A stretch of DNA of 64,000 nt from Dysgonomonadaceae bacterium zrk40 (GTDB lineage: Bacteria > Bacteroidota > Bacteroidia > Bacteroidales > Dysgonomonadaceae): assembly GCA_016916535.1 (NCBI GenBank), contig CP070276.1:1116001-1180000 (forward strand), in the 5' to 3' direction. The translations under genes and the position numbers were made by a program. Under the pieces are notes generated by a model that did no database searches, was not told the origin of the DNA, and saw nothing but the letters and a program-made list of their open reading frames with translations. Of the stretch, positions 1-64,000 are shown one piece after another. The number at the start of each line of letters is the position of its first letter. The stretch's first letter is position 1.

Positions 1-152
1 CTGATCACAGAATAGGCATCTTTTTCCAACATCAGCGCTCCCAGTACCGCTTCCTCCAGTTCTCTTGCCTGCGGTGGCAGTTTCCCCATATCGGGAGCAA
101 CGACTGCTTTTTCAACTACTTTAACCGATGGTTTACGTTTTTGCTTTTCCAT
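1..152 (-). CDS. dnaB: Replicative DNA helicase DnaB, N-terminal fragment
   Basis: Only the first 50 or so residues are inside the window; the gene continues beyond base 1. Reading from ATG at 152 on the minus strand gives a short basic leader, then the stretch LPPQARELEEAVLGALMLEK, which is the conserved start of the DnaB N-terminal domain (family knowledge). DnaB is the hexameric helicase that unwinds DNA at the replication fork. The leader of about 25 residues before the PPQ motif is slightly long, as in other Bacteroidetes DnaB proteins. A -7-like element lies just upstream at 183-190. The helicase core cannot be checked here. Confidence 0.9.
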   Translation of the reverse strand, partial: MEKQKRKPSVKVVEKAVVAPDMGKLPPQARELEEAVLGALMLEKDAYSVI

Positions 153-475
153 TGAATTGACCTGATATAGCATTTAAGATTGTAAAGGTACAGAGATATT
201 CATTGTGGACAGAATTTTTATCCCGCTTATATCGCCAAAAGTTATAAACAAAAAACTGTTGATAACTCCTGAACAACCTCGATGAGTTATTGTTAAACAA
301 GAACCGTTCTTATATAAATCTAATCAGACAATGAAAAGTAACGGGAGTATCCCCCAACTATATAAAAGATTGAATACCATGGATTAAGGGTCGAGCCTCA
401 ACGGGTCGACATCCTGGATGCCATTCACTCCCTTGGGAATCACCAATAACCTAAAACCTATATAAAATCATTTGT
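153..475. other. Divergent intergenic region dnaB/catalase
   Basis: No gene is visible in these 323 bases. The dnaB side carries a -7-like element, TACCTTTA on the minus strand (183-190), about 30 bases before the start codon. The catalase side has a hyphenated palindrome (299-311) and the heptamer GGGTCGA repeated directly near 390-410, but no clear TAnnTTTG element, so the catalase promoter is not located. Confidence 0.5.
299..311. promoter_or_regulatory. Palindrome upstream of catalase, possible operator
   Basis: AAGAAC-C-GTTCTT is a perfect 6+6 dyad around one base. It lies about 165 bases before the catalase start and about 150 bases before dnaB. A site of this shape suits a dimeric repressor or activator such as an oxidative-stress regulator, but no regulator is identified and chance occurrence is possible. 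Confidence 0.3.
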
Positions 476-1981
476 ATGAACGCAGAAGAATTAAAGAAAC
501 AGAAAGACAAGGAGAACAGGAAGAAGATGACTACCGTGGCAGGCGCTCCGGTAGGTAACAACCAGGACTCAATGACTGCCGGCCCACGTGGACCCATGAT
601 GTTGCAGGATGTATGGTTCCTGGAGAAACTGGCACACTTCGACCGCGAGGTGATTCCCGAAAGACGCATGCATGCCAAAGGCTCGGGCGCCTTCGGCACC
701 TTCACCGTGACTCACGACATTACCCAGTACACCCGTGCGAAGATCTTCTCCGAGATCGGCAAGCAGACCGAGATGTTCGTCCGCTTCTCCACAGTAGCCG
801 GTGAGCGGGGTGCCGCAGATGCTGAGAGGGACATCCGTGGCTTCGCGATGAAGTACTACACAGAAGAGGGCAACTGGGACCTTGTGGGCAACAACACCCC
901 GGTCTTCTTCTTCCGTGACCCGCTCAAGTTCCCCGACCTGAACCACGCGGTGAAACGTGATCCGCACACCAACCTGCGCAGTCCCAACAACAACTGGGAC
1001 TTCTGGAGCAATCTGCCCGAAGCGTTGCATCAGGTGACCATCACCATGAGCGATCGCGGCATCCCGCGTAGCTATCGCCACATGCACGGTTTCGGCAGCC
1101 ACACCTACAGCTTCATCAACAGCGACAATGTGCGTCACTGGGTGAAGTTTCACTTTGTGACCCAGCAGGGAATCGAGAACCTGAGCGATGCAGAGGCGGA
1201 AATGTTGGTAGGGAAAGATCGGGAGAGCCACCAGCGCGACCTCTTCGAGGCCATCGGCAATGGAGATTTCCCCAAATGGAAGATGTTCATTCAGGTGATG
1301 ACCGAGGAGCAGGCTGAGCAGATGCCCTACAACCCGTTAGACCTGACCAAGGTTTGGTACAAGGGCGACTTTCCGTTGATCCCGGTAGGGGAGTTTGAAC
1401 TAAACCGCAATCCGGACAACTACTTCCAGGATGTGGAACAGGCAGCATTCAACCCTGCCAACGTGGTGCCGGGTATCGGCTTCTCACCCGACAAAATGTT
1501 GCAGGGTCGTCTCTTCTCCTACGGCGATGCGCAGCGTTACCGCCTGGGGGTAAACCACCACCAGATCCCGGTAAACCAGCCCAAGGGGGTAAAGGAAGGC
1601 TACAACTCCTACCACCGCGACGGTCAGATGCGGGTCGACGGCAATCTGGGTGCCGCCCTCCATTATGAACCCAACAGCTATAGCATCTGGCAGGAACAGC
1701 CTGAGCATGACGAGCCTGTTCAGAAGGTGAACGGCGACATCAAACGGTGGAACTTCCGCGAGGATGATGACAATTACTACGAACAGCCAGGCAAGCTCTT
1801 CCGCCTGATGACTGCGGAAGAACAACAAAGACTGTTTGAAAACACCGCCCGGAACATGGGTTGCTCTGATGAGATCATCAAGATCCGCCATATCGGCAAC
1901 TGCTACAAGGCCGACCCCGCCTATGGGCGTGGTGTGGCTGATGCACTGGGCATCTCCTACGAGAAAGCGGGGATTATCTGA
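476..1981 (+). CDS. katA: Monofunctional haem catalase, small-subunit type
   Basis: Catalase converts hydrogen peroxide to water and oxygen in the cytoplasm. The 501-residue protein is the size of small-subunit (clade 3) catalases. Visible residues: distal His66 in [12 protein letters not shown], the Asn139/140 pair in [13 protein letters not shown], and the proximal haem ligand Tyr349 in [15 protein letters not shown] second ATG at residue 18 ([12 protein letters not shown]) matches where many catalases begin, so the first 17 lysine-rich residues may not be translated. The gene stands alone, with a strong terminator 33 bases after the stop. It probably protects this anaerobe during exposure to oxygen. 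The family call is secure; the choice of katA rather than katB as a symbol is conventional. Confidence 0.95.
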
Positions 1982-2013
1982 TTCGTAGTAGGATTCGCAG
2001 TAGAAATAGTATT

Positions 2014-2053
2014 AGAGGCCGTCTCATGATATCACATGAGATGGCCTCTTTAT
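2014..2053 (+). terminator. Rho-independent terminator of the catalase gene
   Basis: A 15-bp stem with one G-T pair (2014-2028 with 2035-2049), a 6-base loop, and a short T-rich tail. It sits directly before the composite repeat that starts at 2052, so the tail and the repeat share bases. Confidence 0.85.
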
Positions 2054-2171
2054 TGTGAAGTCGCCTCACACGACTTTAAATTACACTTTAATTGGGACGT
2101 ATCTGATTCTTAACTGCCTCGGATATGTTAGACGTATATTAGAACGAGATTAGAACGAGATTAGAACGAAA
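2052..2171 (+). repeat. Composite intergenic repeat, copy 1
   Basis: This 120-base segment has a homologue at 49371-49501. Shared parts in order: block 1 (2052-2074) with ATTGTGA, TCGC, TCACA and GAC at the same spacing; block 2 (2103-2121), CTGATTCT then TGCCTCG; and an 11-bp array from 2128. Block 2 starts 51 bases after block 1 in both copies, and the array starts 25 bases after block 2 in both. The array here has four units: a degenerate TTAGACGTATA, two TTAGAACGAGA and one TTAGAACGAAA. GACGTAT (2131-2137) and ATACGTC (2171-2177) form an inverted pair around the regular units. The function is unknown. It lies between catalase and dsbD, about 100 bases before the dsbD promoter. Confidence 0.8.
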
Positions 2172-2269
2172 TACGTCTCATCTCTTCAGGTTGTATGGGT
2201 GAAATGAACATTTTCATACCTCTTGGGGTTATTTCACAATCTGCAACCAATCCTTTTCACTGATTTCAC

Positions 2270-2278
2270 TACCTTTGC
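2270..2278 (+). promoter_or_regulatory. Promoter -7 element of dsbD
   Basis: TACCTTTGC matches the Bacteroidetes -7 consensus TAnnTTTG exactly and ends 26 bases before the chosen ATG. A TTG inside this element (2275) is in frame with dsbD and could be mistaken for a start codon. Confidence 0.65.
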
Positions 2279-2304
2279 AGATTAAACGACAAGATGATAG
2301 AACA

Positions 2305-4350
2305 ATGAATATGAAAAAACTGACGACACTGCTGTCGCTGGCTCTGCTCTTTACTACGCTCACCTTTGCTCAGGATGAGATGCGCTGGAGCTTCTCCCTC
2401 GAGGATCGCGGCAACGGAGAAATAGAGCTGGTGGCTGATGTAAAAATCAAACAGGGGTGGTATCTCTATGACACCAAGATACCGGAAGGAGGCCCTACCC
2501 CCACGCAGATCAGCTTCGACAACATTACCGGTGCGGAACCCGTAGGTGAGTTCCATGCTTCCGGCAAAGAGGCGAAGGTGAAGTTCGATGCCATCTTCGG
2601 CATGCAGATTGGGATCTTCCAGGAAAGTGCTCGCTTCGTACAACGGTTACGGGTAACTGACACAAACAGCTTCGCGATCGCAGGCGATGTGCGGGCACAG
2701 GCTTGTGACGACCAGAGCTGCACCCCGCCCCTGCCCAACGACTTTGCCTTCAGCGCTGCCGTTCTGCCGGCAACGGTAACAGTCTCATCCTCAACAACAA
2801 CGCCTGCAGGCGAATCGGGAAACACAGCACCTCTCACTGCACTGCAGCCGTTGGAAGCTGCCGTCAATGAAACCGCTGCAGCAGCGACCACTGTATCGGT
2901 TTCAGATCTCGACAGCGACCTGCTCTGGACACCGGTGGTAGAGGAGCTGCAACAGTTTGGCATGAAGGGCAGTACTGCCGGCATGTCACTCTTCTGGATC
3001 CTGCTCTCCGGCTTTGCGGGCGGGCTGATCGCGCTGGTGACACCCTGTGTCTGGCCGATGATTCCCATGACGGTCAGCTTCTTCCTGAAACGGAACAAGA
3101 CAGATAAGAAAAAGGCAGTGGGTGAGGCACTGGTCTACGGTGTCGCCATCATCGTGATCTATGTGGTACTGGGATTGATCATCACCGCCATCTTTGGCGC
3201 CAGCGCACTGAACAACCTGGCCACCAGTGCTCTGTTCAACCTGATCTTCTTCGCCCTGTTGGTCTTCTTCGCCATCGCCTTCTTCGGTGGCTTCGAACTG
3301 GTGCTCCCCTCAAAATGGACCAACAAGATGGACCAGAAGGCAGACACCACAACGGGTGTCCTCAGCATCTTCTTCATGGCCTTCACCCTGGTGCTGGTCT
3401 CCTTCTCCTGCACCGGCCCCATCATCGGCACCCTGCTGGTGGAGGCTGCCACCGCCGGCAGCATCATCGCACCGGCCATCGGCATGCTGGGCTTCGCACT
3501 TGCCCTGGCCATCCCCTTTGTCCTCTTCGCCATCTTCCCCTCCTGGCTCTCCACCATGCCCAAGTCGGGCGGATGGCTCAACTCGGTGAAGGTGGTGCTG
3601 GGATTCCTGGAACTGGCACTCGCTTTGAAGTTCCTCTCGGTAGCCGACCTGGCCTACGGGTGGGGCATCCTCGACCGTGAGGTGTTCCTGGTATTGTGGA
3701 TCGTTATCTTTGTACTGCTGGGAATCTACCTGCTTGGAAAAATCAAGTTCCCCGGCGACAGCGATGTACCGCACCTCACCATCCCGCGCCTCTTCCTCTC
3801 CATCATCTCACTCGCCTTCGCGGTCTATATGATCCCGGGACTGTGGGGAGCACCCCTCAAGGCTATCAGTGCCTTCTCACCTCCCCTCTACACGCAAGAT
3901 TTCAATCTTTACGAGGGTGAGGTGCATGCGCAGACACTCGACTATGAAACAGGTGTGGCGATGGCCAAGCAACAGAACAAACCATTGCTGATCGACTTCT
4001 CAGGCTATGGGTGCGTCAACTGCCGCAAGATGGAGGCCTCGGTATGGACCGACCCGCGGGTGAAAGATCTGCTGGACAACGAGTACATCCTGGTCACCCT
4101 GATGGTGGACGACAAAACACGGCTGCCGGAGATCATCGAGGTGGAGGAGAACGGACGCACCACGCGACTGAAAACCGTGGGCGACAAGTGGAGCTACCTG
4201 CAGCGCCACAAGTTTGGAGCCAACGCCCAACCCTATTACATCGCGCTCGATCACGAGGGCAAACCGCTCAGCCCCTCCTACGCCTATGACGAGAACGTGG
4301 AGCGATACCTAGACTTCCTGGAGACGGGACTGACCAATTTCAAGAAATAA
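2305..4350 (+). CDS. dsbD: Thiol:disulfide interchange protein DsbD
   Basis: Moves reducing power from cytoplasmic thioredoxin across the inner membrane to periplasmic disulfide reductases and cytochrome c maturation. From ATG 2305 the product has 681 residues: a signal peptide (ending near FAQ), a periplasmic N-terminal domain to about residue 200, an eight-helix CcdA-like membrane domain with Cys248 in TPCVWPM and Cys369 in FSCTGP, and a C-terminal thioredoxin domain with Cys570-V-N-Cys573. All expected redox cysteines of the membrane and C-terminal domains are present. A threonine/alanine-rich linker lies at about 165-200. ATG at 2311 is an equally good start. Its role fits the multihaem cytochromes encoded at 23-25 kb, which need reduced haem-binding cysteines. 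A terminator follows at once. Confidence 0.92.
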   Translation: MNMKKLTTLLSLALLFTTLTFAQDEMRWSFSLEDRGNGEIELVADVKIKQGWYLYDTKIPEGGPTPTQISFDNITGAEPVGEFHASGKEAKVKFDAIFGMQIGIFQESARFVQRLRVTDTNSFAIAGDVRAQACDDQSCTPPLPNDFAFSAAVLPATVTVSSSTTTPAGESGNTAPLTALQPLEAAVNETAAAATTVSVSDLDSDLLWTPVVEELQQFGMKGSTAGMSLFWILLSGFAGGLIALVTPCVWPMIPMTVSFFLKRNKTDKKKAVGEALVYGVAIIVIYVVLGLIITAIFGASALNNLATSALFNLIFFALLVFFAIAFFGGFELVLPSKWTNKMDQKADTTTGVLSIFFMAFTLVLVSFSCTGPIIGTLLVEAATAGSIIAPAIGMLGFALALAIPFVLFAIFPSWLSTMPKSGGWLNSVKVVLGFLELALALKFLSVADLAYGWGILDREVFLVLWIVIFVLLGIYLLGKIKFPGDSDVPHLTIPRLFLSIISLAFAVYMIPGLWGAPLKAISAFSPPLYTQDFNLYEGEVHAQTLDYETGVAMAKQQNKPLLIDFSGYGCVNCRKMEASVWTDPRVKDLLDNEYILVTLMVDDKTRLPEIIEVEENGRTTRLKTVGDKWSYLQRHKFGANAQPYYIALDHEGKPLSPSYAYDENVERYLDFLETGLTNFKK

Positions 4351-4360
4351 CAACCTTAAT

Positions 4361-4393
4361 GCAGAGACGACCGGTGTCGTCTCTGCCCTTTTT
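4361..4393 (+). terminator. Terminator of dsbD
   Basis: A perfect 11-bp stem (4361-4371 with 4376-4386), CGGT loop, then CC and five T. The stem contains an in-frame ATG (4359) upstream of mazG that is therefore unlikely to be a start. Confidence 0.9.
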
Positions 4394-4397
4394 CGAC

Positions 4398-5186
4398 ATG
4401 CATACGAGAGAAGAAAAAATGGAAGCGTTCGGGCGGTTGCTCGACGTGATGGACGAACTGCGGGAGAAGTGTCCCTGGGACCGCGAACAGACCAACGAAA
4501 GCCTGCGGGCCAACACCATCGAAGAGACCTACGAGCTGGCCGAGGCAATCATCGCCAACGACAACCCTGAAATCAAAAAAGAGCTGGGCGACCTGCTGCT
4601 GCACGTGGTCTTCTATTCGAAGATCGGCGAAGAGAAAGAGGCGTTCGACATCGGGGATGTCTGCCTTGCCATCTGTGACAAGCTCATCTTCCGCCATCCC
4701 CATGTCTTCGGCGACCAACAGGCCGGCTCCGCCGGTATGGTGGAGAAGAGCTGGGAGCAGATCAAGCTGAAGGAAAAAGGTGGAAACAAGACGGTACTCG
4801 AAGGCGTTCCCTCCGCCCTGCCTGCTTTGGTGAAAGCCTATCGCATCCAGGACAAGGCGCGCAATGCCGGTTTCGACTGGAATGAACGCCAGGATGTATG
4901 GGAGAAAGTAAAGGAGGAGTTGGGAGAGCTGGAAGCTGAAATTGAAGGTTTGGATGCCGACCGGATGGAAGCTGAGTTTGGCGACATGCTCTTCAGCATC
5001 ATCAACGCTGCACGACTCTACAAGGTAAATCCCGACAACGCGCTGGAACGCACCAACCGCAAGTTTATCTACCGTTTCATCTACATGGAGCAGAAGCTCC
5101 GTGAACAGGGACGCCAATTGAAAGAGGTAACGCTGGAAGAGATGGAAGCCTTCTGGCAGGAAGCAAAAAAAACGGAAAAAGCATGA
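4398..5186 (+). CDS. mazG: Nucleoside triphosphate pyrophosphohydrolase MazG
   Basis: Hydrolyses NTPs to NMPs and pyrophosphate, cleaning the nucleotide pool and, in E. coli, lowering ppGpp. From ATG 4398 the protein has 262 residues, almost exactly the E. coli length. The start is placed after the dsbD terminator because the upstream in-frame ATG lies inside that hairpin. The CPWDREQTNESLRANTIEETYELAEAI stretch (first MazG domain with its EExxE metal-binding motif) is near residues 28-55, and a second MazG domain follows (GFDWNERQDVWEKVKEELGELEAEI, then EFGDMLFS). The stop overlaps the ATG of the next gene by 4 bases (ATGA), which suggests translational coupling. Confidence 0.93.
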   Translation: MHTREEKMEAFGRLLDVMDELREKCPWDREQTNESLRANTIEETYELAEAIIANDNPEIKKELGDLLLHVVFYSKIGEEKEAFDIGDVCLAICDKLIFRHPHVFGDQQAGSAGMVEKSWEQIKLKEKGGNKTVLEGVPSALPALVKAYRIQDKARNAGFDWNERQDVWEKVKEELGELEAEIEGLDADRMEAEFGDMLFSIINAARLYKVNPDNALERTNRKFIYRFIYMEQKLREQGRQLKEVTLEEMEAFWQEAKKTEKA

Positions 5187-5383
5187 AGAACCTGCTCTGT
5201 CCGCAATGCAAGATACGCCGCTTCTACCTGCTCAACGCAGCAGGAGAAAGACTGGTGGTAACAATCACGAAAGAAAAAGAGATCCAGCCGATTCATGAAA
5301 ATGAATCACTCGAAGGGTTTGACACCTCGTTGCTCTACTGCCTCGGATGCTCCTGGAGAGGTACGGTCAACAATCTGGTCTGA
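5183..5383 (+). CDS. Small two-CxxC zinc-ribbon-like protein
   Basis: A 66-residue protein of unknown function. It begins MKNLLCPQCKIRRFY and ends with LLYCLGCSWRGTVNNLV, so CPQC (residues 6-9) and CLGC (about 53-56) could hold one zinc ion in a ribbon fold. There is no signal peptide or membrane segment. It overlaps mazG by 4 bases and is probably co-translated with it. The stop lies one base from the stop of the convergent UPF0316 gene. I do not recognise a named family; a DNA- or RNA-binding role is possible only by analogy. Confidence 0.7.
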   Translation: MKNLLCPQCKIRRFYLLNAAGERLVVTITKEKEIQPIHENESLEGFDTSLLYCLGCSWRGTVNNLV

Positions 5384-5384
5384 C

Positions 5385-5948
5385 CTATTTCCCGAGCCGC
5401 CATTGCGCCAGGATTGACTTTCGTTTCGGGAAGATACCGTTTTGACGCGTACGCACATCTTCCACCACGTAGAAGATATTCTTATCAAACTCACTGAGCG
5501 TGCGCTCCATCTTTTTCATCTCCTTGCGATCGATCACCGTTTCAATGATGTCGACTGCATCGGTCGATCCTTCACCATGTGTCAGAGTGGCCCCGAAATT
5601 AAGTTTATTCAGTATCTTCACCAGGTGAGCACCATTCTTCTGGGTATAGATGCGGCAGAGTACGATCCCATAGGCGATGCGTTGCTCGAGCAGTATCCCT
5701 ACGTAATTACCGGCGGCATAACCGGCGGCATAGGAGAGATATGCCAGCATATCATTGGCGCGTGAGAGAATCTGAGAGATGATCACCACCCAGATAAATA
5801 CCTCCACGAAGCCTATCAAAGGTGCCTTGTATTTTTCACCTTTCGAGACGAAAATGATGCGCAGTGTGCCGAGCGACACATCCACCACGCGGCCGAAAAA
5901 GATGATCACGGGCAACAACCAGGGGTAAACGTCTAAGAAATCGAACAT
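5385..5948 (-). CDS. UPF0316 family membrane protein (DUF2179-type C-terminus)
   Basis: 187 residues. Three hydrophobic segments (about 10-30, 42-60, 66-90, with GRVVDVSLGTLRIIFVSKG between the first two) are followed by a soluble domain of about 80 residues with VDIIETVIDRKEMKKMERTLSEFDKNIFYVVEDVR, typical of DUF2179. The family resembles the YitT/UPF0316 group of inner-membrane proteins; its function is not established. It lies 33 bases downstream of the threonine aldolase gene on the same strand, so the two could share a transcript. Confidence 0.85.
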   Translation of the reverse strand: MFDFLDVYPWLLPVIIFFGRVVDVSLGTLRIIFVSKGEKYKAPLIGFVEVFIWVVIISQILSRANDMLAYLSYAAGYAAGNYVGILLEQRIAYGIVLCRIYTQKNGAHLVKILNKLNFGATLTHGEGSTDAVDIIETVIDRKEMKKMERTLSEFDKNIFYVVEDVRTRQNGIFPKRKSILAQWRLGK

Positions 5949-5975
5949 TGTAATATTTTTTTAGCTGTATGCGAT

Positions 5976-6003
5976 AAGCTATCAGCTGTCAGCTGTTAGC
6001 TTG
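5976..6003. repeat. Imperfect palindrome between threonine aldolase and UPF0316 genes
   Basis: AAGCTA-A-CAGCTG and CAGCTG-A-TAGCTT face each other with one mismatch, across the stop of the threonine aldolase gene. The pair can form a hairpin but has no T-run behind it, so it is a weak terminator candidate at best. Confidence 0.4.
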
Positions 6004-7013
6004 AAAAGAACGTCTGAAAATTGTTTGATATCCTCTTCTGTGGTGTCCCACGAACAGACCAGCCGCATCTCGTTGCGGCTCTCATCCCAGTCGTAGAAGA
6101 AATAACGCTCGCGCAGACGGTCGGTGATGCTTTTTGGAAGGATGAAGAAGATCGCGTTCGACTCCACCTTCTGCGTGATCTCAATCCCTTTCACCCTGCT
6201 CATCTCGCGGTACAGCATCTGCGCCGCAACATTCGAACGGTGTGCGTTCTCCAGCCAGAGGTTCTCACGCAAGTAGGGGATGAACTGCGCGGCGATGTAT
6301 CGCATCTTGGAATATAGCTGGGTGGTCTGCTTCCGGTAATAACGGATATGCTGTGCCAACTCCTCCCGCAGGGGCACAAGCACCTCACCGAACATCAGCC
6401 CATTCTTGGTGCCTCCCAGGGTAAAAATATCCACTCCACAATCTATAGTCATCTCCCTCAGCGACAGACCCAGCATTGCACAGGCATTGGCTATGCGGGT
6501 ACCATCCACGAAGAGCAGCATCTCATGGGCGTGTGCGAGCTCTGCCAGCGCACTGATCTCATCAGGGGTGTAGGCGGTCCCCAGCTCTGTGGTCTGTGAG
6601 ATGGCAATCACCCTTGGTTGCGAGTGATGCTCGAAGCCGAACCCGTGGAGGTGGGGACGAACCAGTTCAGGCGTGAGCTTGCCGTCAGGTGTATCGATCT
6701 CCTTGAGCGATGCCCCTGTCAGCTTCACCGGTGCCCCGCACTCATCCACCGCGATATGGGCGGTGGCAGCACAGAGGATGGAATGAAACGGCAGCGTGCA
6801 GGCTTGTAGCGCCACCACATTGGCACCCGTGCCGTTGAGCATGAAAAAAGGCTCAATGAAATTCTCTCCCAGCAACTCCCGCACCACGGCGGCAGCCTCA
6901 GCTGTCCAGGGATCATCACCATAGGCGATGGCATGATCGCTGTTTGCCGATGCAAGGGCTTCGATGATACGGGGATGTACACCCGAGTTGTTGTCACTTC
7001 CGAAACTTCGCAT
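5982..7013 (-). CDS. Low-specificity L-threonine aldolase (PLP enzyme)
   Basis: Splits L-threonine and allo-threonine into glycine and acetaldehyde using pyridoxal phosphate, a source of glycine in the cytoplasm. From ATG 7013 the protein has 343 residues. It opens with MRSFGSDNNSGVHPRIIEAL and shows HIAVDECGAP, FVDGTRIANA (PLP-contacting Asp) and the PLP lysine Lys203 in TLGGTKNGLMFGE. The in-frame TTG at 7037 lies inside the -7 promoter element and was not used. Aldolase-family enzymes of this fold include beta-eliminating lyases, but the motif set fits threonine aldolase. It is followed by the UPF0316 gene and preceded by metH. Confidence 0.9.
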   Translation of the reverse strand: MRSFGSDNNSGVHPRIIEALASANSDHAIAYGDDPWTAEAAAVVRELLGENFIEPFFMLNGTGANVVALQACTLPFHSILCAATAHIAVDECGAPVKLTGASLKEIDTPDGKLTPELVRPHLHGFGFEHHSQPRVIAISQTTELGTAYTPDEISALAELAHAHEMLLFVDGTRIANACAMLGLSLREMTIDCGVDIFTLGGTKNGLMFGEVLVPLREELAQHIRYYRKQTTQLYSKMRYIAAQFIPYLRENLWLENAHRSNVAAQMLYREMSRVKGIEITQKVESNAIFFILPKSITDRLRERYFFYDWDESRNEMRLVCSWDTTEEDIKQFSDVLFKLTADS

Positions 7014-7033
7014 AATTTTTTCGTTTTGGGGAT

Positions 7034-7042
7034 GCAAAGATA
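7034..7042 (-). promoter_or_regulatory. Promoter -7 element of threonine aldolase gene
   Basis: TATCTTTGC on the minus strand matches TAnnTTTG and lies 20 bases before ATG 7013. The promoter sits in the short gap after metH, so the aldolase gene can be expressed separately. Confidence 0.6.
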
Positions 7043-7047
7043 CTAAC

Positions 7048-10000
7048 TTAGACCAGATTTGCCAGCAGGAACTTGCGTATCATCTCAGAATCGCTTCCTT
7101 TTCGCCGTGCATAATCGGCCACCTGCTCTTCCGATATCTCACCGATGGCGAAGTACTTCGACTGCGGGTGGGCAAAGAAGAGGCCGCTCACGGCCGCATT
7201 GGGATACATCACACCGTTCTCGGTGAGGGAGATACCGATCTCCTCACTCCCCAGCAGGTCATGCAGCAGGAAGTTGACCGTCTGGTCCGGGATGGAGGGG
7301 TAGCCCACCGCGGGGCGGATACCAGCATACTTCACGGCGAACATCTCCGCCACCGTGAGTGATTCGCCCGACGCATAGCCCCAGTACTCACGCCGCACCT
7401 TTGCATGGAGCCACTCGGTGGCCGCTTCCGCCAGCCGGTCGAGCAGCGACTTCACCAACAGGGAAGCGTAGGCATCACCCTCCTCATCATACTGATGCAG
7501 CAGAGCATCGGCACCGGCACCCCCAGTGACTGCGAAGGCACCAATCCAATCGGTGATGCCACTCTCCTGTGGTGCAATGAAATCGCTCAGGCAGAAGTAG
7601 GTCTGCTGCTCGTTCTCCTTCTGCTGCCGCAGGAAGGGGAAAGGCTTTCCGTCGATCAGGATGGTATCGTCGCCGCTCGATGCCTCGTAGAGGCCCAGCA
7701 CCGCACGAATGTAATCGGCATCCTCGTCACAGAAACGCTGCAGGATATCGTAGGCATCATCGTAGAGGCGTGCAGCCTCCATCGCTTTCTCCTTCTCCTC
7801 CTCACGGTAAGTGGCTACCCACTCGGCACGACAACGCTCGCAACGGTCGATGCGTGTCACTGTGTGGAACTTGGCCGAGAGGTTCCAGGCATGGAAGAAG
7901 AACTTCCAGTCGATGTAAGGAATGATCTCCTCCATCGGGATCTTATGCAACACAGTGCGTCCCGGCTTACGGGGTACCGGTGGCTGCCACTTCTCCCATT
8001 CGATACGGAAGGGGTTCTGCCTGGCCTCATCGAGGGTGACCAGCTTCACCTGCTTCTGTGCACGGTGCTCCCGCAGCAGTGCATAATCTTCGCTGATCTT
8101 CCGGATGTAGGCATCCCGGTTCTCACTGTTCAGCAGGTTGGCGACCGCCGAGGGGCTCTGGGAGGCATCCTTCACATATACCACAGGGCCGTTGCCATAT
8201 TTGGGTTCGATCTTCAGTGCCGTATGCAGACGCGAGGTGGTGGCGCCACCAATGAGCAGCGGCAGGGTGAAACCCTCTTTCTCCATCTCGGCAGCCACGA
8301 CAGCCATCTCCTCGAGCGAGGGGGTGATCAGACCGCTGAGTCCCACCATGTCCGGTTGTTCCCTTTTCACTGTTTCAATGATCTGCTCGGGGGGAACCAT
8401 CACCCCCAGGTCGATGATCTCGTAGTTATTGCAAGCGAGGATGATGGAGACGATGTTCTTGCCGATGTCGTGCACGTCCCCTTTCACCGTGGCAAGCACA
8501 ATCTTGCCTGCCTTCTGAGAGCCTCCTCCGGAGCTTTTCTCTGCTTCGATCACCGGCTGCAGGATTGCTACCGCTTTCTTCATGGTGCGGGCTGCCTTCA
8601 CCACCTGGGGCAGGAACATCTTACCCGACTCGAAGAGGTCGCCCACGCGGTTCATCCCATCCATCAACGGCTTGTCGATGATATCCACCGCCCGGGGATA
8701 GGCCTCCAATGCCTCCGCCAGATCCTCCTCCATATAGTCGCCAATTCCTTTCACAAGGGCATGACTCAGTCGTTCTTCCAGGGTCAGCTGACGCCACTCC
8801 TCCGACTTGGCGGCAGCGCCGTTATCTGATTTGTCGCCTTTGATCTTCTCGGCATACTCCATGAGCCGCTCGGTGGCATCCTCCCTTCGGTTGAGCACAG
8901 CATCCTCCATCAGCTCCCGCACATCGGCCGGGATATCCTCATAGATCACCGACTGGCCGGGGTTCACAATTCCCATGTCCAGCCCGGCTGCGATGGCATG
9001 ATAGAGAAAAACGGAATGCATCATCTCACGCACCGACTCGTTGCCGCGGAAGGAGAAGGAGAGGTTGCTCACCCCGCCGCTCACCTTGGCGTGGGGCAGG
9101 TGCTCCTTGATCCAGCGAACGGTGCGGATATAATCCACGCCGTAGTTGCGATGTTCCTCGATACCGGTGGCGATGGCCAGCACGTTGGGGTCGAAGATGA
9201 TATCCCTGGGATCAAAACCATTGTCGGTAAGCAGCTTGTAGGCACGACTGCAGATCTCAGTGCGCCGCTCGAAGGTGTCGGCTTGTCCTTTCTCGTCGAA
9301 GGCCATCACCACCACCGCGGCACCATAGCGCTGCGCTAGCAGAGCCTCGTGCAGGAATTCATTCTCGCCGTTCTTCAGGGAAATGGAGTTGACGATTGAC
9401 TTGCCCTGCACGCATTTGAGTCCCGCCTCCAGCACCTCCCACTTGGAGGAGTCAATCATGATTGGTACCCGCGACACGTCGGGGTCGGAAGCTAACAGAT
9501 TGAGGAAACGGGTCATCTCTTCTGCTCCCTCGAGCAGTCCCTCATCCATGTTGATATCGAGTGCCTGGGCTCCATCCTCCACTTGGCGGCGGGCGATGTC
9601 GAGCGCCTCCTCATATTTCTTCTCCTGTATCAGTCGCAGGAAACGACGAGAGCCGGCCACATTGCAGCGTTCACCGATGTTCATGAAGTTGATGAGTGGC
9701 GAGACCTCCAGCATCTCCAACCCCGAGAGTTGCAGATAAGCAGGTGGCTCTGCCTTCCGGTGGGGAGGGGCACTCTCCGCCATCGCTACATAGCGGGCGA
9801 TGTGATCGGGGGTGGTGCCGCAGCAGCCACCGATGATGTTGACCAGTCCCTCTTCCATAAACTCCCTGATCTGCAGCGCCATCTTCTCAGGCGTCTCGTC
9901 ATACTCACCCAACTGATTGGGCAACCCCGCATTGGGATAGGCACTGATGAAAAAGGGGGCTATGCGCCCCAGCTCCTTCACGTAAGGTTTCAGATCGGCT

Positions 10001-10740
10001 GCACCGAAAGAGCAGTTCAGTCCGATGGAGAGAGGTTTTGCATGACTCACGGAGGCCACGAATGCCTCGAGGGTCTGTCCCGAGAGGGTTCTGCCCGCGC
10101 GGTCGGTGATGGTCACCGACAACATGAGGGGTGTGTCGATACCGGTCTCCGCGGCCACTTCCCGGGCAGCATAGATGGCCGCCTTGGCGTTGAGGGTATC
10201 GAAGATGGTCTCGATCAGCAGCAGATCCACCCCACCCTTCACCAAGGCGGTGATCTGCTCGTGGTAAGCTTTCCTAAAGTCATCGAAAGTGGCCGCACGG
10301 TACATAGGGTCCTCCACGCGGGGACTCATCGACGCGGTCTTGTTGGTGGGACCGATGGACCCGGCCACGAAGCGTGGCTTGTGGGGCGTTTTGAGGGTAT
10401 ACTCGTCGGCCGCCTCCCGTGCCAGTCGTGCGGCGGCGAGGTTGATCTCTGCCGCCAGGTGGCTCATGCCGTAATCCTGCATCGAGATGGCGGTGGCGTT
10501 AAAAGTGTTGGTCTCGATGATGTCGGCACCGGCATCGAGATACTGGCGGTGGATGGCACCAATCACATCAGGTCGAGTGATGGAGAGCAGGTCATTGTTG
10601 CCCTTGAGCAACTTATGCGAATCGGCGAATCGCTCTCCACGGAAATCGGCCTCCGCAAGGCCATAGCGTTGTATCATCGTGCCCATTGCACCGTCCAAAA
10701 TCAGGATGCGATCGGCCAGCATTTGTTCAATCTTGTTCAT
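7048..10740 (-). CDS. metH: Cobalamin-dependent methionine synthase
   Basis: Transfers the methyl group of 5-methyltetrahydrofolate through cobalamin to homocysteine, giving methionine. The 1230 residues match E. coli MetH (1227). Domains in order: homocysteine-binding barrel (1-325) with zinc ligands Cys243, Cys306 and Cys307 ([11 protein letters not shown]); pterin-binding barrel (about 345-610); helical cap and B12-binding domain (about 640-890) with [10 protein letters not shown], whose His is the lower cobalt ligand; and the reactivation domain (about 910-1230) that uses S-adenosylmethionine. All four modules are intact. No cobalamin riboswitch is apparent in the 80-base upstream gap. 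The organism therefore needs made or imported B12. Confidence 0.97.
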
Positions 10741-10782
10741 GGGAATAACATCTAAAACAGTTCTCTACTTTATTGATAACCT

Positions 10783-10790
10783 CAAAAATA
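10783..10790 (-). promoter_or_regulatory. Probable metH promoter -7 element
   Basis: TATTTTTG on the minus strand fits TAnnTTTG, with a TTTTTG about 22 bases further upstream as a loose -33 element. It lies 43 bases before the metH ATG. Confidence 0.45.
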
Positions 10791-10823
10791 ACCAATCGTT
10801 CCGACATATCGGCAAAAAGGAGG

Positions 10824-11759
10824 CTAAAATGTGATCCAGCGATTTCTCAGGGTGAGCCAGAATCGTCTCAGCCAGACCACGGCGAAGGCAATCGTGAAAC
10901 GTACGGCCAGGATCCACCAGAGAGAGACACCCAACGCCACGAAGAGCAGGTTATCTTCCAGGACGGAATGTGAAACCGCCAGGTGATGGTTCAGCAGGCT
11001 CGCTTCCGAACGGGTTACCTTGCCCTCCTTCATCTGGTCAATCATCAGTGCTCCTCCGTAGGCCAGTCCCACGATGTAGCCGATCAACCAGAGGAATGCG
11101 GTACTCCCGGGCAGTCCGAAGAGGGTGAGCAGCGGTTCAATCGCCCGGCTGAGCTTAGGGATTAGCCGATAGGCTTCCAGCACGCTGTAGAGCAGGTTCA
11201 GGAGGAAGACGATAACCAGGATGAGCAAGGCTATATGGAGTGAGCTCTTCAGCCAGAGAATCAGCAGTGTTCCCAATGAGGTGGCTGTGACTACGTTTCC
11301 CTGTGCGAAAAGAGGCATTCCCATCTCTGCGGGGAGAATCAGGTTGAGCAGCACCCCCACGACGATGCTCATAGCGATGCGCAACAGTGTCATCGCCCAG
11401 AAGGAGGTTCCTGTCTTGGCTTGTATGGCGCTCTCCACAGGTAGGTTGTGGGAGATCTGGCACATCAGCGCCAGGATGGTCAGCTCACGCAGGGTAATTG
11501 GCAGAGAGGTAATGATTGCCAGGGGAGCGTAAAGCGGAAGGAAGATGCTGGTGATGAAGACGATGGCGGTGCTACCTGGGAGACCCATGTTGACAAAAAG
11601 CGGATCGAGGAAGCCGGCCAGCCATGCCAGTGCCCCGAAATAATCGAGCAAGCGCACCAGCAGCGATATAGGCAGGATGATGCGCAACAGCCAGAGGGTG
11701 GTGCGACCCGACTTGCCGGCGGCCTGCAGCATCAACTTTTTCCAGGATTGCTTTTGCAT
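10824..11759 (-). CDS. Nucleoside-recognition (Gate) domain membrane protein
   Basis: 311 residues with eight or so hydrophobic segments and two internally similar halves. The stretches LPGSTAIVFITSIFLPLYAPLA (about 60-82) and LFGLPGSTAFLWLIGYIVGLAYGG (about 220-243) are typical of Gate domains, found in SpmA/SpmB and nucleoside transporters. An inner-membrane transport role is likely, but the substrate is unknown. The gene begins 3 bases after the smpB stop and is surely in the same transcript. No sporulation genes are present, so a spore-maturation role is unlikely. Confidence 0.8.
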   Translation of the reverse strand: MQKQSWKKLMLQAAGKSGRTTLWLLRIILPISLLVRLLDYFGALAWLAGFLDPLFVNMGLPGSTAIVFITSIFLPLYAPLAIITSLPITLRELTILALMCQISHNLPVESAIQAKTGTSFWAMTLLRIAMSIVVGVLLNLILPAEMGMPLFAQGNVVTATSLGTLLILWLKSSLHIALLILVIVFLLNLLYSVLEAYRLIPKLSRAIEPLLTLFGLPGSTAFLWLIGYIVGLAYGGALMIDQMKEGKVTRSEASLLNHHLAVSHSVLEDNLLFVALGVSLWWILAVRFTIAFAVVWLRRFWLTLRNRWITF

Positions 11760-11762
11760 GGG

Positions 11763-12215
11763 TTACTGTTTGAACATGCGGTCCATCGCCCGTTTATCCT
11801 CTTTCTCCTTCAGCGACTGTCGTTTGTCGTACTGTTTTTTTCCTTTTGCCACGGCGATCACCAACTTGGCAAGCCCCTTGTCGTTGATGAAGAGCCGCAC
11901 AGGGATGATGGTGAAGCCGGTCTCCCGTGTAAGTCGCAGCAGCTTCTGCAGCTCTTTCCTGTTGAGCAGCAGTTTGCGGTCGCGCCGGGCACTGTGGTTG
12001 TTGTAGGTGCCGTAAAAATATTCGGCGATGTGCATGTTCCTCACCCAGCATTGTCCTTTCTCAAGCAAGCAGTAGCTGTCCACCAAGCTGGCCTTGCCCA
12101 ACCGGATCGATTTAATCTCGGTACCGGTAAGCACCATCCCTGCGGTGAAGGTCTCCACCAGTTCATAATCGAAGGTGGCCCTTTTGTTCTTTATGTTGAT
12201 GGAAGAGTGGTTCAT
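11763..12215 (-). CDS. smpB: SsrA-binding protein SmpB
   Basis: Binds tmRNA and carries it to stalled ribosomes for trans-translation. The 150 residues contain the family signatures: an N-terminal [29 protein letters not shown] (beta-barrel start, residues 10-38), [22 protein letters not shown], and a basic C-terminal tail ([24 protein letters not shown]) that enters the mRNA channel. The start overlaps the stop of the Yip1 gene by one base. The tmRNA gene is not in this window. Confidence 0.96.
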
Positions 12216-12766
12216 TATTGGATGAAAAATGAAAAGAGTGCGTGAATAAATGCTGGCACCAGGATCACCAGTGCAGATGCAGTAATGATAAAAGCACCTC
12301 TTTTATGTGCAGGCACCTTTAGAAAATAGATGGCCCCCATATGCACCAGATGAATGGTGTAAAGAGCCAGTAGCCAGAGGATGAAAAAATCGGACATAAA
12401 TGGAATAAGACAATACAACAGGTACATCACTACTGAAGCGTAACCGGTGAACTGCTGAAATAGGAAAAGGTTCTGCTTCAGTGCAAATCGCTCAGCTATC
12501 TCATTGAGGATATAAGAGATGATCACATAGGCACCGAAGACAGCAACCATAGAGATGATGCTTTTCTTCAATGCATTCTCCAGGTCACCGTCGCGCGTGA
12601 ACCATAGTCCCCCCACAAAAGCTGCCAGTGCTATGAGGCCGAAAATTGGATAGAGAAAACGATTGAGAAAATCGGTTCGATTTCTTTTTTCTCTCTCCAG
12701 CTCCTTCCATGCCATCGGTGATGCAACAAGCAACTGTGCTACAATTGCAAAAAGTTCTCTCCACAT
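12215..12766 (-). CDS. Yip1-domain integral membrane protein
   Basis: 183 residues from ATG 12766, which lies 20 bases behind a good -7 element; longer in-frame readings start inside or before that promoter. The protein has an amphipathic N-terminus ([43 protein letters not shown]), then five hydrophobic segments to the C-terminus. This arrangement is that of bacterial Yip1 (DUF1282-like) proteins of unknown function. It is the first gene of the Yip1-smpB-Gate operon. Confidence 0.8.
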
Positions 12767-12785
12767 TCCTTTCCGATTTTGGTGT

Positions 12786-12794
12786 GCAAAGGTA
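12786..12794 (-). promoter_or_regulatory. Promoter -7 element of the Yip1-smpB operon
   Basis: TACCTTTGC on the minus strand is an exact TAnnTTTG match 19 bases before the ATG at 12766. It decides the start of the Yip1 gene. Confidence 0.65.
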
Positions 12795-12830
12795 ACCAAT
12801 TCCTGATAATAATGAGAATGTGAGCGAGAT

Positions 12831-12867
12831 AAAAAAATGGCAGCCCCTTTCAAGAAGGACTGCCATT
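12831..12867 (-). terminator. Terminator of the ECF-sigma operon
   Basis: On the minus strand, AATGGCAG-T-CC pairs with GG-G-CTGCCATT around a loop and runs straight into seven T. It lies 20 bases after the NigD-like gene and separates that operon from the Yip1-smpB operon. Confidence 0.85.
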
Positions 12868-12886
12868 CACACTACCGGCACAGCGG

Positions 12887-13630
12887 TTATGCGTTGTCAC
12901 CAATCGTCAACAGATAGATCCTGGGAATTTCCACAGGTTCTTCCATCCCTTTTTTGTAATATTGAATGCGGATCTTCAAATCTCTGTTACTTTGAGACAT
13001 TCCCTCATGGAGAGCCCTCAACGGTGCCATGCTGAAAGCAATGATATCGGTTTTGGAGGTTAGTGAGGCCCCAGTCTCAGGTTCACCTGCAATCACCAGA
13101 CGCACCTCCAGCAACACCTCGTTCTCAGCCAGCTCCGGATCATCCACATTGTGAATCTGCACCTCTGCAGTCTCTCCTTTTCTGGATTCATAGGCATACT
13201 CGAACAGCCAGTGATCTCCCAAAAACAGGTTGTTGTTCACATAATAAGGTTCACTCACTGCCAGGAACTTATCGGGTTCCTCCACTTCAGGAGGGGTAGA
13301 AAGCAACATTGCTTTACGCGTCACATCTTGCGGTTCGCCAGAAATAACGACATTGTCTATGTTTGTATCTGCAATGGGGGTAGTGCCATACGACTCATCC
13401 CAACTGTATGAGAGAAACTTAAATGTTCCGGGTTGCATCAGCAACATCTCGTTTGCAATGATCAGACGACCCGTAAGGCTTTTCCCGTATGTTTTTCCCG
13501 AAGTCATATCCATATCGATATAGACAACCGAACTTTCGGAATAGTTGCGGCTGCCCTCATCCAGGCAGGAGCTTAAAAACAATGTGAGTGTCAACACACT
13601 CATCAGTAAGTAAATCTTCTTCATATTCAT
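12887..13630 (-). CDS. NigD-like lipoprotein
   Basis: 247 residues. The signal peptide ends in a lipobox (LFLSSCLDEG, Cys about residue 22), so the mature protein is lipid-anchored. The rest has the pattern of the NigD-like family of Bacteroidetes (SSVVYIDMDMTSGKTYGKSLTGRLIIANEMLLMQPGTFKFLSYSW near the N-terminus, then a beta-rich C-terminal domain ending in QYYKKGMEEPVEIPRIYLL). The family's function is not known. It lies 21 bases after the beta-barrel gene and just before the terminator, so it is the last gene of the ECF-sigma operon and perhaps part of an envelope-stress response. ATG at 13624 is an alternative start. Confidence 0.8.
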   Translation of the reverse strand: MNMKKIYLLMSVLTLTLFLSSCLDEGSRNYSESSVVYIDMDMTSGKTYGKSLTGRLIIANEMLLMQPGTFKFLSYSWDESYGTTPIADTNIDNVVISGEPQDVTRKAMLLSTPPEVEEPDKFLAVSEPYYVNNNLFLGDHWLFEYAYESRKGETAEVQIHNVDDPELAENEVLLEVRLVIAGEPETGASLTSKTDIIAFSMAPLRALHEGMSQSNRDLKIRIQYYKKGMEEPVEIPRIYLLTIGDNA

Positions 13631-13651
13631 TTGTTGTTGTTATTCTTGAAA

Positions 13652-14959
13652 TTAAAATTCATATCTGAATCCGATGTTCAGATCCATCACGATCTTACGG
13701 TCGGAATAAATTGTTTTGTATTGGTTGCCGGCATCAAAATAGTAGGCACCTCCAGCTTTTCCATAGACTCTCAGATTCTGAATCAACGGATAGGAGATTC
13801 CCACACCGGCATTGACCGAGAGTTGCGGATTGCGCTGTGAGATTTTTGTCACCTCCTCTTCCTGCGCAGTACTGTTAAAATCGGCAGATTCCCCTACACC
13901 CAACTTGCGGTATTCACCATAAATATCCTTCTCGAGCATACCACCCAGTGATGCATATATATTGAAATTGTTGAAGGTGAAAAGCGTATAGTTAAGGTTG
14001 AGCGGAATACCGAGGTAGTGAATCTTTTGTGTTTCCTCTACCCGAAAATTGGCATTGGCGTTTCTGACCCGGGAGGAGAGATAACTGTAAGTGAGCCCCG
14101 ACTCAACCGAGAGCTTGTCGGATATCTGCTTGGAGAGGGTAAGTCCGAAGGAGAGTGGTTGGTCGTGTTCCATCTCGGAGAAATTATCGGATGCCAGTGT
14201 GCCGGCCAGCATCTGCTTGCCTCCCTCTGCATAATGATTGTCAGTGGGTATGGAGGCACTGCGAAGCGTCATCGGAGTGTTAACGCTCTGCTTGAAGGAG
14301 GAGAGACCTCCTTTGCCGCTCAAACCCACTATCAAAGGCTCATCACCGGAGCTATAACCGGCGTATTCCGCAAATAGCTGATCATCATTCCCCGACACAG
14401 TGATCAACTCTTCACCCTTTGTGTCAATCTGTCCGGCTCTTTCAACTGCTGATCGCCTAAGAAGTGAACGCAAGGATGTCCAATTTCCCGTCAGCTGCCG
14501 ATTGGCACCAATACCTTCCTGTTCCATCCATCGGGTCAACATTGCTGCAGAACTGTTCCTTCCCACCAGCAACTCATCTCTTTGACTGCGACCAGCGAAG
14601 GTTAATCTTGCTGAAGCTCTTGTTGGAGAGACAAATGTCTGCTGTACCTCCGCAACAGTTGATTCTGCTGTTGCCGGTTGCTCAGGAGCATAACGGCTCT
14701 CGGGCTGTGGACTGTTGCTTTCGGTGACCATCGTCTCAGGCACGGTCATCGGATCACGGAGAAAGAAGATTGAACCCACCAGCAGGAGCAGCAATGCAGC
14801 AGCCGTACCGGCATACCACCGGCGGCGGATCACACTCCGATATGCGCCTGCCTGATTCAGTGAGTGTTCGATGTGCTCCCACCCATCTGCAGCCAGGGGC
14901 GGTTGGTATCCATCGAACTTCGCCTGAAAGGCTCTTCTTATATCATTATCTCTGTTCAT
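13652..14959 (-). CDS. Membrane-anchored outer-membrane-beta-barrel-like protein, probable anti-sigma partner
   Basis: 435 residues. An N-terminal polar stretch of about 45 residues (FQAKFDGYQPPLAADGWEHIEHSL) is followed by one hydrophobic helix (WYAGTAAALLLLLVGSIFFL, about 47-66), a low-complexity region to about 230, and a C-terminal section with alternating beta strands that ends in aromatic FRYEF, as in PorT-like barrels (SKQISDKLSVESGLTYSYLSSRV, PLNLNYTLFTFNNFNIYASLGG). The gene overlaps the sigma-factor gene by 14 bases. Its N-terminal layout is that of an anti-sigma factor, while the C-terminus looks like an outer-membrane barrel. I infer that it senses the envelope and holds the sigma factor; this is unproven. 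Confidence 0.7.
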   Translation of the reverse strand: MNRDNDIRRAFQAKFDGYQPPLAADGWEHIEHSLNQAGAYRSVIRRRWYAGTAAALLLLLVGSIFFLRDPMTVPETMVTESNSPQPESRYAPEQPATAESTVAEVQQTFVSPTRASARLTFAGRSQRDELLVGRNSSAAMLTRWMEQEGIGANRQLTGNWTSLRSLLRRSAVERAGQIDTKGEELITVSGNDDQLFAEYAGYSSGDEPLIVGLSGKGGLSSFKQSVNTPMTLRSASIPTDNHYAEGGKQMLAGTLASDNFSEMEHDQPLSFGLTLSKQISDKLSVESGLTYSYLSSRVRNANANFRVEETQKIHYLGIPLNLNYTLFTFNNFNIYASLGGMLEKDIYGEYRKLGVGESADFNSTAQEEEVTKISQRNPQLSVNAGVGISYPLIQNLRVYGKAGGAYYFDAGNQYKTIYSDRKIVMDLNIGFRYEF

Positions 14960-15524
14960 TGTATCTTCTGTTGCATTTGTTCAGGATGGCCATTATTTTT
15001 TTCTGTAACAGACTCTTCGCTCGAAAAAACTGTGACCGTGAGGCCGCTTCGTTGATGCCCAGCATCGCTGCTATCTCCCGGTGCGACATCTCCTCGAAGA
15101 TGAAGAGATTGAAAACGGTCCTGTATCCGGGAGGAAGATCACGAATCATTCCCATCACCTCCTCACGGGGAATATCCCCTATGTCGAGCAGATCATCTTC
15201 ATCGATCATCACTTCTTCTTCTTTTTTAAGCGAACCATACGCTTCCATAAAGCGGTTTTTCTGCTTCTCTTTCCTGTAATTCTCCAGTGCCAGATTGACA
15301 AATATCCGCCTGAGCCAGCCTTCAAAAGAACCATTACCCCTGAACGAGCCGATTTGTGTGAAAGCGCGGATGAATCCGTCGTGCAACAGGTCGCGTGCTG
15401 TCTCCTCTTCCTTGCTGTAACGCAGACAGACTGTCATCATCACGGGGGCATACCGTTCGTATAACACCTTCTGGGCATTACGGTCCTGTTTCTTACACGC
15501 TATTATCAGTTGCGAATCATCCAT
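14946..15524 (-). CDS. ECF-type RNA polymerase sigma factor
   Basis: 192 residues with the two sigma-70 regions of extracytoplasmic-function factors. Region 2 spans about 10-80 (YERYAPVMMTVCLRYSKEEETARDLLHDGFIRAFTQIGSF) and region 4 about 125-180 (LPPGYRTVFNLFIFEEMSHREIAAMLGINEAASRSQFFRAKSLLQKKI, a helix-turn-helix that reads the -35 element). It is the first gene of a three-gene operon with the membrane/barrel protein and the NigD-like lipoprotein. The 255-base gap to the divergent sppA gene must hold its promoter; I did not find a certain one. Confidence 0.93.
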   Translation of the reverse strand: MDDSQLIIACKKQDRNAQKVLYERYAPVMMTVCLRYSKEEETARDLLHDGFIRAFTQIGSFRGNGSFEGWLRRIFVNLALENYRKEKQKNRFMEAYGSLKKEEEVMIDEDDLLDIGDIPREEVMGMIRDLPPGYRTVFNLFIFEEMSHREIAAMLGINEAASRSQFFRAKSLLQKKIMAILNKCNRRYNEQR

Positions 15525-15744
15525 TCTAATCGCACGTTCAAATGATAGACGGGATTGAAAACAAAAAGCTGCGTGGGCAGGGTTCCTATTTTGGGTTTTT
15601 ATTGATTTTTAAGAAATAAAATTTTCCCTCCACCTTGCTGCTGAATCAATACCAACCATCAAAAATAGTACCCTCTAAAATAGAATCCAAGTGAAATTGA
15701 TTAAGAATATCAAATTAATTTTTGTGAAGTATCTCTTTTTTCCC

Positions 15745-15752
15745 TAATTTTG
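15745..15752 (+). promoter_or_regulatory. Promoter -7 element of the sppA operon
   Basis: TAATTTTG matches TAnnTTTG and lies 27 bases before ATG 15780. A TTG at 15750 inside it is in frame with sppA and should not be taken as the start. Confidence 0.6.
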
Positions 15753-15779
15753 AGCTATGAATCAATAAAATTACACTTT

Positions 15780-17555
15780 ATGAAGGATTTTCTAAAAATC
15801 ATGCTGGCATCAGCATTGGGATTTGTCATCGCAAACATCATCCTCTCCCTGATTGCCATGATCTTTTTCTTCGGAATGATGGGCTCGCTTGCCGGTTCCT
15901 TCACCTCTGAAAAATATGTACTGGAAGAGAATTCCATGCTCAACCTGCAGCTCAACGGTCCAATCAACGAGCGAGTGGCTGAAATGGATCCCTTCACGGA
16001 GCTGTTGGCTCCCGAAGGCACCACTGCAATGGGATTGAATGACATTGTGAGTGCCATCCGCAAGGCGAAAAGCAACGACATGATCAAGGGCATCTACATC
16101 GATTCACGATCGATGTCTGCCTCCATGGCTACACTGGAAGAAATACGCGACGAACTGATGAGCTTCAAGGAGAGCGGTAAGTTTGTCGTGGCTTATGCTG
16201 ACACCTACACTCAAAACGGATATTACCTGGCATCCATGGCCGACAAGGTGGCCATCAACCCACAGGGAAACCTCGACCTGCACGGACTGGCTTCCGTCCC
16301 GATGTTCTTCAAGGATGCCCTCGACAAGCTGGGCATCGAGATGCAGATCTTCAAGGTAGGCACCTACAAATCGGCTGTCGAACCCTTCACTCAGAACGAG
16401 ATGAGCGATGCCAACCGGGAGCAGGTCTCCTCCTACCTGAACGATGCCTGGAGCTTCCTCCGCGCCGACATCGCCGAGGCACGCTCCATGACGGCGGATG
16501 AAGTGGACGCTCTTGCCAATCAGATGCCTTTGGTGCAACCCACAGAGTTCCTGCTGGAGGCCAACCTGGTTGACACCCTCCTCTACGAGACGGAGATGAA
16601 AGAATACCTGCGCACACTGCTCAGTCTGGAAGAGGGCAAGGAGATCCCCTCCGCCACTGTCTCCAACATGAAATCGGTCACCACCAAGACGGTGAAGAAG
16701 ACCGACAACACCATCGGCATTCTTTATGCCCAGGGCAATATTGTCTCCGGTACAGGAGCGGCCAACATCCAGGACAAGTACATGGTCGATCAGATCGAGA
16801 AGCTGCGCAAGGATGAAGACATCAAGGCGGTCGTTTTCCGCATCAACTCGGGTGGCGGCAGCGCCTACGCCTCAGAACAGATATGGAAGGCAATCAGCGA
16901 CCTGAAAAAAGAGAAACCAGTGGTGGTCTCAATGGGTGATGTGGCTGCATCGGGCGGTTATTACATCGCCTGCAATGCCAACAGCATTGTGGCGCAACCC
17001 ACCACCCTCACCGGCTCCATCGGCATCTTCGGCATGATCCCCAACATTGAGGGAACTGCAGAAAAGGTGGGCATCTCTACCGACGTGGTGAAAACAAATG
17101 AGTTTGGCGATTTCGGCAACATCACCCGTCCTTTCAATGAACAGGAGAAACAGCTGATGCAGAATATGATTGAAAGAGGTTACGACCTTTTCCTCACCCG
17201 CTGCGCCGAGGGACGCAACATGCCCAAGGACAGCCTGGCACGCTATGCCGAAGGACGGGTGTGGACCGGCAACCAGGCAAAGGAGATCGGGCTGGTGGAT
17301 GAACTGGGTGGCATTGAACGGGCCATCGAGATCGCCGCCGAGATGGCCAACCTGGGCAAGAGCTACGTGGTGTTCGAATATCCCAAGATGCGTACCATGA
17401 TAGAAGAACTGCTGGATCGCTCTACCGAGGACCTGGCCGCACGTACCGTCAAGGAGTACCTGGGTGAGAGCTTCGAATTGTTTATGCTCCTCCGTGACAT
17501 CCGCGAGCAGGATTACATACAGGCGCGCCTCCCCTACGAACTGAACATCCGCTGA
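15780..17555 (+). CDS. sppA: Signal peptide peptidase SppA, long (67K) type
   Basis: A membrane-bound serine protease that degrades cleaved signal peptides. From ATG 15780 it has 591 residues, close to E. coli SppA (618), with two tandem S49 domains. One membrane helix lies at about 5-35 (MLASALGFVIANIILSLIAMIFFFGMM). The Ser-Lys dyad is visible: Lys197 in the N-terminal half (FKVGTYKSAVEPF) and Ser391 in GDVAASGGYYIA in the C-terminal half, the same cross-domain arrangement as in E. coli. The first gene of a + strand operon; lpxK follows after 5 bases. Confidence 0.94.
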   Translation: MKDFLKIMLASALGFVIANIILSLIAMIFFFGMMGSLAGSFTSEKYVLEENSMLNLQLNGPINERVAEMDPFTELLAPEGTTAMGLNDIVSAIRKAKSNDMIKGIYIDSRSMSASMATLEEIRDELMSFKESGKFVVAYADTYTQNGYYLASMADKVAINPQGNLDLHGLASVPMFFKDALDKLGIEMQIFKVGTYKSAVEPFTQNEMSDANREQVSSYLNDAWSFLRADIAEARSMTADEVDALANQMPLVQPTEFLLEANLVDTLLYETEMKEYLRTLLSLEEGKEIPSATVSNMKSVTTKTVKKTDNTIGILYAQGNIVSGTGAANIQDKYMVDQIEKLRKDEDIKAVVFRINSGGGSAYASEQIWKAISDLKKEKPVVVSMGDVAASGGYYIACNANSIVAQPTTLTGSIGIFGMIPNIEGTAEKVGISTDVVKTNEFGDFGNITRPFNEQEKQLMQNMIERGYDLFLTRCAEGRNMPKDSLARYAEGRVWTGNQAKEIGLVDELGGIERAIEIAAEMANLGKSYVVFEYPKMRTMIEELLDRSTEDLAARTVKEYLGESFELFMLLRDIREQDYIQARLPYELNIR

Positions 17556-17560
17556 CCTGC

Positions 17561-18679
17561 ATGGATATGCCCCCCGTACATACGCGCAAATCATTGCAAC
17601 CATTGGCTTGGCTGTACGGCGTTGGTGTGAATTTCCGCAACTTTCTCTTCAACAAAAATATCCTCAAAAAAAGAAGCTTCCCCATTCCGGTCATCTGCGT
17701 GGGTAACCTCACGGTGGGAGGCACAGGGAAGACGCCTCACATCGAGTATCTGATAAGGCTGCTCGCACCGAAGTACCGCGTGGCGGTGCTCAGCAGGGGA
17801 TACAAACGAAGCAGCCGCGGCTTCCGCATCGTGGAGAGCAACTCCCGGGTCAGGGAGGTGGGCGACGAACCGCTGCAACTGAAACGCAAGTTCCCCGACA
17901 CGATGGTGGTGGTGGATGCAAACCGTGTGAAGGCAATCGAGAAGCTCCTCTCCATCGAAAAGGAGGAACGCCCGGAGGTGATCCTTCTCGACGACGGCTT
18001 TCAGCACCGCTACGTGCAGCCCTCACTCACCATCCTGCTGGTGGACAGCAACCGGCCGGTGTTCGAGGACAAGCTGCTGCCGGCGGGTTCACTGCGTGAG
18101 CCACTGAAAGGGAAAGACCGCGCTTCGATGGTGATCGTCACCAAGTGCAACCCCGACATGCAGCCGATCGACTTCCGCATCTACACCAACGGGCTGAACC
18201 TATTCGCCTTTCAGGATCTCTTCTTCACATCGTTCCAGTACGGGGTGGCACGACCGCTGTTCCCCGATCTGCAGGGCGATCAGTATGTGCTGGACGACCT
18301 GCGCAAGAAGCATGTCTTCCTGGTGACCGGCATCGCGTCACCGCAACCGCTGGCCGACAAGCTGGAGCACAAGACCTACAACCTTTACACCCGGTTCTTC
18401 CCCGACCATCATACCTTCACCGAAGAGGATATCCTTGAGGTACGGGAGCTGGTGGCCTCCGTGGATGTAGATGAGGAGGAGAAGATCATCCTCACCACTG
18501 AGAAAGATGCTACCCGTCTGCGGGAGTTGCCCTTCCTGGAGGAGGAGATGAAAAAAATCCTCTACTATCTGCCGATACGGGTATCGTTCGTAGAGGAAAG
18601 CGACAAAGAACTATTCAACCAAAAAATACTTGCACATGTTAGAAACCATCAAACAAACAGCCGATTACCTGAAAGGTAG
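17561..18679 (+). CDS. lpxK: Tetraacyldisaccharide 4'-kinase
   Basis: Phosphorylates the 4' position of the tetraacyl disaccharide to form lipid IVA, a late step of lipid A synthesis at the inner membrane. 372 residues. A short N-terminal membrane-associated segment (LQPLAWLYGVGVNFRNFLF) precedes the P-loop VGGTGKT (about 52-58). The DDGFQHRYV motif near residue 147 is the conserved catalytic Asp/His region of the family. ATG at 17567 is an alternative start. The last 44 bases overlap the start of the purine nucleoside phosphorylase gene, read in another frame. Confidence 0.95.
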   Translation: MDMPPVHTRKSLQPLAWLYGVGVNFRNFLFNKNILKKRSFPIPVICVGNLTVGGTGKTPHIEYLIRLLAPKYRVAVLSRGYKRSSRGFRIVESNSRVREVGDEPLQLKRKFPDTMVVVDANRVKAIEKLLSIEKEERPEVILLDDGFQHRYVQPSLTILLVDSNRPVFEDKLLPAGSLREPLKGKDRASMVIVTKCNPDMQPIDFRIYTNGLNLFAFQDLFFTSFQYGVARPLFPDLQGDQYVLDDLRKKHVFLVTGIASPQPLADKLEHKTYNLYTRFFPDHHTFTEEDILEVRELVASVDVDEEEKIILTTEKDATRLRELPFLEEEMKKILYYLPIRVSFVEESDKELFNQKILAHVRNHQTNSRLPER

Positions 18680-19448
18680 GATCGGCGAAGTACCCAACAC
18701 CGCAATCATCCTCGGCACCGGCCTCGGGGAGCTGGTACATGAGATCGACGACAAGAATGAGATCCCCTATACCGAGATCCCCAACTTCCCGGTCTCCACC
18801 GTGGAGGGGCACAGCGGCAAGCTGATCATCGGCACCCTGGGCGGCAAGAAGGTGCTAGCCATGCAGGGACGCTTCCACTACTACGAAGGATACAACATGA
18901 AGGAGGTGACCTTCCCGGTACGCGTCTTCCAGGCGCTCGGCATTGAATACCTCTTCGTCTCGAACGCCGCGGGAGGCATGAACCCCAGCTTCGACATCGG
19001 CGACATTATGCTGATCGAAGACCACATCAACATGTTCCCTGAGCACCCGCTGCACGGCAAGAACTTCAACGAGTTGGGCACCCGCTTCCCCGACATGAGC
19101 GAAGCCTACAACAAGGAACTGCGCCTGAAAGCAATGGAGATCGCCCGTGAGAAAAACATCAAGCTGCAGCATGGCGTTTACGTGGGTGTTTCCGGTCCCA
19201 CCTTCGAAACACCGGCAGAGTACAACTGGTTCCGCGTCATCGGCGGCGACGCCGTGGGCATGTCTACCGTGCCGGAGGTGATCGTGGCCAACCACGCCAG
19301 GATGAAGGTGCTCGCCTTCTCCATCATCACCGACCTGGGTGTGATCGGTAAGATCGTGGAGGTGTCGCACGAGGATGTACAGGAGGCAGCCAAAATTGCC
19401 CAGCCGAAGATGGCTGAGATCATGCGTTCACTCATTCAAACAATCTGA
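18636..19448 (+). CDS. punA: Purine nucleoside phosphorylase (trimeric type)
   Basis: Phosphorolyses inosine and guanosine to the free base and ribose-1-phosphate in purine salvage. From ATG 18636 it has 270 residues, the usual size of the trimeric type. Motifs: the GTGLGELV phosphate loop (about 27-34), VEGHSGKLIIG, the MQGRFHYYEGY stretch, GPTFETPAEY and the base-site region GMSTVPEVIVANH. An in-frame TTG at 18630 is possible but unlikely. Its start lies within lpxK, and its TGA shares one base with the thiL ATG. Confidence 0.94.
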   Translation: MLETIKQTADYLKGRIGEVPNTAIILGTGLGELVHEIDDKNEIPYTEIPNFPVSTVEGHSGKLIIGTLGGKKVLAMQGRFHYYEGYNMKEVTFPVRVFQALGIEYLFVSNAAGGMNPSFDIGDIMLIEDHINMFPEHPLHGKNFNELGTRFPDMSEAYNKELRLKAMEIAREKNIKLQHGVYVGVSGPTFETPAEYNWFRVIGGDAVGMSTVPEVIVANHARMKVLAFSIITDLGVIGKIVEVSHEDVQEAAKIAQPKMAEIMRSLIQTI

Positions 19449-20479
19449 TGGGCAGAACAGAGATAGCAACCCTCGGTGAGTTCGGACTGATAGAACGGCT
19501 CACCGGGGATATTCTACCACAGCAGCAGAGCACCGTCAAGGGGATCGGCGATGATGCCGCGATCCTCGACTACGCCGGCCGGCGGACGCTGGTCACCACC
19601 GACCTGCTGCTGGAGGGAATCCACTTCGACCTGGTCTACGTGCCGCTCAAGCACCTGGGATACAAGGCTGCCGTGGTCAACTTCTCCGACATCTACGCCA
19701 TGAATGGCAGGCCGGAGCAGCTCACCGTCTCGCTGGGTATCTCCAAACGTTTCTCTGTGGAGGATCTGGAGAGTTTTTACAGCGGTATCAAGCTTGCCTG
19801 CGAAGTGTATGGCGTGGACATCGTGGGGGGCGACACCACCTCCTCGCTTACCGGCTTCACCATCAGCATCACCTGCATCGGCAGCGCCGCGGAGGGGCAG
19901 ACCGCCGGCCGCGACGGCGCGAAAGAGAGCGACCTGATCTATGTCTCGGGCGACCTGGGAGCATCCTACATGGGGCTCCAGCTACTGGAGCGCGAGAAGG
20001 CGGCCTGGGATGGATCGGGTGATTTCCGGCCCGACTTCGATGGCAGGGAGTACCTGCTGGAACGTCAGCTGAAGCCGGAAGCAAGAAAAGATGTGGTGGA
20101 AGCACTGGCAGCACAGGGCATCCTGCCCACCGCGATGATCGACCTCTCCGACGGCCTTTCCTCCGATCTGCTGCACATATGCAAGCAGAGCAAGGTGGGG
20201 TGCCAGCTCTTTGAGGAGCGTCTGCCCATCGACTACCAGACCGCCATGATGGCCGAGACCTTCAACATGAACGTCACCACCGTGGCGCTCAACGGCGGGG
20301 AGGACTATGAACTGCTTTTCACTATACCGTTGCATCTGCACGAGAAGATGAAGGAGATCAAGGGAGTGCACCTCGTCGGCCACATCGCAAAGGAGGAGCA
20401 GGGCTGCTACCTGGTGACGCGCGACGGCCAGGAGATGCAACTGCGCGCACAGGGCTGGAATCCCATCTCCGGGGAATAA
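19448..20479 (+). CDS. thiL: Thiamine-monophosphate kinase
   Basis: Makes thiamine diphosphate from thiamine monophosphate and ATP, the last step of vitamin B1 cofactor synthesis. 343 residues. Visible family motifs: GIGDDAAILDY (about 30-40), TTDLLLEGIHFDL, the VNFSDIYAMNGRP stretch, VGGDTTSSLTGF and MIDLSDGLSSDL, all in the order expected for the ThiL/AIR synthase fold. It follows punA with a one-base overlap and is the last gene of the sppA-lpxK-punA-thiL transcript. Confidence 0.95.
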   Translation: MGRTEIATLGEFGLIERLTGDILPQQQSTVKGIGDDAAILDYAGRRTLVTTDLLLEGIHFDLVYVPLKHLGYKAAVVNFSDIYAMNGRPEQLTVSLGISKRFSVEDLESFYSGIKLACEVYGVDIVGGDTTSSLTGFTISITCIGSAAEGQTAGRDGAKESDLIYVSGDLGASYMGLQLLEREKAAWDGSGDFRPDFDGREYLLERQLKPEARKDVVEALAAQGILPTAMIDLSDGLSSDLLHICKQSKVGCQLFEERLPIDYQTAMMAETFNMNVTTVALNGGEDYELLFTIPLHLHEKMKEIKGVHLVGHIAKEEQGCYLVTRDGQEMQLRAQGWNPISGE

Positions 20480-20504
20480 ATTTCCATATTTTTTAGGTAC
20501 TTAT

Positions 20505-20536
20505 TTTGGAAATCCCGAAAATGCGCTTATCTTTGC
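20505..20536 (+). promoter_or_regulatory. tRNA-Phe promoter
   Basis: TTTG (20505-20508), 19 bases, then TATCTTTGC (20528-20536). This is the full Bacteroidetes consensus with ideal spacing, and it ends 21 bases before the tRNA. Confidence 0.8.
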
Positions 20537-20557
20537 ACTCGCAATTTAAGCAATGTT

Positions 20558-20630
20558 GGTGCCATAGCTCAGTTGGTAGAGCAAAGGACTGAAAATCCTT
20601 GTGTCCCCGGTTCGATTCCTGGTGGCACCA
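20558..20630 (+). tRNA. tRNA-Phe (GAA)
   Basis: 73 bases fold into a full cloverleaf: acceptor GGTGCCA with TGGCACC, D-arm with AGTTGGTAGA, anticodon stem AAGGA/TCCTT with loop CTGAAAA (anticodon GAA at 20591-20593), and T-arm with GGTTCGATTCC. The discriminator base is A. The 3' CCA is not encoded, as is usual in this phylum. Confidence 0.97.
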
Positions 20631-20631
20631 C

Positions 20632-20672
20632 AAAAAAAGGTAAATAGTTGAAAAACTGTTTACCTTTTTTTT
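20632..20672. terminator. Bidirectional terminator between tRNA-Phe and the dodecin gene
   Basis: AGGTAAA-T-AGTT pairs with AACT-G-TTTACCT around a GAAA loop. It is flanked by an A-run on the left and a T-run on the right, so it works in both directions and serves the convergent dodecin gene (stop at 20687) as well as the tRNA. Confidence 0.85.
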
Positions 20673-20686
20673 ATTCTGTTGATTGG

Positions 20687-20890
20687 TCAGTCAATCACTT
20701 CGAAGGTTAATTTTACGTTTACTCGAAATTCCTGAATCTTACCATCGCGTACGGTGGCCGATTGTTCGTTGATGTAAACAGATCGAATTCCTTTCAATGA
20801 TTCACTTGCTTTAGCAACTGCTTTTTTGGTTGCATCTTCCCAACTCTCGGTTGAAGAAGCAAGAATCTCTACGACTTTTAATACAGACAT
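20687..20890 (-). CDS. Dodecin family flavin-binding protein
   Basis: 67 residues, the standard dodecin length. The sequence starts MSVLKVVEILASSTESWEDATKKAVAKASESLKGIRSVYINEQSATVRDGKI, with the one-helix, three-strand dodecin pattern and the conserved SxxSWEDA segment. Dodecins form 12-subunit shells that store flavins such as riboflavin or FMN in the cytoplasm. It stands alone. No clear -7 element was found upstream. Confidence 0.9.
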   Translation of the reverse strand: MSVLKVVEILASSTESWEDATKKAVAKASESLKGIRSVYINEQSATVRDGKIQEFRVNVKLTFEVID

Positions 20891-21033
20891 GATGATAGGT
20901 TTTAAGATGGTGAATAAAAAATGAACTTTTAGTTTCTGCTATTTTAGTAACGCAATATCAGGACAATAGTTCAATCAAAAATTCACGAAACAACTCATCT
21001 CATTCCGGCATTCCGGTCAACCATCGCAATCCA

Positions 21034-21768
21034 TCACCGAAACCCGGCATCGGGCTTTCCACAATCGCCACTGCGATTGTCTGGAAAAAACGAGGCTAAA
21101 TACTTTTCAATGTATCGCTCTTTCTCCTTCGACTTGTACTGCTGGATGTAACGGGGATGTTCCAGTACGGTCAACCGACCAAAAAGATTCTCCTGCTCAT
21201 TCAGCTTCGCGATAAACACGGCATTTTTCTTTCCCAGCACAAACACCTCAGAGGAATCCAATCCCAGGGCAACATGTTGTTTCAGTGAATCGATCATGAA
21301 CTCCTTCACGGCCTCAAACAGCGCCGGATCATCGTAATAGTTGGCGTTGACCCATTTTCCACCGGTTCTCTGCCGGATAATGGCCAACGGAAAAGGGGAG
21401 TTGATGTAGAAATCGCGGTAAAAACGAGCTGCACCCCCATAAGCCTCAATCATGTCATAGACGAAAAGGGAGGATACCTCGTGGGTGTGTGCCGAACGCA
21501 TGGGAATGCCGCAGACGCTTTCCAGTCGCTTGGTATCGGTGAAGGGGATGCCGGTCACCCCTGCCCCGTGCCTGCCCGGATTGATTCCGATGAGAAACCT
21601 TCTTTCCCGGTTATCGTTGTAATACTTGTTGTAGAACGCACGCATCACCTCCATCGTCTCCGGGTTGTCGAGGAACGGGTTGACCACCTTAAATCCTTCC
21701 GGCAAATCACCGGTGAAGGAGAGTTGCCGGTTGAACGCAATCACCTTCTCTGCAAATGTCTGTATCAT
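21034..21768 (-). CDS. Uracil-DNA glycosylase superfamily protein, SMUG2-like
   Basis: 244 residues. The active-site stretch GINPGRHGAGVTGIPFTDT (about 62-80) matches motif 1 of the SMUG/MUG group of uracil-DNA glycosylases, and EHPRYIQQY near residue 208 fits motif 2 (HPxx). This arrangement is seen in the SMUG2-type (DUF4918-like) proteins. It probably removes deaminated bases such as uracil from DNA. Motif 1 lacks the Asp of classic family-1 Ung. Single gene on the minus strand, no partner evident. Confidence 0.75.
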   Translation of the reverse strand: MIQTFAEKVIAFNRQLSFTGDLPEGFKVVNPFLDNPETMEVMRAFYNKYYNDNRERRFLIGINPGRHGAGVTGIPFTDTKRLESVCGIPMRSAHTHEVSSLFVYDMIEAYGGAARFYRDFYINSPFPLAIIRQRTGGKWVNANYYDDPALFEAVKEFMIDSLKQHVALGLDSSEVFVLGKKNAVFIAKLNEQENLFGRLTVLEHPRYIQQYKSKEKERYIEKYLASFFPDNRSGDCGKPDAGFR

Positions 21769-22089
21769 ACTATTCTTTTATCATTCATACCGGAAGTATT
21801 TCATTCAGAGCCTCTCGGATCCGGGTTATCGACTCCTGTATCCTCCTGATTTTTTTGCATCTGATCTAAACCCATTTTCAGGACGAGACAGGGTTCTCGG
21901 TGCCTCTATCCTTATTGTACCCTTATTGCACCCTTATATCCACTCCAATAATTATCGGAGTGGATATAAAGATACAATTACAGTGGAATAAAAAAAAAGA
22001 ACTCATGAACTTGAGGACCAATTGCAGGAACCCATCGATGATGATCATCGGGGTGAACGATTGAACTTCCTGTGCACTTCATCAAGTTA
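21769..22089. other. Intergenic region with hairpin and 11-bp repeats
   Basis: Both flanking genes are on the minus strand. I see no gene in these 321 bases. The notable content is the hairpin and repeat at 21917-21969; the rest looks like unstructured AT-rich sequence, including a nine-A run near 21990. Confidence 0.4.
21917..21969 (-). repeat. 13-bp perfect hairpin followed by 11-bp repeats
   Basis: TTATATCCACTCC (21934-21946) pairs perfectly with GGAGTGGATATAA (21957-21969). Read on the minus strand, the hairpin leads into AAGGGTGCAAT, AAGGGTACAAT and a third, degraded AAGGATAGAGG, each 11 bases. There is no T-run, so it is not a classical terminator. The layout of hairpin plus 11-base array recalls the composite repeat at 2052 and 49371, but the sequence differs. 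Confidence 0.55.
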
Positions 22090-22776
22090 TCAGAACATGC
22101 TTTGCAAAGTCTTACGGTTTTGGATGGTAATCTCCCGGCGATCGACGCTGATGATTCCCTCATCGGCCATCTCCATCATCACCTTCACAAGTGCGGGACG
22201 GGAGACACTGAAGAGACGGGCCATCTCCTCTTTCGAGCTTTTCAGAAGGAACCGGCTCTCACCGGCGGACTCCTTCAGCAGGTAGTAGGCCAGCTTTGCA
22301 CGGATGGTGCGCAGCGACACCAGACGCAATTTCTCCGACAGAAAGGAGACCTTGTTGGAGATATAGGACAGGAAAGCCATCATGAACTCCTCATACTTGC
22401 GCATCAGGAAATAGACATTCTCCCGGGGAATCACCACCAGCACGCAGGGCTGGCTGCATATGGCCGAAACGGGCGAACGGTTGTCGTTAGAGAAGAGGAA
22501 TCCGGTGGCCATGGGGTTGGGCGCCCTGAGCTGCTCCACCTTCATGAAGTCTCCCTTCTCATCTGCCATCTCGGTCACAATCTCCCCCTTCACCAGGATG
22601 TAGAGCGATTCGTAGCGCGACCCCTGCGTCACCACCACATCCCCCTTCTCATACCTTCTCACTGAGTAATGCAGATCCTGCAGGAAATCCTCCCTTTGCG
22701 ATTCCGGCACGGAGCTGCAAAGGGGGCACTGAAAGATGGCACGGGAGTGGTCCGTGGAAGGTATCATGGGATGCAT
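22090..22776 (-). CDS. Crp/Fnr family transcriptional regulator
   Basis: 228 residues. An N-terminal cyclic-nucleotide-binding-type barrel (about 30-150, with YEKGDVVVTQGSRYESLYILVKGEIVTEM) is followed by a winged helix-turn-helix (about 160-225, with SSKEEMARLFSVSRPALVKVMMEMADEGIISV). Two cysteines (FQCPLC, about 16-20) sit near the N-terminus, not the four-cysteine pattern of true FNR, so an iron-sulfur cluster is doubtful. It diverges from nrfH with a 184-base gap and most likely regulates the nitrite reductase operon; this is inferred from position. Confidence 0.88.
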   Translation of the reverse strand: MHPMIPSTDHSRAIFQCPLCSSVPESQREDFLQDLHYSVRRYEKGDVVVTQGSRYESLYILVKGEIVTEMADEKGDFMKVEQLRAPNPMATGFLFSNDNRSPVSAICSQPCVLVVIPRENVYFLMRKYEEFMMAFLSYISNKVSFLSEKLRLVSLRTIRAKLAYYLLKESAGESRFLLKSSKEEMARLFSVSRPALVKVMMEMADEGIISVDRREITIQNRKTLQSMF

Positions 22777-22960
22777 AGGCTCAACCTGTTTGTGCGATCA
22801 TTGCTGATGGGGCTGCTCTGTCGTTTACTGTGAAAAGGGAAGGTGAACAGCTTAACCGAACTAAAAATAGGCATTTTTTTACAAACGTCATAATTATTAC
22901 ACTTTTTTTAGCTTTTAACTCCTTTCTTTGTTAAGGTGAATTATCAAAACTGCACGCACC

Positions 22961-23563
22961 ATGGATAAACTGCGAAACCTTTGGAATGAGATCAGGCCCC
23001 GCGGTGGCTGGAAATATCCGGCCATTATCATCAGCGGTGCTTTCGTGGGTCTGTTTATCTATACCTTCTTTACTGCCCGCGCCCACAGCTACCTCTCAAA
23101 CGACCCGGCCACCTGTGTGAACTGCCACATCATGGGTCCCTACTATGCCACCTGGATGCACAGCTCCCACGGTAGGAACACCACTTGCAACGATTGCCAT
23201 GTGCCACAGGACAGCAAGATCAGGGGATATTACTTCAAGGCGGTAGACGGGTTACGTCACTCGGCAGTCTTCACCATCCGAGGGGAAGATCAGGCACTGC
23301 AGGCAATCCCCGCCAGCTCGGAGGTGATCATGGAGAACTGTGTCAGGTGCCACACACAGCTCAACAGTGAGTTCATCCGCACCGGCCGCATGGGCTTCAA
23401 AGAGATGAAAGAGATGGGCGGACATGCCTGCTGGGACTGTCACCGCGACGTACCACACACCCGCAGCCGATCACTCTCCTCAACACCCAACGCACGCATC
23501 CCCATGCCGGAGACGCATGTTCCGGAGTGGCTGCAGAACTTGATGAACGAAGAGCAAGAATGA
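22961..23563 (+). CDS. nrfH: Cytochrome c nitrite reductase small subunit NrfH
   Basis: A NapC/NirT-type quinol dehydrogenase that passes electrons from menaquinol to NrfA. 200 residues: one N-terminal membrane helix (about 20-40), then four haem-binding motifs, CVNCH (52-56), CNDCH (76-80), CVRCH (127-131) and CWDCH (157-161). The first is followed by IM, giving the CxxCHxM arrangement known for NrfH haem 1. nrfA starts 54 bases downstream. The upstream gap with the Crp/Fnr gene would hold the regulatory site. Confidence 0.95.
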   Translation: MDKLRNLWNEIRPRGGWKYPAIIISGAFVGLFIYTFFTARAHSYLSNDPATCVNCHIMGPYYATWMHSSHGRNTTCNDCHVPQDSKIRGYYFKAVDGLRHSAVFTIRGEDQALQAIPASSEVIMENCVRCHTQLNSEFIRTGRMGFKEMKEMGGHACWDCHRDVPHTRSRSLSSTPNARIPMPETHVPEWLQNLMNEEQE

Positions 23564-23617
23564 CCATACATTGATCTAAAAAAACAAGCAAAAATAAAAG
23601 CTGAATGCTGATAGCCG

Positions 23618-25144
<1,527 letters not shown>

Positions 25145-25166
25145 ACCACAATAGCGGATCAAGAGG

Positions 25167-26435
25167 ATGAAGAACAGCTCCCGACATATCTGGGAACAAC
25201 CCTGGAGCTACAGGGAGGGCATTCTAATCGCTGCAGGCATCGGACTTTCGGGTCTGATCCTGCAGCTGACCCTGGGCAACATACGCCCCACACTCTTTGC
25301 CGCACCCCTCAACCTGATCATTGGAGCCCTGTTCATGACAGGGCTTCTTGCTGTGCATCTGCTCGCCCGCAAGCGACCACTGGGGCGCTGGCTCACGAGC
25401 GTCGCTGCTACCCTCCCGGCATTGGCATTATTCTTGTTGCTCAGCATATTCCTTGGGGTTATTCCACAATTCCCGTCCGGGAGCGAGACAGCCTTGCCCG
25501 ACAATCTCTTCACTTCGCTGGGATGGTATCGGATGACCACCTCCTGGCCATTTGTCCTGATTTGCTTCTACCTCCTGCTAATCCTGGGACTCACCACGTT
25601 GCGCCGCACGACACGTAAACAGGAATGGCGTGACATCGGATTCTACCTCAACCACTTGGGTCTCTTCATTGCCCTGCTGGGGGGAGTGCTGGGCAGTGCC
25701 GACATGGAGCGGCTCACCATGCGCGTGCAGGAGGGGCAAGTGGAGTGGCGGGGCACTACTGCCACCGGTGCGTTAAAAGAACTTCCACTGGCCATCCAGC
25801 TCGACAGCTTCCTGCTGGAGGAGTATCCGCCCAAGCTGGTGGTGATTGAGCATGAGAGTGGCCGGATGCTTCCCACCGAACGACCGGAAAGCTATATGTT
25901 TGAAGGAGTTGGAAAAACAACAGACCTGGCAGGCTATACAGTCGAAATCCTGGAGTACCTGCCCCATGCCGCCATCTTCAGCAACGACAGCATCACCCGG
26001 GTGGTGCCGATGCTGATGGAGGGAGCCACCGCTGCCCTGCGGGTGAGGGTGACCCCGGAAGGAGGAGCTGCACCGAAAGAGGGATGGGTCAGCAATGGCA
26101 GCTACCTTTACCCTCACAGCCTGCTTCGCATCGACGAGACCCGCAGCCTCGCCATGCCCCTGCAGGAGGTAAAACGCTACACCTCACACGTGACCCTCTA
26201 CACAGAGGAGGGGCATACCCGCAAGAGCCTGATAGAAGTGAACCATCCGGTGATGATGGAGGAGTGGATGATCTACCAGTACAGTTACGACGACACCAAG
26301 GGGAAATATTCCGACACCTCGGTCTTCGAGCTGGTACGCGACCCCTGGCTGAAAGTTGTTTACACCGGCATCTTCATGTTGCTGGCAGGGGCACTCTTCC
26401 TCTTTTTTGCAGGACCTAAAAAAAGCAGATCATGA
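25167..26435 (+). CDS. resB: Cytochrome c biogenesis protein ResB
   Basis: Part of the system II cytochrome c maturation complex, which moves haem and joins it to CxxCH motifs. 422 residues with membrane segments at about 18-36, 45-65, 72-100 and one near the C-terminus (VVYTGIFMLLAGALFLFFAG, about 395-415); a large extracytoplasmic part lies between. The last membrane helix followed by a cytoplasmic KK tail is typical of ResB. The stop overlaps the ATG of the next gene by 4 bases. In many Bacteroidetes the two parts are fused; here they are separate genes. Confidence 0.88.
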   Translation: MKNSSRHIWEQPWSYREGILIAAGIGLSGLILQLTLGNIRPTLFAAPLNLIIGALFMTGLLAVHLLARKRPLGRWLTSVAATLPALALFLLLSIFLGVIPQFPSGSETALPDNLFTSLGWYRMTTSWPFVLICFYLLLILGLTTLRRTTRKQEWRDIGFYLNHLGLFIALLGGVLGSADMERLTMRVQEGQVEWRGTTATGALKELPLAIQLDSFLLEEYPPKLVVIEHESGRMLPTERPESYMFEGVGKTTDLAGYTVEILEYLPHAAIFSNDSITRVVPMLMEGATAALRVRVTPEGGAAPKEGWVSNGSYLYPHSLLRIDETRSLAMPLQEVKRYTSHVTLYTEEGHTRKSLIEVNHPVMMEEWMIYQYSYDDTKGKYSDTSVFELVRDPWLKVVYTGIFMLLAGALFLFFAGPKKSRS

Positions 26436-27220
26436 GCTGGGATCAATTTATCTATTTCGCAATGGGCGCCCTGTTGTTGTGGGGCACAGGTGCGGCACTC
26501 GCATACGGACCAAAACGTAAGATCATATCGACACTCTTTACACTGGGGGGAGTGATGCTCTTTTTCGCGTTTATAGCGGGGTTGTGGGTTTCACTGGAAC
26601 GCCCCCCGCTGCGCACCATGGGGGAGACGCGCCTCTGGTACTCCTTCTTCCTGCCGGTGGCGGGATTGCTCACCTATCTGCGCTGGAACTATCGCTGGAT
26701 CCTCTCCTTTACCACCATCCTCTCGGCGGTCTTCATCATGGTCAACCTGCTCAACCCCGACATCCACAACAAGGTGCTGATGCCGGCTTTGCAGAGCCCC
26801 TGGTTTGCTCCCCACGTGATCATCTACATGTTCTCCTACGCCATCCTGGGAGCTGTGACCCTCATCGCCATCTATTACCTGATACGGGGGGAACGAATCA
26901 AAGAACCTGCACGCATCATGGAGATGACAGACAACCTGGTCTATGCCGGCACCGCTTGTATCACCCTTGGCATGCTGATGGGTGCCATCTGGGCCAAGGA
27001 GGCATGGGGACACTACTGGAGCTGGGACCCCAAGGAGACCTGGGCCGCCGTCACATGGATCGGCTATCTGATCTACATCCACTACCGGGTGAAACGCACT
27101 TCATCCAACAAAACCGCCATGGTGATCTTGATCATTGCCTTCGTGATGCTCCAGATCTGTTGGTACGGTGTCAACTACCTCCCCTCCGCAAAGCAGAGCA
27201 TCCACACCTACTCCTCCTAA
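26432..27220 (+). CDS. ccsA: Cytochrome c biogenesis protein CcsA (ResC)
   Basis: 262 residues with about eight hydrophobic segments. The WWD-type haem-handling motif AKEAWGHYWSWDPKETWAAVTW lies at about 188-209, flanked by conserved histidines as in other system II haem exporters. Works with ResB to attach haem to NrfH and NrfA in the periplasm. It ends the nrfHA-resB-ccsA operon. No strong terminator is visible behind it. Confidence 0.92.
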   Translation: MSWDQFIYFAMGALLLWGTGAALAYGPKRKIISTLFTLGGVMLFFAFIAGLWVSLERPPLRTMGETRLWYSFFLPVAGLLTYLRWNYRWILSFTTILSAVFIMVNLLNPDIHNKVLMPALQSPWFAPHVIIYMFSYAILGAVTLIAIYYLIRGERIKEPARIMEMTDNLVYAGTACITLGMLMGAIWAKEAWGHYWSWDPKETWAAVTWIGYLIYIHYRVKRTSSNKTAMVILIIAFVMLQICWYGVNYLPSAKQSIHTYSS

Positions 27221-27385
27221 GCAAAAGGGAAAAGACTCCTCCCTCTGTGACAGATACTCATCTCTCCCGATGCCGAAACCAACAGACCAGTAAAGAATTG
27301 AGCGATTTAACCAAACGGCACTGATTTGGCAGGATTCCGATCCATTTATTCAAAAGAATCCAAACTGTATGTTCTTTTGAAAGTT

Positions 27386-27443
27386 TTTATGTCGTTTTTC
27401 GACCTTTATGTTAATTTTTTGACCCTAATGTGACATTTTTATC
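27386..27443 (+). repeat. Three imperfect ~20-bp repeats, candidate glnN operator array
   Basis: Unit 1 is TTTATGTCGTTTTTCGACC (27386-27404), unit 2 TTTATGTTAATTTTTTGACC (27405-27424), and unit 3 a weaker CTAATGTGACATTTTTATC (27425-27443). Unit 1 holds a dyad, GTCG-TTTTT-CGAC; unit 2 keeps it with one mismatch. The ~20-base period is two DNA turns, so bound proteins would face one side. The array ends 8 bases before the -33 element. Confidence 0.5.
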
Positions 27444-27451
27444 ATTTTTAT

Positions 27452-27482
27452 TTTGTGATTAAAACATTTTGTCTAAATTTGC
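27452..27482 (+). promoter_or_regulatory. glnN promoter
   Basis: TTTG (27452-27455), 18 bases, then TAAATTTGC (27474-27482), an exact TAnnTTTG. The leader is about 65 bases. Confidence 0.7.
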
Positions 27483-27551
27483 ATCGGAATACAATTCAAA
27501 TTAATATAACAACTGGTTATCAGACCGCGATTCACAATCAATTCGTGTAGT

Positions 27552-29747
27552 ATGTCAACATTACGATTTAAAGCAGTAGAGGAAGCCTCAAAAAGAGCAC
27601 CCGTGGAAGTAGCCTCTCCCGGACAGTTACCATCGGAGTATTATGGCAAGTATGTCTTCAACCGGACACAGATGTCGAAGTATCTCTCAAAGGAGACGAT
27701 GAAGATCGTGCTGGAAGCCATTGACCAGGGTACCACCCTGCACCGTGAAATAGCCGATCATGTGGCGGCCGGGATGAAGATGTGGGCCATCGAGATGGGT
27801 GCAACCCACTATACCCACTGGTTTCAGCCCCTCACCGAAGGGACTGCCGAGAAGCATGACTCCTTTATCGATTACGTGAACGGACCGGACGGGGGGATCA
27901 TCGAGCGTTTCGCCGGCAAGCTACTGGCACAGCAGGAACCGGATGCTTCCAGCTTTCCCAGCGGCGGCATCCGCAATACCTTCGAAGCGAGGGGATACAC
28001 CGCATGGGACCCCTCTTCCCCCGCTTTCATCATTGATGACACCCTCTGCATCCCCACGGTTTTCATCTCCTACACCGGGGAGGCTCTCGACTACAAGACA
28101 CCGCTCTTGAAAGCCCTCTCGGCAGTAGACAAGGCTGCCACGTCAGTCTGCCAGCTCTTCCACCCCGAGGTGAAGAAGGTATACTCCTACCTCGGCTGGG
28201 AACAGGAATATTTCCTGGTGGACCAGGCACTCTACAATGCCCGTCCCGACCTGAGCCTCACCGAGCGAACGCTGATGGGACACGAGAGTGCCAAGAACCA
28301 GCAGCTGGAGGACCACTACTTCGGTGCTGTTCCACCCCGTGTGGCTGCCTTCATGAAAGAGGTAGAACATGAGGCCTACAAGTATGGCATCCCCCTCAAG
28401 ACCCGTCACAACGAAGTGGCTCCCAACCAGTTCGAGCTGGCACCCATCTTCGGGGAGACCAACCTTGCTGTGGATCAGAACCTTTTGGTGATGTCGCTGA
28501 TGCACCGCATCGCTGCCAAGCACCATTTCAAGCTGCTGCTGCATGAGAAGCCCTTTGCAGGTGTGAACGGATCGGGCAAGCACAACAACTGGTCGCTCGG
28601 CACCGACACCGGCATCGGTCTCTTCACTCCCGGCAAGAGCGCCAACGAGAACCTGCTCTTTGTCACCTTCCTGGTGAACACGCTGATGGCGGTCTACAAA
28701 CACAACGCACTGCTGAAGGCATCCATCATGTCGGCCAACAATGCCCACCGGCTGGGTGCAAACGAAGCTCCCCCGGCCATCATCTCCGTCTTCCTCGGCA
28801 AACAGATCTCAGCCGTGCTGGACAAGATAGAAGAGAGCTCAGAAGATGATGACATCACCGTAGATGAACTGAAAAAGATGAAACTGGGCATCGCCCACAT
28901 CCCTGAGGTATTGATCGACAACACCGACCGCAACCGCACCTCTCCCTTTGCCTTTACCGGCAACCGTTTCGAGTTCAGGGCGGTGGGATCGTCGGCCAAC
29001 TGCTCCTCCGCCATGTTCGCCCTCAATGTGACGGTAGCCGCACAGCTCACCGATTTCAGGGAGGAGGTGGAGCAGAAGATGAAAAAGGGAATGAAGAAGG
29101 AACAGGCCATCTTCGACACCCTGCGACTCTACATCAAGGAATCCAAGCCAATCCGCTTTGAGGGAAACGGCTACAGCGACGAGTGGAAAGAGGAGGCAGG
29201 TCGCAGGGGACTCGACTGCGAGACCAGCGTACCGGTGATCTACGATGCCTACACCTCCCCACAGTCGGTCGAGATGTTCAAACGAATCGGGGTGCTCAAT
29301 GAGAAGGAGCTGCATGCCCGCAACGAGGTAAAATGGGAGACCTACACCAAGAAGATCCAGATCGAAGCTCGTGTGCTGGGGGATCTCTGCATGAACCACA
29401 TCATTCCGGTGGCCACGGAGTACCAGTCGATGTTGCTTGACAACCTCTTCAAGATGCGGGCGGTGTTCGACAAGGAAAAAGCGGACTACCTTTCCAGGGA
29501 AGATGCGGCGTTGATCGAGGAGATAGCGGCCCATATCTCCGCCATCAAAACCAATGTAGATGACATGGTCGATGCCCGCAAGGCGGCCAATAAGCTGGAA
29601 GACGCCCGCGAGAAGGCTGTGGCCTACCACGACACCGTCTTCACATACTTCGACACCATCCGCTATCACGTGGACAAGCTGGAGCTGATTGTGGACAATC
29701 AGATGTGGACCCTGCCCAAATACAGGGAGCTGCTATTCATCAGCTGA
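27552..29747 (+). CDS. glnN: Type III glutamine synthetase
   Basis: Makes glutamine from glutamate, ammonium and ATP in the cytoplasm. 731 residues is the size of type III enzymes (type I is about 470). It contains KPFAGVNGSGKHNNWSLGTDTG, which holds glutamate- and metal-binding residues, and NRTSPFAFTGNRFEFRAVGSSANCS, both hallmarks of the GSIII group common in Bacteroidetes. The C-terminal helical extension (about 600-731) is complete. It stands next to the glutamate synthase genes and behind its own promoter with a repeat array. Confidence 0.96.
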   Translation: MSTLRFKAVEEASKRAPVEVASPGQLPSEYYGKYVFNRTQMSKYLSKETMKIVLEAIDQGTTLHREIADHVAAGMKMWAIEMGATHYTHWFQPLTEGTAEKHDSFIDYVNGPDGGIIERFAGKLLAQQEPDASSFPSGGIRNTFEARGYTAWDPSSPAFIIDDTLCIPTVFISYTGEALDYKTPLLKALSAVDKAATSVCQLFHPEVKKVYSYLGWEQEYFLVDQALYNARPDLSLTERTLMGHESAKNQQLEDHYFGAVPPRVAAFMKEVEHEAYKYGIPLKTRHNEVAPNQFELAPIFGETNLAVDQNLLVMSLMHRIAAKHHFKLLLHEKPFAGVNGSGKHNNWSLGTDTGIGLFTPGKSANENLLFVTFLVNTLMAVYKHNALLKASIMSANNAHRLGANEAPPAIISVFLGKQISAVLDKIEESSEDDDITVDELKKMKLGIAHIPEVLIDNTDRNRTSPFAFTGNRFEFRAVGSSANCSSAMFALNVTVAAQLTDFREEVEQKMKKGMKKEQAIFDTLRLYIKESKPIRFEGNGYSDEWKEEAGRRGLDCETSVPVIYDAYTSPQSVEMFKRIGVLNEKELHARNEVKWETYTKKIQIEARVLGDLCMNHIIPVATEYQSMLLDNLFKMRAVFDKEKADYLSREDAALIEEIAAHISAIKTNVDDMVDARKAANKLEDAREKAVAYHDTVFTYFDTIRYHVDKLELIVDNQMWTLPKYRELLFIS

Positions 29748-29772
29748 GAGAAATTCTCTATAAATCAGATAG

Positions 29773-29791
29773 CTGTTTAGAAACAGTTTTT
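29773..29791 (+). terminator. Short hairpin with T-run after glnN
   Basis: CTGTT-TAGA-AACAG followed by five T. The 5-6 bp stem is short, so termination is probably partial and some transcription may pass into gltB. Confidence 0.4.
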
Positions 29792-29850
29792 GGAATAGCG
29801 GGTAAGTGATTATCTGCTATTTTTTGGCGAAAATTTAAAAAAACAACGAG

Positions 29851-32800
29851 ATGAAACAACAAGAAAATATCTTCCGCCAGCTCAGGGAGACCCAGCAACA
29901 ATCGCTATACAGCTTTGACAACGAGCATGATGCCTGTGGTGTCGGGATTGTAATGACCCTCACGGGTGAAAAATCGCACGACATCGTGGAAAAAGGAATG
30001 CAGGTGCTTGAGAACATGGTGCACCGCGGTGCGGAGAGTGCCGACAAGGTGACCGGCGACGGTGCCGGTATCCTGGTGCAGATCCCGCATGAGTTCATCC
30101 TGCTACAAGGCATTGCCGTCCCGGAGGAGGGGCGATACGGCACAGGACTGCTTTTCCTTCCGAAGGATGAGAAGCAGAGAGCCCTCTGCCTGCAGGTGGT
30201 CAGAGAGGGGGTTGCCTCAGCAGGGCTCACCCTGATCGCCCTGCGCGACCTGCCGGTCAACAGCAGTTGCCTGGGTGAGATCGCCCTCTCCAACGAACCC
30301 CATATCGTACAGCTCTTCCTGACCGGCTCCGGAAGCCGTGAGGAATTGGAAAGAAAGCTTTACCTCACCAGAAAGAAGATTGAAAGAACCATGCTTCAAT
30401 CGGGATTGGGAGAGAATCGGGATTTTTACGTTGTGAGCCTCTCCACAAGACAGATGATATACAAGGGGATGCTCTCGTCACACCAATTGCGCAGCTACTT
30501 CCCCGATCTCTCCCATCCCCACTTTACAAGCCGGGTGGCCATGGTACACTCCCGCTTCAGCACCAACACCTTTCCCACATGGGACCTGGCGCAGCCCTTC
30601 CGCATGGTGGCGCACAACGGTGAGATCAACACCATCCGCGGTAACAGGCAGTGGATGCAGAGCCGCGAGAGTGTGCTCTCCTCACCACACTTCAAAGAGA
30701 TGGAGCAACTCTTCCCTGTGATACAACCGGGCATGAGTGACAGCGCCTCGTTCGACAATGCACTGGAGTTTATGGTGATGACCGGCAAGTCGCTGCCCCA
30801 CGCCATGGCAATGATGGTGCCTGAAAGCTTCAACGACAAGAACCCCATCTCTGACGGACTGAAAGCGTTTTATGAATACCACAGCATGCTGATGGAGCCC
30901 TGGGACGGTCCCGCCACCCTCCTCTTCAGCGACGGTCGCTATGCCGGCGGGATGCTCGACCGCAACGGCCTCCGACCGGCACGTTACACCATCACCCACG
31001 ACGGCATGTTGATTCTCGCCTCCGAGACGGGCACCTTGGAGACTGAGGGAGCTAACATCAAAGAAAGGGGTAGGCTTAAACCGGGTAAGATGATGATGGT
31101 GGACACCCATACCGGTCGCATTTACCGCGATCAGGAGTTGAAAGAGGAGCTGGCCTCCGCATACCCCTACAGGCAATGGCTCAACAGCCACTGCCTGCGA
31201 CTGGAAGAGATCGCCTCCGGCAGGAAGGTGAACAACGAGGTGGAGAACAGGGAGAAACTGCTCAAAGCGTTTGGCTACAGCACAGAAGATCTGGAGCTGC
31301 TGATCAAACCGATGGCCTTGGAAGGCAAGGAGCCGGTCTCTTCGATGGGGAACGATGTCACCCCCGCCGCTTATTCCGACAAACCACAACGACTTTTCAA
31401 CTACTTCAGGCAGCAGTTCGCGCAGGTCACCAATCCACCCATCGACCCCATCCGTGAAGAGCTGGTAATGTCACTCACCGGATACATCGGTGCCATTCAT
31501 CAGAACCTGTTGCAGGAGATTCCGGAGCTGTCACCCATCGTCAGGATCAAAAGTCCGATTCTCACCAACACCCAGATTGACATCCTCAACAATCTGCGCT
31601 ATAAGGGTTTCTCTGCCGCGGCAATCCCAATGCTGTTTGACCCGGAGAGTGGTGCCGCGGGATTGCAGCAGGCACTCGACACCCTCTGCCGCTCGGTGGA
31701 ACAGGCAGTGGATGAGGGGAAGCATTTCATCGTGCTGAGCGATCGCGGTGTGGATGCCACCCACGCTCCCATCCCCTCGTTGCTGGCCACTTCGGCGGTA
31801 CACCTCCACCTGGTGGAGCGTCGCAAGCGGATGCAGATCGACATTGTGGTGGAGAGCGCCGAGCCGCGGGAAGTGATGCACTTCGCCCTGCTCTTCGGCT
31901 TTGGGGCCAACGCGGTGAACCCCTACCTGGTCTTCGCCGAGCTCGCCCAACAGGTGAAGATAGGCTCACTGCAGCTCGATTTCGACACAGCCAAGAAAAA
32001 CTACATCCAGGCAATCAACAAAGGATTGCTGAAGGTGCTCTCCAAGATGGGCAACTCCACCCTCCGCAGCTATCGGGGTGCCCACATCTTCGAGGCACTG
32101 GGTATCTCCTCCTCCCTGCTCGACAGCTATTTCAGGGGCATCTCGTCCAAGATCGGTGGCATCGAACTGGTGGAGGTGGCACAGGAGGTGCTGCAACCCC
32201 ACTACGAAGCTTTCTTTAAGGAGGAAAACGAACCGTTCCACCTGGTCAACATGGGACAGTATGCCTATCGCATAGAGGGTGAGTACCATGCCTGGAATCC
32301 TGAAACAGTGGCCCGCCTTCAGATAGCCACCCGTACCGGCAACTATGAACTCTTTAAGGAGTACACGCGTCTGGTCAACGAGAAGGAGAAGCCGGCGTTC
32401 ATCCGTGACATGCTGGATTTCAGGAAAGATCCCGTGGAGCTCTCGGAGGTGGAGCCGGCGGAAAAGATCATGAAGCGGTTCTGCACCGGTGCCATGTCTT
32501 ACGGCTCCATCAGCCGAGAAGCACACGAGGCACTGGCCATCGCCATGAACATCATAGGGGGGCGCAGCAACACCGGTGAGGGGGGCGAGGATCCGGCCCG
32601 CTTTCTGCCACAGGAGGACGGGCTCTCCCGCAGAAGCGCCATCAAACAGATCGCCTCAGGACGCTTTGGCGTCACCACCGAGTACCTGGTCAATGCCGAC
32701 GAGCTGCAGATCAAGATTGCGCAGGGTGCCAAACCGGGTGAGGGGGGACAGCTGCCGGGCTACAAGGTGGATCAGATTATCGCAAGGACGCGTCACTCCA

Positions 32801-34386
32801 TCCCCGGCATTTCACTCATCTCTCCTCCGCCACACCACGACATCTACTCGATAGAGGATCTTGCGCAGCTGATCTTCGACCTGCGAAACGTAAACCCGCA
32901 GGCGGTCATCAGCGTGAAGCTGGTGTCGGAGAGTGGTGTAGGCACGATCGCTGCCGGTGTGGCAAAGGCTAAGGCAGACCTGATCGTGATCAGTGGTACC
33001 GAAGGAGGAACAGGTGCCAGCCCCTCCAGCTCCATCAAGCATGCCGGCCTCCCACTGGAGATAGGGCTGGCGGAGACACAGCAGACGCTGGTGATGAACA
33101 ACCTGCGCGGCATGGTGACCCTGCAGACCGACGGGCAGCTGAAGACAGGACGTGACATCGTGGTGGCCGCGATGCTGGGTGCAGAGGAATATGGCTTCGC
33201 CACCAGCGCCCTGATCGTGCTGGGTTGTGTGATGATGCGCAAGTGTCATCTCAACACCTGCCCGGTGGGGGTGGCCACACAAGATGCGGAGCTCCGCAAG
33301 CGGTTTGTGGGGAGATATGAGTACCTGGTAAACTACTTCCGCTTACTGGCGGAGGATGTGCGGGAACAGCTGGCGGCGATGGGCTTCCGTTCACTCGACG
33401 AGATCGCGGGAAGGTCTGATCTGCTGATACGGAAGCACTATCCCACTCATCCGAAGTCGGAGAAGATTGATCTCTCCCGGATCACCTTCTTCCCGGGAGA
33501 GGCATCTTACAATGCGATCCGCAAGGTGGGCGACCGTCACCAACTGCCCCTAGAGCTTCTCGACAGGAGGCTTATCAGCGAAGCACTTCCCGCCATCAAA
33601 ACAAGGCAACCGGTGGGAATCAAGTCGAAGATACACAATACCGACCGTACCACCGGCGCGATGCTCTCGGGTGAGATTGCACGCCTTTATGGTAACGAGG
33701 GATTGCCCGACCACACCCTCTCCGTATGGTTCGAAGGATCGGCAGGACAGAGCTTCGGCGCTTTCCTGGTGAGGGGGGTAACCTTCTATCTACATGGTGA
33801 TACCAACGACTACCTGGGAAAGGGGTTGTCGGGTGGTCAGATCGTGGTGACACCCCCTAGGGGGAGCACCCTCAAGGCGGAAGAGAACATCATATGTGGC
33901 AACACCACCCTTTACGGGGCCACCTCCGGCGAGGTCTACATTAACGGGGTGGCGGGTGAACGTTTTTGCGTTCGCAACTCGGGTGCACTGGCTGTGGTGG
34001 AGGGCGCCGGCGATCATTGCTGCGAATACATGACAGGTGGATGTGTGGTGGTGCTGGGCCGCGTGGGCCGTAACTTCGCCGCCGGCATGAGCGGCGGCGT
34101 AGCCTACGTGCTGGATGAGCAAGGCGACTTCGACTACCACTGTAACATGGAGATGGTGGAACTCACGCTGGTTGAGGAGCTCTCCGACATGCGAGAGCTG
34201 AAAGATCTGATCGCCAGACACCACCAATACACCCAAAGCGAGCAGGCGGGTCGCATCCTTGCAGAGTGGGATGGTTTCCTGGAGAAGTTCATCAAGGTGA
34301 CCCCCATCGAGTACAAGAAGGTTTTGCAGGAGCGGAAGATCGCGGAGCTGGAGAAGAAGATCGCCGTGGTGGAGAGAGATTATTAA
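29851..34386 (+). CDS. gltB: Glutamate synthase large subunit
   Basis: Transfers the amide nitrogen of glutamine to 2-oxoglutarate, giving two glutamates. 1511 residues, standard for the alpha subunit. The class II glutaminase starts at Cys29 (HDACGVG) after a 28-residue propeptide that must be removed. Then come the central domain, the FMN-binding synthase barrel (VISGTEGGTGASPSSSIKHAG) with the 3Fe-4S cysteines in CVMMRKCHLNTCPVGVA (about 1130-1146), and the C-terminal right-handed beta helix (GxxxGG repeats in about 1270-1480). Followed after 37 bases by gltD. Confidence 0.97.
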   Translation: MKQQENIFRQLRETQQQSLYSFDNEHDACGVGIVMTLTGEKSHDIVEKGMQVLENMVHRGAESADKVTGDGAGILVQIPHEFILLQGIAVPEEGRYGTGLLFLPKDEKQRALCLQVVREGVASAGLTLIALRDLPVNSSCLGEIALSNEPHIVQLFLTGSGSREELERKLYLTRKKIERTMLQSGLGENRDFYVVSLSTRQMIYKGMLSSHQLRSYFPDLSHPHFTSRVAMVHSRFSTNTFPTWDLAQPFRMVAHNGEINTIRGNRQWMQSRESVLSSPHFKEMEQLFPVIQPGMSDSASFDNALEFMVMTGKSLPHAMAMMVPESFNDKNPISDGLKAFYEYHSMLMEPWDGPATLLFSDGRYAGGMLDRNGLRPARYTITHDGMLILASETGTLETEGANIKERGRLKPGKMMMVDTHTGRIYRDQELKEELASAYPYRQWLNSHCLRLEEIASGRKVNNEVENREKLLKAFGYSTEDLELLIKPMALEGKEPVSSMGNDVTPAAYSDKPQRLFNYFRQQFAQVTNPPIDPIREELVMSLTGYIGAIHQNLLQEIPELSPIVRIKSPILTNTQIDILNNLRYKGFSAAAIPMLFDPESGAAGLQQALDTLCRSVEQAVDEGKHFIVLSDRGVDATHAPIPSLLATSAVHLHLVERRKRMQIDIVVESAEPREVMHFALLFGFGANAVNPYLVFAELAQQVKIGSLQLDFDTAKKNYIQAINKGLLKVLSKMGNSTLRSYRGAHIFEALGISSSLLDSYFRGISSKIGGIELVEVAQEVLQPHYEAFFKEENEPFHLVNMGQYAYRIEGEYHAWNPETVARLQIATRTGNYELFKEYTRLVNEKEKPAFIRDMLDFRKDPVELSEVEPAEKIMKRFCTGAMSYGSISREAHEALAIAMNIIGGRSNTGEGGEDPARFLPQEDGLSRRSAIKQIASGRFGVTTEYLVNADELQIKIAQGAKPGEGGQLPGYKVDQIIARTRHSIPGISLISPPPHHDIYSIEDLAQLIFDLRNVNPQAVISVKLVSESGVGTIAAGVAKAKADLIVISGTEGGTGASPSSSIKHAGLPLEIGLAETQQTLVMNNLRGMVTLQTDGQLKTGRDIVVAAMLGAEEYGFATSALIVLGCVMMRKCHLNTCPVGVATQDAELRKRFVGRYEYLVNYFRLLAEDVREQLAAMGFRSLDEIAGRSDLLIRKHYPTHPKSEKIDLSRITFFPGEASYNAIRKVGDRHQLPLELLDRRLISEALPAIKTRQPVGIKSKIHNTDRTTGAMLSGEIARLYGNEGLPDHTLSVWFEGSAGQSFGAFLVRGVTFYLHGDTNDYLGKGLSGGQIVVTPPRGSTLKAEENIICGNTTLYGATSGEVYINGVAGERFCVRNSGALAVVEGAGDHCCEYMTGGCVVVLGRVGRNFAAGMSGGVAYVLDEQGDFDYHCNMEMVELTLVEELSDMRELKDLIARHHQYTQSEQAGRILAEWDGFLEKFIKVTPIEYKKVLQERKIAELEKKIAVVERDY

Positions 34387-34423
34387 CAGACTCCTTGGTT
34401 GAGGAGCACAAAAAAAAGATTGT

Positions 34424-35857
34424 ATGGGTAATCCAAAAGCATTTATGACGACAGGCCGGAAAGTTGCCGGCTATCGTCCTGTAAGCGAACGAATATATGA
34501 CCAAGCGGAAGTAGAGCAGACCCTCAACAGGGAAGATCGCCGTGAACAAGCCTCACGTTGTATGGACTGCGGCATCCCCTTCTGCCACTGGGCCTGCCCC
34601 CTGGGCAACAAAATGCCGGAGTGGCAGGATCACATTTACAAGGGTGACTGGAAGCGAGGGGTGGAGGTGTTGCACGAGACCAACAACTTCCCCGAGTTCA
34701 CCGGCCGCGTCTGCCCCGCACCCTGTGAGAAATCCTGCGTACTGGCATTGCACGAGGCACCGGTCACCATCCGCGAGAACGAGGCCTCCGTAACCGAGGT
34801 GGCGTTCATGGAAGGGATGATCCAGGCGCGCCCTCCCAAACAGCGCACCGGCAAGAAGGTGGCGGTAATCGGCTCGGGACCGGCAGGATTGGCCGCAGCG
34901 CAGCAGCTGAACCGCAAGGGACACAGTGTTACCGTCTATGAACGGGACAAAAGTCCCGGGGGACTGCTTCGCTATGGCATCCCCAACTTCAAGCTGAGCA
35001 AGAAGGTGATCGACCGGCGGCTGGCATTGCTCCGCGAAGAGGGGATCGCCTTCATCACCGGTACCGAGATCGGAAGAGATATCACGGGAAAAGAGATTAT
35101 GGAGCAGTACGATGCGGTCTGCCTGGCGGTGGGAGCCGGCAAACCGAGGGATATCACTCCGGAGGGACGCAACCTGAAAGGGATTCACTTTGCAATGGAG
35201 TTCCTCTCGCAACAGATCCGTCACCTTCAGGGAGAGACAACAGCAGACGAGGAGCGGATCAGTGCGGCAGGGAAGCATGTGCTGGTGATCGGTGGCGGCG
35301 ACACCGGCTCCGACTGTGTGGGCACTGCCGTGCGGCAGGGCGCCCTGAGCGTTACCCAGATTGAGATCATGCCTCAGCCGCCGGTGGGACACAACCCAGT
35401 CACTCCCTGGCCCAACCCCTATCCTCAGGTGTTGAAAACATCCTCCTCACACGAGGAGGGATGCACGCGCCGCTGGCAAGTCAACACGCTGGCGTTCCGT
35501 GGTGAGGGGGGAAGCGTACGGGAAGCCGTTGTGGAGGAGATCCGCTGGGAAAAGGATGCCAACAACCGCTTTACCATGGTCTCCTCAGGCAACCCCGAAA
35601 CCATCCGGGCCGAACTGGTGCTCCTGGCACTTGGCTTCGTGCATCCGGTGCAGGAAGGGCTGCTTAACGAGCTGGGAGTGGCCTACGACGTGCGGGGCAA
35701 TGTATCGGTGGACAAAGGACATGCCAGCAGCGTGGCAAGGGTGTATGCCACAGGTGATGCGATGATGGGGGCCAGCCTGGTGGTGAAGGCAATCGCCTCG
35801 GGACGAAAAGTGGCCGAAGATATTCACCGGATGCTGCAAAAGAGCGAAGATATATAA
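34424..35857 (+). CDS. gltD: Glutamate synthase small subunit
   Basis: Feeds electrons from NADPH to the large subunit. 477 residues. Cysteine-rich N-terminal part for two 4Fe-4S clusters (CMDCGIPFCHWACPLGN near 46-62, and CPAPCEKSC near 97-105), an FAD-binding GSGPAGLAAA (about 149-158) and an NAD(P)H-binding GGGDTGSDCVG (about 289-299). The order is that of the NADPH-dependent GltD. It belongs with gltB and is followed by asnB. Confidence 0.96.
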   Translation: MGNPKAFMTTGRKVAGYRPVSERIYDQAEVEQTLNREDRREQASRCMDCGIPFCHWACPLGNKMPEWQDHIYKGDWKRGVEVLHETNNFPEFTGRVCPAPCEKSCVLALHEAPVTIRENEASVTEVAFMEGMIQARPPKQRTGKKVAVIGSGPAGLAAAQQLNRKGHSVTVYERDKSPGGLLRYGIPNFKLSKKVIDRRLALLREEGIAFITGTEIGRDITGKEIMEQYDAVCLAVGAGKPRDITPEGRNLKGIHFAMEFLSQQIRHLQGETTADEERISAAGKHVLVIGGGDTGSDCVGTAVRQGALSVTQIEIMPQPPVGHNPVTPWPNPYPQVLKTSSSHEEGCTRRWQVNTLAFRGEGGSVREAVVEEIRWEKDANNRFTMVSSGNPETIRAELVLLALGFVHPVQEGLLNELGVAYDVRGNVSVDKGHASSVARVYATGDAMMGASLVVKAIASGRKVAEDIHRMLQKSEDI

Positions 35858-35970
35858 GCGATAAACTGTTTCGGTTATTGATTCATGGGTTAAAAACATC
35901 AAACGATGAACTTAACTATGCACCAAAAGCCAATAAAGCTCACAAGTTACAAAACAACAAACTTACAACC

Positions 35971-37650
35971 ATGTGTGGAATTGTCTGTACATTCAATATA
36001 AAGAAAGAAGAAGAGCAACTGCGGCCACAGTTGCTGGAGATGTCAAAAAAGGTACGTCACAGGGGACCCGACTGGTCAGGTATTTTCAGCTGCAGCCGTG
36101 CCCTCCTGGCTCATGAGCGGCTGGCAATCGTTGATCCTGCGTCTGGAAAGCAACCGCTCGTAAGCAGTGACGGCAACCTGGTGCTGGCGGTGAACGGGGA
36201 GATCTACAACCACCGGGAGATCCGTAAAAGGTATGAGGGGAGCTATAACTTTCAGACGCAGTCGGATTGTGAGGTAATCCTCGCACTCTACCGTGAGATG
36301 GGGCCCAATTTTCTGGAAGAGCTGAACGGCATCTTCGCCTTTGCCCTTTACGACCGGGAGAAGGACACCTTTCTGATTGGCCGCGACCATATCGGCATCA
36401 TCCCTCTCTACCAGGGGTGGGACCGCGACGGGGCCTATTGGATTGCTTCGGAGCTGAAAGCACTGGAGGGCTATTGCAACCGAATCGAAGAGTTCCCGCC
36501 AGCCCATTACTATTACAGTGCCGAGGGTGAGATGAGACAATGGTACCAGCGTGACTGGAGCAACTACGACAAGGTGAAAGAAAACCACTCCGATGTGACA
36601 CAATTACGGGAGGCACTGGAAGCAGCCGTACAGCGGCAACTGATGAGTGACGTTCCCTATGGTGTGTTGCTCTCGGGGGGACTCGACTCCTCCATCATCT
36701 CTGCCGTGGCCAAGCGATACGCTGCCAAGCGGATCGAGAGCGACAACAGGGAAGAGGCTTGGTGGCCCCAGCTACACTCATTCGCCATCGGCTTGAAGGG
36801 ATCGCCCGACCTGGCAGCGGCCAGGAAGGTGGCGACCCATATCGGATCGGTGCACCACGAGCTGGAGTACACCCTCCGCGAAGGGCTTGATGCCATTCGC
36901 GATGTGATCTACCACATCGAAACCTACGACGTGACCACCGTGCGCGCCAGCACCCCCATGTACCTTATCGCCCGCTTCATCAAGTCGATGGGAGTGAAGA
37001 TGGTGCTCTCCGGAGAGGGTGCCGATGAGATCTTCGGTGGCTACCTCTACTTCCACAAGGCTCCCAACGCGGAGGAGTTTCACAAGGAGACGGTGCGCAA
37101 GCTGGGTAAGCTGCACCAGTACGACTGTCTTCGCGCCAACAAGTCGCTCGCAGCCTGGGGTGTGGAGGGTCGCGTCCCCTTTCTCGACAAGGAGTTTCTC
37201 GATGTGGCGATGCGCCTAAACCCAAAGGATAAGATGGCCGGCAACGGCAGAATCGAGAAGCACATCCTCCGGGAAGCGTTTGCCGACTATCTGCCAGAGG
37301 AGGTGGCCTGGCGACAGAAGGAGCAGTTCTCCGATGGTGTGGGTTACGGCTGGATAGACACCCTCAAGGAGATAGCCAACCGGGAGGTAAGCGACGAGCA
37401 GATGTCAAATGTTCATTTCCGCTTCCCCATCAATCCACCCATGAGCAAAGAGGAGTATCTCTATCGTTCCATCTTCTCCGATCTTTTCCCCTCCGACAGC
37501 GCCGCCAGCTGCGTACCGTCTGTGCCTTCAGTGGCTTGCAGCAGTCCCGTGGCACTGGAATGGGACGAGGCATTTCGTAAAAATGCAGACCCTTCCGGCA
37601 GGATGGTGTCATCAGTACACATAAATCCCTCAACAAATGTTGTTATTTGA
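35971..37650 (+). CDS. asnB: Asparagine synthase B (glutamine-hydrolysing)
   Basis: Makes asparagine from aspartate using glutamine as nitrogen donor. The start is ATG 35971, because class II amidotransferases need cysteine directly after the initiator methionine (MCGIV). The product has 559 residues, near E. coli AsnB (554). Glutaminase domain about 1-210 with RHRGPDWSG; synthetase domain after with the PP-loop LLSGGLDSSIISAVAKR and GEGADEIFGGYLYFHKAP. The last ~45 residues are variable. Completes the nitrogen-assimilation cluster. Confidence 0.96.
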   Translation: MCGIVCTFNIKKEEEQLRPQLLEMSKKVRHRGPDWSGIFSCSRALLAHERLAIVDPASGKQPLVSSDGNLVLAVNGEIYNHREIRKRYEGSYNFQTQSDCEVILALYREMGPNFLEELNGIFAFALYDREKDTFLIGRDHIGIIPLYQGWDRDGAYWIASELKALEGYCNRIEEFPPAHYYYSAEGEMRQWYQRDWSNYDKVKENHSDVTQLREALEAAVQRQLMSDVPYGVLLSGGLDSSIISAVAKRYAAKRIESDNREEAWWPQLHSFAIGLKGSPDLAAARKVATHIGSVHHELEYTLREGLDAIRDVIYHIETYDVTTVRASTPMYLIARFIKSMGVKMVLSGEGADEIFGGYLYFHKAPNAEEFHKETVRKLGKLHQYDCLRANKSLAAWGVEGRVPFLDKEFLDVAMRLNPKDKMAGNGRIEKHILREAFADYLPEEVAWRQKEQFSDGVGYGWIDTLKEIANREVSDEQMSNVHFRFPINPPMSKEEYLYRSIFSDLFPSDSAASCVPSVPSVACSSPVALEWDEAFRKNADPSGRMVSSVHINPSTNVVI

Positions 37651-37660
37651 TTTTTTTTTC

Positions 37661-37668
37661 TAACTTTG
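37661..37668 (+). promoter_or_regulatory. Promoter -7 element of the SSS symporter gene
   Basis: TAACTTTG fits TAnnTTTG, with a TTG about 18 bases upstream (37640-37642). It lies 10 bases after the asnB stop and about 68 before the symporter ATG. Confidence 0.5.
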
Positions 37669-37735
37669 GCCATTCAATAGCCATATTTTATAATAGAAAC
37701 ACAATAAATCGTAATACAATCAAATTTCAACTGCA

Positions 37736-39637
37736 ATGAACAATTCTGGATTTCAGACAATTGACTTTGTCATTGTCGGGATTTACATGGTACTTCTAGT
37801 CAGTTTGGGTCTTTTCCTTTCCAGAAACAAGAAAGGAGTACAAAAGACAGCAAACGACTATTTCCTGGCGGGCAACAAGTTAACCTGGTGGGCTGTGGGT
37901 GCTTCACTGATCGCAGCCAACATCTCTGCCGAACAATTTATCGGCATGTCGGGTTCCGGTTATAAGATCGGTATCTGCGTGGCAGCCTACGAGATCATGG
38001 CTGCGGTAACCCTTATCATCGTAGCAAAGTTCCTACTGCCGGTGATGCTGAAACGACACATATACACCATCCCCCAGTTCCTGCGGGAACGTTACAACGA
38101 TGGTGTGGGTATGGCCTTCTCAGTGTTCTGGCTCTTCCTCTACATCTTCGTCAACCTCACCTCTGTGGCCTGGCTGGGATCGATTGCCATTGAGCAGATC
38201 CTGGGATTGGAAGGGTATCGCATGCAGATCGTACTGGTATTATTCATCATCGCCGGTATCTACTCCATCTACGGCGGTCTCGCATCAGTTGCCTGGACCG
38301 ATGTGCTGCAGGTCATCTTCCTGATCGGAGGCGGACTGGTCACAGCTTACTTTGCCCTGGAAGCCGTATCGGGTGAAGGAAAGGGCGCATTGGACGGGAT
38401 GTCCATCATCTTCGACAAGCTGAAAAGCATCCCCAACGATACCCACTTCAACCTAATCGTCGACAAATCGAAATCGCCTGATGCGTTCCGTGATCTTCCC
38501 GGTATCGCTGCCATCGTGGGTGGAGTATGGCTCACCAACATCGGTTACTGGGGTTTCAATCAGTACATCATTCAAAAAGGACTTGCGGCCAAGAGCATTA
38601 ACGAGGCACAGAAAGGTCTTATCTTCGCCGGTTTTCTGAAGATATTGATTCCCTTTATCGTGGTGATTCCCGGTGTAACCGCCTTCATCATGTTCAACTA
38701 TCCGCAGGATATTCCGGGTATCCAGCAGGGCTACTTCGATCTTTCCGGATCGATCAACGTCTCCGATGACGCCTACCCCTGGCTGATCCGCAACTTTGCG
38801 CCGGTAGGGATCAAGGGACTCTCCTTCGCGGCATTGGCTGCCGCGGTCATCTCATCGTTGGCGTCGATGCTGAACTCCACCTCCACCATCTTCACGATGG
38901 ATATCTACAAACAGCATATCAAGAAAGATGCCACCGACAAGCAGTTGGTACGCATCGGTCGCCTCACTGCCTTCCTGGCACTGGTGATTGCCATTATCGC
39001 CGTTGAGCCGCTGCTTGGGGGATTGGATCAGGCGTTCCAGTACATCCAGGAATATTCCGGTTTCATCTATCCAGGTATCATCGTGGTCTTCGGATTGGGA
39101 CTTCTCTGGAAGAGAGCATCTTCGAAAGCAGCCATCTGGACCTCGATCCTCACCATCCCCATGGGAGTGCTCTTCAAGATCGCGTTGCCCGACATGCCGT
39201 TCCAGTTCAGGATGGGCTATATCTTCATCATCCTGTTCTTCATCTTCGTAGCGATCACCTATGTGGACAACTCCAGGATTGCAGCAGAAAAAGCTACCGG
39301 TGATGACCGGAGAAAAATGCTCAAATGGGCCCGCTTCACCCTCTTCTTCGCACTGTTGTTCATCCTCTCTGCTGCAATCCATAAGATTATGCTTATAGGT
39401 GGCAGCACCAACGAATGGGTGATCTACCTCGAGAACATCGGGTTCGAAGCCTTCTTCTTCTTTGGATCACTGATCCTTTCAATATCGCTGTTCCTCTTCT
39501 CAAATGCCAATGACATTTACAAGGATGAGAAGGCAGTACCATTCGATCTGTCACTCTTCAAGACCGACAAGGGGTTTGCCTTAGGAGCCCTGGGCATCTG
39601 TCTGCTGGTGACAATCATCTACATTTTCCTGTGGTAA
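37736..39637 (+). CDS. Sodium:solute symporter, sugar type (SSS family)
   Basis: 633 residues with about 14 hydrophobic segments. Typical SSS stretches are present: DYFLAGNKLTWWAVGASLIAANISAEQFIGMSGSGY (residues 41-76) and SFAALAAAVISSLASMLNSTSTIFTMDIY (about 363-391, sodium-site helix). It resembles sodium-sugar cotransporters of Bacteroidetes that sit in polysaccharide loci and probably takes up a monosaccharide released by the downstream enzymes; the sugar is not known. Ends in a good terminator, with the BNR_4 gene starting 13 bases behind it. Confidence 0.9.
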   Translation: MNNSGFQTIDFVIVGIYMVLLVSLGLFLSRNKKGVQKTANDYFLAGNKLTWWAVGASLIAANISAEQFIGMSGSGYKIGICVAAYEIMAAVTLIIVAKFLLPVMLKRHIYTIPQFLRERYNDGVGMAFSVFWLFLYIFVNLTSVAWLGSIAIEQILGLEGYRMQIVLVLFIIAGIYSIYGGLASVAWTDVLQVIFLIGGGLVTAYFALEAVSGEGKGALDGMSIIFDKLKSIPNDTHFNLIVDKSKSPDAFRDLPGIAAIVGGVWLTNIGYWGFNQYIIQKGLAAKSINEAQKGLIFAGFLKILIPFIVVIPGVTAFIMFNYPQDIPGIQQGYFDLSGSINVSDDAYPWLIRNFAPVGIKGLSFAALAAAVISSLASMLNSTSTIFTMDIYKQHIKKDATDKQLVRIGRLTAFLALVIAIIAVEPLLGGLDQAFQYIQEYSGFIYPGIIVVFGLGLLWKRASSKAAIWTSILTIPMGVLFKIALPDMPFQFRMGYIFIILFFIFVAITYVDNSRIAAEKATGDDRRKMLKWARFTLFFALLFILSAAIHKIMLIGGSTNEWVIYLENIGFEAFFFFGSLILSISLFLFSNANDIYKDEKAVPFDLSLFKTDKGFALGALGICLLVTIIYIFLW

Positions 39638-39672
39638 AACAATTAACCGCTTCAAACGGTTGATACAATATG

Positions 39673-39712
39673 ATCAAGCCATTTAGCGGCAGCTATCTGG
39701 CTTGATTTTTTT
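39673..39712 (+). terminator. Terminator after the symporter gene
   Basis: ATCAAGCCA (39673-39681) pairs with TGGCTTGAT (39698-39706), with a smaller AGC/GCT stem inside the 16-base loop, then a seven-T run. Because the next gene begins 13 bases on, its expression depends on read-through or on a promoter not found here. Confidence 0.8.
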
Positions 39713-39724
39713 AACGAACTCTCC

Positions 39725-41611
39725 ATGCAAAAAGTGATTCTAATCATCCTTTGTCTCATCCCCACACTTTATTGTTGCGGGACGAAGGAAAAGAGATTTT
39801 TGAACGAAAGTGGTATCACCACCAGCACCCTTACAGAAGAGGGCGCCTGGTGCTGGTTTGCAGACCCCCGTGCACTGCACTACCAGGATGATCAGGGAAG
39901 CATCAATCGCACCTATATTGGGTACATCGATGTACACGGATCGATCAAAGCCACACAAATAGATCATCTCACGAAAAGCAGCACGGAAGTGTTGATCCGC
40001 TCGCGGTTTCAACCTGACGACCATAACAATCCCACCTTCCTGGTGCTGCCCGATGAGCGGATCATGATCTTCTACTCGCGTCACACCGATGAGTCTTGTT
40101 TCTATTATCGTGTATCACGTGAACCGGGAGACATCACCACACTCGGGAAAGAGATGCAGCTGGAGACGGATCACAATACCACCTACCCCTCCCCTTTCAT
40201 TCTATCGGATGATCCGGAACATATCTACCTCTGCTGGCGCGGAATAGGATGGCACCCCACCATTGCACGGTTGACGCTCCCCGATGAGCAAGACCGGGTG
40301 GCTTTCGACCGGGGTCCCCATCAGATTGTCCGCTCCATGAAAGGGGCTCCGGGAGTAAGACCCTACGCCAAATATGCCACCAACGGAAAAGATAAGATTT
40401 ATCTTGCCTACACCACGAACCACCCCGACAACCAAAGCGAGAACTGGATCTACCTCAACAGCATTGATATTCACTCCTACGAGCTGAGCGATATCACAGG
40501 GGATATCCTTTCGCAGATTGGCAGTTCACCCCTGCATGAGGTTGACATCACCCCCCGGTACCGGGAGCAACACCCCTATGCAGTGGTGGATAGCACCCAT
40601 GCACGCAACTGGATATGGGAACTGGTGCTCGACCAGGAGGAACATCCCGTGATTGCTATGGTAGGCATCGATACTTCCAAAACTTCACATGACTATTACC
40701 ATGTAAAGTGGACAGGCAATGAGTGGAAGAAAACATTCCTCTCCAACGCCGGAGGTCATTTCCACCAGTCGCCCGACATCGAGAAATGTTACAGTGGTGG
40801 TATGACCATCGACAAGGATGATCCACGGGTGATTTACGGATCGGTGCCTGTGAAGGGTAAACATGGGAATGTGTACGAACTGGTAAAGTTCACCGTTGCA
40901 GCTGATGGAAACAAGCAGACTACTGAACAGATTACCTTCGATTCGCCTGCCAACAACATCCGCCCTTATGCCATCGCAGGGCTGCAAGGAGCGACGTCAC
41001 TGGCATGGATGCAGGGTGACTATTACGACTGGATTGTGAGCAAAGAGAGGCCGGAAGGTTTTCCTACTGCCATCCGCACAGCCATCTCCTTGCCGGAAGA
41101 CAGCACTAGTCCCGAAGAGGGGTTGCTCTATGAGCATCACCATGAAGCCACCACACAGATGGAGGACACCATTAGGGTTGCTGCCTCAGAGGCATTCACC
41201 CTGGCGCTGACGCTTTCGTTTCCCACAGAGAAGGTTAGCGGAGAAATCATCCGATTTGCCGGTCTCACCTATGTGATCCCGGAAGAGGAGATGTCCAAGC
41301 CCTACCTCACCGATGGCGTATCTCACTATGAGAGTAGCAATATGCTGGCCCGTTCAGATAATTGGAAAAAACAGGACAGAGCTACCAACGGCAAATGGTA
41401 CGCAGTTGAGAAGCTCCGTAAATTCAGGCTTGTGATCACTTATGAGGAGGGAACACTCCGCACCTATATTGACGGGTTGCTCGATCAATCAATCTCCCTG
41501 GAAAGTCTCGTGCTCAGCGAGGTGACTACGGGAGAGCCAAAAAGTATCATTGAGCAGTTATTTGTTTTCAACCGAAGACTCTTGCAAGATGAGATCAAAA
41601 TGCTTCCTTAA
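39725..41611 (+). CDS. BNR_4-type beta-propeller protein with C-terminal LamG-like domain
   Basis: 628 residues. A short hydrophobic signal (MQKVILIILCLIPTLYCCG) has cysteines at 17 and 18, so a lipoprotein is possible but the lipobox is poor. Residues about 30-460 carry the BNR_4 pattern: GAWCWFADPRALHY, NRTYIGYIDVHGSIKATQID, HNNPTFLVLPDERIMIFYSRH, FHQSPDIEKCYSGGMT. Seven-bladed propellers of this kind include PL24/PL25 ulvan lyases and the GH145 rhamnosidases (family knowledge). About 470-628 looks like a LamG jelly roll (FRLVITYEEGTLRTYIDGLLDQ). It may act on a uronic-acid or rhamnose end of the target polysaccharide, but no catalytic residue can be assigned. The stop overlaps that of the convergent regulator by 3 bases. 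Confidence 0.7.
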   Translation: MQKVILIILCLIPTLYCCGTKEKRFLNESGITTSTLTEEGAWCWFADPRALHYQDDQGSINRTYIGYIDVHGSIKATQIDHLTKSSTEVLIRSRFQPDDHNNPTFLVLPDERIMIFYSRHTDESCFYYRVSREPGDITTLGKEMQLETDHNTTYPSPFILSDDPEHIYLCWRGIGWHPTIARLTLPDEQDRVAFDRGPHQIVRSMKGAPGVRPYAKYATNGKDKIYLAYTTNHPDNQSENWIYLNSIDIHSYELSDITGDILSQIGSSPLHEVDITPRYREQHPYAVVDSTHARNWIWELVLDQEEHPVIAMVGIDTSKTSHDYYHVKWTGNEWKKTFLSNAGGHFHQSPDIEKCYSGGMTIDKDDPRVIYGSVPVKGKHGNVYELVKFTVAADGNKQTTEQITFDSPANNIRPYAIAGLQGATSLAWMQGDYYDWIVSKERPEGFPTAIRTAISLPEDSTSPEEGLLYEHHHEATTQMEDTIRVAASEAFTLALTLSFPTEKVSGEIIRFAGLTYVIPEEEMSKPYLTDGVSHYESSNMLARSDNWKKQDRATNGKWYAVEKLRKFRLVITYEEGTLRTYIDGLLDQSISLESLVLSEVTTGEPKSIIEQLFVFNRRLLQDEIKMLP

Positions 41612-44600
41612 CTCTCAACTGAACCGGCAAAACGCTCCAGGTACTCCGTGGGACGCATGTTGAATTCCTTTTTGAAACAGGAACTGAAATATTTGGGATC
41701 GTTGAACCCCACCGCATAGGCCAGTTCAGAAATGCGTATCTGTCTGTTCTGATCCATGATGCGACAGGCAGCTTTCATCCGGATATTGGTGATGAATGCC
41801 GATGTATTCAGTCCGGTGAGCGATTTTAATTTGTTGTAGAGGGTTGACTTGCTGACCCCCATCTCTTCCGAGAACTGAAGCTGATCGAAGTTTGAATCAT
41901 CGAGATGCCGGTTGACACAATCGATGGCTTTTTGCAGAAAGGTCTCATCGATATTGGTGATGTTCATCTCCTTCATGTCGAACACCAGCTGGCTCTTGAA
42001 ATCATGCGCCACACGTTCACGGTTCTTCAATAGATTTCTGATCCTGGCATGCAGTACATTCAGGTTAAAGGGTTTGCTGATAAACGCGTCGGCACCTGAC
42101 TCATAAGCATCGGCACGATCTTTTTCATCGGTCTTGGCCGTCAAGAGGATAATGGGGATATGACTGTACTCAATGTTTTTCTTGACCAAACGGCACAGTT
42201 CGACTCCGTCAATCTCGGGCATCATGATGTCTGACACAATCAGATCGATCTTCTCATGTTCCAGCATCACCAGAGCTTCTTTCCCATTGGTTGCGGTACT
42301 AACCTGGTAGTCGTTGTTCAACAAACGCTGCATCAACTCAAGGATATCCTCATTGTCTTCCACAACCAACACCCCCGGGAGATTGCCTCTTTTCACTTCA
42401 TTGAGCGCATCTTCTACAGCAGGTTGCGGCTTATCAACGGTGCCCTCCTGCTCTTCGTGGGCGATAGGACGATCTATTTCGGAATCATCGAAGTAGGAGA
42501 TATCGATAGGCAGGATCACAATGAATTCACTCCCTTTACCGGGCTCACTCACCACCTCGATGCTACCATGCGAGAGGGTCACCAGATCTTTCACCAGTGA
42601 AAGACCAATGCCGGTCCCGGTTGTTCTGTGCTGCCGATAGTCTCCTTCGTAGAACCGTTTGAACAAAATCTGTTGTGCATCAACGGGGATGCCGGTGCCG
42701 TCATCTTTTACCGAGATGCGGATTTGATCCCTCTCCTCTGTTTCATATAAAAGCGTAAGCTGAACAGAGCCACCATCCCCCACATATTTGGCAGCATTGG
42801 AGAGAAGATTATAGAGAATCTTGTCCAGCTTGTCCGGATCAAAAAGACCCTCAATCACCTCCGGATCACTGAGGAAAGAGAAATGCATTTTCTTCTTGCG
42901 GATCAGCGGGTAGAAAGCTTCGATGGAATTGCGGATAAACTCAGAGATATTACCATAAGAAACACGCAACTGCAGATTTCCTGTCTCCGCTTTCCTGAAC
43001 TCCAGGATCTGTTGCAACAAACGTGTCAGTCGGTTGATGTTACGGGTGAGTGTGGCATAAAGACCCTCGACGCGGGGTGCTGTTCGTTGTATCTCATCGA
43101 CCGAAGCTGAGATGATGGTGAGCGGGGTCAATAACTCATGGGTGATATTGGTGAAAAACTGCAACTTGGCATGGTTGAGTTCTTCCGCCTTCGATTGTTC
43201 AATTTCTTTGTATCGCAATTGATTGCGCAGCAGGACACGGTTTGTCACATTCCGGTAAATCAGGTAACCGACGGTTAAAAGCAACAGGAAATAGATCAGA
43301 AAAGCCCACCAGCTAAGCCAGAAAGGAGGCAACACCGATACCTTCAATTGTCTGGTCTCCTTGTTCCAGATGCCATGGAGGTTTGTGGACCGCAACAGAA
43401 AGGTATAATCCCCTGCAGGCAGGTTGTTGTAATGAGCAGCGTTGTGATTCGCATCACTGTATCGCCACTCCTGATCGAAACCCACCAGTTTATAGGCGTA
43501 TCGGGTGAGCTCAGGATTGGTATAGTTTAATGAGGCAAAATGGATGCTGAAATTATTGTTGCGATGTTCAATGGTAATCTCATCGGTGAATGTGGGCACA
43601 AGTTTTGAAACGGTGCTTGCAATCTCAGGTGACAATTCCGAGAATGAACGATTCATTATTTGAATATCGGTGATGTAAAAAGGAGTGGGTACAATGTCAG
43701 CATTGATCTTCCCGGGGGAGAAACAGGCCAGTCCTTTGTATCCCCCAAAATAGAACCTGTCCTTGTGGCTGTATGAAGATTTGGGAATGAAAAAATTATC
43801 CTGCAAACCGTCTGCAGTGCTGAAGATCCGATAACTCTCCAACTCATTCGTTTCATCAAACAAGAGCCTGGCCAGACCAACATTGGTACCAATCCACAAA
43901 TTCCCAAGGCTGTCCTCCTGAATGGAATTGATCATACTGCCCAATATCGGAAAGCGGGGTGATTTGTCCACGAAACGGTCGGACACACTGTCAAAAAGAT
44001 AAAGCTTCCCACTCTCTGCACCTGCCCAAAGACGATTTGAAGAGTCGAGGAAAAGGACATTAAATGTATTTGAGGTGACTAGGTCATTCTCTCTGGAATA
44101 GTTGCGGAAAACCAGGTGATCCGGATTATCCGGATCACCTTCCACGCTGATCAGGCCATGATTGATGGTGGCAATCCAAATTCTGCCCTCCCCATCTTCC
44201 ATGATATGAAGCATGGTTGCATTGGCCAGTTCGCGGCCTTCTACAGTGAGTTGATCGAACGTCAATCCTTTTCCGTCACTGAGACGTACCCCCAAGCCTG
44301 ACTGGGTACCCACCCACAAATTCTGATTCCGGTCAACGTAAAGCGTTCGTATTCGGTTCTCCCGGATGAAATCAGCGTTGTTGGTAGTATAGGTCTTTAC
44401 CGGTTCACCTTTGCGATAATGCCACAAACCATCGCCATAAGTCGCGAACAAAAGATCATCCCCATTGAAAGAACGGATATCATAGACAGTGGTCTGATTC
44501 AGCTCCCTGAATTCGGGCATCTCCGATTGCGGAACAATCACCTTACTTTCGGGATCATAGAAGACGATGCCATAGGTGCCCACGCTAAGCCACATCTGGT

Positions 44601-45732
44601 CATGGTGGTTCAGATAGATCGATCTGATGGCGGCAGTGGGCATCTCGGGAAGCTGCACCTGGAAGAACTCAAATTTCGGTTTCAGGGTGTTCGTATAGAT
44701 AACCCCTCCCCCAATGGATCCAATCCATATGTTCCCGCTGTTATCAGCCACTATTGAATTGATTTCGTTGTTGGGCAAACGGTTGTTATCATTGAAAGTA
44801 CTGTAATTGATGAAACTCCCCGGTTCTGTTTCGTTCATGATACTGAGTCCGCTGCGGGTGCCGACCCAGAGATTGCCTGATTGCGGATCCTCACAAATGT
44901 CGTAAACAATGTTATCGGAGAGGCTGTTCGGTTGTGATGCATCGTGCAGATAAGTTTTCCAGCTTAAATGTTCGGGTTCGTACGGATTTTCCAACAGATG
45001 CAATCCTCCTTCCCAGGCACCCACCCAGATTCGTCCTCTGCTATCCTGATAGATGACATGAGCTGAGTTTCGCGGATTGAGCCTCGGATAGGTGTAAATG
45101 TTGTTACGATTCTGGTCGAAGCGATAGAGACCACTGTTCCAGGTGCCAATCCAAAGCTCGTTGCGCTGATCTTCGTAGATTGATTTCACAGGTGCGTTAA
45201 TCGGGGTGCTTCCCATATGGAGGGTTGTATGGTGTACAAAACTGCCGGAGGCACTGTCATACACAAAGAGACCATCATCCAGCCCAATCAGGACGCGTCC
45301 CTCCTCCGTAATCAGGATGGCAGCCACCACTTTACCGGTACTGTTTTGAATGGGGATCTCTTCAAACTCCCCCCGGGCCTTGTCGAAACGGTTGACACCA
45401 TTGGAGGTGCCAACCCAAAGGTTCCCCCTCCCGTCGTCAGCCAAACAATAGATGTTGTTGTCGGTCAGATGGTGGGTATTGGGTAAGTCGGACCGAAAAA
45501 CGGTGATCCCGTAGCCGTCGTAACGGCAAAGACCGTTGCGTGTGGCAAACCAGAGAAACCCTTCTGAGTCCTGAAACACTTTCTGAACTTCACTCGTTGG
45601 CAAACCTTCTGTCGTACTCAATGCATGAAAGTTATGCCGTGACATACTGTTTACCCCCCCAGCAGAGAGGGAAGATAGAAAGATACAGATGAAGATGAGG
45701 ATAGAGGAAACACGAGACATAGATTCAGCCAC
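41608..45732 (-). CDS. Hybrid two-component system regulator (HTCS)
   Basis: One protein senses sugar, signals and binds DNA. 1374 residues: signal peptide (1-25), two periplasmic propellers built of Reg_prop repeats (WIGTxxGVxRF and variants, about 35-690), a Y_Y_Y domain (about 720-790), one membrane helix (about 806-826), a histidine kinase core with His865 in FFTNITHELLTPL, an ATPase domain (about 960-1080), a receiver with Asp1168 in LIVSDIMMPEIDG, and a C-terminal AraC-type helix-turn-helix (about 1270-1365). All parts are intact. Such HTCSs activate the neighbouring SusCD locus when an oligosaccharide binds. It diverges from GH2; the matching 26-bp block before GH2 and susC is its likely target. 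Confidence 0.95.
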   Translation of the reverse strand: MAESMSRVSSILIFICIFLSSLSAGGVNSMSRHNFHALSTTEGLPTSEVQKVFQDSEGFLWFATRNGLCRYDGYGITVFRSDLPNTHHLTDNNIYCLADDGRGNLWVGTSNGVNRFDKARGEFEEIPIQNSTGKVVAAILITEEGRVLIGLDDGLFVYDSASGSFVHHTTLHMGSTPINAPVKSIYEDQRNELWIGTWNSGLYRFDQNRNNIYTYPRLNPRNSAHVIYQDSRGRIWVGAWEGGLHLLENPYEPEHLSWKTYLHDASQPNSLSDNIVYDICEDPQSGNLWVGTRSGLSIMNETEPGSFINYSTFNDNNRLPNNEINSIVADNSGNIWIGSIGGGVIYTNTLKPKFEFFQVQLPEMPTAAIRSIYLNHHDQMWLSVGTYGIVFYDPESKVIVPQSEMPEFRELNQTTVYDIRSFNGDDLLFATYGDGLWHYRKGEPVKTYTTNNADFIRENRIRTLYVDRNQNLWVGTQSGLGVRLSDGKGLTFDQLTVEGRELANATMLHIMEDGEGRIWIATINHGLISVEGDPDNPDHLVFRNYSRENDLVTSNTFNVLFLDSSNRLWAGAESGKLYLFDSVSDRFVDKSPRFPILGSMINSIQEDSLGNLWIGTNVGLARLLFDETNELESYRIFSTADGLQDNFFIPKSSYSHKDRFYFGGYKGLACFSPGKINADIVPTPFYITDIQIMNRSFSELSPEIASTVSKLVPTFTDEITIEHRNNNFSIHFASLNYTNPELTRYAYKLVGFDQEWRYSDANHNAAHYNNLPAGDYTFLLRSTNLHGIWNKETRQLKVSVLPPFWLSWWAFLIYFLLLLTVGYLIYRNVTNRVLLRNQLRYKEIEQSKAEELNHAKLQFFTNITHELLTPLTIISASVDEIQRTAPRVEGLYATLTRNINRLTRLLQQILEFRKAETGNLQLRVSYGNISEFIRNSIEAFYPLIRKKKMHFSFLSDPEVIEGLFDPDKLDKILYNLLSNAAKYVGDGGSVQLTLLYETEERDQIRISVKDDGTGIPVDAQQILFKRFYEGDYRQHRTTGTGIGLSLVKDLVTLSHGSIEVVSEPGKGSEFIVILPIDISYFDDSEIDRPIAHEEQEGTVDKPQPAVEDALNEVKRGNLPGVLVVEDNEDILELMQRLLNNDYQVSTATNGKEALVMLEHEKIDLIVSDIMMPEIDGVELCRLVKKNIEYSHIPIILLTAKTDEKDRADAYESGADAFISKPFNLNVLHARIRNLLKNRERVAHDFKSQLVFDMKEMNITNIDETFLQKAIDCVNRHLDDSNFDQLQFSEEMGVSKSTLYNKLKSLTGLNTSAFITNIRMKAACRIMDQNRQIRISELAYAVGFNDPKYFSSCFKKEFNMRPTEYLERFAGSVES

Positions 45733-45763
45733 TACAAATCAACTTTTACCAATTTAGCTCCAT

Positions 45764-45772
45764 GCAAAAATA
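45764..45772 (-). promoter_or_regulatory. HTCS promoter -7 element
   Basis: TATTTTTGC on the minus strand is an exact TAnnTTTG match 31 bases before the HTCS ATG. Confidence 0.6.
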
Positions 45773-45854
45773 GTCATAAACTTTTAAATTTCATTTCATC
45801 TCAGTCCTTTATCAGATAACCAGGAGATCGAGAAGGGATTAATTCTTTAAATTT

Positions 45855-45908
45855 CCACCTTTTTGAATGATAATTAGAGTGACCATCTGATGAATGAGAT
45901 TATCTTTA
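45855..45908 (+). promoter_or_regulatory. Candidate HTCS operator and promoter of GH2, copy A
   Basis: A 26-base block (45855-45880) containing AATGATAATTAGAGT is 23/26 identical to one upstream of susC (49673-49698). Exactly 20 bases later in both cases comes TATCTTT, here TATCTTTA (45901-45908), the -7 element. The block covers the -33 position, as for an activator that replaces a weak -33 contact. GH2 starts 68 bases after the -7. Confidence 0.65.
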
Positions 45909-45961
45909 TCGTTGACTTTATTGACCCAACGAAACAGCGAAATGAAAAAGAGAATCTATAA

Positions 45962-49105
<3,144 letters not shown>

Positions 49106-49125
49106 TTTTCTGATAATTATTATTT

Positions 49126-49174
49126 AACCATTGGCATGCATGCATTGACTGATGCATTCATGCCAATGGTTTTC
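49126..49174 (+). terminator. Terminator of GH2
   Basis: Two 20-base arms (49126-49145 and 49152-49171) pair with one mismatch around a 6-base loop and end in a short T-run. Confidence 0.8.
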
Positions 49175-49371
49175 AATTGACCAATTCTTTTACTTTTCCC
49201 TTCAAATAGCGTATGAAATGAGTACCGGTAAAACAGTTTTCACCCAAATTATGCAACTCATACTTTAAGCTGACACATTGGGAAAATTAAACCGGACAGT
49301 AGTGAAGACAAAACTTACTGAAATAATATTTTTTTCATAACGCATCTCCCCCACCGGGAGATGCGTTTTTA
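49175..49371 (+). other. Segment ended by an orphan terminator; possible small RNA
   Basis: The GH2 transcript already ends at 49174, yet a second strong terminator follows at 49341-49371. No open reading frame of note lies between. A non-coding RNA of up to about 190 bases ending here is possible. No promoter with a clear TAnnTTTG was found, so the alternative is that the hairpin belongs to the repeat element behind it. Confidence 0.25.
49341..49371 (+). terminator. Orphan Rho-independent terminator
   Basis: A perfect 10-bp stem CGCATCTCCC (49341-49350) with GGGAGATGCG (49356-49365), a CCACC loop and five T. The right arm contains GAGATG, also found in the hairpin before repeat copy 1, and the T-run leads straight into the composite repeat as there. 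Confidence 0.85.
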
Positions 49372-49501
49372 TTGTGACATCGCTTCACATGACCCCCATT
49401 TTGACCTAATCTTAATCGTAACTGATTCTAATTTGCCTCGAATCTATTAGAACGAGATTAGAACCATATTAGAACCATATTAGAACGAGATTAGAACGAG
49501 T
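49371..49501 (+). repeat. Composite intergenic repeat, copy 2
   Basis: Homologue of 2052-2171. Block 1 (49371-49393) with ATTGTGA, TCGC, TCACA and GAC; block 2 (49422-49440), CTGATTCT then TGCCTCG, 51 bases later; the array from 49447, 25 bases later, all at the same spacing as in copy 1. The array has five units of 11 bases (49447-49501): TTAGAACGAGA, two TTAGAACCATA, and two TTAGAACGAG-type. Like copy 1, it follows a terminator and lies upstream of a + strand gene, here susC. Confidence 0.8.
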
Positions 49502-49672
49502 ACCGAATGAGATCCAATCAAAATGAAAGCAAACAATCCAGATGAGAGAGAACTTCATTCATCTCAATATGATAAACGTGCGAACCTTGATCTATATATT
49601 TATATCACTCAATTTATGCATCTTTTCCTCTCTCTATAAACATCCCTGAAGATATTACCCATCACTAATATT

Positions 49673-49727
49673 CCCCCTTTTTTAATGATAATTGGAGTCC
49701 CTATTATGGCTCACAACCTATCTTTGC
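49673..49727 (+). promoter_or_regulatory. Candidate HTCS operator and promoter of susC, copy B
   Basis: A 26-base block with AATGATAATTGGAGT (49684-49698), 20 bases, then TATCTTTGC (49719-49727), a full -7 element. The block matches that before GH2 (45855-45880) at 23/26 positions with identical spacing to the -7. The susC ATG is about 147 bases downstream, a long leader that could hold further control. Confidence 0.7.
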
Positions 49728-49873
49728 AGCATTCACATAATCGAAAACTAAAATGAATCACAAATTATGCAAAGAAAACCTTGAATGAAAAATTTCTTTT
49801 AAGATTAAATCTGTTCACCGTTTATAACTCAACTTGCCATTAGTCAATCGGCAACCAAATTTCTAAAAAATCT

Positions 49874-52800
49874 ATGTACAAACTAAAAACATTCTTACTA
49901 TTCACTGTCATAAATCTATTCTGTTTTATGACATACGCCCAGCAGTCAGTCAAGGGCAACATTTCCGACGAATACGGAGATGCGATCATCGGCGCCAGTA
50001 TTCTGCAGAAAGGGACTACCAATGGGACCGTAACCGACATCGACGGGAATTTCTCCCTATCGGCACCAGTTGGTGCCACACTACAAATCAGCTATATCGG
50101 CTACATCACGCAGGAAGTAGAGGTTACCGGAGGAACCCTGCAAATCGTGTTGTTAGAGGATACCAAAACCCTGGATGAAGTGGTCGTCGTAGGTTTTGGC
50201 ACACAAAGGAAGGTGAACCTGACCGGAGCGGTTGGAGTTGCCACTTCTGAGGACATTGAATCAAGACCGGTAAATACGGTATCTGATGCCCTCCAGGGAC
50301 TTATTCCCGGACTCCAGCTAACACACAATGCCGGTGACATCGAATCAAACATGTCGATACGTATCCGCGGTACAGGAACCATTGGTGAGGGCTCCAGCGA
50401 CAATCCGCTTGTGTTGATCGATGGCATGGAGGGCGACATCAATCTCCTCAATCCTGAGGACGTTGAATCGATCTCGGTGCTCAAAGATGCTTCGGCCTCT
50501 TCCATCTATGGATCACGTGCTGCATTTGGTGTGGTTTTAATCACTACCAAGAAGGGACGTGAAGGCAGGACATCGGTCAACTACAACAACAGCTTCCGCC
50601 TTTCCAGCCCTATAGGCATGCCGGAGATGATGGATTCCTATACCTTTGCCAACTACTACAACCAGGGTGCATTGAACGCCGGATGGGGAGCCATCTTCAA
50701 CAATGAAACCATGAAGCGGATGATGGACTTTCAGGCTGCAGGAGGCACAAGCAGCGGTGGTTTGCTAACTGATGGCAATGTGTGGGGTAAACCGGCAGGA
50801 GACCCCTTCACTACCGGATATGCCAATACCGATTGGTACAATGAGTTGTACCGCGACAACGCGCTCTCTCAGAACCATAACCTGAGCATCAGCGGCGGAA
50901 ACGAGAAACTGAACTATTACGCCTCACTCGGATATCTCAACTACAATGGGATGCTGAACCATGGTTCTGACGGTCAGGATCGGTACAATGCCTCCGGGAA
51001 AATCAGCTCACGTCTTGCCGATTGGGTAACCTTCAACTACAGCATGCGTCTGATACGTCAGGATATGCATCGCCCCACGAACTTCGGAGGTGGCTTCTAT
51101 GAGAAGATTGGTCGACAGACATGGCCCAACCTGCCTGTCTATGACGAAAACGGGAATTATCACAACAGCAATGCTGACACCCCTGCAATGATGCTTGCGC
51201 TGGGTGGAGAACGTTTGGCTCAGACCGACAGAATCTATCAACAGGCAGCATTTATCCTGGAACCCATCAAGAATTGGAAGACTCATTTCGAATTCAACTA
51301 CAGCATCAACAACCAGGATATCCGTCAGACAAGACTCCCCTACTACAACCACGATGTACAGGGTAACGTCATTGACACCCAGGGGACTTCAAGTCTCTAC
51401 CAGGCATACCGAAAAGAGAACTACATGAACTGGAACATCTACTCCGATTATTCCTGGACCATGGATGAGTCTCACAACTTTAAAACGATGCTCGGTTTCC
51501 AGGCAGATGAACAGAAGCAGAGCTTCTTCTCTGCCACCGGCTACGGATTGCAGGCGGAAGATTTGCCGGAACTCGACCTTATATCGGGTGTTGATGGCAA
51601 GGGCGTTGAGCGTCCGGCAGAGATCTCGGGATACCGCAACCAGTGGTCGACAGCAGGTTTCTTTGGCCGTGTGAACTATGATTATGAAGGACGATACCTG
51701 GCCGAAGCAAATCTCCGGTACGATGGCTCTTCACGCTTCCGCAGAGGAAACAGATGGACCTGGTCACCCTCCTTCTCACTGGGATGGAATATTGCACAAG
51801 AAGGTTTCTGGGAAGATATGGTGGATGTAGTCAACCAACTCAAGCTGCGTGGCTCATATGGTGTGTTGGGCAACCAGAGCACCAATGCCTGGTACCCCAC
51901 TTACCGCACCATGACCATCAACCCACAGGCAGGCAGCTGGTTGCAAGGGGGGGCACGCCCCAACACTGCATGGGTGAACAACCTGGTGAGCACATCACTC
52001 ACCTGGGAAACAGTACGTACCTGGAACATCGGTCTCGATTGGGGTTTGTTCAACAACCGGCTCACCGGTTCATTCGATACTTTTGTCCGCTTCACAGACA
52101 ACATGGTGGGACCGGCAATGGAACTACCTGCAACCTTAGGTCTCTCGGCTCCCAGCTCCAACAACAGTGACCTGAAAACTGTGGGGAATGAAATCACCCT
52201 CAACTGGAGGGACAACCTATCCAATGACTTCCGCTATGGCATCACCCTCAATGTACACGATGCAAGAACCATTATCCGCAGCTATCCGGGTAACTCCACA
52301 AAATCAATCTGGAACTTCAACAATGGACGTGAGATTGGTGAAATATGGGGATATGAAACCGTTGATATCGCCAAAACACAGGAAGAGATGGACGCACATC
52401 TGGAAGCAGTGGGCGGACAAACGGCCCTCGGTTCTGAATGGTCGGCCGGAGACATCATGTATGCTGACCTTGACGGTAAACCGGGCATCAGCTCAGGAGC
52501 GGAGACACTCGACGATCATGGCGACCTGAAAGTGATTGGTAACAGTACTCCTCGCTACTTCTTTGGTGCGGATCTGTCGGCCAGCTACAAAGGATTTGAC
52601 ATGCGTGCATTCATCCAGGGAGTGGCTAAACGCGACTATTTCACCGGCAGCCCCATCTTCTGGGGCGTCACCAGCAGTCAATGGTGGTCGGCAGCACTGG
52701 GTGCCCATCAGGACTATTTCCGCCCCAACGATATAGGATTGGAGGGAAGAGTGATACCGGCCAACACCGATTCTTACTTTCCACGTCCTGTATTTGGAAC

Positions 52801-53074
52801 CAGTAAGAACCAACAAAGACAGACAAGATACCTGCAGGATGCATCATATATCCGCTTAAAAAACCTGCAGCTGGGTTACACCATCCCGGTTCATCTCACA
52901 GAGAAAGCAGGCATCTCCAACTGCCGAATGTTTGTTTCTATTGACAACCTGCTGACAGGCACAAGCCTGCTCAAGGTATTCGATCCCGAAACAATTGACG
53001 GTGGATACGAAAGCTATGGAAACGCATATCCACTGGCACGTACATTCTCTTTTGGGATTTCAACCTCATTCTAA
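49874..53074 (+). CDS. SusC/RagA-type TonB-dependent outer-membrane transporter
   Basis: Imports oligosaccharides across the outer membrane with its SusD lid. 1066 residues: signal peptide ending at TYAQQ, a carboxypeptidase-like beta domain (about 25-100, VKGNISDEYGDAIIGASILQKGTTNGTVTDIDGNFSL), a TonB-box/plug region starting DEVVVVGFGTQRKVNLTGAVG (about 97-117), and a beta-barrel to the C-terminal aromatic residue (TFSFGISTSF). Paired with the SusD gene 21 bases downstream. The specificity is not readable from sequence. Confidence 0.96.
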   Translation: MYKLKTFLLFTVINLFCFMTYAQQSVKGNISDEYGDAIIGASILQKGTTNGTVTDIDGNFSLSAPVGATLQISYIGYITQEVEVTGGTLQIVLLEDTKTLDEVVVVGFGTQRKVNLTGAVGVATSEDIESRPVNTVSDALQGLIPGLQLTHNAGDIESNMSIRIRGTGTIGEGSSDNPLVLIDGMEGDINLLNPEDVESISVLKDASASSIYGSRAAFGVVLITTKKGREGRTSVNYNNSFRLSSPIGMPEMMDSYTFANYYNQGALNAGWGAIFNNETMKRMMDFQAAGGTSSGGLLTDGNVWGKPAGDPFTTGYANTDWYNELYRDNALSQNHNLSISGGNEKLNYYASLGYLNYNGMLNHGSDGQDRYNASGKISSRLADWVTFNYSMRLIRQDMHRPTNFGGGFYEKIGRQTWPNLPVYDENGNYHNSNADTPAMMLALGGERLAQTDRIYQQAAFILEPIKNWKTHFEFNYSINNQDIRQTRLPYYNHDVQGNVIDTQGTSSLYQAYRKENYMNWNIYSDYSWTMDESHNFKTMLGFQADEQKQSFFSATGYGLQAEDLPELDLISGVDGKGVERPAEISGYRNQWSTAGFFGRVNYDYEGRYLAEANLRYDGSSRFRRGNRWTWSPSFSLGWNIAQEGFWEDMVDVVNQLKLRGSYGVLGNQSTNAWYPTYRTMTINPQAGSWLQGGARPNTAWVNNLVSTSLTWETVRTWNIGLDWGLFNNRLTGSFDTFVRFTDNMVGPAMELPATLGLSAPSSNNSDLKTVGNEITLNWRDNLSNDFRYGITLNVHDARTIIRSYPGNSTKSIWNFNNGREIGEIWGYETVDIAKTQEEMDAHLEAVGGQTALGSEWSAGDIMYADLDGKPGISSGAETLDDHGDLKVIGNSTPRYFFGADLSASYKGFDMRAFIQGVAKRDYFTGSPIFWGVTSSQWWSAALGAHQDYFRPNDIGLEGRVIPANTDSYFPRPVFGTSKNQQRQTRYLQDASYIRLKNLQLGYTIPVHLTEKAGISNCRMFVSIDNLLTGTSLLKVFDPETIDGGYESYGNAYPLARTFSFGISTSF

Positions 53075-53095
53075 TAAACGCTAAACAATACACAG

Positions 53096-55144
53096 ATGAA
53101 ACCATTTAAGTATAAATATCTATATCACATCATTCTGGCGGCAGTACTCTTTGCTGGCATCACCTCATGTGATGATTTTCTCGACAAGGAGCCCATGTCG
53201 AACATCTCTCCGGAAAAGTATTACTCTTCTGCCGCACAGCTGGATGCAATATTGATGGATCTCTATCCTCATATCCTGCCCAGCCATTCCAACTGGAGTT
53301 ACGGCATTTACGGTGAAGACAACGGTACCGACAACCAAATCGGAGTGACAGCAAACAACCGCTATACTACTGATCGATGGTTGGTACCCAATAGTGAGTC
53401 TAACAACTGGGCGTTCAACCGCATCTATCATGTGAACTTTTACCTCACACAGACGCTGGAGAAGTTTGGCGAAAGCATGGATGGATCGGAATCAGTGATC
53501 AGCGGTAACAATGCGCATGTAAAGCACTATATCGGCGAGATGTATTTCCTCCGTGCGTTGGAATATTTCAAGAAACTGCAGATGTTTGGTGATTTCCCGA
53601 TCATCACGGAGCCGTTACCCGATGACATGGAAGTTCTTGCTGAGGCCAGCAAGCGTTTCCCTCGCAACGAGGTAGCCCGATTCATCATGGATGATTTGGA
53701 CAAAGCATACACATACATGGGTGATGTGGATTTCAATACCACCCGTATCAACAAAGATGTAGCCTTGTTGCTTAAATCAAGAGTCGCACTCTTTGAGGGT
53801 ACATGGTTGAAAAATTTTAAGGGTACAGCCTTTGTGCCGGGAGGTGAAGATTGGCCGGGAACTGAACAGCATCCGAGCTACAGCTATCCCGCGGGAAGCA
53901 TCGACAACGAGGTCACCTGGTTCCTGACTCAGGCCGCTGACGCTGCCAAAACAGTGGGTGACAAGTACAAAGGGTCACTCACCCCCAATACCGGCACCGT
54001 ACAGCAATCTGAAGAGGATGCAGCCAATCCTTACTTCAACATGTTTGCCGATGAGGACCTCTCCGAATATCCGGAAGTAATGCTCTGGCGTCAGTATGCA
54101 CGGGGACTTGTCACCCACAATGTCAACGCTGCAGCAGGCAGGGGTAACTACCGCATCGGCCTCACCAGGGGCTATGTTCAGAATTTCCTGATGGCGGATG
54201 GCACACCGTTATATACCAACGGATCTTACGAAGAGGGCAACGGTTATTACATGGGTGACCAAACGATTGCAGATGTAAGAGCCAACCGGGATACCCGTTT
54301 GTCGCTCTTCCTTAAAGAACCGGGACAGAAAAACATCCTTTTTGAAGTCAACAATCCGGAAGGTACAGAAGCGGTGATGACAGAACCCTACCCTGCCATC
54401 ACACTGGGTGATTCTGAACGTGGCTACGCCACCGGTTATGCACTCCGCAAAGGGGGCTCATTGAACAAAAAGCACTACGCCAACGGAGGCGGATACACTG
54501 CTTCAATCGCATTCCGCTCTGTAGAAGCACTGCTGAACTACATCGAAGCCAGCTACCTCCTGAATGGAACAATAGATGCTACGGCTGCTGAGTATTGGAG
54601 CCTGATCCGTCAAAGAGCAGGTGTGGATCCCGACTTCAACAAGACCATCTCACTGACCGACATGAGCAAGGAAGCTGAAAACGACTGGGGCGCATTCACC
54701 GCGGGATCGGTTATCACAGACCCCACATTGTACAATATTCGTCGCGAACGACGCAGCGAGCTGCTGGCGGAAGGATTCCGCTATATGGACCTTCGCCGCT
54801 GGCGCTCTATGGATCAACTCATTGATGAACCTTATCACATGGAAGGATTCCATCTGTGGAACAGCCCCATGCAAGAGTGGTACAATGAAAGTGACCTGGT
54901 GTACAACGAGGGTACAAACTCCACCGTTTCACCTCCCGAGAAGAGTGAGTATCTGCGTCCTTTTGAACGTTACTCCGGTCAGGCCGGCTTCGAGGGATGC
55001 ACCTGGAGAATGGCCCACTATCTGGAACCGATCATGATCAAACAGTTCCTGCTCACCTCTCCAAACGGGAATGATCCCACACAGTCGACCATCTACCAAA
55101 ATCCATATTGGCCTTTGGAAGCTGGTGTTCCGGCAGTAAACTAA
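53096..55144 (+). CDS. SusD/RagB-type nutrient-binding lipoprotein
   Basis: Surface lid that captures oligosaccharides for SusC. 682 residues, signal peptide with lipobox GITSCDDFLDKEP (Cys about 25), then the SusD helical repeat fold: SPEKYYSSAAQLDAILMDLYPHI, HYIGEMYFLRALEYFKKLQMFGDFPII, and the C-terminal NIRRERRSELLAEGFRYMDLRRWRSMDQL that is diagnostic for the family. It is longer than SusD itself (551), with insertions around 270-330 and 390-440. A terminator follows, so the enzymes are in a separate unit. Confidence 0.95.
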   Translation: MKPFKYKYLYHIILAAVLFAGITSCDDFLDKEPMSNISPEKYYSSAAQLDAILMDLYPHILPSHSNWSYGIYGEDNGTDNQIGVTANNRYTTDRWLVPNSESNNWAFNRIYHVNFYLTQTLEKFGESMDGSESVISGNNAHVKHYIGEMYFLRALEYFKKLQMFGDFPIITEPLPDDMEVLAEASKRFPRNEVARFIMDDLDKAYTYMGDVDFNTTRINKDVALLLKSRVALFEGTWLKNFKGTAFVPGGEDWPGTEQHPSYSYPAGSIDNEVTWFLTQAADAAKTVGDKYKGSLTPNTGTVQQSEEDAANPYFNMFADEDLSEYPEVMLWRQYARGLVTHNVNAAAGRGNYRIGLTRGYVQNFLMADGTPLYTNGSYEEGNGYYMGDQTIADVRANRDTRLSLFLKEPGQKNILFEVNNPEGTEAVMTEPYPAITLGDSERGYATGYALRKGGSLNKKHYANGGGYTASIAFRSVEALLNYIEASYLLNGTIDATAAEYWSLIRQRAGVDPDFNKTISLTDMSKEAENDWGAFTAGSVITDPTLYNIRRERRSELLAEGFRYMDLRRWRSMDQLIDEPYHMEGFHLWNSPMQEWYNESDLVYNEGTNSTVSPPEKSEYLRPFERYSGQAGFEGCTWRMAHYLEPIMIKQFLLTSPNGNDPTQSTIYQNPYWPLEAGVPAVN

Positions 55145-55162
55145 TCGTTGAGCAATCAATGA

Positions 55163-55214
55163 GAAACGCGTAGAAAGAGTTCCTTTTGAACTCTTTCTAC
55201 GCCGTTTCAACTTT
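55163..55214 (+). terminator. Terminator of the susCD operon
   Basis: A stem of about 20 bp with a one-base bulge (55163-55182 with 55188-55208) around CTTTT, followed by AACTTTT. It separates susCD from the enzyme genes. Confidence 0.8.
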
Positions 55215-55249
55215 TATGTTTCATTTCTTCATATTACACTCTTTTTTTT

Positions 55250-55257
55250 TATCTTTG
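55250..55257 (+). promoter_or_regulatory. Promoter -7 element of the enzyme operon
   Basis: TATCTTTG matches TAnnTTTG, 80 bases before the ATG. The 26-base HTCS block is not found at the expected distance here, so this operon may be controlled otherwise. Confidence 0.5.
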
Positions 55258-55337
55258 GGTACATATGAATTTGAAGTCACGTTGAAGAAATCAATTGGCT
55301 TTCTTTTATGGTCTGACATCACATATAGCATACAAAA

Positions 55338-58300
55338 ATGAACAAAAACAAATGTGTTGCCATATTGGCGGCAATAGTTGCTCAATTAATTGTCACCGGC
55401 TGTGTATCATCAGTCAATGCGGGTGAAGAAATAAAACAACCTTTTGTTTCCAAAACCGAGGTACTCGGAATCCTCAACAAGGTAAACCAATACTGGCAAA
55501 CAAATAACCCCAACCACGGTAATGCGTTCTGGCACCGTGCGGCCTATCACACCGGCAACATGGCAGCCTATGAAGTAACGGGAAACGAGGAATTTCTCGC
55601 TTTTTCACATGCCTGGGCCGAACAGAATGAGTGGAAGGGAGCCAAATCTGACGCACGGGAAAACTGGAAATACAGCTACGGTGAGAGTGATGACTATGTG
55701 CTCTTCGGCGACTGGCAGATCTGCTTTCAAGTGTATGCTGATCTGTACAATCTTGATCCTGCTGATCATAAGATTGCCCGTGCATTGGAGGTAATGGAAT
55801 ATCAGATGGGGACACCACAGAATGACTATTGGTGGTGGGCCGACGGACTTTACATGGTGATGCCCGTGATGACGAAGCTGTATCACATTACCGGGAACAG
55901 TCTCTATCTGGAGAAATTGCACGACTATTTCACATTTGCCAGGGATCTGATGTACGATGAAGAAGCAGCACTCTTCTATCGTGACGCCAAATATATCTAC
56001 CCTGCACACAAGACAAATAACGGCAAAAAAGACTTCTGGGCCCGGGGCAACGGCTGGGTCTTTGCCGGACTGGCAAAAGTATTGAACCAACTGCCGGTAA
56101 GTGATCCTCACCGCGATGAATACATCCAAATCTACAGGGCCATGGCCTCCTCGCTGATGGCATCGCAACAGGATGAAGGTTTCTGGTCAAGGAGCCTGCT
56201 GGACCTCTCACATGCACCCGGATATGAAACAAGCGGAACCGCTTTCTTCCTCTATGGATACCTTTGGGGAATCAACAATGGCCTGCTATCGGAAAAAGAG
56301 TTTCTGCCCGTAGTGAAAAAGGGATGGGAATACCTGAGCAACATCGCACTGCAGGAGAACGGTCTGGTAGGCTTTGTGCAGCCTATCGGAGAGAGAGCAG
56401 ACCAACACCGTAATGTGGGTCCTGAGACCACTTCCGATTTCGGTGTGGGAGCTTTCCTGCTGGCCGCTTCTGAGATGGTAAAATACAGCACCGCAAAAAG
56501 TGCTTTCACCCCGGGGGCAATCTGGCGCGACGACCAGGGAAATCACATTAACGCACACGGTGGAGGCATTCTCTCTCACGAGGGCAGATACTACTGGTTT
56601 GGTGAGCACAAAGGTGAAAAGTCGAACGCTGCACACGTGGGGGTAACCTGCTACTCATCAGACGATCTATACAACTGGAAATATGAAGGGGTAGCATTAA
56701 CGGTGAGTGATGACCAGGAGAGTCCAATCGTAAAAGGAAGCACCATCGAACGTCCCAAGGTTATTTACAATGTCAAAACAGGTAAGTTTGTGATGTATTT
56801 TCACCTGGAACTCAAAGGTAGGGGATATGAAGCGGCCCATGTGGCAGTCGCGGTCAGCGACGAGGTCATGGGCCCTTATCAACTGGTTAAAAACGGGAGG
56901 GTAAACGCGGGTGTATGGCCCATGAATATGACGGAGGAACAACGCAATTCGACTGTGCAGCCTTCCGACTTTGAAGACTGGTGGACTCCCGAATGGATGG
57001 AGGCCCTGAAAGATGGCTTGCTTGTTCGCCGCGATTTTGAAGGGGGCCAGATGTCGCGTGACATGACCCTCTTTGTGGACGATGATGAGAAGGCATACCA
57101 TATCTACGCTTCAGAAGAAAATCTCACCCTCCACATCGCTGAATTAACGGACGATTATCTTGATCACTCGGGAAACTACGTGCGGGTAGAACCGGGTGGA
57201 CACAACGAGGCCCCGGCAATCTTCAAAAAAGATGGACGCTATTTCATGATAACATCGGGCTGCACGGGATGGGCGCCGAATGCGGCGCGTCTGCTGACTG
57301 CCGATCACATCATGGGGCCATGGACATTGCATCCGAACCCTGCTCGCGGAGATGATGCCGATCTCACTTTTCATTCGCAAAGCACCTTCATCATACCGCT
57401 ACAGGGAAAGAAAGATGCTTATATATTCATGGCCGATCGTTGGAAACCCGACACCCCTATAGATGGCAGATACATATGGCTGCCGGTTCTATTTGAAGAT
57501 GGGCTTCCTGTTCTCAAATGGTTTGATGAGTGGGATTTAACCATTTTTGACGAGCTCACACCCGATTCTTCGGCCCCTGAAGAAATTGAAGGATACAACT
57601 TGGTGTGGCACGATGAATTCAACCAGGAAGGCACACCAGACCCGGCTGTATGGTCATTTGAAGAGGGTTTCGTACGCAACCATGAACTGCAGTGGTACCA
57701 GCAGGAGAATGCTCTTTGCCGTGACGGCCGACTCATCATCACCGGTCGCAGGGAGAAGAAAAACAACCCTCTCTTTGAAGCAGGAAGCAACGATTGGCGC
57801 AGCAGCAGGGAAGAGATTCAATATAGCTCCTCATCCATCAAAACAATGGGTAAGAAAGAATTTCAATATGGGCGTTTCGAGATACGGGCAAAGATTCCAA
57901 CAGCCAGTGGCTCCTGGCCGGCTATCTGGACACTCGGTTCGGAGAAGGAGTGGCCCTCAAACGGAGAGATCGACATCATGGAATATTACCGCATTGAGGG
58001 AGAACCCCATATCCTGGCCAACGCAGCCTGGGGTACAGAGGAGCGATTCAAGGCCAAATGGGACAGCTCCGCTACACCCTTTACCCATTTCACCAAAAAG
58101 GATCCTCACTGGGCAGACAAATACCATATCTGGCGTATGGATTGGGATGAAGAGACCATTCAACTGTACCTCGATGATGAACTGCTCAACGAGATCGATC
58201 TTTCTGAAACTGTGAACGGGTCACTCGGTGATTTCAGAAACCCGTTCAAACAACCCCATTATCTGTTGTTAAACCTGGCAATTGGAGGACAACACGGCGG

Positions 58301-58370
58301 TGTTCCCGATGATTCGGCATTTCCCCTCCACTATGAGATCGATTACGTAAGGGTGTATCAAAAGAATTAA
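55338..58370 (+). CDS. Three-domain lipoprotein enzyme: GH105 - GH43 - GH16
   Basis: 1010 residues with a lipoprotein signal (LIVTGC, Cys22). Residues about 38-390 form a GH105 (unsaturated glucuronyl/rhamnogalacturonyl hydrolase) barrel with Asp169 in WWWADGLYM, the position of the GH105 catalytic Asp. About 390-750 are a GH43-like propeller with GNHINAHGGGILSHEGRYYWFGEH, resembling the GH43_24/34 group that holds exo-beta-1,3-galactanases. About 752-1010 are a GH16 jelly roll with the catalytic EIDIME (Glu877, Asp879, Glu882). I see no frameshift or internal start between parts, so this is a true fusion. Likely action: removal of unsaturated uronic acid caps, exo-galactanase and endo-glucanase/galactanase cuts on one chain; substrate inferred. 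Confidence 0.85.
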   Translation: MNKNKCVAILAAIVAQLIVTGCVSSVNAGEEIKQPFVSKTEVLGILNKVNQYWQTNNPNHGNAFWHRAAYHTGNMAAYEVTGNEEFLAFSHAWAEQNEWKGAKSDARENWKYSYGESDDYVLFGDWQICFQVYADLYNLDPADHKIARALEVMEYQMGTPQNDYWWWADGLYMVMPVMTKLYHITGNSLYLEKLHDYFTFARDLMYDEEAALFYRDAKYIYPAHKTNNGKKDFWARGNGWVFAGLAKVLNQLPVSDPHRDEYIQIYRAMASSLMASQQDEGFWSRSLLDLSHAPGYETSGTAFFLYGYLWGINNGLLSEKEFLPVVKKGWEYLSNIALQENGLVGFVQPIGERADQHRNVGPETTSDFGVGAFLLAASEMVKYSTAKSAFTPGAIWRDDQGNHINAHGGGILSHEGRYYWFGEHKGEKSNAAHVGVTCYSSDDLYNWKYEGVALTVSDDQESPIVKGSTIERPKVIYNVKTGKFVMYFHLELKGRGYEAAHVAVAVSDEVMGPYQLVKNGRVNAGVWPMNMTEEQRNSTVQPSDFEDWWTPEWMEALKDGLLVRRDFEGGQMSRDMTLFVDDDEKAYHIYASEENLTLHIAELTDDYLDHSGNYVRVEPGGHNEAPAIFKKDGRYFMITSGCTGWAPNAARLLTADHIMGPWTLHPNPARGDDADLTFHSQSTFIIPLQGKKDAYIFMADRWKPDTPIDGRYIWLPVLFEDGLPVLKWFDEWDLTIFDELTPDSSAPEEIEGYNLVWHDEFNQEGTPDPAVWSFEEGFVRNHELQWYQQENALCRDGRLIITGRREKKNNPLFEAGSNDWRSSREEIQYSSSSIKTMGKKEFQYGRFEIRAKIPTASGSWPAIWTLGSEKEWPSNGEIDIMEYYRIEGEPHILANAAWGTEERFKAKWDSSATPFTHFTKKDPHWADKYHIWRMDWDEETIQLYLDDELLNEIDLSETVNGSLGDFRNPFKQPHYLLLNLAIGGQHGGVPDDSAFPLHYEIDYVRVYQKN

Positions 58371-58471
58371 CCATTGAAAGCTGTTGCGGACACCTTTTAA
58401 GAACTTAGATGTAATTGCTTATCGTTGCCATACAAATATTCACCATTAGACCAATTCAAACAAACAATCGC

Positions 58472-60967
58472 ATGCGGAAAAATTTATTTATTATTGTGTT
58501 ATTGCTGGTTTCAGGAATTGCGCCGTCACTACGGGCACAGGTCTCTTTCGGCAAGCCTGAAAGGATCAATGAAAACTGGAAATTTGTCCTGAATGACGTA
58601 AAAGAGGGTCAGGCAATTACGCTTGATGATTCTCGCTGGCAACAGGTCAACCTCCCACACGACTGGAGTGTGAAAGGTCAGCTGAGCCCCACCCTGGCCA
58701 GTGCAACAGGCTATCTGCCGGGCGGGATTGGCTGGTATCGTAAGACAATCAATGTCCCCGCAGAAAAAGAGGGAGAGAAAGTATATCTCTATTTTGAGGG
58801 GGTCTACAACCGCAGCGAAGTGTTTCTGAATGGAGAGTCGCTGGGAAAACGTCCCAACGGTTATATCTCATTCATGGTTGATGCGACACCCCACATCCGT
58901 TATGGAGAGGAGAATGTGATTGCCGTGCGGGTCGATCACAGCCAATCAGCCGACTCACGCTGGTACACCGGCTCAGGCATCTACCGTGACGTATGGATGG
59001 TATACGCCAACCCTGTACACATTGCCCAATGGGGTGTTTATGCCTATCCCGAAGAGATTAAGAATGGGTACAGGCTGAACGTGGAGGTGGACATCAACAA
59101 CGAAGAGGAGCTCAACACCTCATTAACCGTTGTCAATGAACTCTTCTCACCGGAAGGAAAACTGGTGGCAAAAACATCGAAGAAACTGATCGCGAAACCG
59201 GGCAGCGGGAATAAACTTACAACCACCTTAAAGGTGAACAAGCCGGCATTGTGGTCCCTCACCGACCCGAATTTGTATGAGCTGAAGACCACCGTGCTGA
59301 AAGGGAAAATGGTGACAGATCAGACAACCACCCGCACGGGATTTCGTTCCTACACATTTGATCCGAACAAAGGGTTTGCGCTTAACGGAGAATGGATGAA
59401 GGTGAAAGGTGTCTGCCTTCACCACGATGCAGGCGTGCTGGGTGCAGCGGTCTACCGCGACGTATGGAAAAGGCGCTTGCAAACGCTGAAAGAGATTGGG
59501 GTCAATGCGATCAGGACAAGTCACAATCCACAGGCAACAGATCTGTATGACCTGTGTGATGAATTGGGCATACTGGTCCTCAACGAGATGTATGATGAAT
59601 GGGTATTCCCCAAGCGAAAGTGGCTGGAAGGCTGGAACGTGGGGACTCCCGGATTCCAGGGTTCATACGATATATTCAAGGAATGGAGCGAGATTGACCT
59701 TGCCGACCTTGTGCGGCGCGATCGCAATCACATCTCGGTCTTTGCCTGGAGCATCGGCAACGAGGTAGATTACCCCAACGACCCCTATTCTCACCCGGTA
59801 CTTGGTGGAGAGAAGGCAGGATTCACACAAGCCTCCTATGGTGGATACAATCCCGATGCACCCGATGCGATGGAGCTGGGGGATATTGCCAAACGCCTGG
59901 TGAAAGTGGTGAAAGAATATGATAAGGCACGTCCCGTGACTGCAGGCTTGGCCGGTGTGGCCATGTCGAACGAAACCGAATATCCCGGAGCGTTGGATAT
60001 CGCAGGATATAACTACACTGAAAACAAATACGACAGTGATCATGAGAAATATCCCGAGCGTGTTATTTATGGAAGTGAAAACAGGCACGACATGGCTGCA
60101 TGGAAGGCCACACGTGACAAGGAACATATCTTCGGACAATTCCTCTGGACTGGAATTGATTATCTCGGGGAATCGGGTCGTTGGCCCTCGAGAGGCTTTT
60201 ATTCAGGTCTGCTCGACTTCGGAGGATTCATCAAACCGAGAGGCTATTTCAGACAGTCCCTTTGGTCAGACAAGCCAATGGCCTACCTGGGAACCTACCC
60301 TACTCCCGGAAGAGGGGCCCGTAGCCAGTCGAGAGATGTATTGTCTCAAACCGAAGAAGGGAACGAATCGAACTACGTTGAAAGAGTACCGTCGATGGAT
60401 GCATGGCCCATCTGGAACTACAATGAAGGTCAATCGATCCGGGTGGTATGTTATACAAATGCAGACAAGGCAAAACTATTTCTGAACGGAAAAGAGGTAG
60501 GCGAAACAAAGGAGTATGACGATCGAACAGGGATTATATTCTGGGACATCCCTTACTCAGCAGGTAAACTGGAAGTAGTGGGCATGGATCAGGATAACAA
60601 CGCCGTATCAAATTATGCCATACAGAGCTCCAAACGGCCCTACGCCCTGCAGGTTGTTCAGGCAGCAGAACAGATCAGCAAGGGGAAGGGATTGGCTCAT
60701 GTTGTGGTACAAGTGGTCGATGAAGATGGCGTTCCGGTGATTCTGTCAGACAACGAAGTGACTTGCCATATCTCCGGTCCGGCGGAATTGCTCGGATTGG
60801 AAGCAAGTAACAATTCAGACATGAGCGATTATACCGACAACCGGCATCGTGTCTTTCACGGACGTATACTTGCATATGTACAGGCAACCGGTGAAGAGGG
60901 GGAGATAAAAATTAACTTCACTTCTCCCTGGCTGGAATCGACTGAAGTTACTCTGGTTGCTGAATAA
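58472..60967 (+). CDS. GH2 glycoside hydrolase with C-terminal DUF4982-type domain
   Basis: 831 residues from ATG 58472; an in-frame TTG at 58415 is less likely because the signal peptide (MRKNLFIIVLLLVSGIAPSLRAQ) begins at the ATG. Sugar-binding and sandwich domains precede the barrel, with acid/base Glu431 (FAWSIGNEVDYP) and nucleophile Glu536 (VIYGSENRHDM). The C-terminal part after about 640 (DKAKLFLNGKEVGETKEYDDRTG) fits the DUF4982/bacterial Ig type of short GH2 enzymes, different from the LacZ-type GH2 at 45977. It may be a beta-galactosidase or beta-glucuronidase. It starts about 100 bases after the three-domain enzyme and is in the same operon. Confidence 0.9.
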   Translation: MRKNLFIIVLLLVSGIAPSLRAQVSFGKPERINENWKFVLNDVKEGQAITLDDSRWQQVNLPHDWSVKGQLSPTLASATGYLPGGIGWYRKTINVPAEKEGEKVYLYFEGVYNRSEVFLNGESLGKRPNGYISFMVDATPHIRYGEENVIAVRVDHSQSADSRWYTGSGIYRDVWMVYANPVHIAQWGVYAYPEEIKNGYRLNVEVDINNEEELNTSLTVVNELFSPEGKLVAKTSKKLIAKPGSGNKLTTTLKVNKPALWSLTDPNLYELKTTVLKGKMVTDQTTTRTGFRSYTFDPNKGFALNGEWMKVKGVCLHHDAGVLGAAVYRDVWKRRLQTLKEIGVNAIRTSHNPQATDLYDLCDELGILVLNEMYDEWVFPKRKWLEGWNVGTPGFQGSYDIFKEWSEIDLADLVRRDRNHISVFAWSIGNEVDYPNDPYSHPVLGGEKAGFTQASYGGYNPDAPDAMELGDIAKRLVKVVKEYDKARPVTAGLAGVAMSNETEYPGALDIAGYNYTENKYDSDHEKYPERVIYGSENRHDMAAWKATRDKEHIFGQFLWTGIDYLGESGRWPSRGFYSGLLDFGGFIKPRGYFRQSLWSDKPMAYLGTYPTPGRGARSQSRDVLSQTEEGNESNYVERVPSMDAWPIWNYNEGQSIRVVCYTNADKAKLFLNGKEVGETKEYDDRTGIIFWDIPYSAGKLEVVGMDQDNNAVSNYAIQSSKRPYALQVVQAAEQISKGKGLAHVVVQVVDEDGVPVILSDNEVTCHISGPAELLGLEASNNSDMSDYTDNRHRVFHGRILAYVQATGEEGEIKINFTSPWLESTEVTLVAE

Positions 60968-60996
60968 CGAATGGCTCAAACATTGAAACATCATTT

Positions 60997-62949
60997 ATGA
61001 ATCGAAACCGTTTAATCCAAACATATATGAGCAAACGACTTACTAGTTTTACAATGATTGTAGCTCTTGTCGCTACATTTACAGGAGTAAGAGCCGGAGA
61101 GGGTTATGCCCCGAATATTGCCGAGAAGGATTATGTGGCCTATCTTTTCACATATTTCCACGGAAACAGTGTGGAAGAAGAGCAGATATGCTTCTCGGTC
61201 AGTTTGGATGGCTATAACTATCGGGCACTGAACAACAACAGGCCGGTAATTGATTCAAAGAAAATCAGTGAAACAGGAGGAGTCAGGGATCCGCATATTT
61301 TGAGGAGTCAGGATGGGGAGACCTTTTACATGGTGGTGACGGATATGACCTCATCAAAAGGATGGGATTCGAACCGGGGGATGGTACTCCTGAAATCGAA
61401 AGATCTTGTCAACTGGACATCATCGACCATCAACATCCAGAAAAAATACCCGGGACAGGAAGAACTGAAACGGGTATGGGCACCCCAAACCATTTATGAT
61501 CCTCATGCCGGGAAATATCTTGTCTACTGGTCGATGCAGCACGGCAACGGGCCTGACATCATCTATTATGCCTATGCCAATTCAGATTTCACCGATCTGG
61601 AAGGTACAGCAAAGCAACTTTTCTTCCCTAAAAACGGAAAATCATGTATCGATGGTGATATCATCTACAAGAACGGGATCTTCCATATGTTTTACAAAAC
61701 CGAGGGACATGGCAACGGCATCAGGAAAGCCATGACCGATAACCTCACTTCCGGTTGCTGGATTGAGCAGCCTGACTACAAACAGCAGACGCGCCATGCT
61801 GTTGAAGGTTCATCCATCTTTAAGCTGACCAACCAGGACAAATATATCCTGCTGTATGATGTGTATGGAAGGGGGGAATACCAGTTCTGTGAAAGCGTTG
61901 ATCTCGATCAGTTCAGGGTGATTGATCACGAGATCAGCATGGATTTCAAGCCTCGTCACGGGAGTGTGATTCCCATTACCAGGAAAGAGCTGGAAGCGCT
62001 CACCACAAGATGGGGCGTTCCCGAAGGTTTCGAGATGCCTGCCACTCAGAACCCCGTGCTGACGGGATATTTTGCCGACCCGGATGTGCTTTATTCAGAA
62101 AAAACGGGTAAATATTATATCTATCCTACCAGTGACGGTTTTCCGGGTTGGGGAGGCTACTACTTTAAGAGCTTCTCTTCCGAAGATCTCAGTGAGTGGA
62201 AAGATGAAGGGGTAATACTGGATCTGAAAGATGTGTCGTGGTCCGATGGCAACGCCTGGGCTCCCTGCATCATAGAAAAGAAGGAAGGGAAGAACAAATA
62301 CAAGTACTATTATTACTTCAGTGGCGGTAAAGAGGGTGAACCCAAGAAGATTGGCGTAGCCGTTGCGGACCACCCCACCGGTCCTTTTGTTGATTCCGGA
62401 AAACCATTGATTGACTTCAAACCGGAAGGAGTGAAGGGCGGTCAGGAGATTGACCCAGACATTTTTTTCGATCCGGTGAGCAAAAAGAATTACCTCTATT
62501 GGGGAAATGGTTACATGGCCGTTGCCGAGCTGCAAAAAGACATGGTTTCCATCAAAAAGGGTCCGGTAAAGGAAATGACCCCTGACCGGACTTTCCGGGA
62601 GGCAATCAACATCTTTTACAGGAATGGGCTCTATTACTTCCTCTGGTCGGAAGATGATACCGGCAGCCCCAACTACAAGGTGCGTTATGCCACTGCAACC
62701 TCACCACTGGGGCCACTACATATCCCTGCCAACAATATCGTCATAATGAAGGACGAAGAGAGGGAGATATATGGCACCGGACACAATTCGGTGTTGCAGG
62801 TTCCCGGAAAAGATGAGTGGTATATTGTCTACCACCGCATCAACAAGCATTCATTGAATGAGGGTCCGGGCTATCACCGGGAAGTCTGTATCGACAAAAT
62901 GGAGTTCAATGAGGATGGAAGCATCAGGCAGGTGAGTCCATCGTTGTAA
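60997..62949 (+). CDS. Tandem GH43 protein
   Basis: 650 residues; ATG at 61027 (MSKRLTSF) is an alternative start within the signal peptide. Two five-bladed propellers of the GH43 type follow each other. The first (about 40-345) has GGVRDPHILRSQDGETFYMVVTD and RVWAPQTIYDP; the second (about 350-648) has GYFADPDVLYSEKTGKYYIYPTSDG, GNAWAPCIIEK and GQEIDPDIFFDP, with a likely catalytic Glu in TFREAINIFYRNG. This is typical of arabinofuranosidases, arabinanases or galactan-side-chain enzymes; the first domain may be a binding or second catalytic unit. It is secreted without a lipobox. Ends in a 19-bp hairpin. Confidence 0.88.
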   Translation: MNRNRLIQTYMSKRLTSFTMIVALVATFTGVRAGEGYAPNIAEKDYVAYLFTYFHGNSVEEEQICFSVSLDGYNYRALNNNRPVIDSKKISETGGVRDPHILRSQDGETFYMVVTDMTSSKGWDSNRGMVLLKSKDLVNWTSSTINIQKKYPGQEELKRVWAPQTIYDPHAGKYLVYWSMQHGNGPDIIYYAYANSDFTDLEGTAKQLFFPKNGKSCIDGDIIYKNGIFHMFYKTEGHGNGIRKAMTDNLTSGCWIEQPDYKQQTRHAVEGSSIFKLTNQDKYILLYDVYGRGEYQFCESVDLDQFRVIDHEISMDFKPRHGSVIPITRKELEALTTRWGVPEGFEMPATQNPVLTGYFADPDVLYSEKTGKYYIYPTSDGFPGWGGYYFKSFSSEDLSEWKDEGVILDLKDVSWSDGNAWAPCIIEKKEGKNKYKYYYYFSGGKEGEPKKIGVAVADHPTGPFVDSGKPLIDFKPEGVKGGQEIDPDIFFDPVSKKNYLYWGNGYMAVAELQKDMVSIKKGPVKEMTPDRTFREAINIFYRNGLYYFLWSEDDTGSPNYKVRYATATSPLGPLHIPANNIVIMKDEEREIYGTGHNSVLQVPGKDEWYIVYHRINKHSLNEGPGYHREVCIDKMEFNEDGSIRQVSPSL

Positions 62950-62970
62950 CTAAGCAACGGTTTTATTTAA

Positions 62971-63020
62971 TTGCACCACCTTTGATTGTTATAAATACAA
63001 TCAAAGGTGGTGCAATCGTT
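62971..63020 (+). terminator. Terminator of the enzyme operon
   Basis: A perfect 19-bp stem (62971-62989 with 62997-63015) around a 7-base loop. The tail TCGTTTTG is only moderately T-rich. It ends the GH105/43/16 - GH2 - GH43 operon. Confidence 0.8.
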
Positions 63021-63139
63021 TTGTTCACCGTGAAAGACATCTGAAATATAATAAAATACCCTGAAACATCATCTATTTTAATAATCTGATTGTCCACCTA
63101 AAAAAATCAAAAATCCACCCCCTGATATCAACATTATTA

Positions 63140-63147
63140 TACATTTG
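63140..63147 (+). promoter_or_regulatory. Promoter -7 element of the LamG lipoprotein gene
   Basis: TACATTTG fits TAnnTTTG, 37 bases before the ATG at 63185. Confidence 0.45.
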
Positions 63148-63184
63148 TAATCATGTTTTGATTAATCTTTAATGTTTTTAACTC

Positions 63185-64000
63185 ATGAAAAGAAGAAAAA
63201 GAATTCATAAACTTTCTTTCGCCGGAATGGTGGCGGTTCTCCTTTGTTTATCGTCTTGTAGTGAACAATGGGGACAAATTGACCCTCCCGCAGGAAATCA
63301 AGTTTATCCGCGGCTTGAACAGGTTCTGAACCTTGGGTTCGAAGAGGATTTAGACCCTGAGGCAATCATGCTAGCCGCATACGATGGGGGAAATCTGCCT
63401 CAGATCATGAATGACGATTCACTTGGAAATGTACTACAACTTGATGGAGGGTATACACAGATACCAAATCCTCTTCTCAATGTAAAAGTACAGAATGCAG
63501 TTTCATTTACTTTCTGGGTGAAGCAATCGGCAGAAGACAATGCCGGAGCTCTGCTCTCATTCCAAAATGTGGAGGGTTCACAAAAGATGTTCTTCACGGC
63601 GAATGGCCAGATTAATTTCAATGGCGTTGATTATGCACAGCGTCAAAGTGAACCTTCACTCTTCACGGCTGAAGAATGGTATTACGTTGCCGTAGCAGTC
63701 ACCTACACCGGTTATACCATCCATGTTAACGGTGAAAAAGCAGCTGAACGGATTGTCACGAGTAGTGATGCCGATTATGCTTCCTGGGAGGAGTTGGTTC
63801 AATTCATGGCAACTGCACCTTATCTATACATTGGAAACGGGTCAGGTCAGCAACCGGCAGAGTGGTGGCTGGATGACTTCAAACTCTATCGCAACACCAT
63901 AACCGGGAAGGAAAAAGCTACTCCGGTGAAAGGCGGTGGTGGTGGCAATGCGTTTCAGGAGTTTATCACCGTTGGTGCGACCGACTTCACAACCGGTTGG
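63185..64000 (+). CDS. LamG-domain lipoprotein, incomplete at the window end
   Basis: 272 residues are visible and the gene runs past base 64000. A short basic leader and hydrophobic signal end in a lipobox (LLCLSSC, Cys25). Residues about 45-230 form a LamG-like jelly roll (VSFTFWVKQSAEDNAGALLSFQN, ADYASWEELVQFMATAPYLYIGNG, AEWWLDDFKLYRN), a fold often used for carbohydrate binding. A glycine-rich KGGGGGN linker at about 250 leads to a second domain that cannot be identified. It probably belongs to the polysaccharide locus as a surface glycan-binding protein or enzyme. Confidence 0.75.
   Translation, partial: MKRRKRIHKLSFAGMVAVLLCLSSCSEQWGQIDPPAGNQVYPRLEQVLNLGFEEDLDPEAIMLAAYDGGNLPQIMNDDSLGNVLQLDGGYTQIPNPLLNVKVQNAVSFTFWVKQSAEDNAGALLSFQNVEGSQKMFFTANGQINFNGVDYAQRQSEPSLFTAEEWYYVAVAVTYTGYTIHVNGEKAAERIVTSSDADYASWEELVQFMATAPYLYIGNGSGQQPAEWWLDDFKLYRNTITGKEKATPVKGGGGGNAFQEFITVGATDFTTGW

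Follow-up and report, generated by a model that had tools for sequence, protein, structure and literature searches.

Two intergenic stretches of the window, the 64,000-nucleotide piece of DNA analysed here, carry the same parts in the same order, and this raises the question of what kind of sequence they are. An ungapped alignment of the stretches at 2052-2171 and 49371-49501 keeps a single offset of 47319 from 2052/49371 as far as the first array unit (2128/49447). The two are identical at 85 of 120 bases overall and at 50 of the 76 bases ahead of the array, while the best rival position for this 76-base part, sought across the whole window on both strands, reaches 36/76. The likeness and the fixed spacing of parts described in the sequence-only reading are confirmed. 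Its array lengths of 4 and 5 units are also correct, copy 1 having one decayed and three perfect units and copy 2 having five. Within the window alone, TTAGAACNNNNTTAGAAC with up to 3 mismatches has 8 matches where 2.98 are expected, which is borderline, as many being found in 1 of 100 shuffles. The question is settled by the 3.47 Mb genome, where, at up to 2 mismatches, the three-unit pattern TTAGAACNNNNTTAGAACNNNNTTAGAAC yields 96 overlapping matches and the reversed pattern none. By domain search, the neighbours of copy 1 are a catalase gene (476-1981) and a DsbD-type gene from 2305, and those of copy 2 a beta-galactosidase gene (45977-49105) and a TonB-dependent receptor gene from 49874. 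The parts of the two copies, and of a related element of a second family (F2) in the window, are as follows.

2015..2048, + strand: copy 1, left terminator-like hairpin GAGGCCGTCTCA...TGAGATGGCCTC with T-run, an element end module (sequence; pattern match C1:1118015).
2052..2075, + strand: copy 1, block 1 (GTCGCCTCACACGAC), by eye like the ATTCGCYT box of other copies (alignment).
2096..2127, + strand: copy 1, block 2, the decayed inverted arm of the fold-back (reverse-complement match).
2128..2167, + strand: copy 1, 11-bp array of one decayed and three perfect units (TTAGAACGAGA) (sequence).
2168..2190, + strand: copy 1, tail, extent by eye (sequence).
21866..21995, - strand: F2 copy, a fold-back with a 25-bp stem and units ATAAGGGTGCA / ATAAGGGTACA / ATAAGGATAGA, the array at 21905-21937 (pattern match, fold).
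49339..49367, + strand: copy 2, left terminator-like hairpin (sequence).
49371..49394, + strand: copy 2, block 1 (alignment).
49415..49446, + strand: copy 2, block 2, the inverted arm (reverse-complement match, fold).
49447..49497, + strand: copy 2, 11-bp array of 5 units with spacers GAGA, CATA, CATA, GAGA (sequence).
49498..49520, + strand: copy 2, tail (GAGTACCGAATGAG), extent by eye (sequence).

In the window's own genome (G000; other G numbers are relatives or other genomes compared), the 96 matches were grouped by hand, with every array read, into 30 arrays of 3-7 TTAGAAC units. These make up family 1 (F1), of which the sequence-only reading had two members. Counted as chains with no more than one mismatch per TTAGAAC, the arrays have 5 units in 20 copies, 3 in 2, 4 in 2, 6 in 3 and 7 in 3, and the spacers between units in the 30 own copies are mostly GAGA (57) and CATA (57). 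A simple longest-ORF annotation places all 30 own arrays outside predicted ORFs; among the relatives' loci that it scored, L164 alone was flagged as falling within one. The own copies lie between convergent (10), tandem (11 and 6) and divergent (3) gene pairs, and a position upstream of a + strand gene, noted for both window copies, is thus not a rule of the family. When relatives' loci are included (54 in total, many orthologous) the counts are 18 convergent, 20 and 10 tandem, and 6 divergent. As raw counts, the left gene points toward the array in 21 of the 30 own copies, and at least one gene 3' end adjoins 27 of them.

Sequence shared beyond the core is seen in an alignment of 12 own copies that have different flanks. 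The other 18 own copies are outside that aligned set and many copies retain the core only, which would hamper present-day movement. The full-length F1 element is 276 bp, a length found exactly in 9 of 16 copies that were selected because their ends could be recognised (10 own, 6 in relatives, with L034, L149 and the IS-split L055 excluded). These copies range from 249 to 306 bp, the lengths being rough for four whose ends are poorly placed (3 or more mismatches), and none has a stop-free stretch longer than 42 aa. The ends of the element are GAGGCTGTCTCA and its reverse complement, with inverted ends GAGGCYGTCTCA; both ends are within 2 mismatches in 12 of these 16 picked copies, and terminal inverted repeats are not recognisable in many core-only copies. 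Each end is a terminator-like hairpin, often with flanking A- and T-runs. These hairpins have the shape of bidirectional intrinsic terminators and may act as such. Those beside the two window copies had been called unrelated; their sequences do differ (12/40 identical), but they occupy the equivalent place in the element.

The order inside the ends is an ATTCGCYT-type box (recognised by eye), the block 2 arm, the array and the tail. Block 2 had been taken for a separate block, yet it is the inverted partner of the array. When the 40 bases upstream of the array are searched in each of the 30 copies, its best 12-base reverse-complement match there averages 10.6/12; two control stretches give 7.2 and 7.6. 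The array thus forms one half of a palindrome whose other, inverted arm, block 2, has decayed. Among copies with at least 4 units, the preferred pairing register belongs to a single 11-spaced series in 51 of 52, as would be expected from the periodicity of the partner arm. Folding strength differs between copies and falls short of what stable hairpins at every locus would lead one to expect, which speaks against the mobile-repeat reading given below. When 17 F1 copies were folded as RNA and each compared with 60 single-base shuffles, z ran from +0.7 to -4.8, with copy 1 at -0.3 and copy 2 at -1.9. In DNA folding, copy 1 does not exceed chance (z -1.61, 14/200 shuffles) and copy 2 does (z -3.34, 0/200). 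The window copies are diverged members of F1.

The second family was discovered through matches to the right part of the F1 element. F2 matches F1 in the kind of ends and resembles it in the tail, but its unit is ATAAGGGTGCA and its inverted arm CCTTATTGCATCYTTATATCCACTCC. Its pattern has 64 overlapping matches in the genome against 0 for the control, grouped by hand into 29 loci. The copy at 21866-21995 on the minus strand of the window was overlooked by the sequence-only reading; its 25-bp stem folds with z -4.20 (0/200 shuffles). An F2-type left module precedes the own F1 copies L038, L040 and L055, which shows modules combined or nested. In G033 and G018 there are F2-like copies of about 200 nt that fold almost end to end (raw energies of -74.6 and -73.2 kcal/mol), their outer arms showing apparent further 11-base units.

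Within a single 400-kb stretch of the genome, a scan at periods 9-13 sought arrays that adjoin a reverse-complement arm; period 11 gave 12, and periods 9, 10, 12 and 13 gave 0 each. The 12 consist of 5 F1, 5 F2 and 2 with the unit GGGAGAGGAAT (L265, L272). One further locus, with the unit ATGAGGGGGTG (L263), was found using Tandem Repeats Finder. A GGCAC-type tail, with variants, is by eye common to L265, L272, L263 and many F2 copies. The same scan of other genomes gave 0 period-11 matches in G015 (100 kb), G013 (100 kb) and G034 (120 kb), with one match at period 13 in the G013 stretch. In G008 (80 kb) there are 2 period-11 matches, one of which is AT-rich low complexity; the other (L297:13166, GTAAGAACAAA units) is plausibly a further fold-back family in another species of the genus. 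Two other repeats of the own genome were seen in passing: a tandem 11-bp array, CAGACCCTATA, at L274:3986-4024, unflagged by the fold-back scan, and tandem CATTGTCCGT repeats at L058 (near C1:2987.6 kb), within about 180 bases upstream of an F1 copy.

Relatives were searched for exact three-unit F1 arrays, which are present in 5 of 61 genomes: 5 of the 37 from the genus, which is probably Proteiniphilum, and 0 of the 24 from the order's other families. Of 39 genus genomes, BLAST matches the 276-bp element in 11, 6 of them by the end hairpin alone, and F2 in 12, five of these (G000, G035, G033, G009, G018) with a match in the core. Among 393 sampled genomes of the order, F2 is found in one, the window's own, which is the sole member of the genus in that sample. 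In a collection of 84,980 species there are 47 stretches with exact F1 arrays, 20 of them from four relatives that have copies. The remaining 27 are scattered and by eye are without the fold-back and the blocks. Five Ruminiclostridium MAG stretches (L077, L087, L099-L101) have short 11-bp-spaced TTAGAAC arrays with two kinds of common flanking sequence, and are possibly an unrelated dispersed repeat. Two stretches from Bacteroidales and Bacteroidaceae MAGs (L097, L112) contain runs of TTAGAACTCAA / TTGGAACTCGA 11-mers that may be coding or another repeat.

For 21 of the 30 own F1 copies there is a counterpart with matching flanks in G035, G011, G009 or G005, on both sides in 15 cases and on one side in 6. 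Such matching flanks indicate that these copies are inherited insertions. Compared with G035 wherever it was present, the unit number is equal in 10 of these orthologous sets and unequal in 11. The copy 1 site is occupied in G035, with 5 units, and in G009 has a different terminator-like hairpin in its place. Copy 2 is absent from G009, where the flanks are 94% identical, and, as far as the left flank alone tells, from G035. In G034 the copy 2 site keeps a hairpin (GAGGCTGTCTCA-type sequence) and block 1, with the array missing. The site of a third own copy, L053, is empty in G009. None of these three sites is a clean empty site, the relatives being about 6-15% diverged and the intergenic sequence unalignable across the site. 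The description of the repeat as a possible spreading element is borne out by the 30 copies with differing neighbours and by at least one relative without a copy at each of the three sites. The elements are dispersed, inherited, vary by whole units, and have been gained or lost at single sites.

These features favour, with fair probability, a reading of F1, F2 and their kin as short, non-coding, non-autonomous dispersed repeats, a MITE-like superfamily within a single lineage that is probably Proteiniphilum. They resemble old mobile DNA of a kind known in general terms, though unusually built. As in MITEs, the elements are short and without coding capacity, have terminal inverted repeats, and occur as dispersed copies that are present or absent among relatives. 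No consistent target-site duplication was found at 16 copies (best lengths 0-5, no common sequence, with boundary shift allowed), and for this reason the elements are not classed as proven MITEs. GAGGCYGTCTCA has 23 matches in the genome. Apart from an IS-split F1 copy, no autonomous partner with exact GAGGCYGTCTCA 12-mer ends facing each other 1-5 kb apart was found, in a search for exact 12-mers that diverged partner ends would escape. The sole facing pair of ends in this range was considered as an autonomous element and rejected, the intervening sequence being an unrelated IS with HTH_Tnp_1 and rve domains inside an F1 copy. In this copy (L055, G000:C1:2685374-2686810) the IS sits in the left end hairpin, and the end is uninterrupted in the G005 ortholog, L172.

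If the elements are mobile DNA of this kind, the copies now seen dispersed among intergenic sites would have spread there some time ago, probably moved by the transposase of some IS acting in trans on the GAGGCYGTCTCA ends. Persisting copies sit in gene gaps, mostly next to a 3' end, and from their shape the end hairpins could act there as bidirectional transcription stops. The 11-bp arm, which is seen to differ by whole units between relatives, may gain and lose them through replication slippage or template switching within the fold-back, thereby homogenising the arm; the same process may account for the similarity of arm to arm. The unit sequence varies by family, with the 11-bp period and the fold-back layout constant.

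Alternatively, the arrays might be dispersed sites for a nucleoid, regulatory or partition-type protein that binds 11-bp units set in phase along one side of the DNA helix, the sites being kept for function. The restriction of fold-back arrays to period 11, out of the periods 9-13 scanned in 400 kb, is consistent with this, as are the near identity of units across loci and the occurrence of exactly 5 units in two thirds of the own arrays (20/30). The period has an alternative reason in the fold-back layout, however, and conserved binding sites would sit poorly with exact three-unit F1 arrays being confined to 5 of 37 genus genomes, with families of different units coexisting within one genome, and with unit numbers that are unequal in 11 of 21 orthologous sets. 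Phased binding is therefore considered unlikely. The idea that the arrays are independent minisatellites, alike by chance or through common slippage and belonging to no single family, finds some encouragement in the short 11-bp-spaced arrays of the same 7-mer core in unrelated genomes (the 27 of 47 stretches above). It is nevertheless highly improbable, in view of the blocks outside the array that copies share at constant spacing, the common 276-bp element, and the count of 0 for the reversed pattern.

The palindromic layout could also reflect a multicopy structured RNA, in which the fold-back is transcribed into a long hairpin, active or processed in that form, whose end is the right terminator-like hairpin. 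Full-length copies do carry such a hairpin at the right end, near full-length hairpins are seen in G033 and G018, and 89.9% of F2 stem cells are paired against 37.0-50.3% when the alignment is slid by 1-3 columns. The F2 stem, however, has 5 double-change cells where the shuffled mean is 2.8 (51 of 500 shuffles are as high), and its covariation score, equalled in 113 of 500 shuffles, is not clearly above them. Wobble asymmetry points to opposite strands for the two families (GU 108 / AC 16 in F2, GU 30 / AC 100 in F1). The fold energy is lower on the minus strand in 44 of 56 F1 cores and on the plus strand in 24 of 29 F2 cores, yet for the F2 consensus fold it is the minus strand that has the lower value (-17.9 vs -14.2). 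Searches against Rfam at gathering score yielded one tRNA only for the window and nothing for an F2 locus (L176) and an F1 locus (L053), for which a permissive E-value gave matches only far below gathering scores. Since the F2 wobble signal reverses in F1 and covariation is not clearly above the shuffles, the RNA explanation was set aside and is rated quite unlikely.

The reading as MITE-like repeats of one lineage adds at least 59 dispersed repeats (30 F1, 29 F2) to one Bacteroidales genome. It joins the minisatellite MITE and palindromic MITE designs, which are described apart in the literature compared. Loci that occupy the same sites in relatives with different unit numbers, or with none, offer natural experiments on how arrays grow and could be of use in strain typing. 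The common 11-bp period across families with different units makes a helical-phase reading of the arrays testable. A broader and more tentative proposal, which is rather doubtful at present, is that the elements represent a class of fold-back element in bacteria that is built up from 11-bp helical turns. Its arms would be polymers of one-turn units whose sequence is replaceable (TTAGAACGAGA, ATAAGGGTGCA, GGGAGAGGAAT and ATGAGGGGGTG, and in relatives TTCGAACGATA and ATAAGGCAACT), with period and palindromic layout retained. Were this true, retention of period and palindrome with a replaceable unit would imply a reader of geometry: turn-by-turn geometry would be read more than sequence, for example by a phased binding protein or transposase, a hairpin nuclease or an RNA duplex binder.

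Searches of the open-access literature found no miniature inverted-repeat or intergenic repeat element for Proteiniphilum, no intergenic 11-bp tandem-repeat hairpin of Bacteroidetes, and no bacterial intergenic foldback of tandem repeats. The view that no named element matches accordingly holds for Rfam at gathering score and for this literature, but the kind is known from BrickBuilt and BOX. The wider setting of prokaryotic MITEs has been reviewed (PMC10969869). In the relevant parts of its description (PMC3049150), BOX of Streptococcus pneumoniae resembles F1 in being composite, with fixed outer and variable tandem inner modules and stem-loops when transcribed, but boxB is there predicted to interact little with boxA and boxC, whereas the F1 array pairs with its neighbouring arm. 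The host of BOX is of another phylum, and the comparison is one of layout. The Foldback and Galileo elements are eukaryotic, far larger than F1, and have a transposase gene. Passages on these Drosophila elements describe long inverted repeats that, like those of F1, are internally repetitive, and report multiple transposase binding sites in the inverted repeats of Galileo (PMC3688188, PMC3573991). This likeness is best taken as an analogy of build, not kinship. ERIC/IRU, NEMIS, RPE and comparable palindromic MITEs of bacteria are also dispersed elements of about 100-200 bp with highly paired transcripts, but no tandem-unit arms are described for them under the word 'tandem' in the paper compared (PMC2229807).

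BrickBuilt, a MITE of Porphyromonas gingivalis, is the nearest system in both build and host group. The sections of its description covered (PMC4596501) give tandem 23-nt units bounded by a leader and a tail, short terminal inverted repeats, and 19 intergenic copies of variable array length. F1 is not BrickBuilt itself, as it is set apart by that description in both unit length and end sequence. BrickBuilt has 1 to 22.8 units of 23 nt, whereas F1 has 3-7 units of 11 bp; the BrickBuilt ends are of the GAGACCTTTGCA type, whereas those of F1 are GAGGCYGTCTCA and are themselves terminator-like hairpins. An inverted arm of its own units is present on the left side of F1, and none is described for BrickBuilt in those sections. 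F1 and F2 work like a minisatellite-type MITE.
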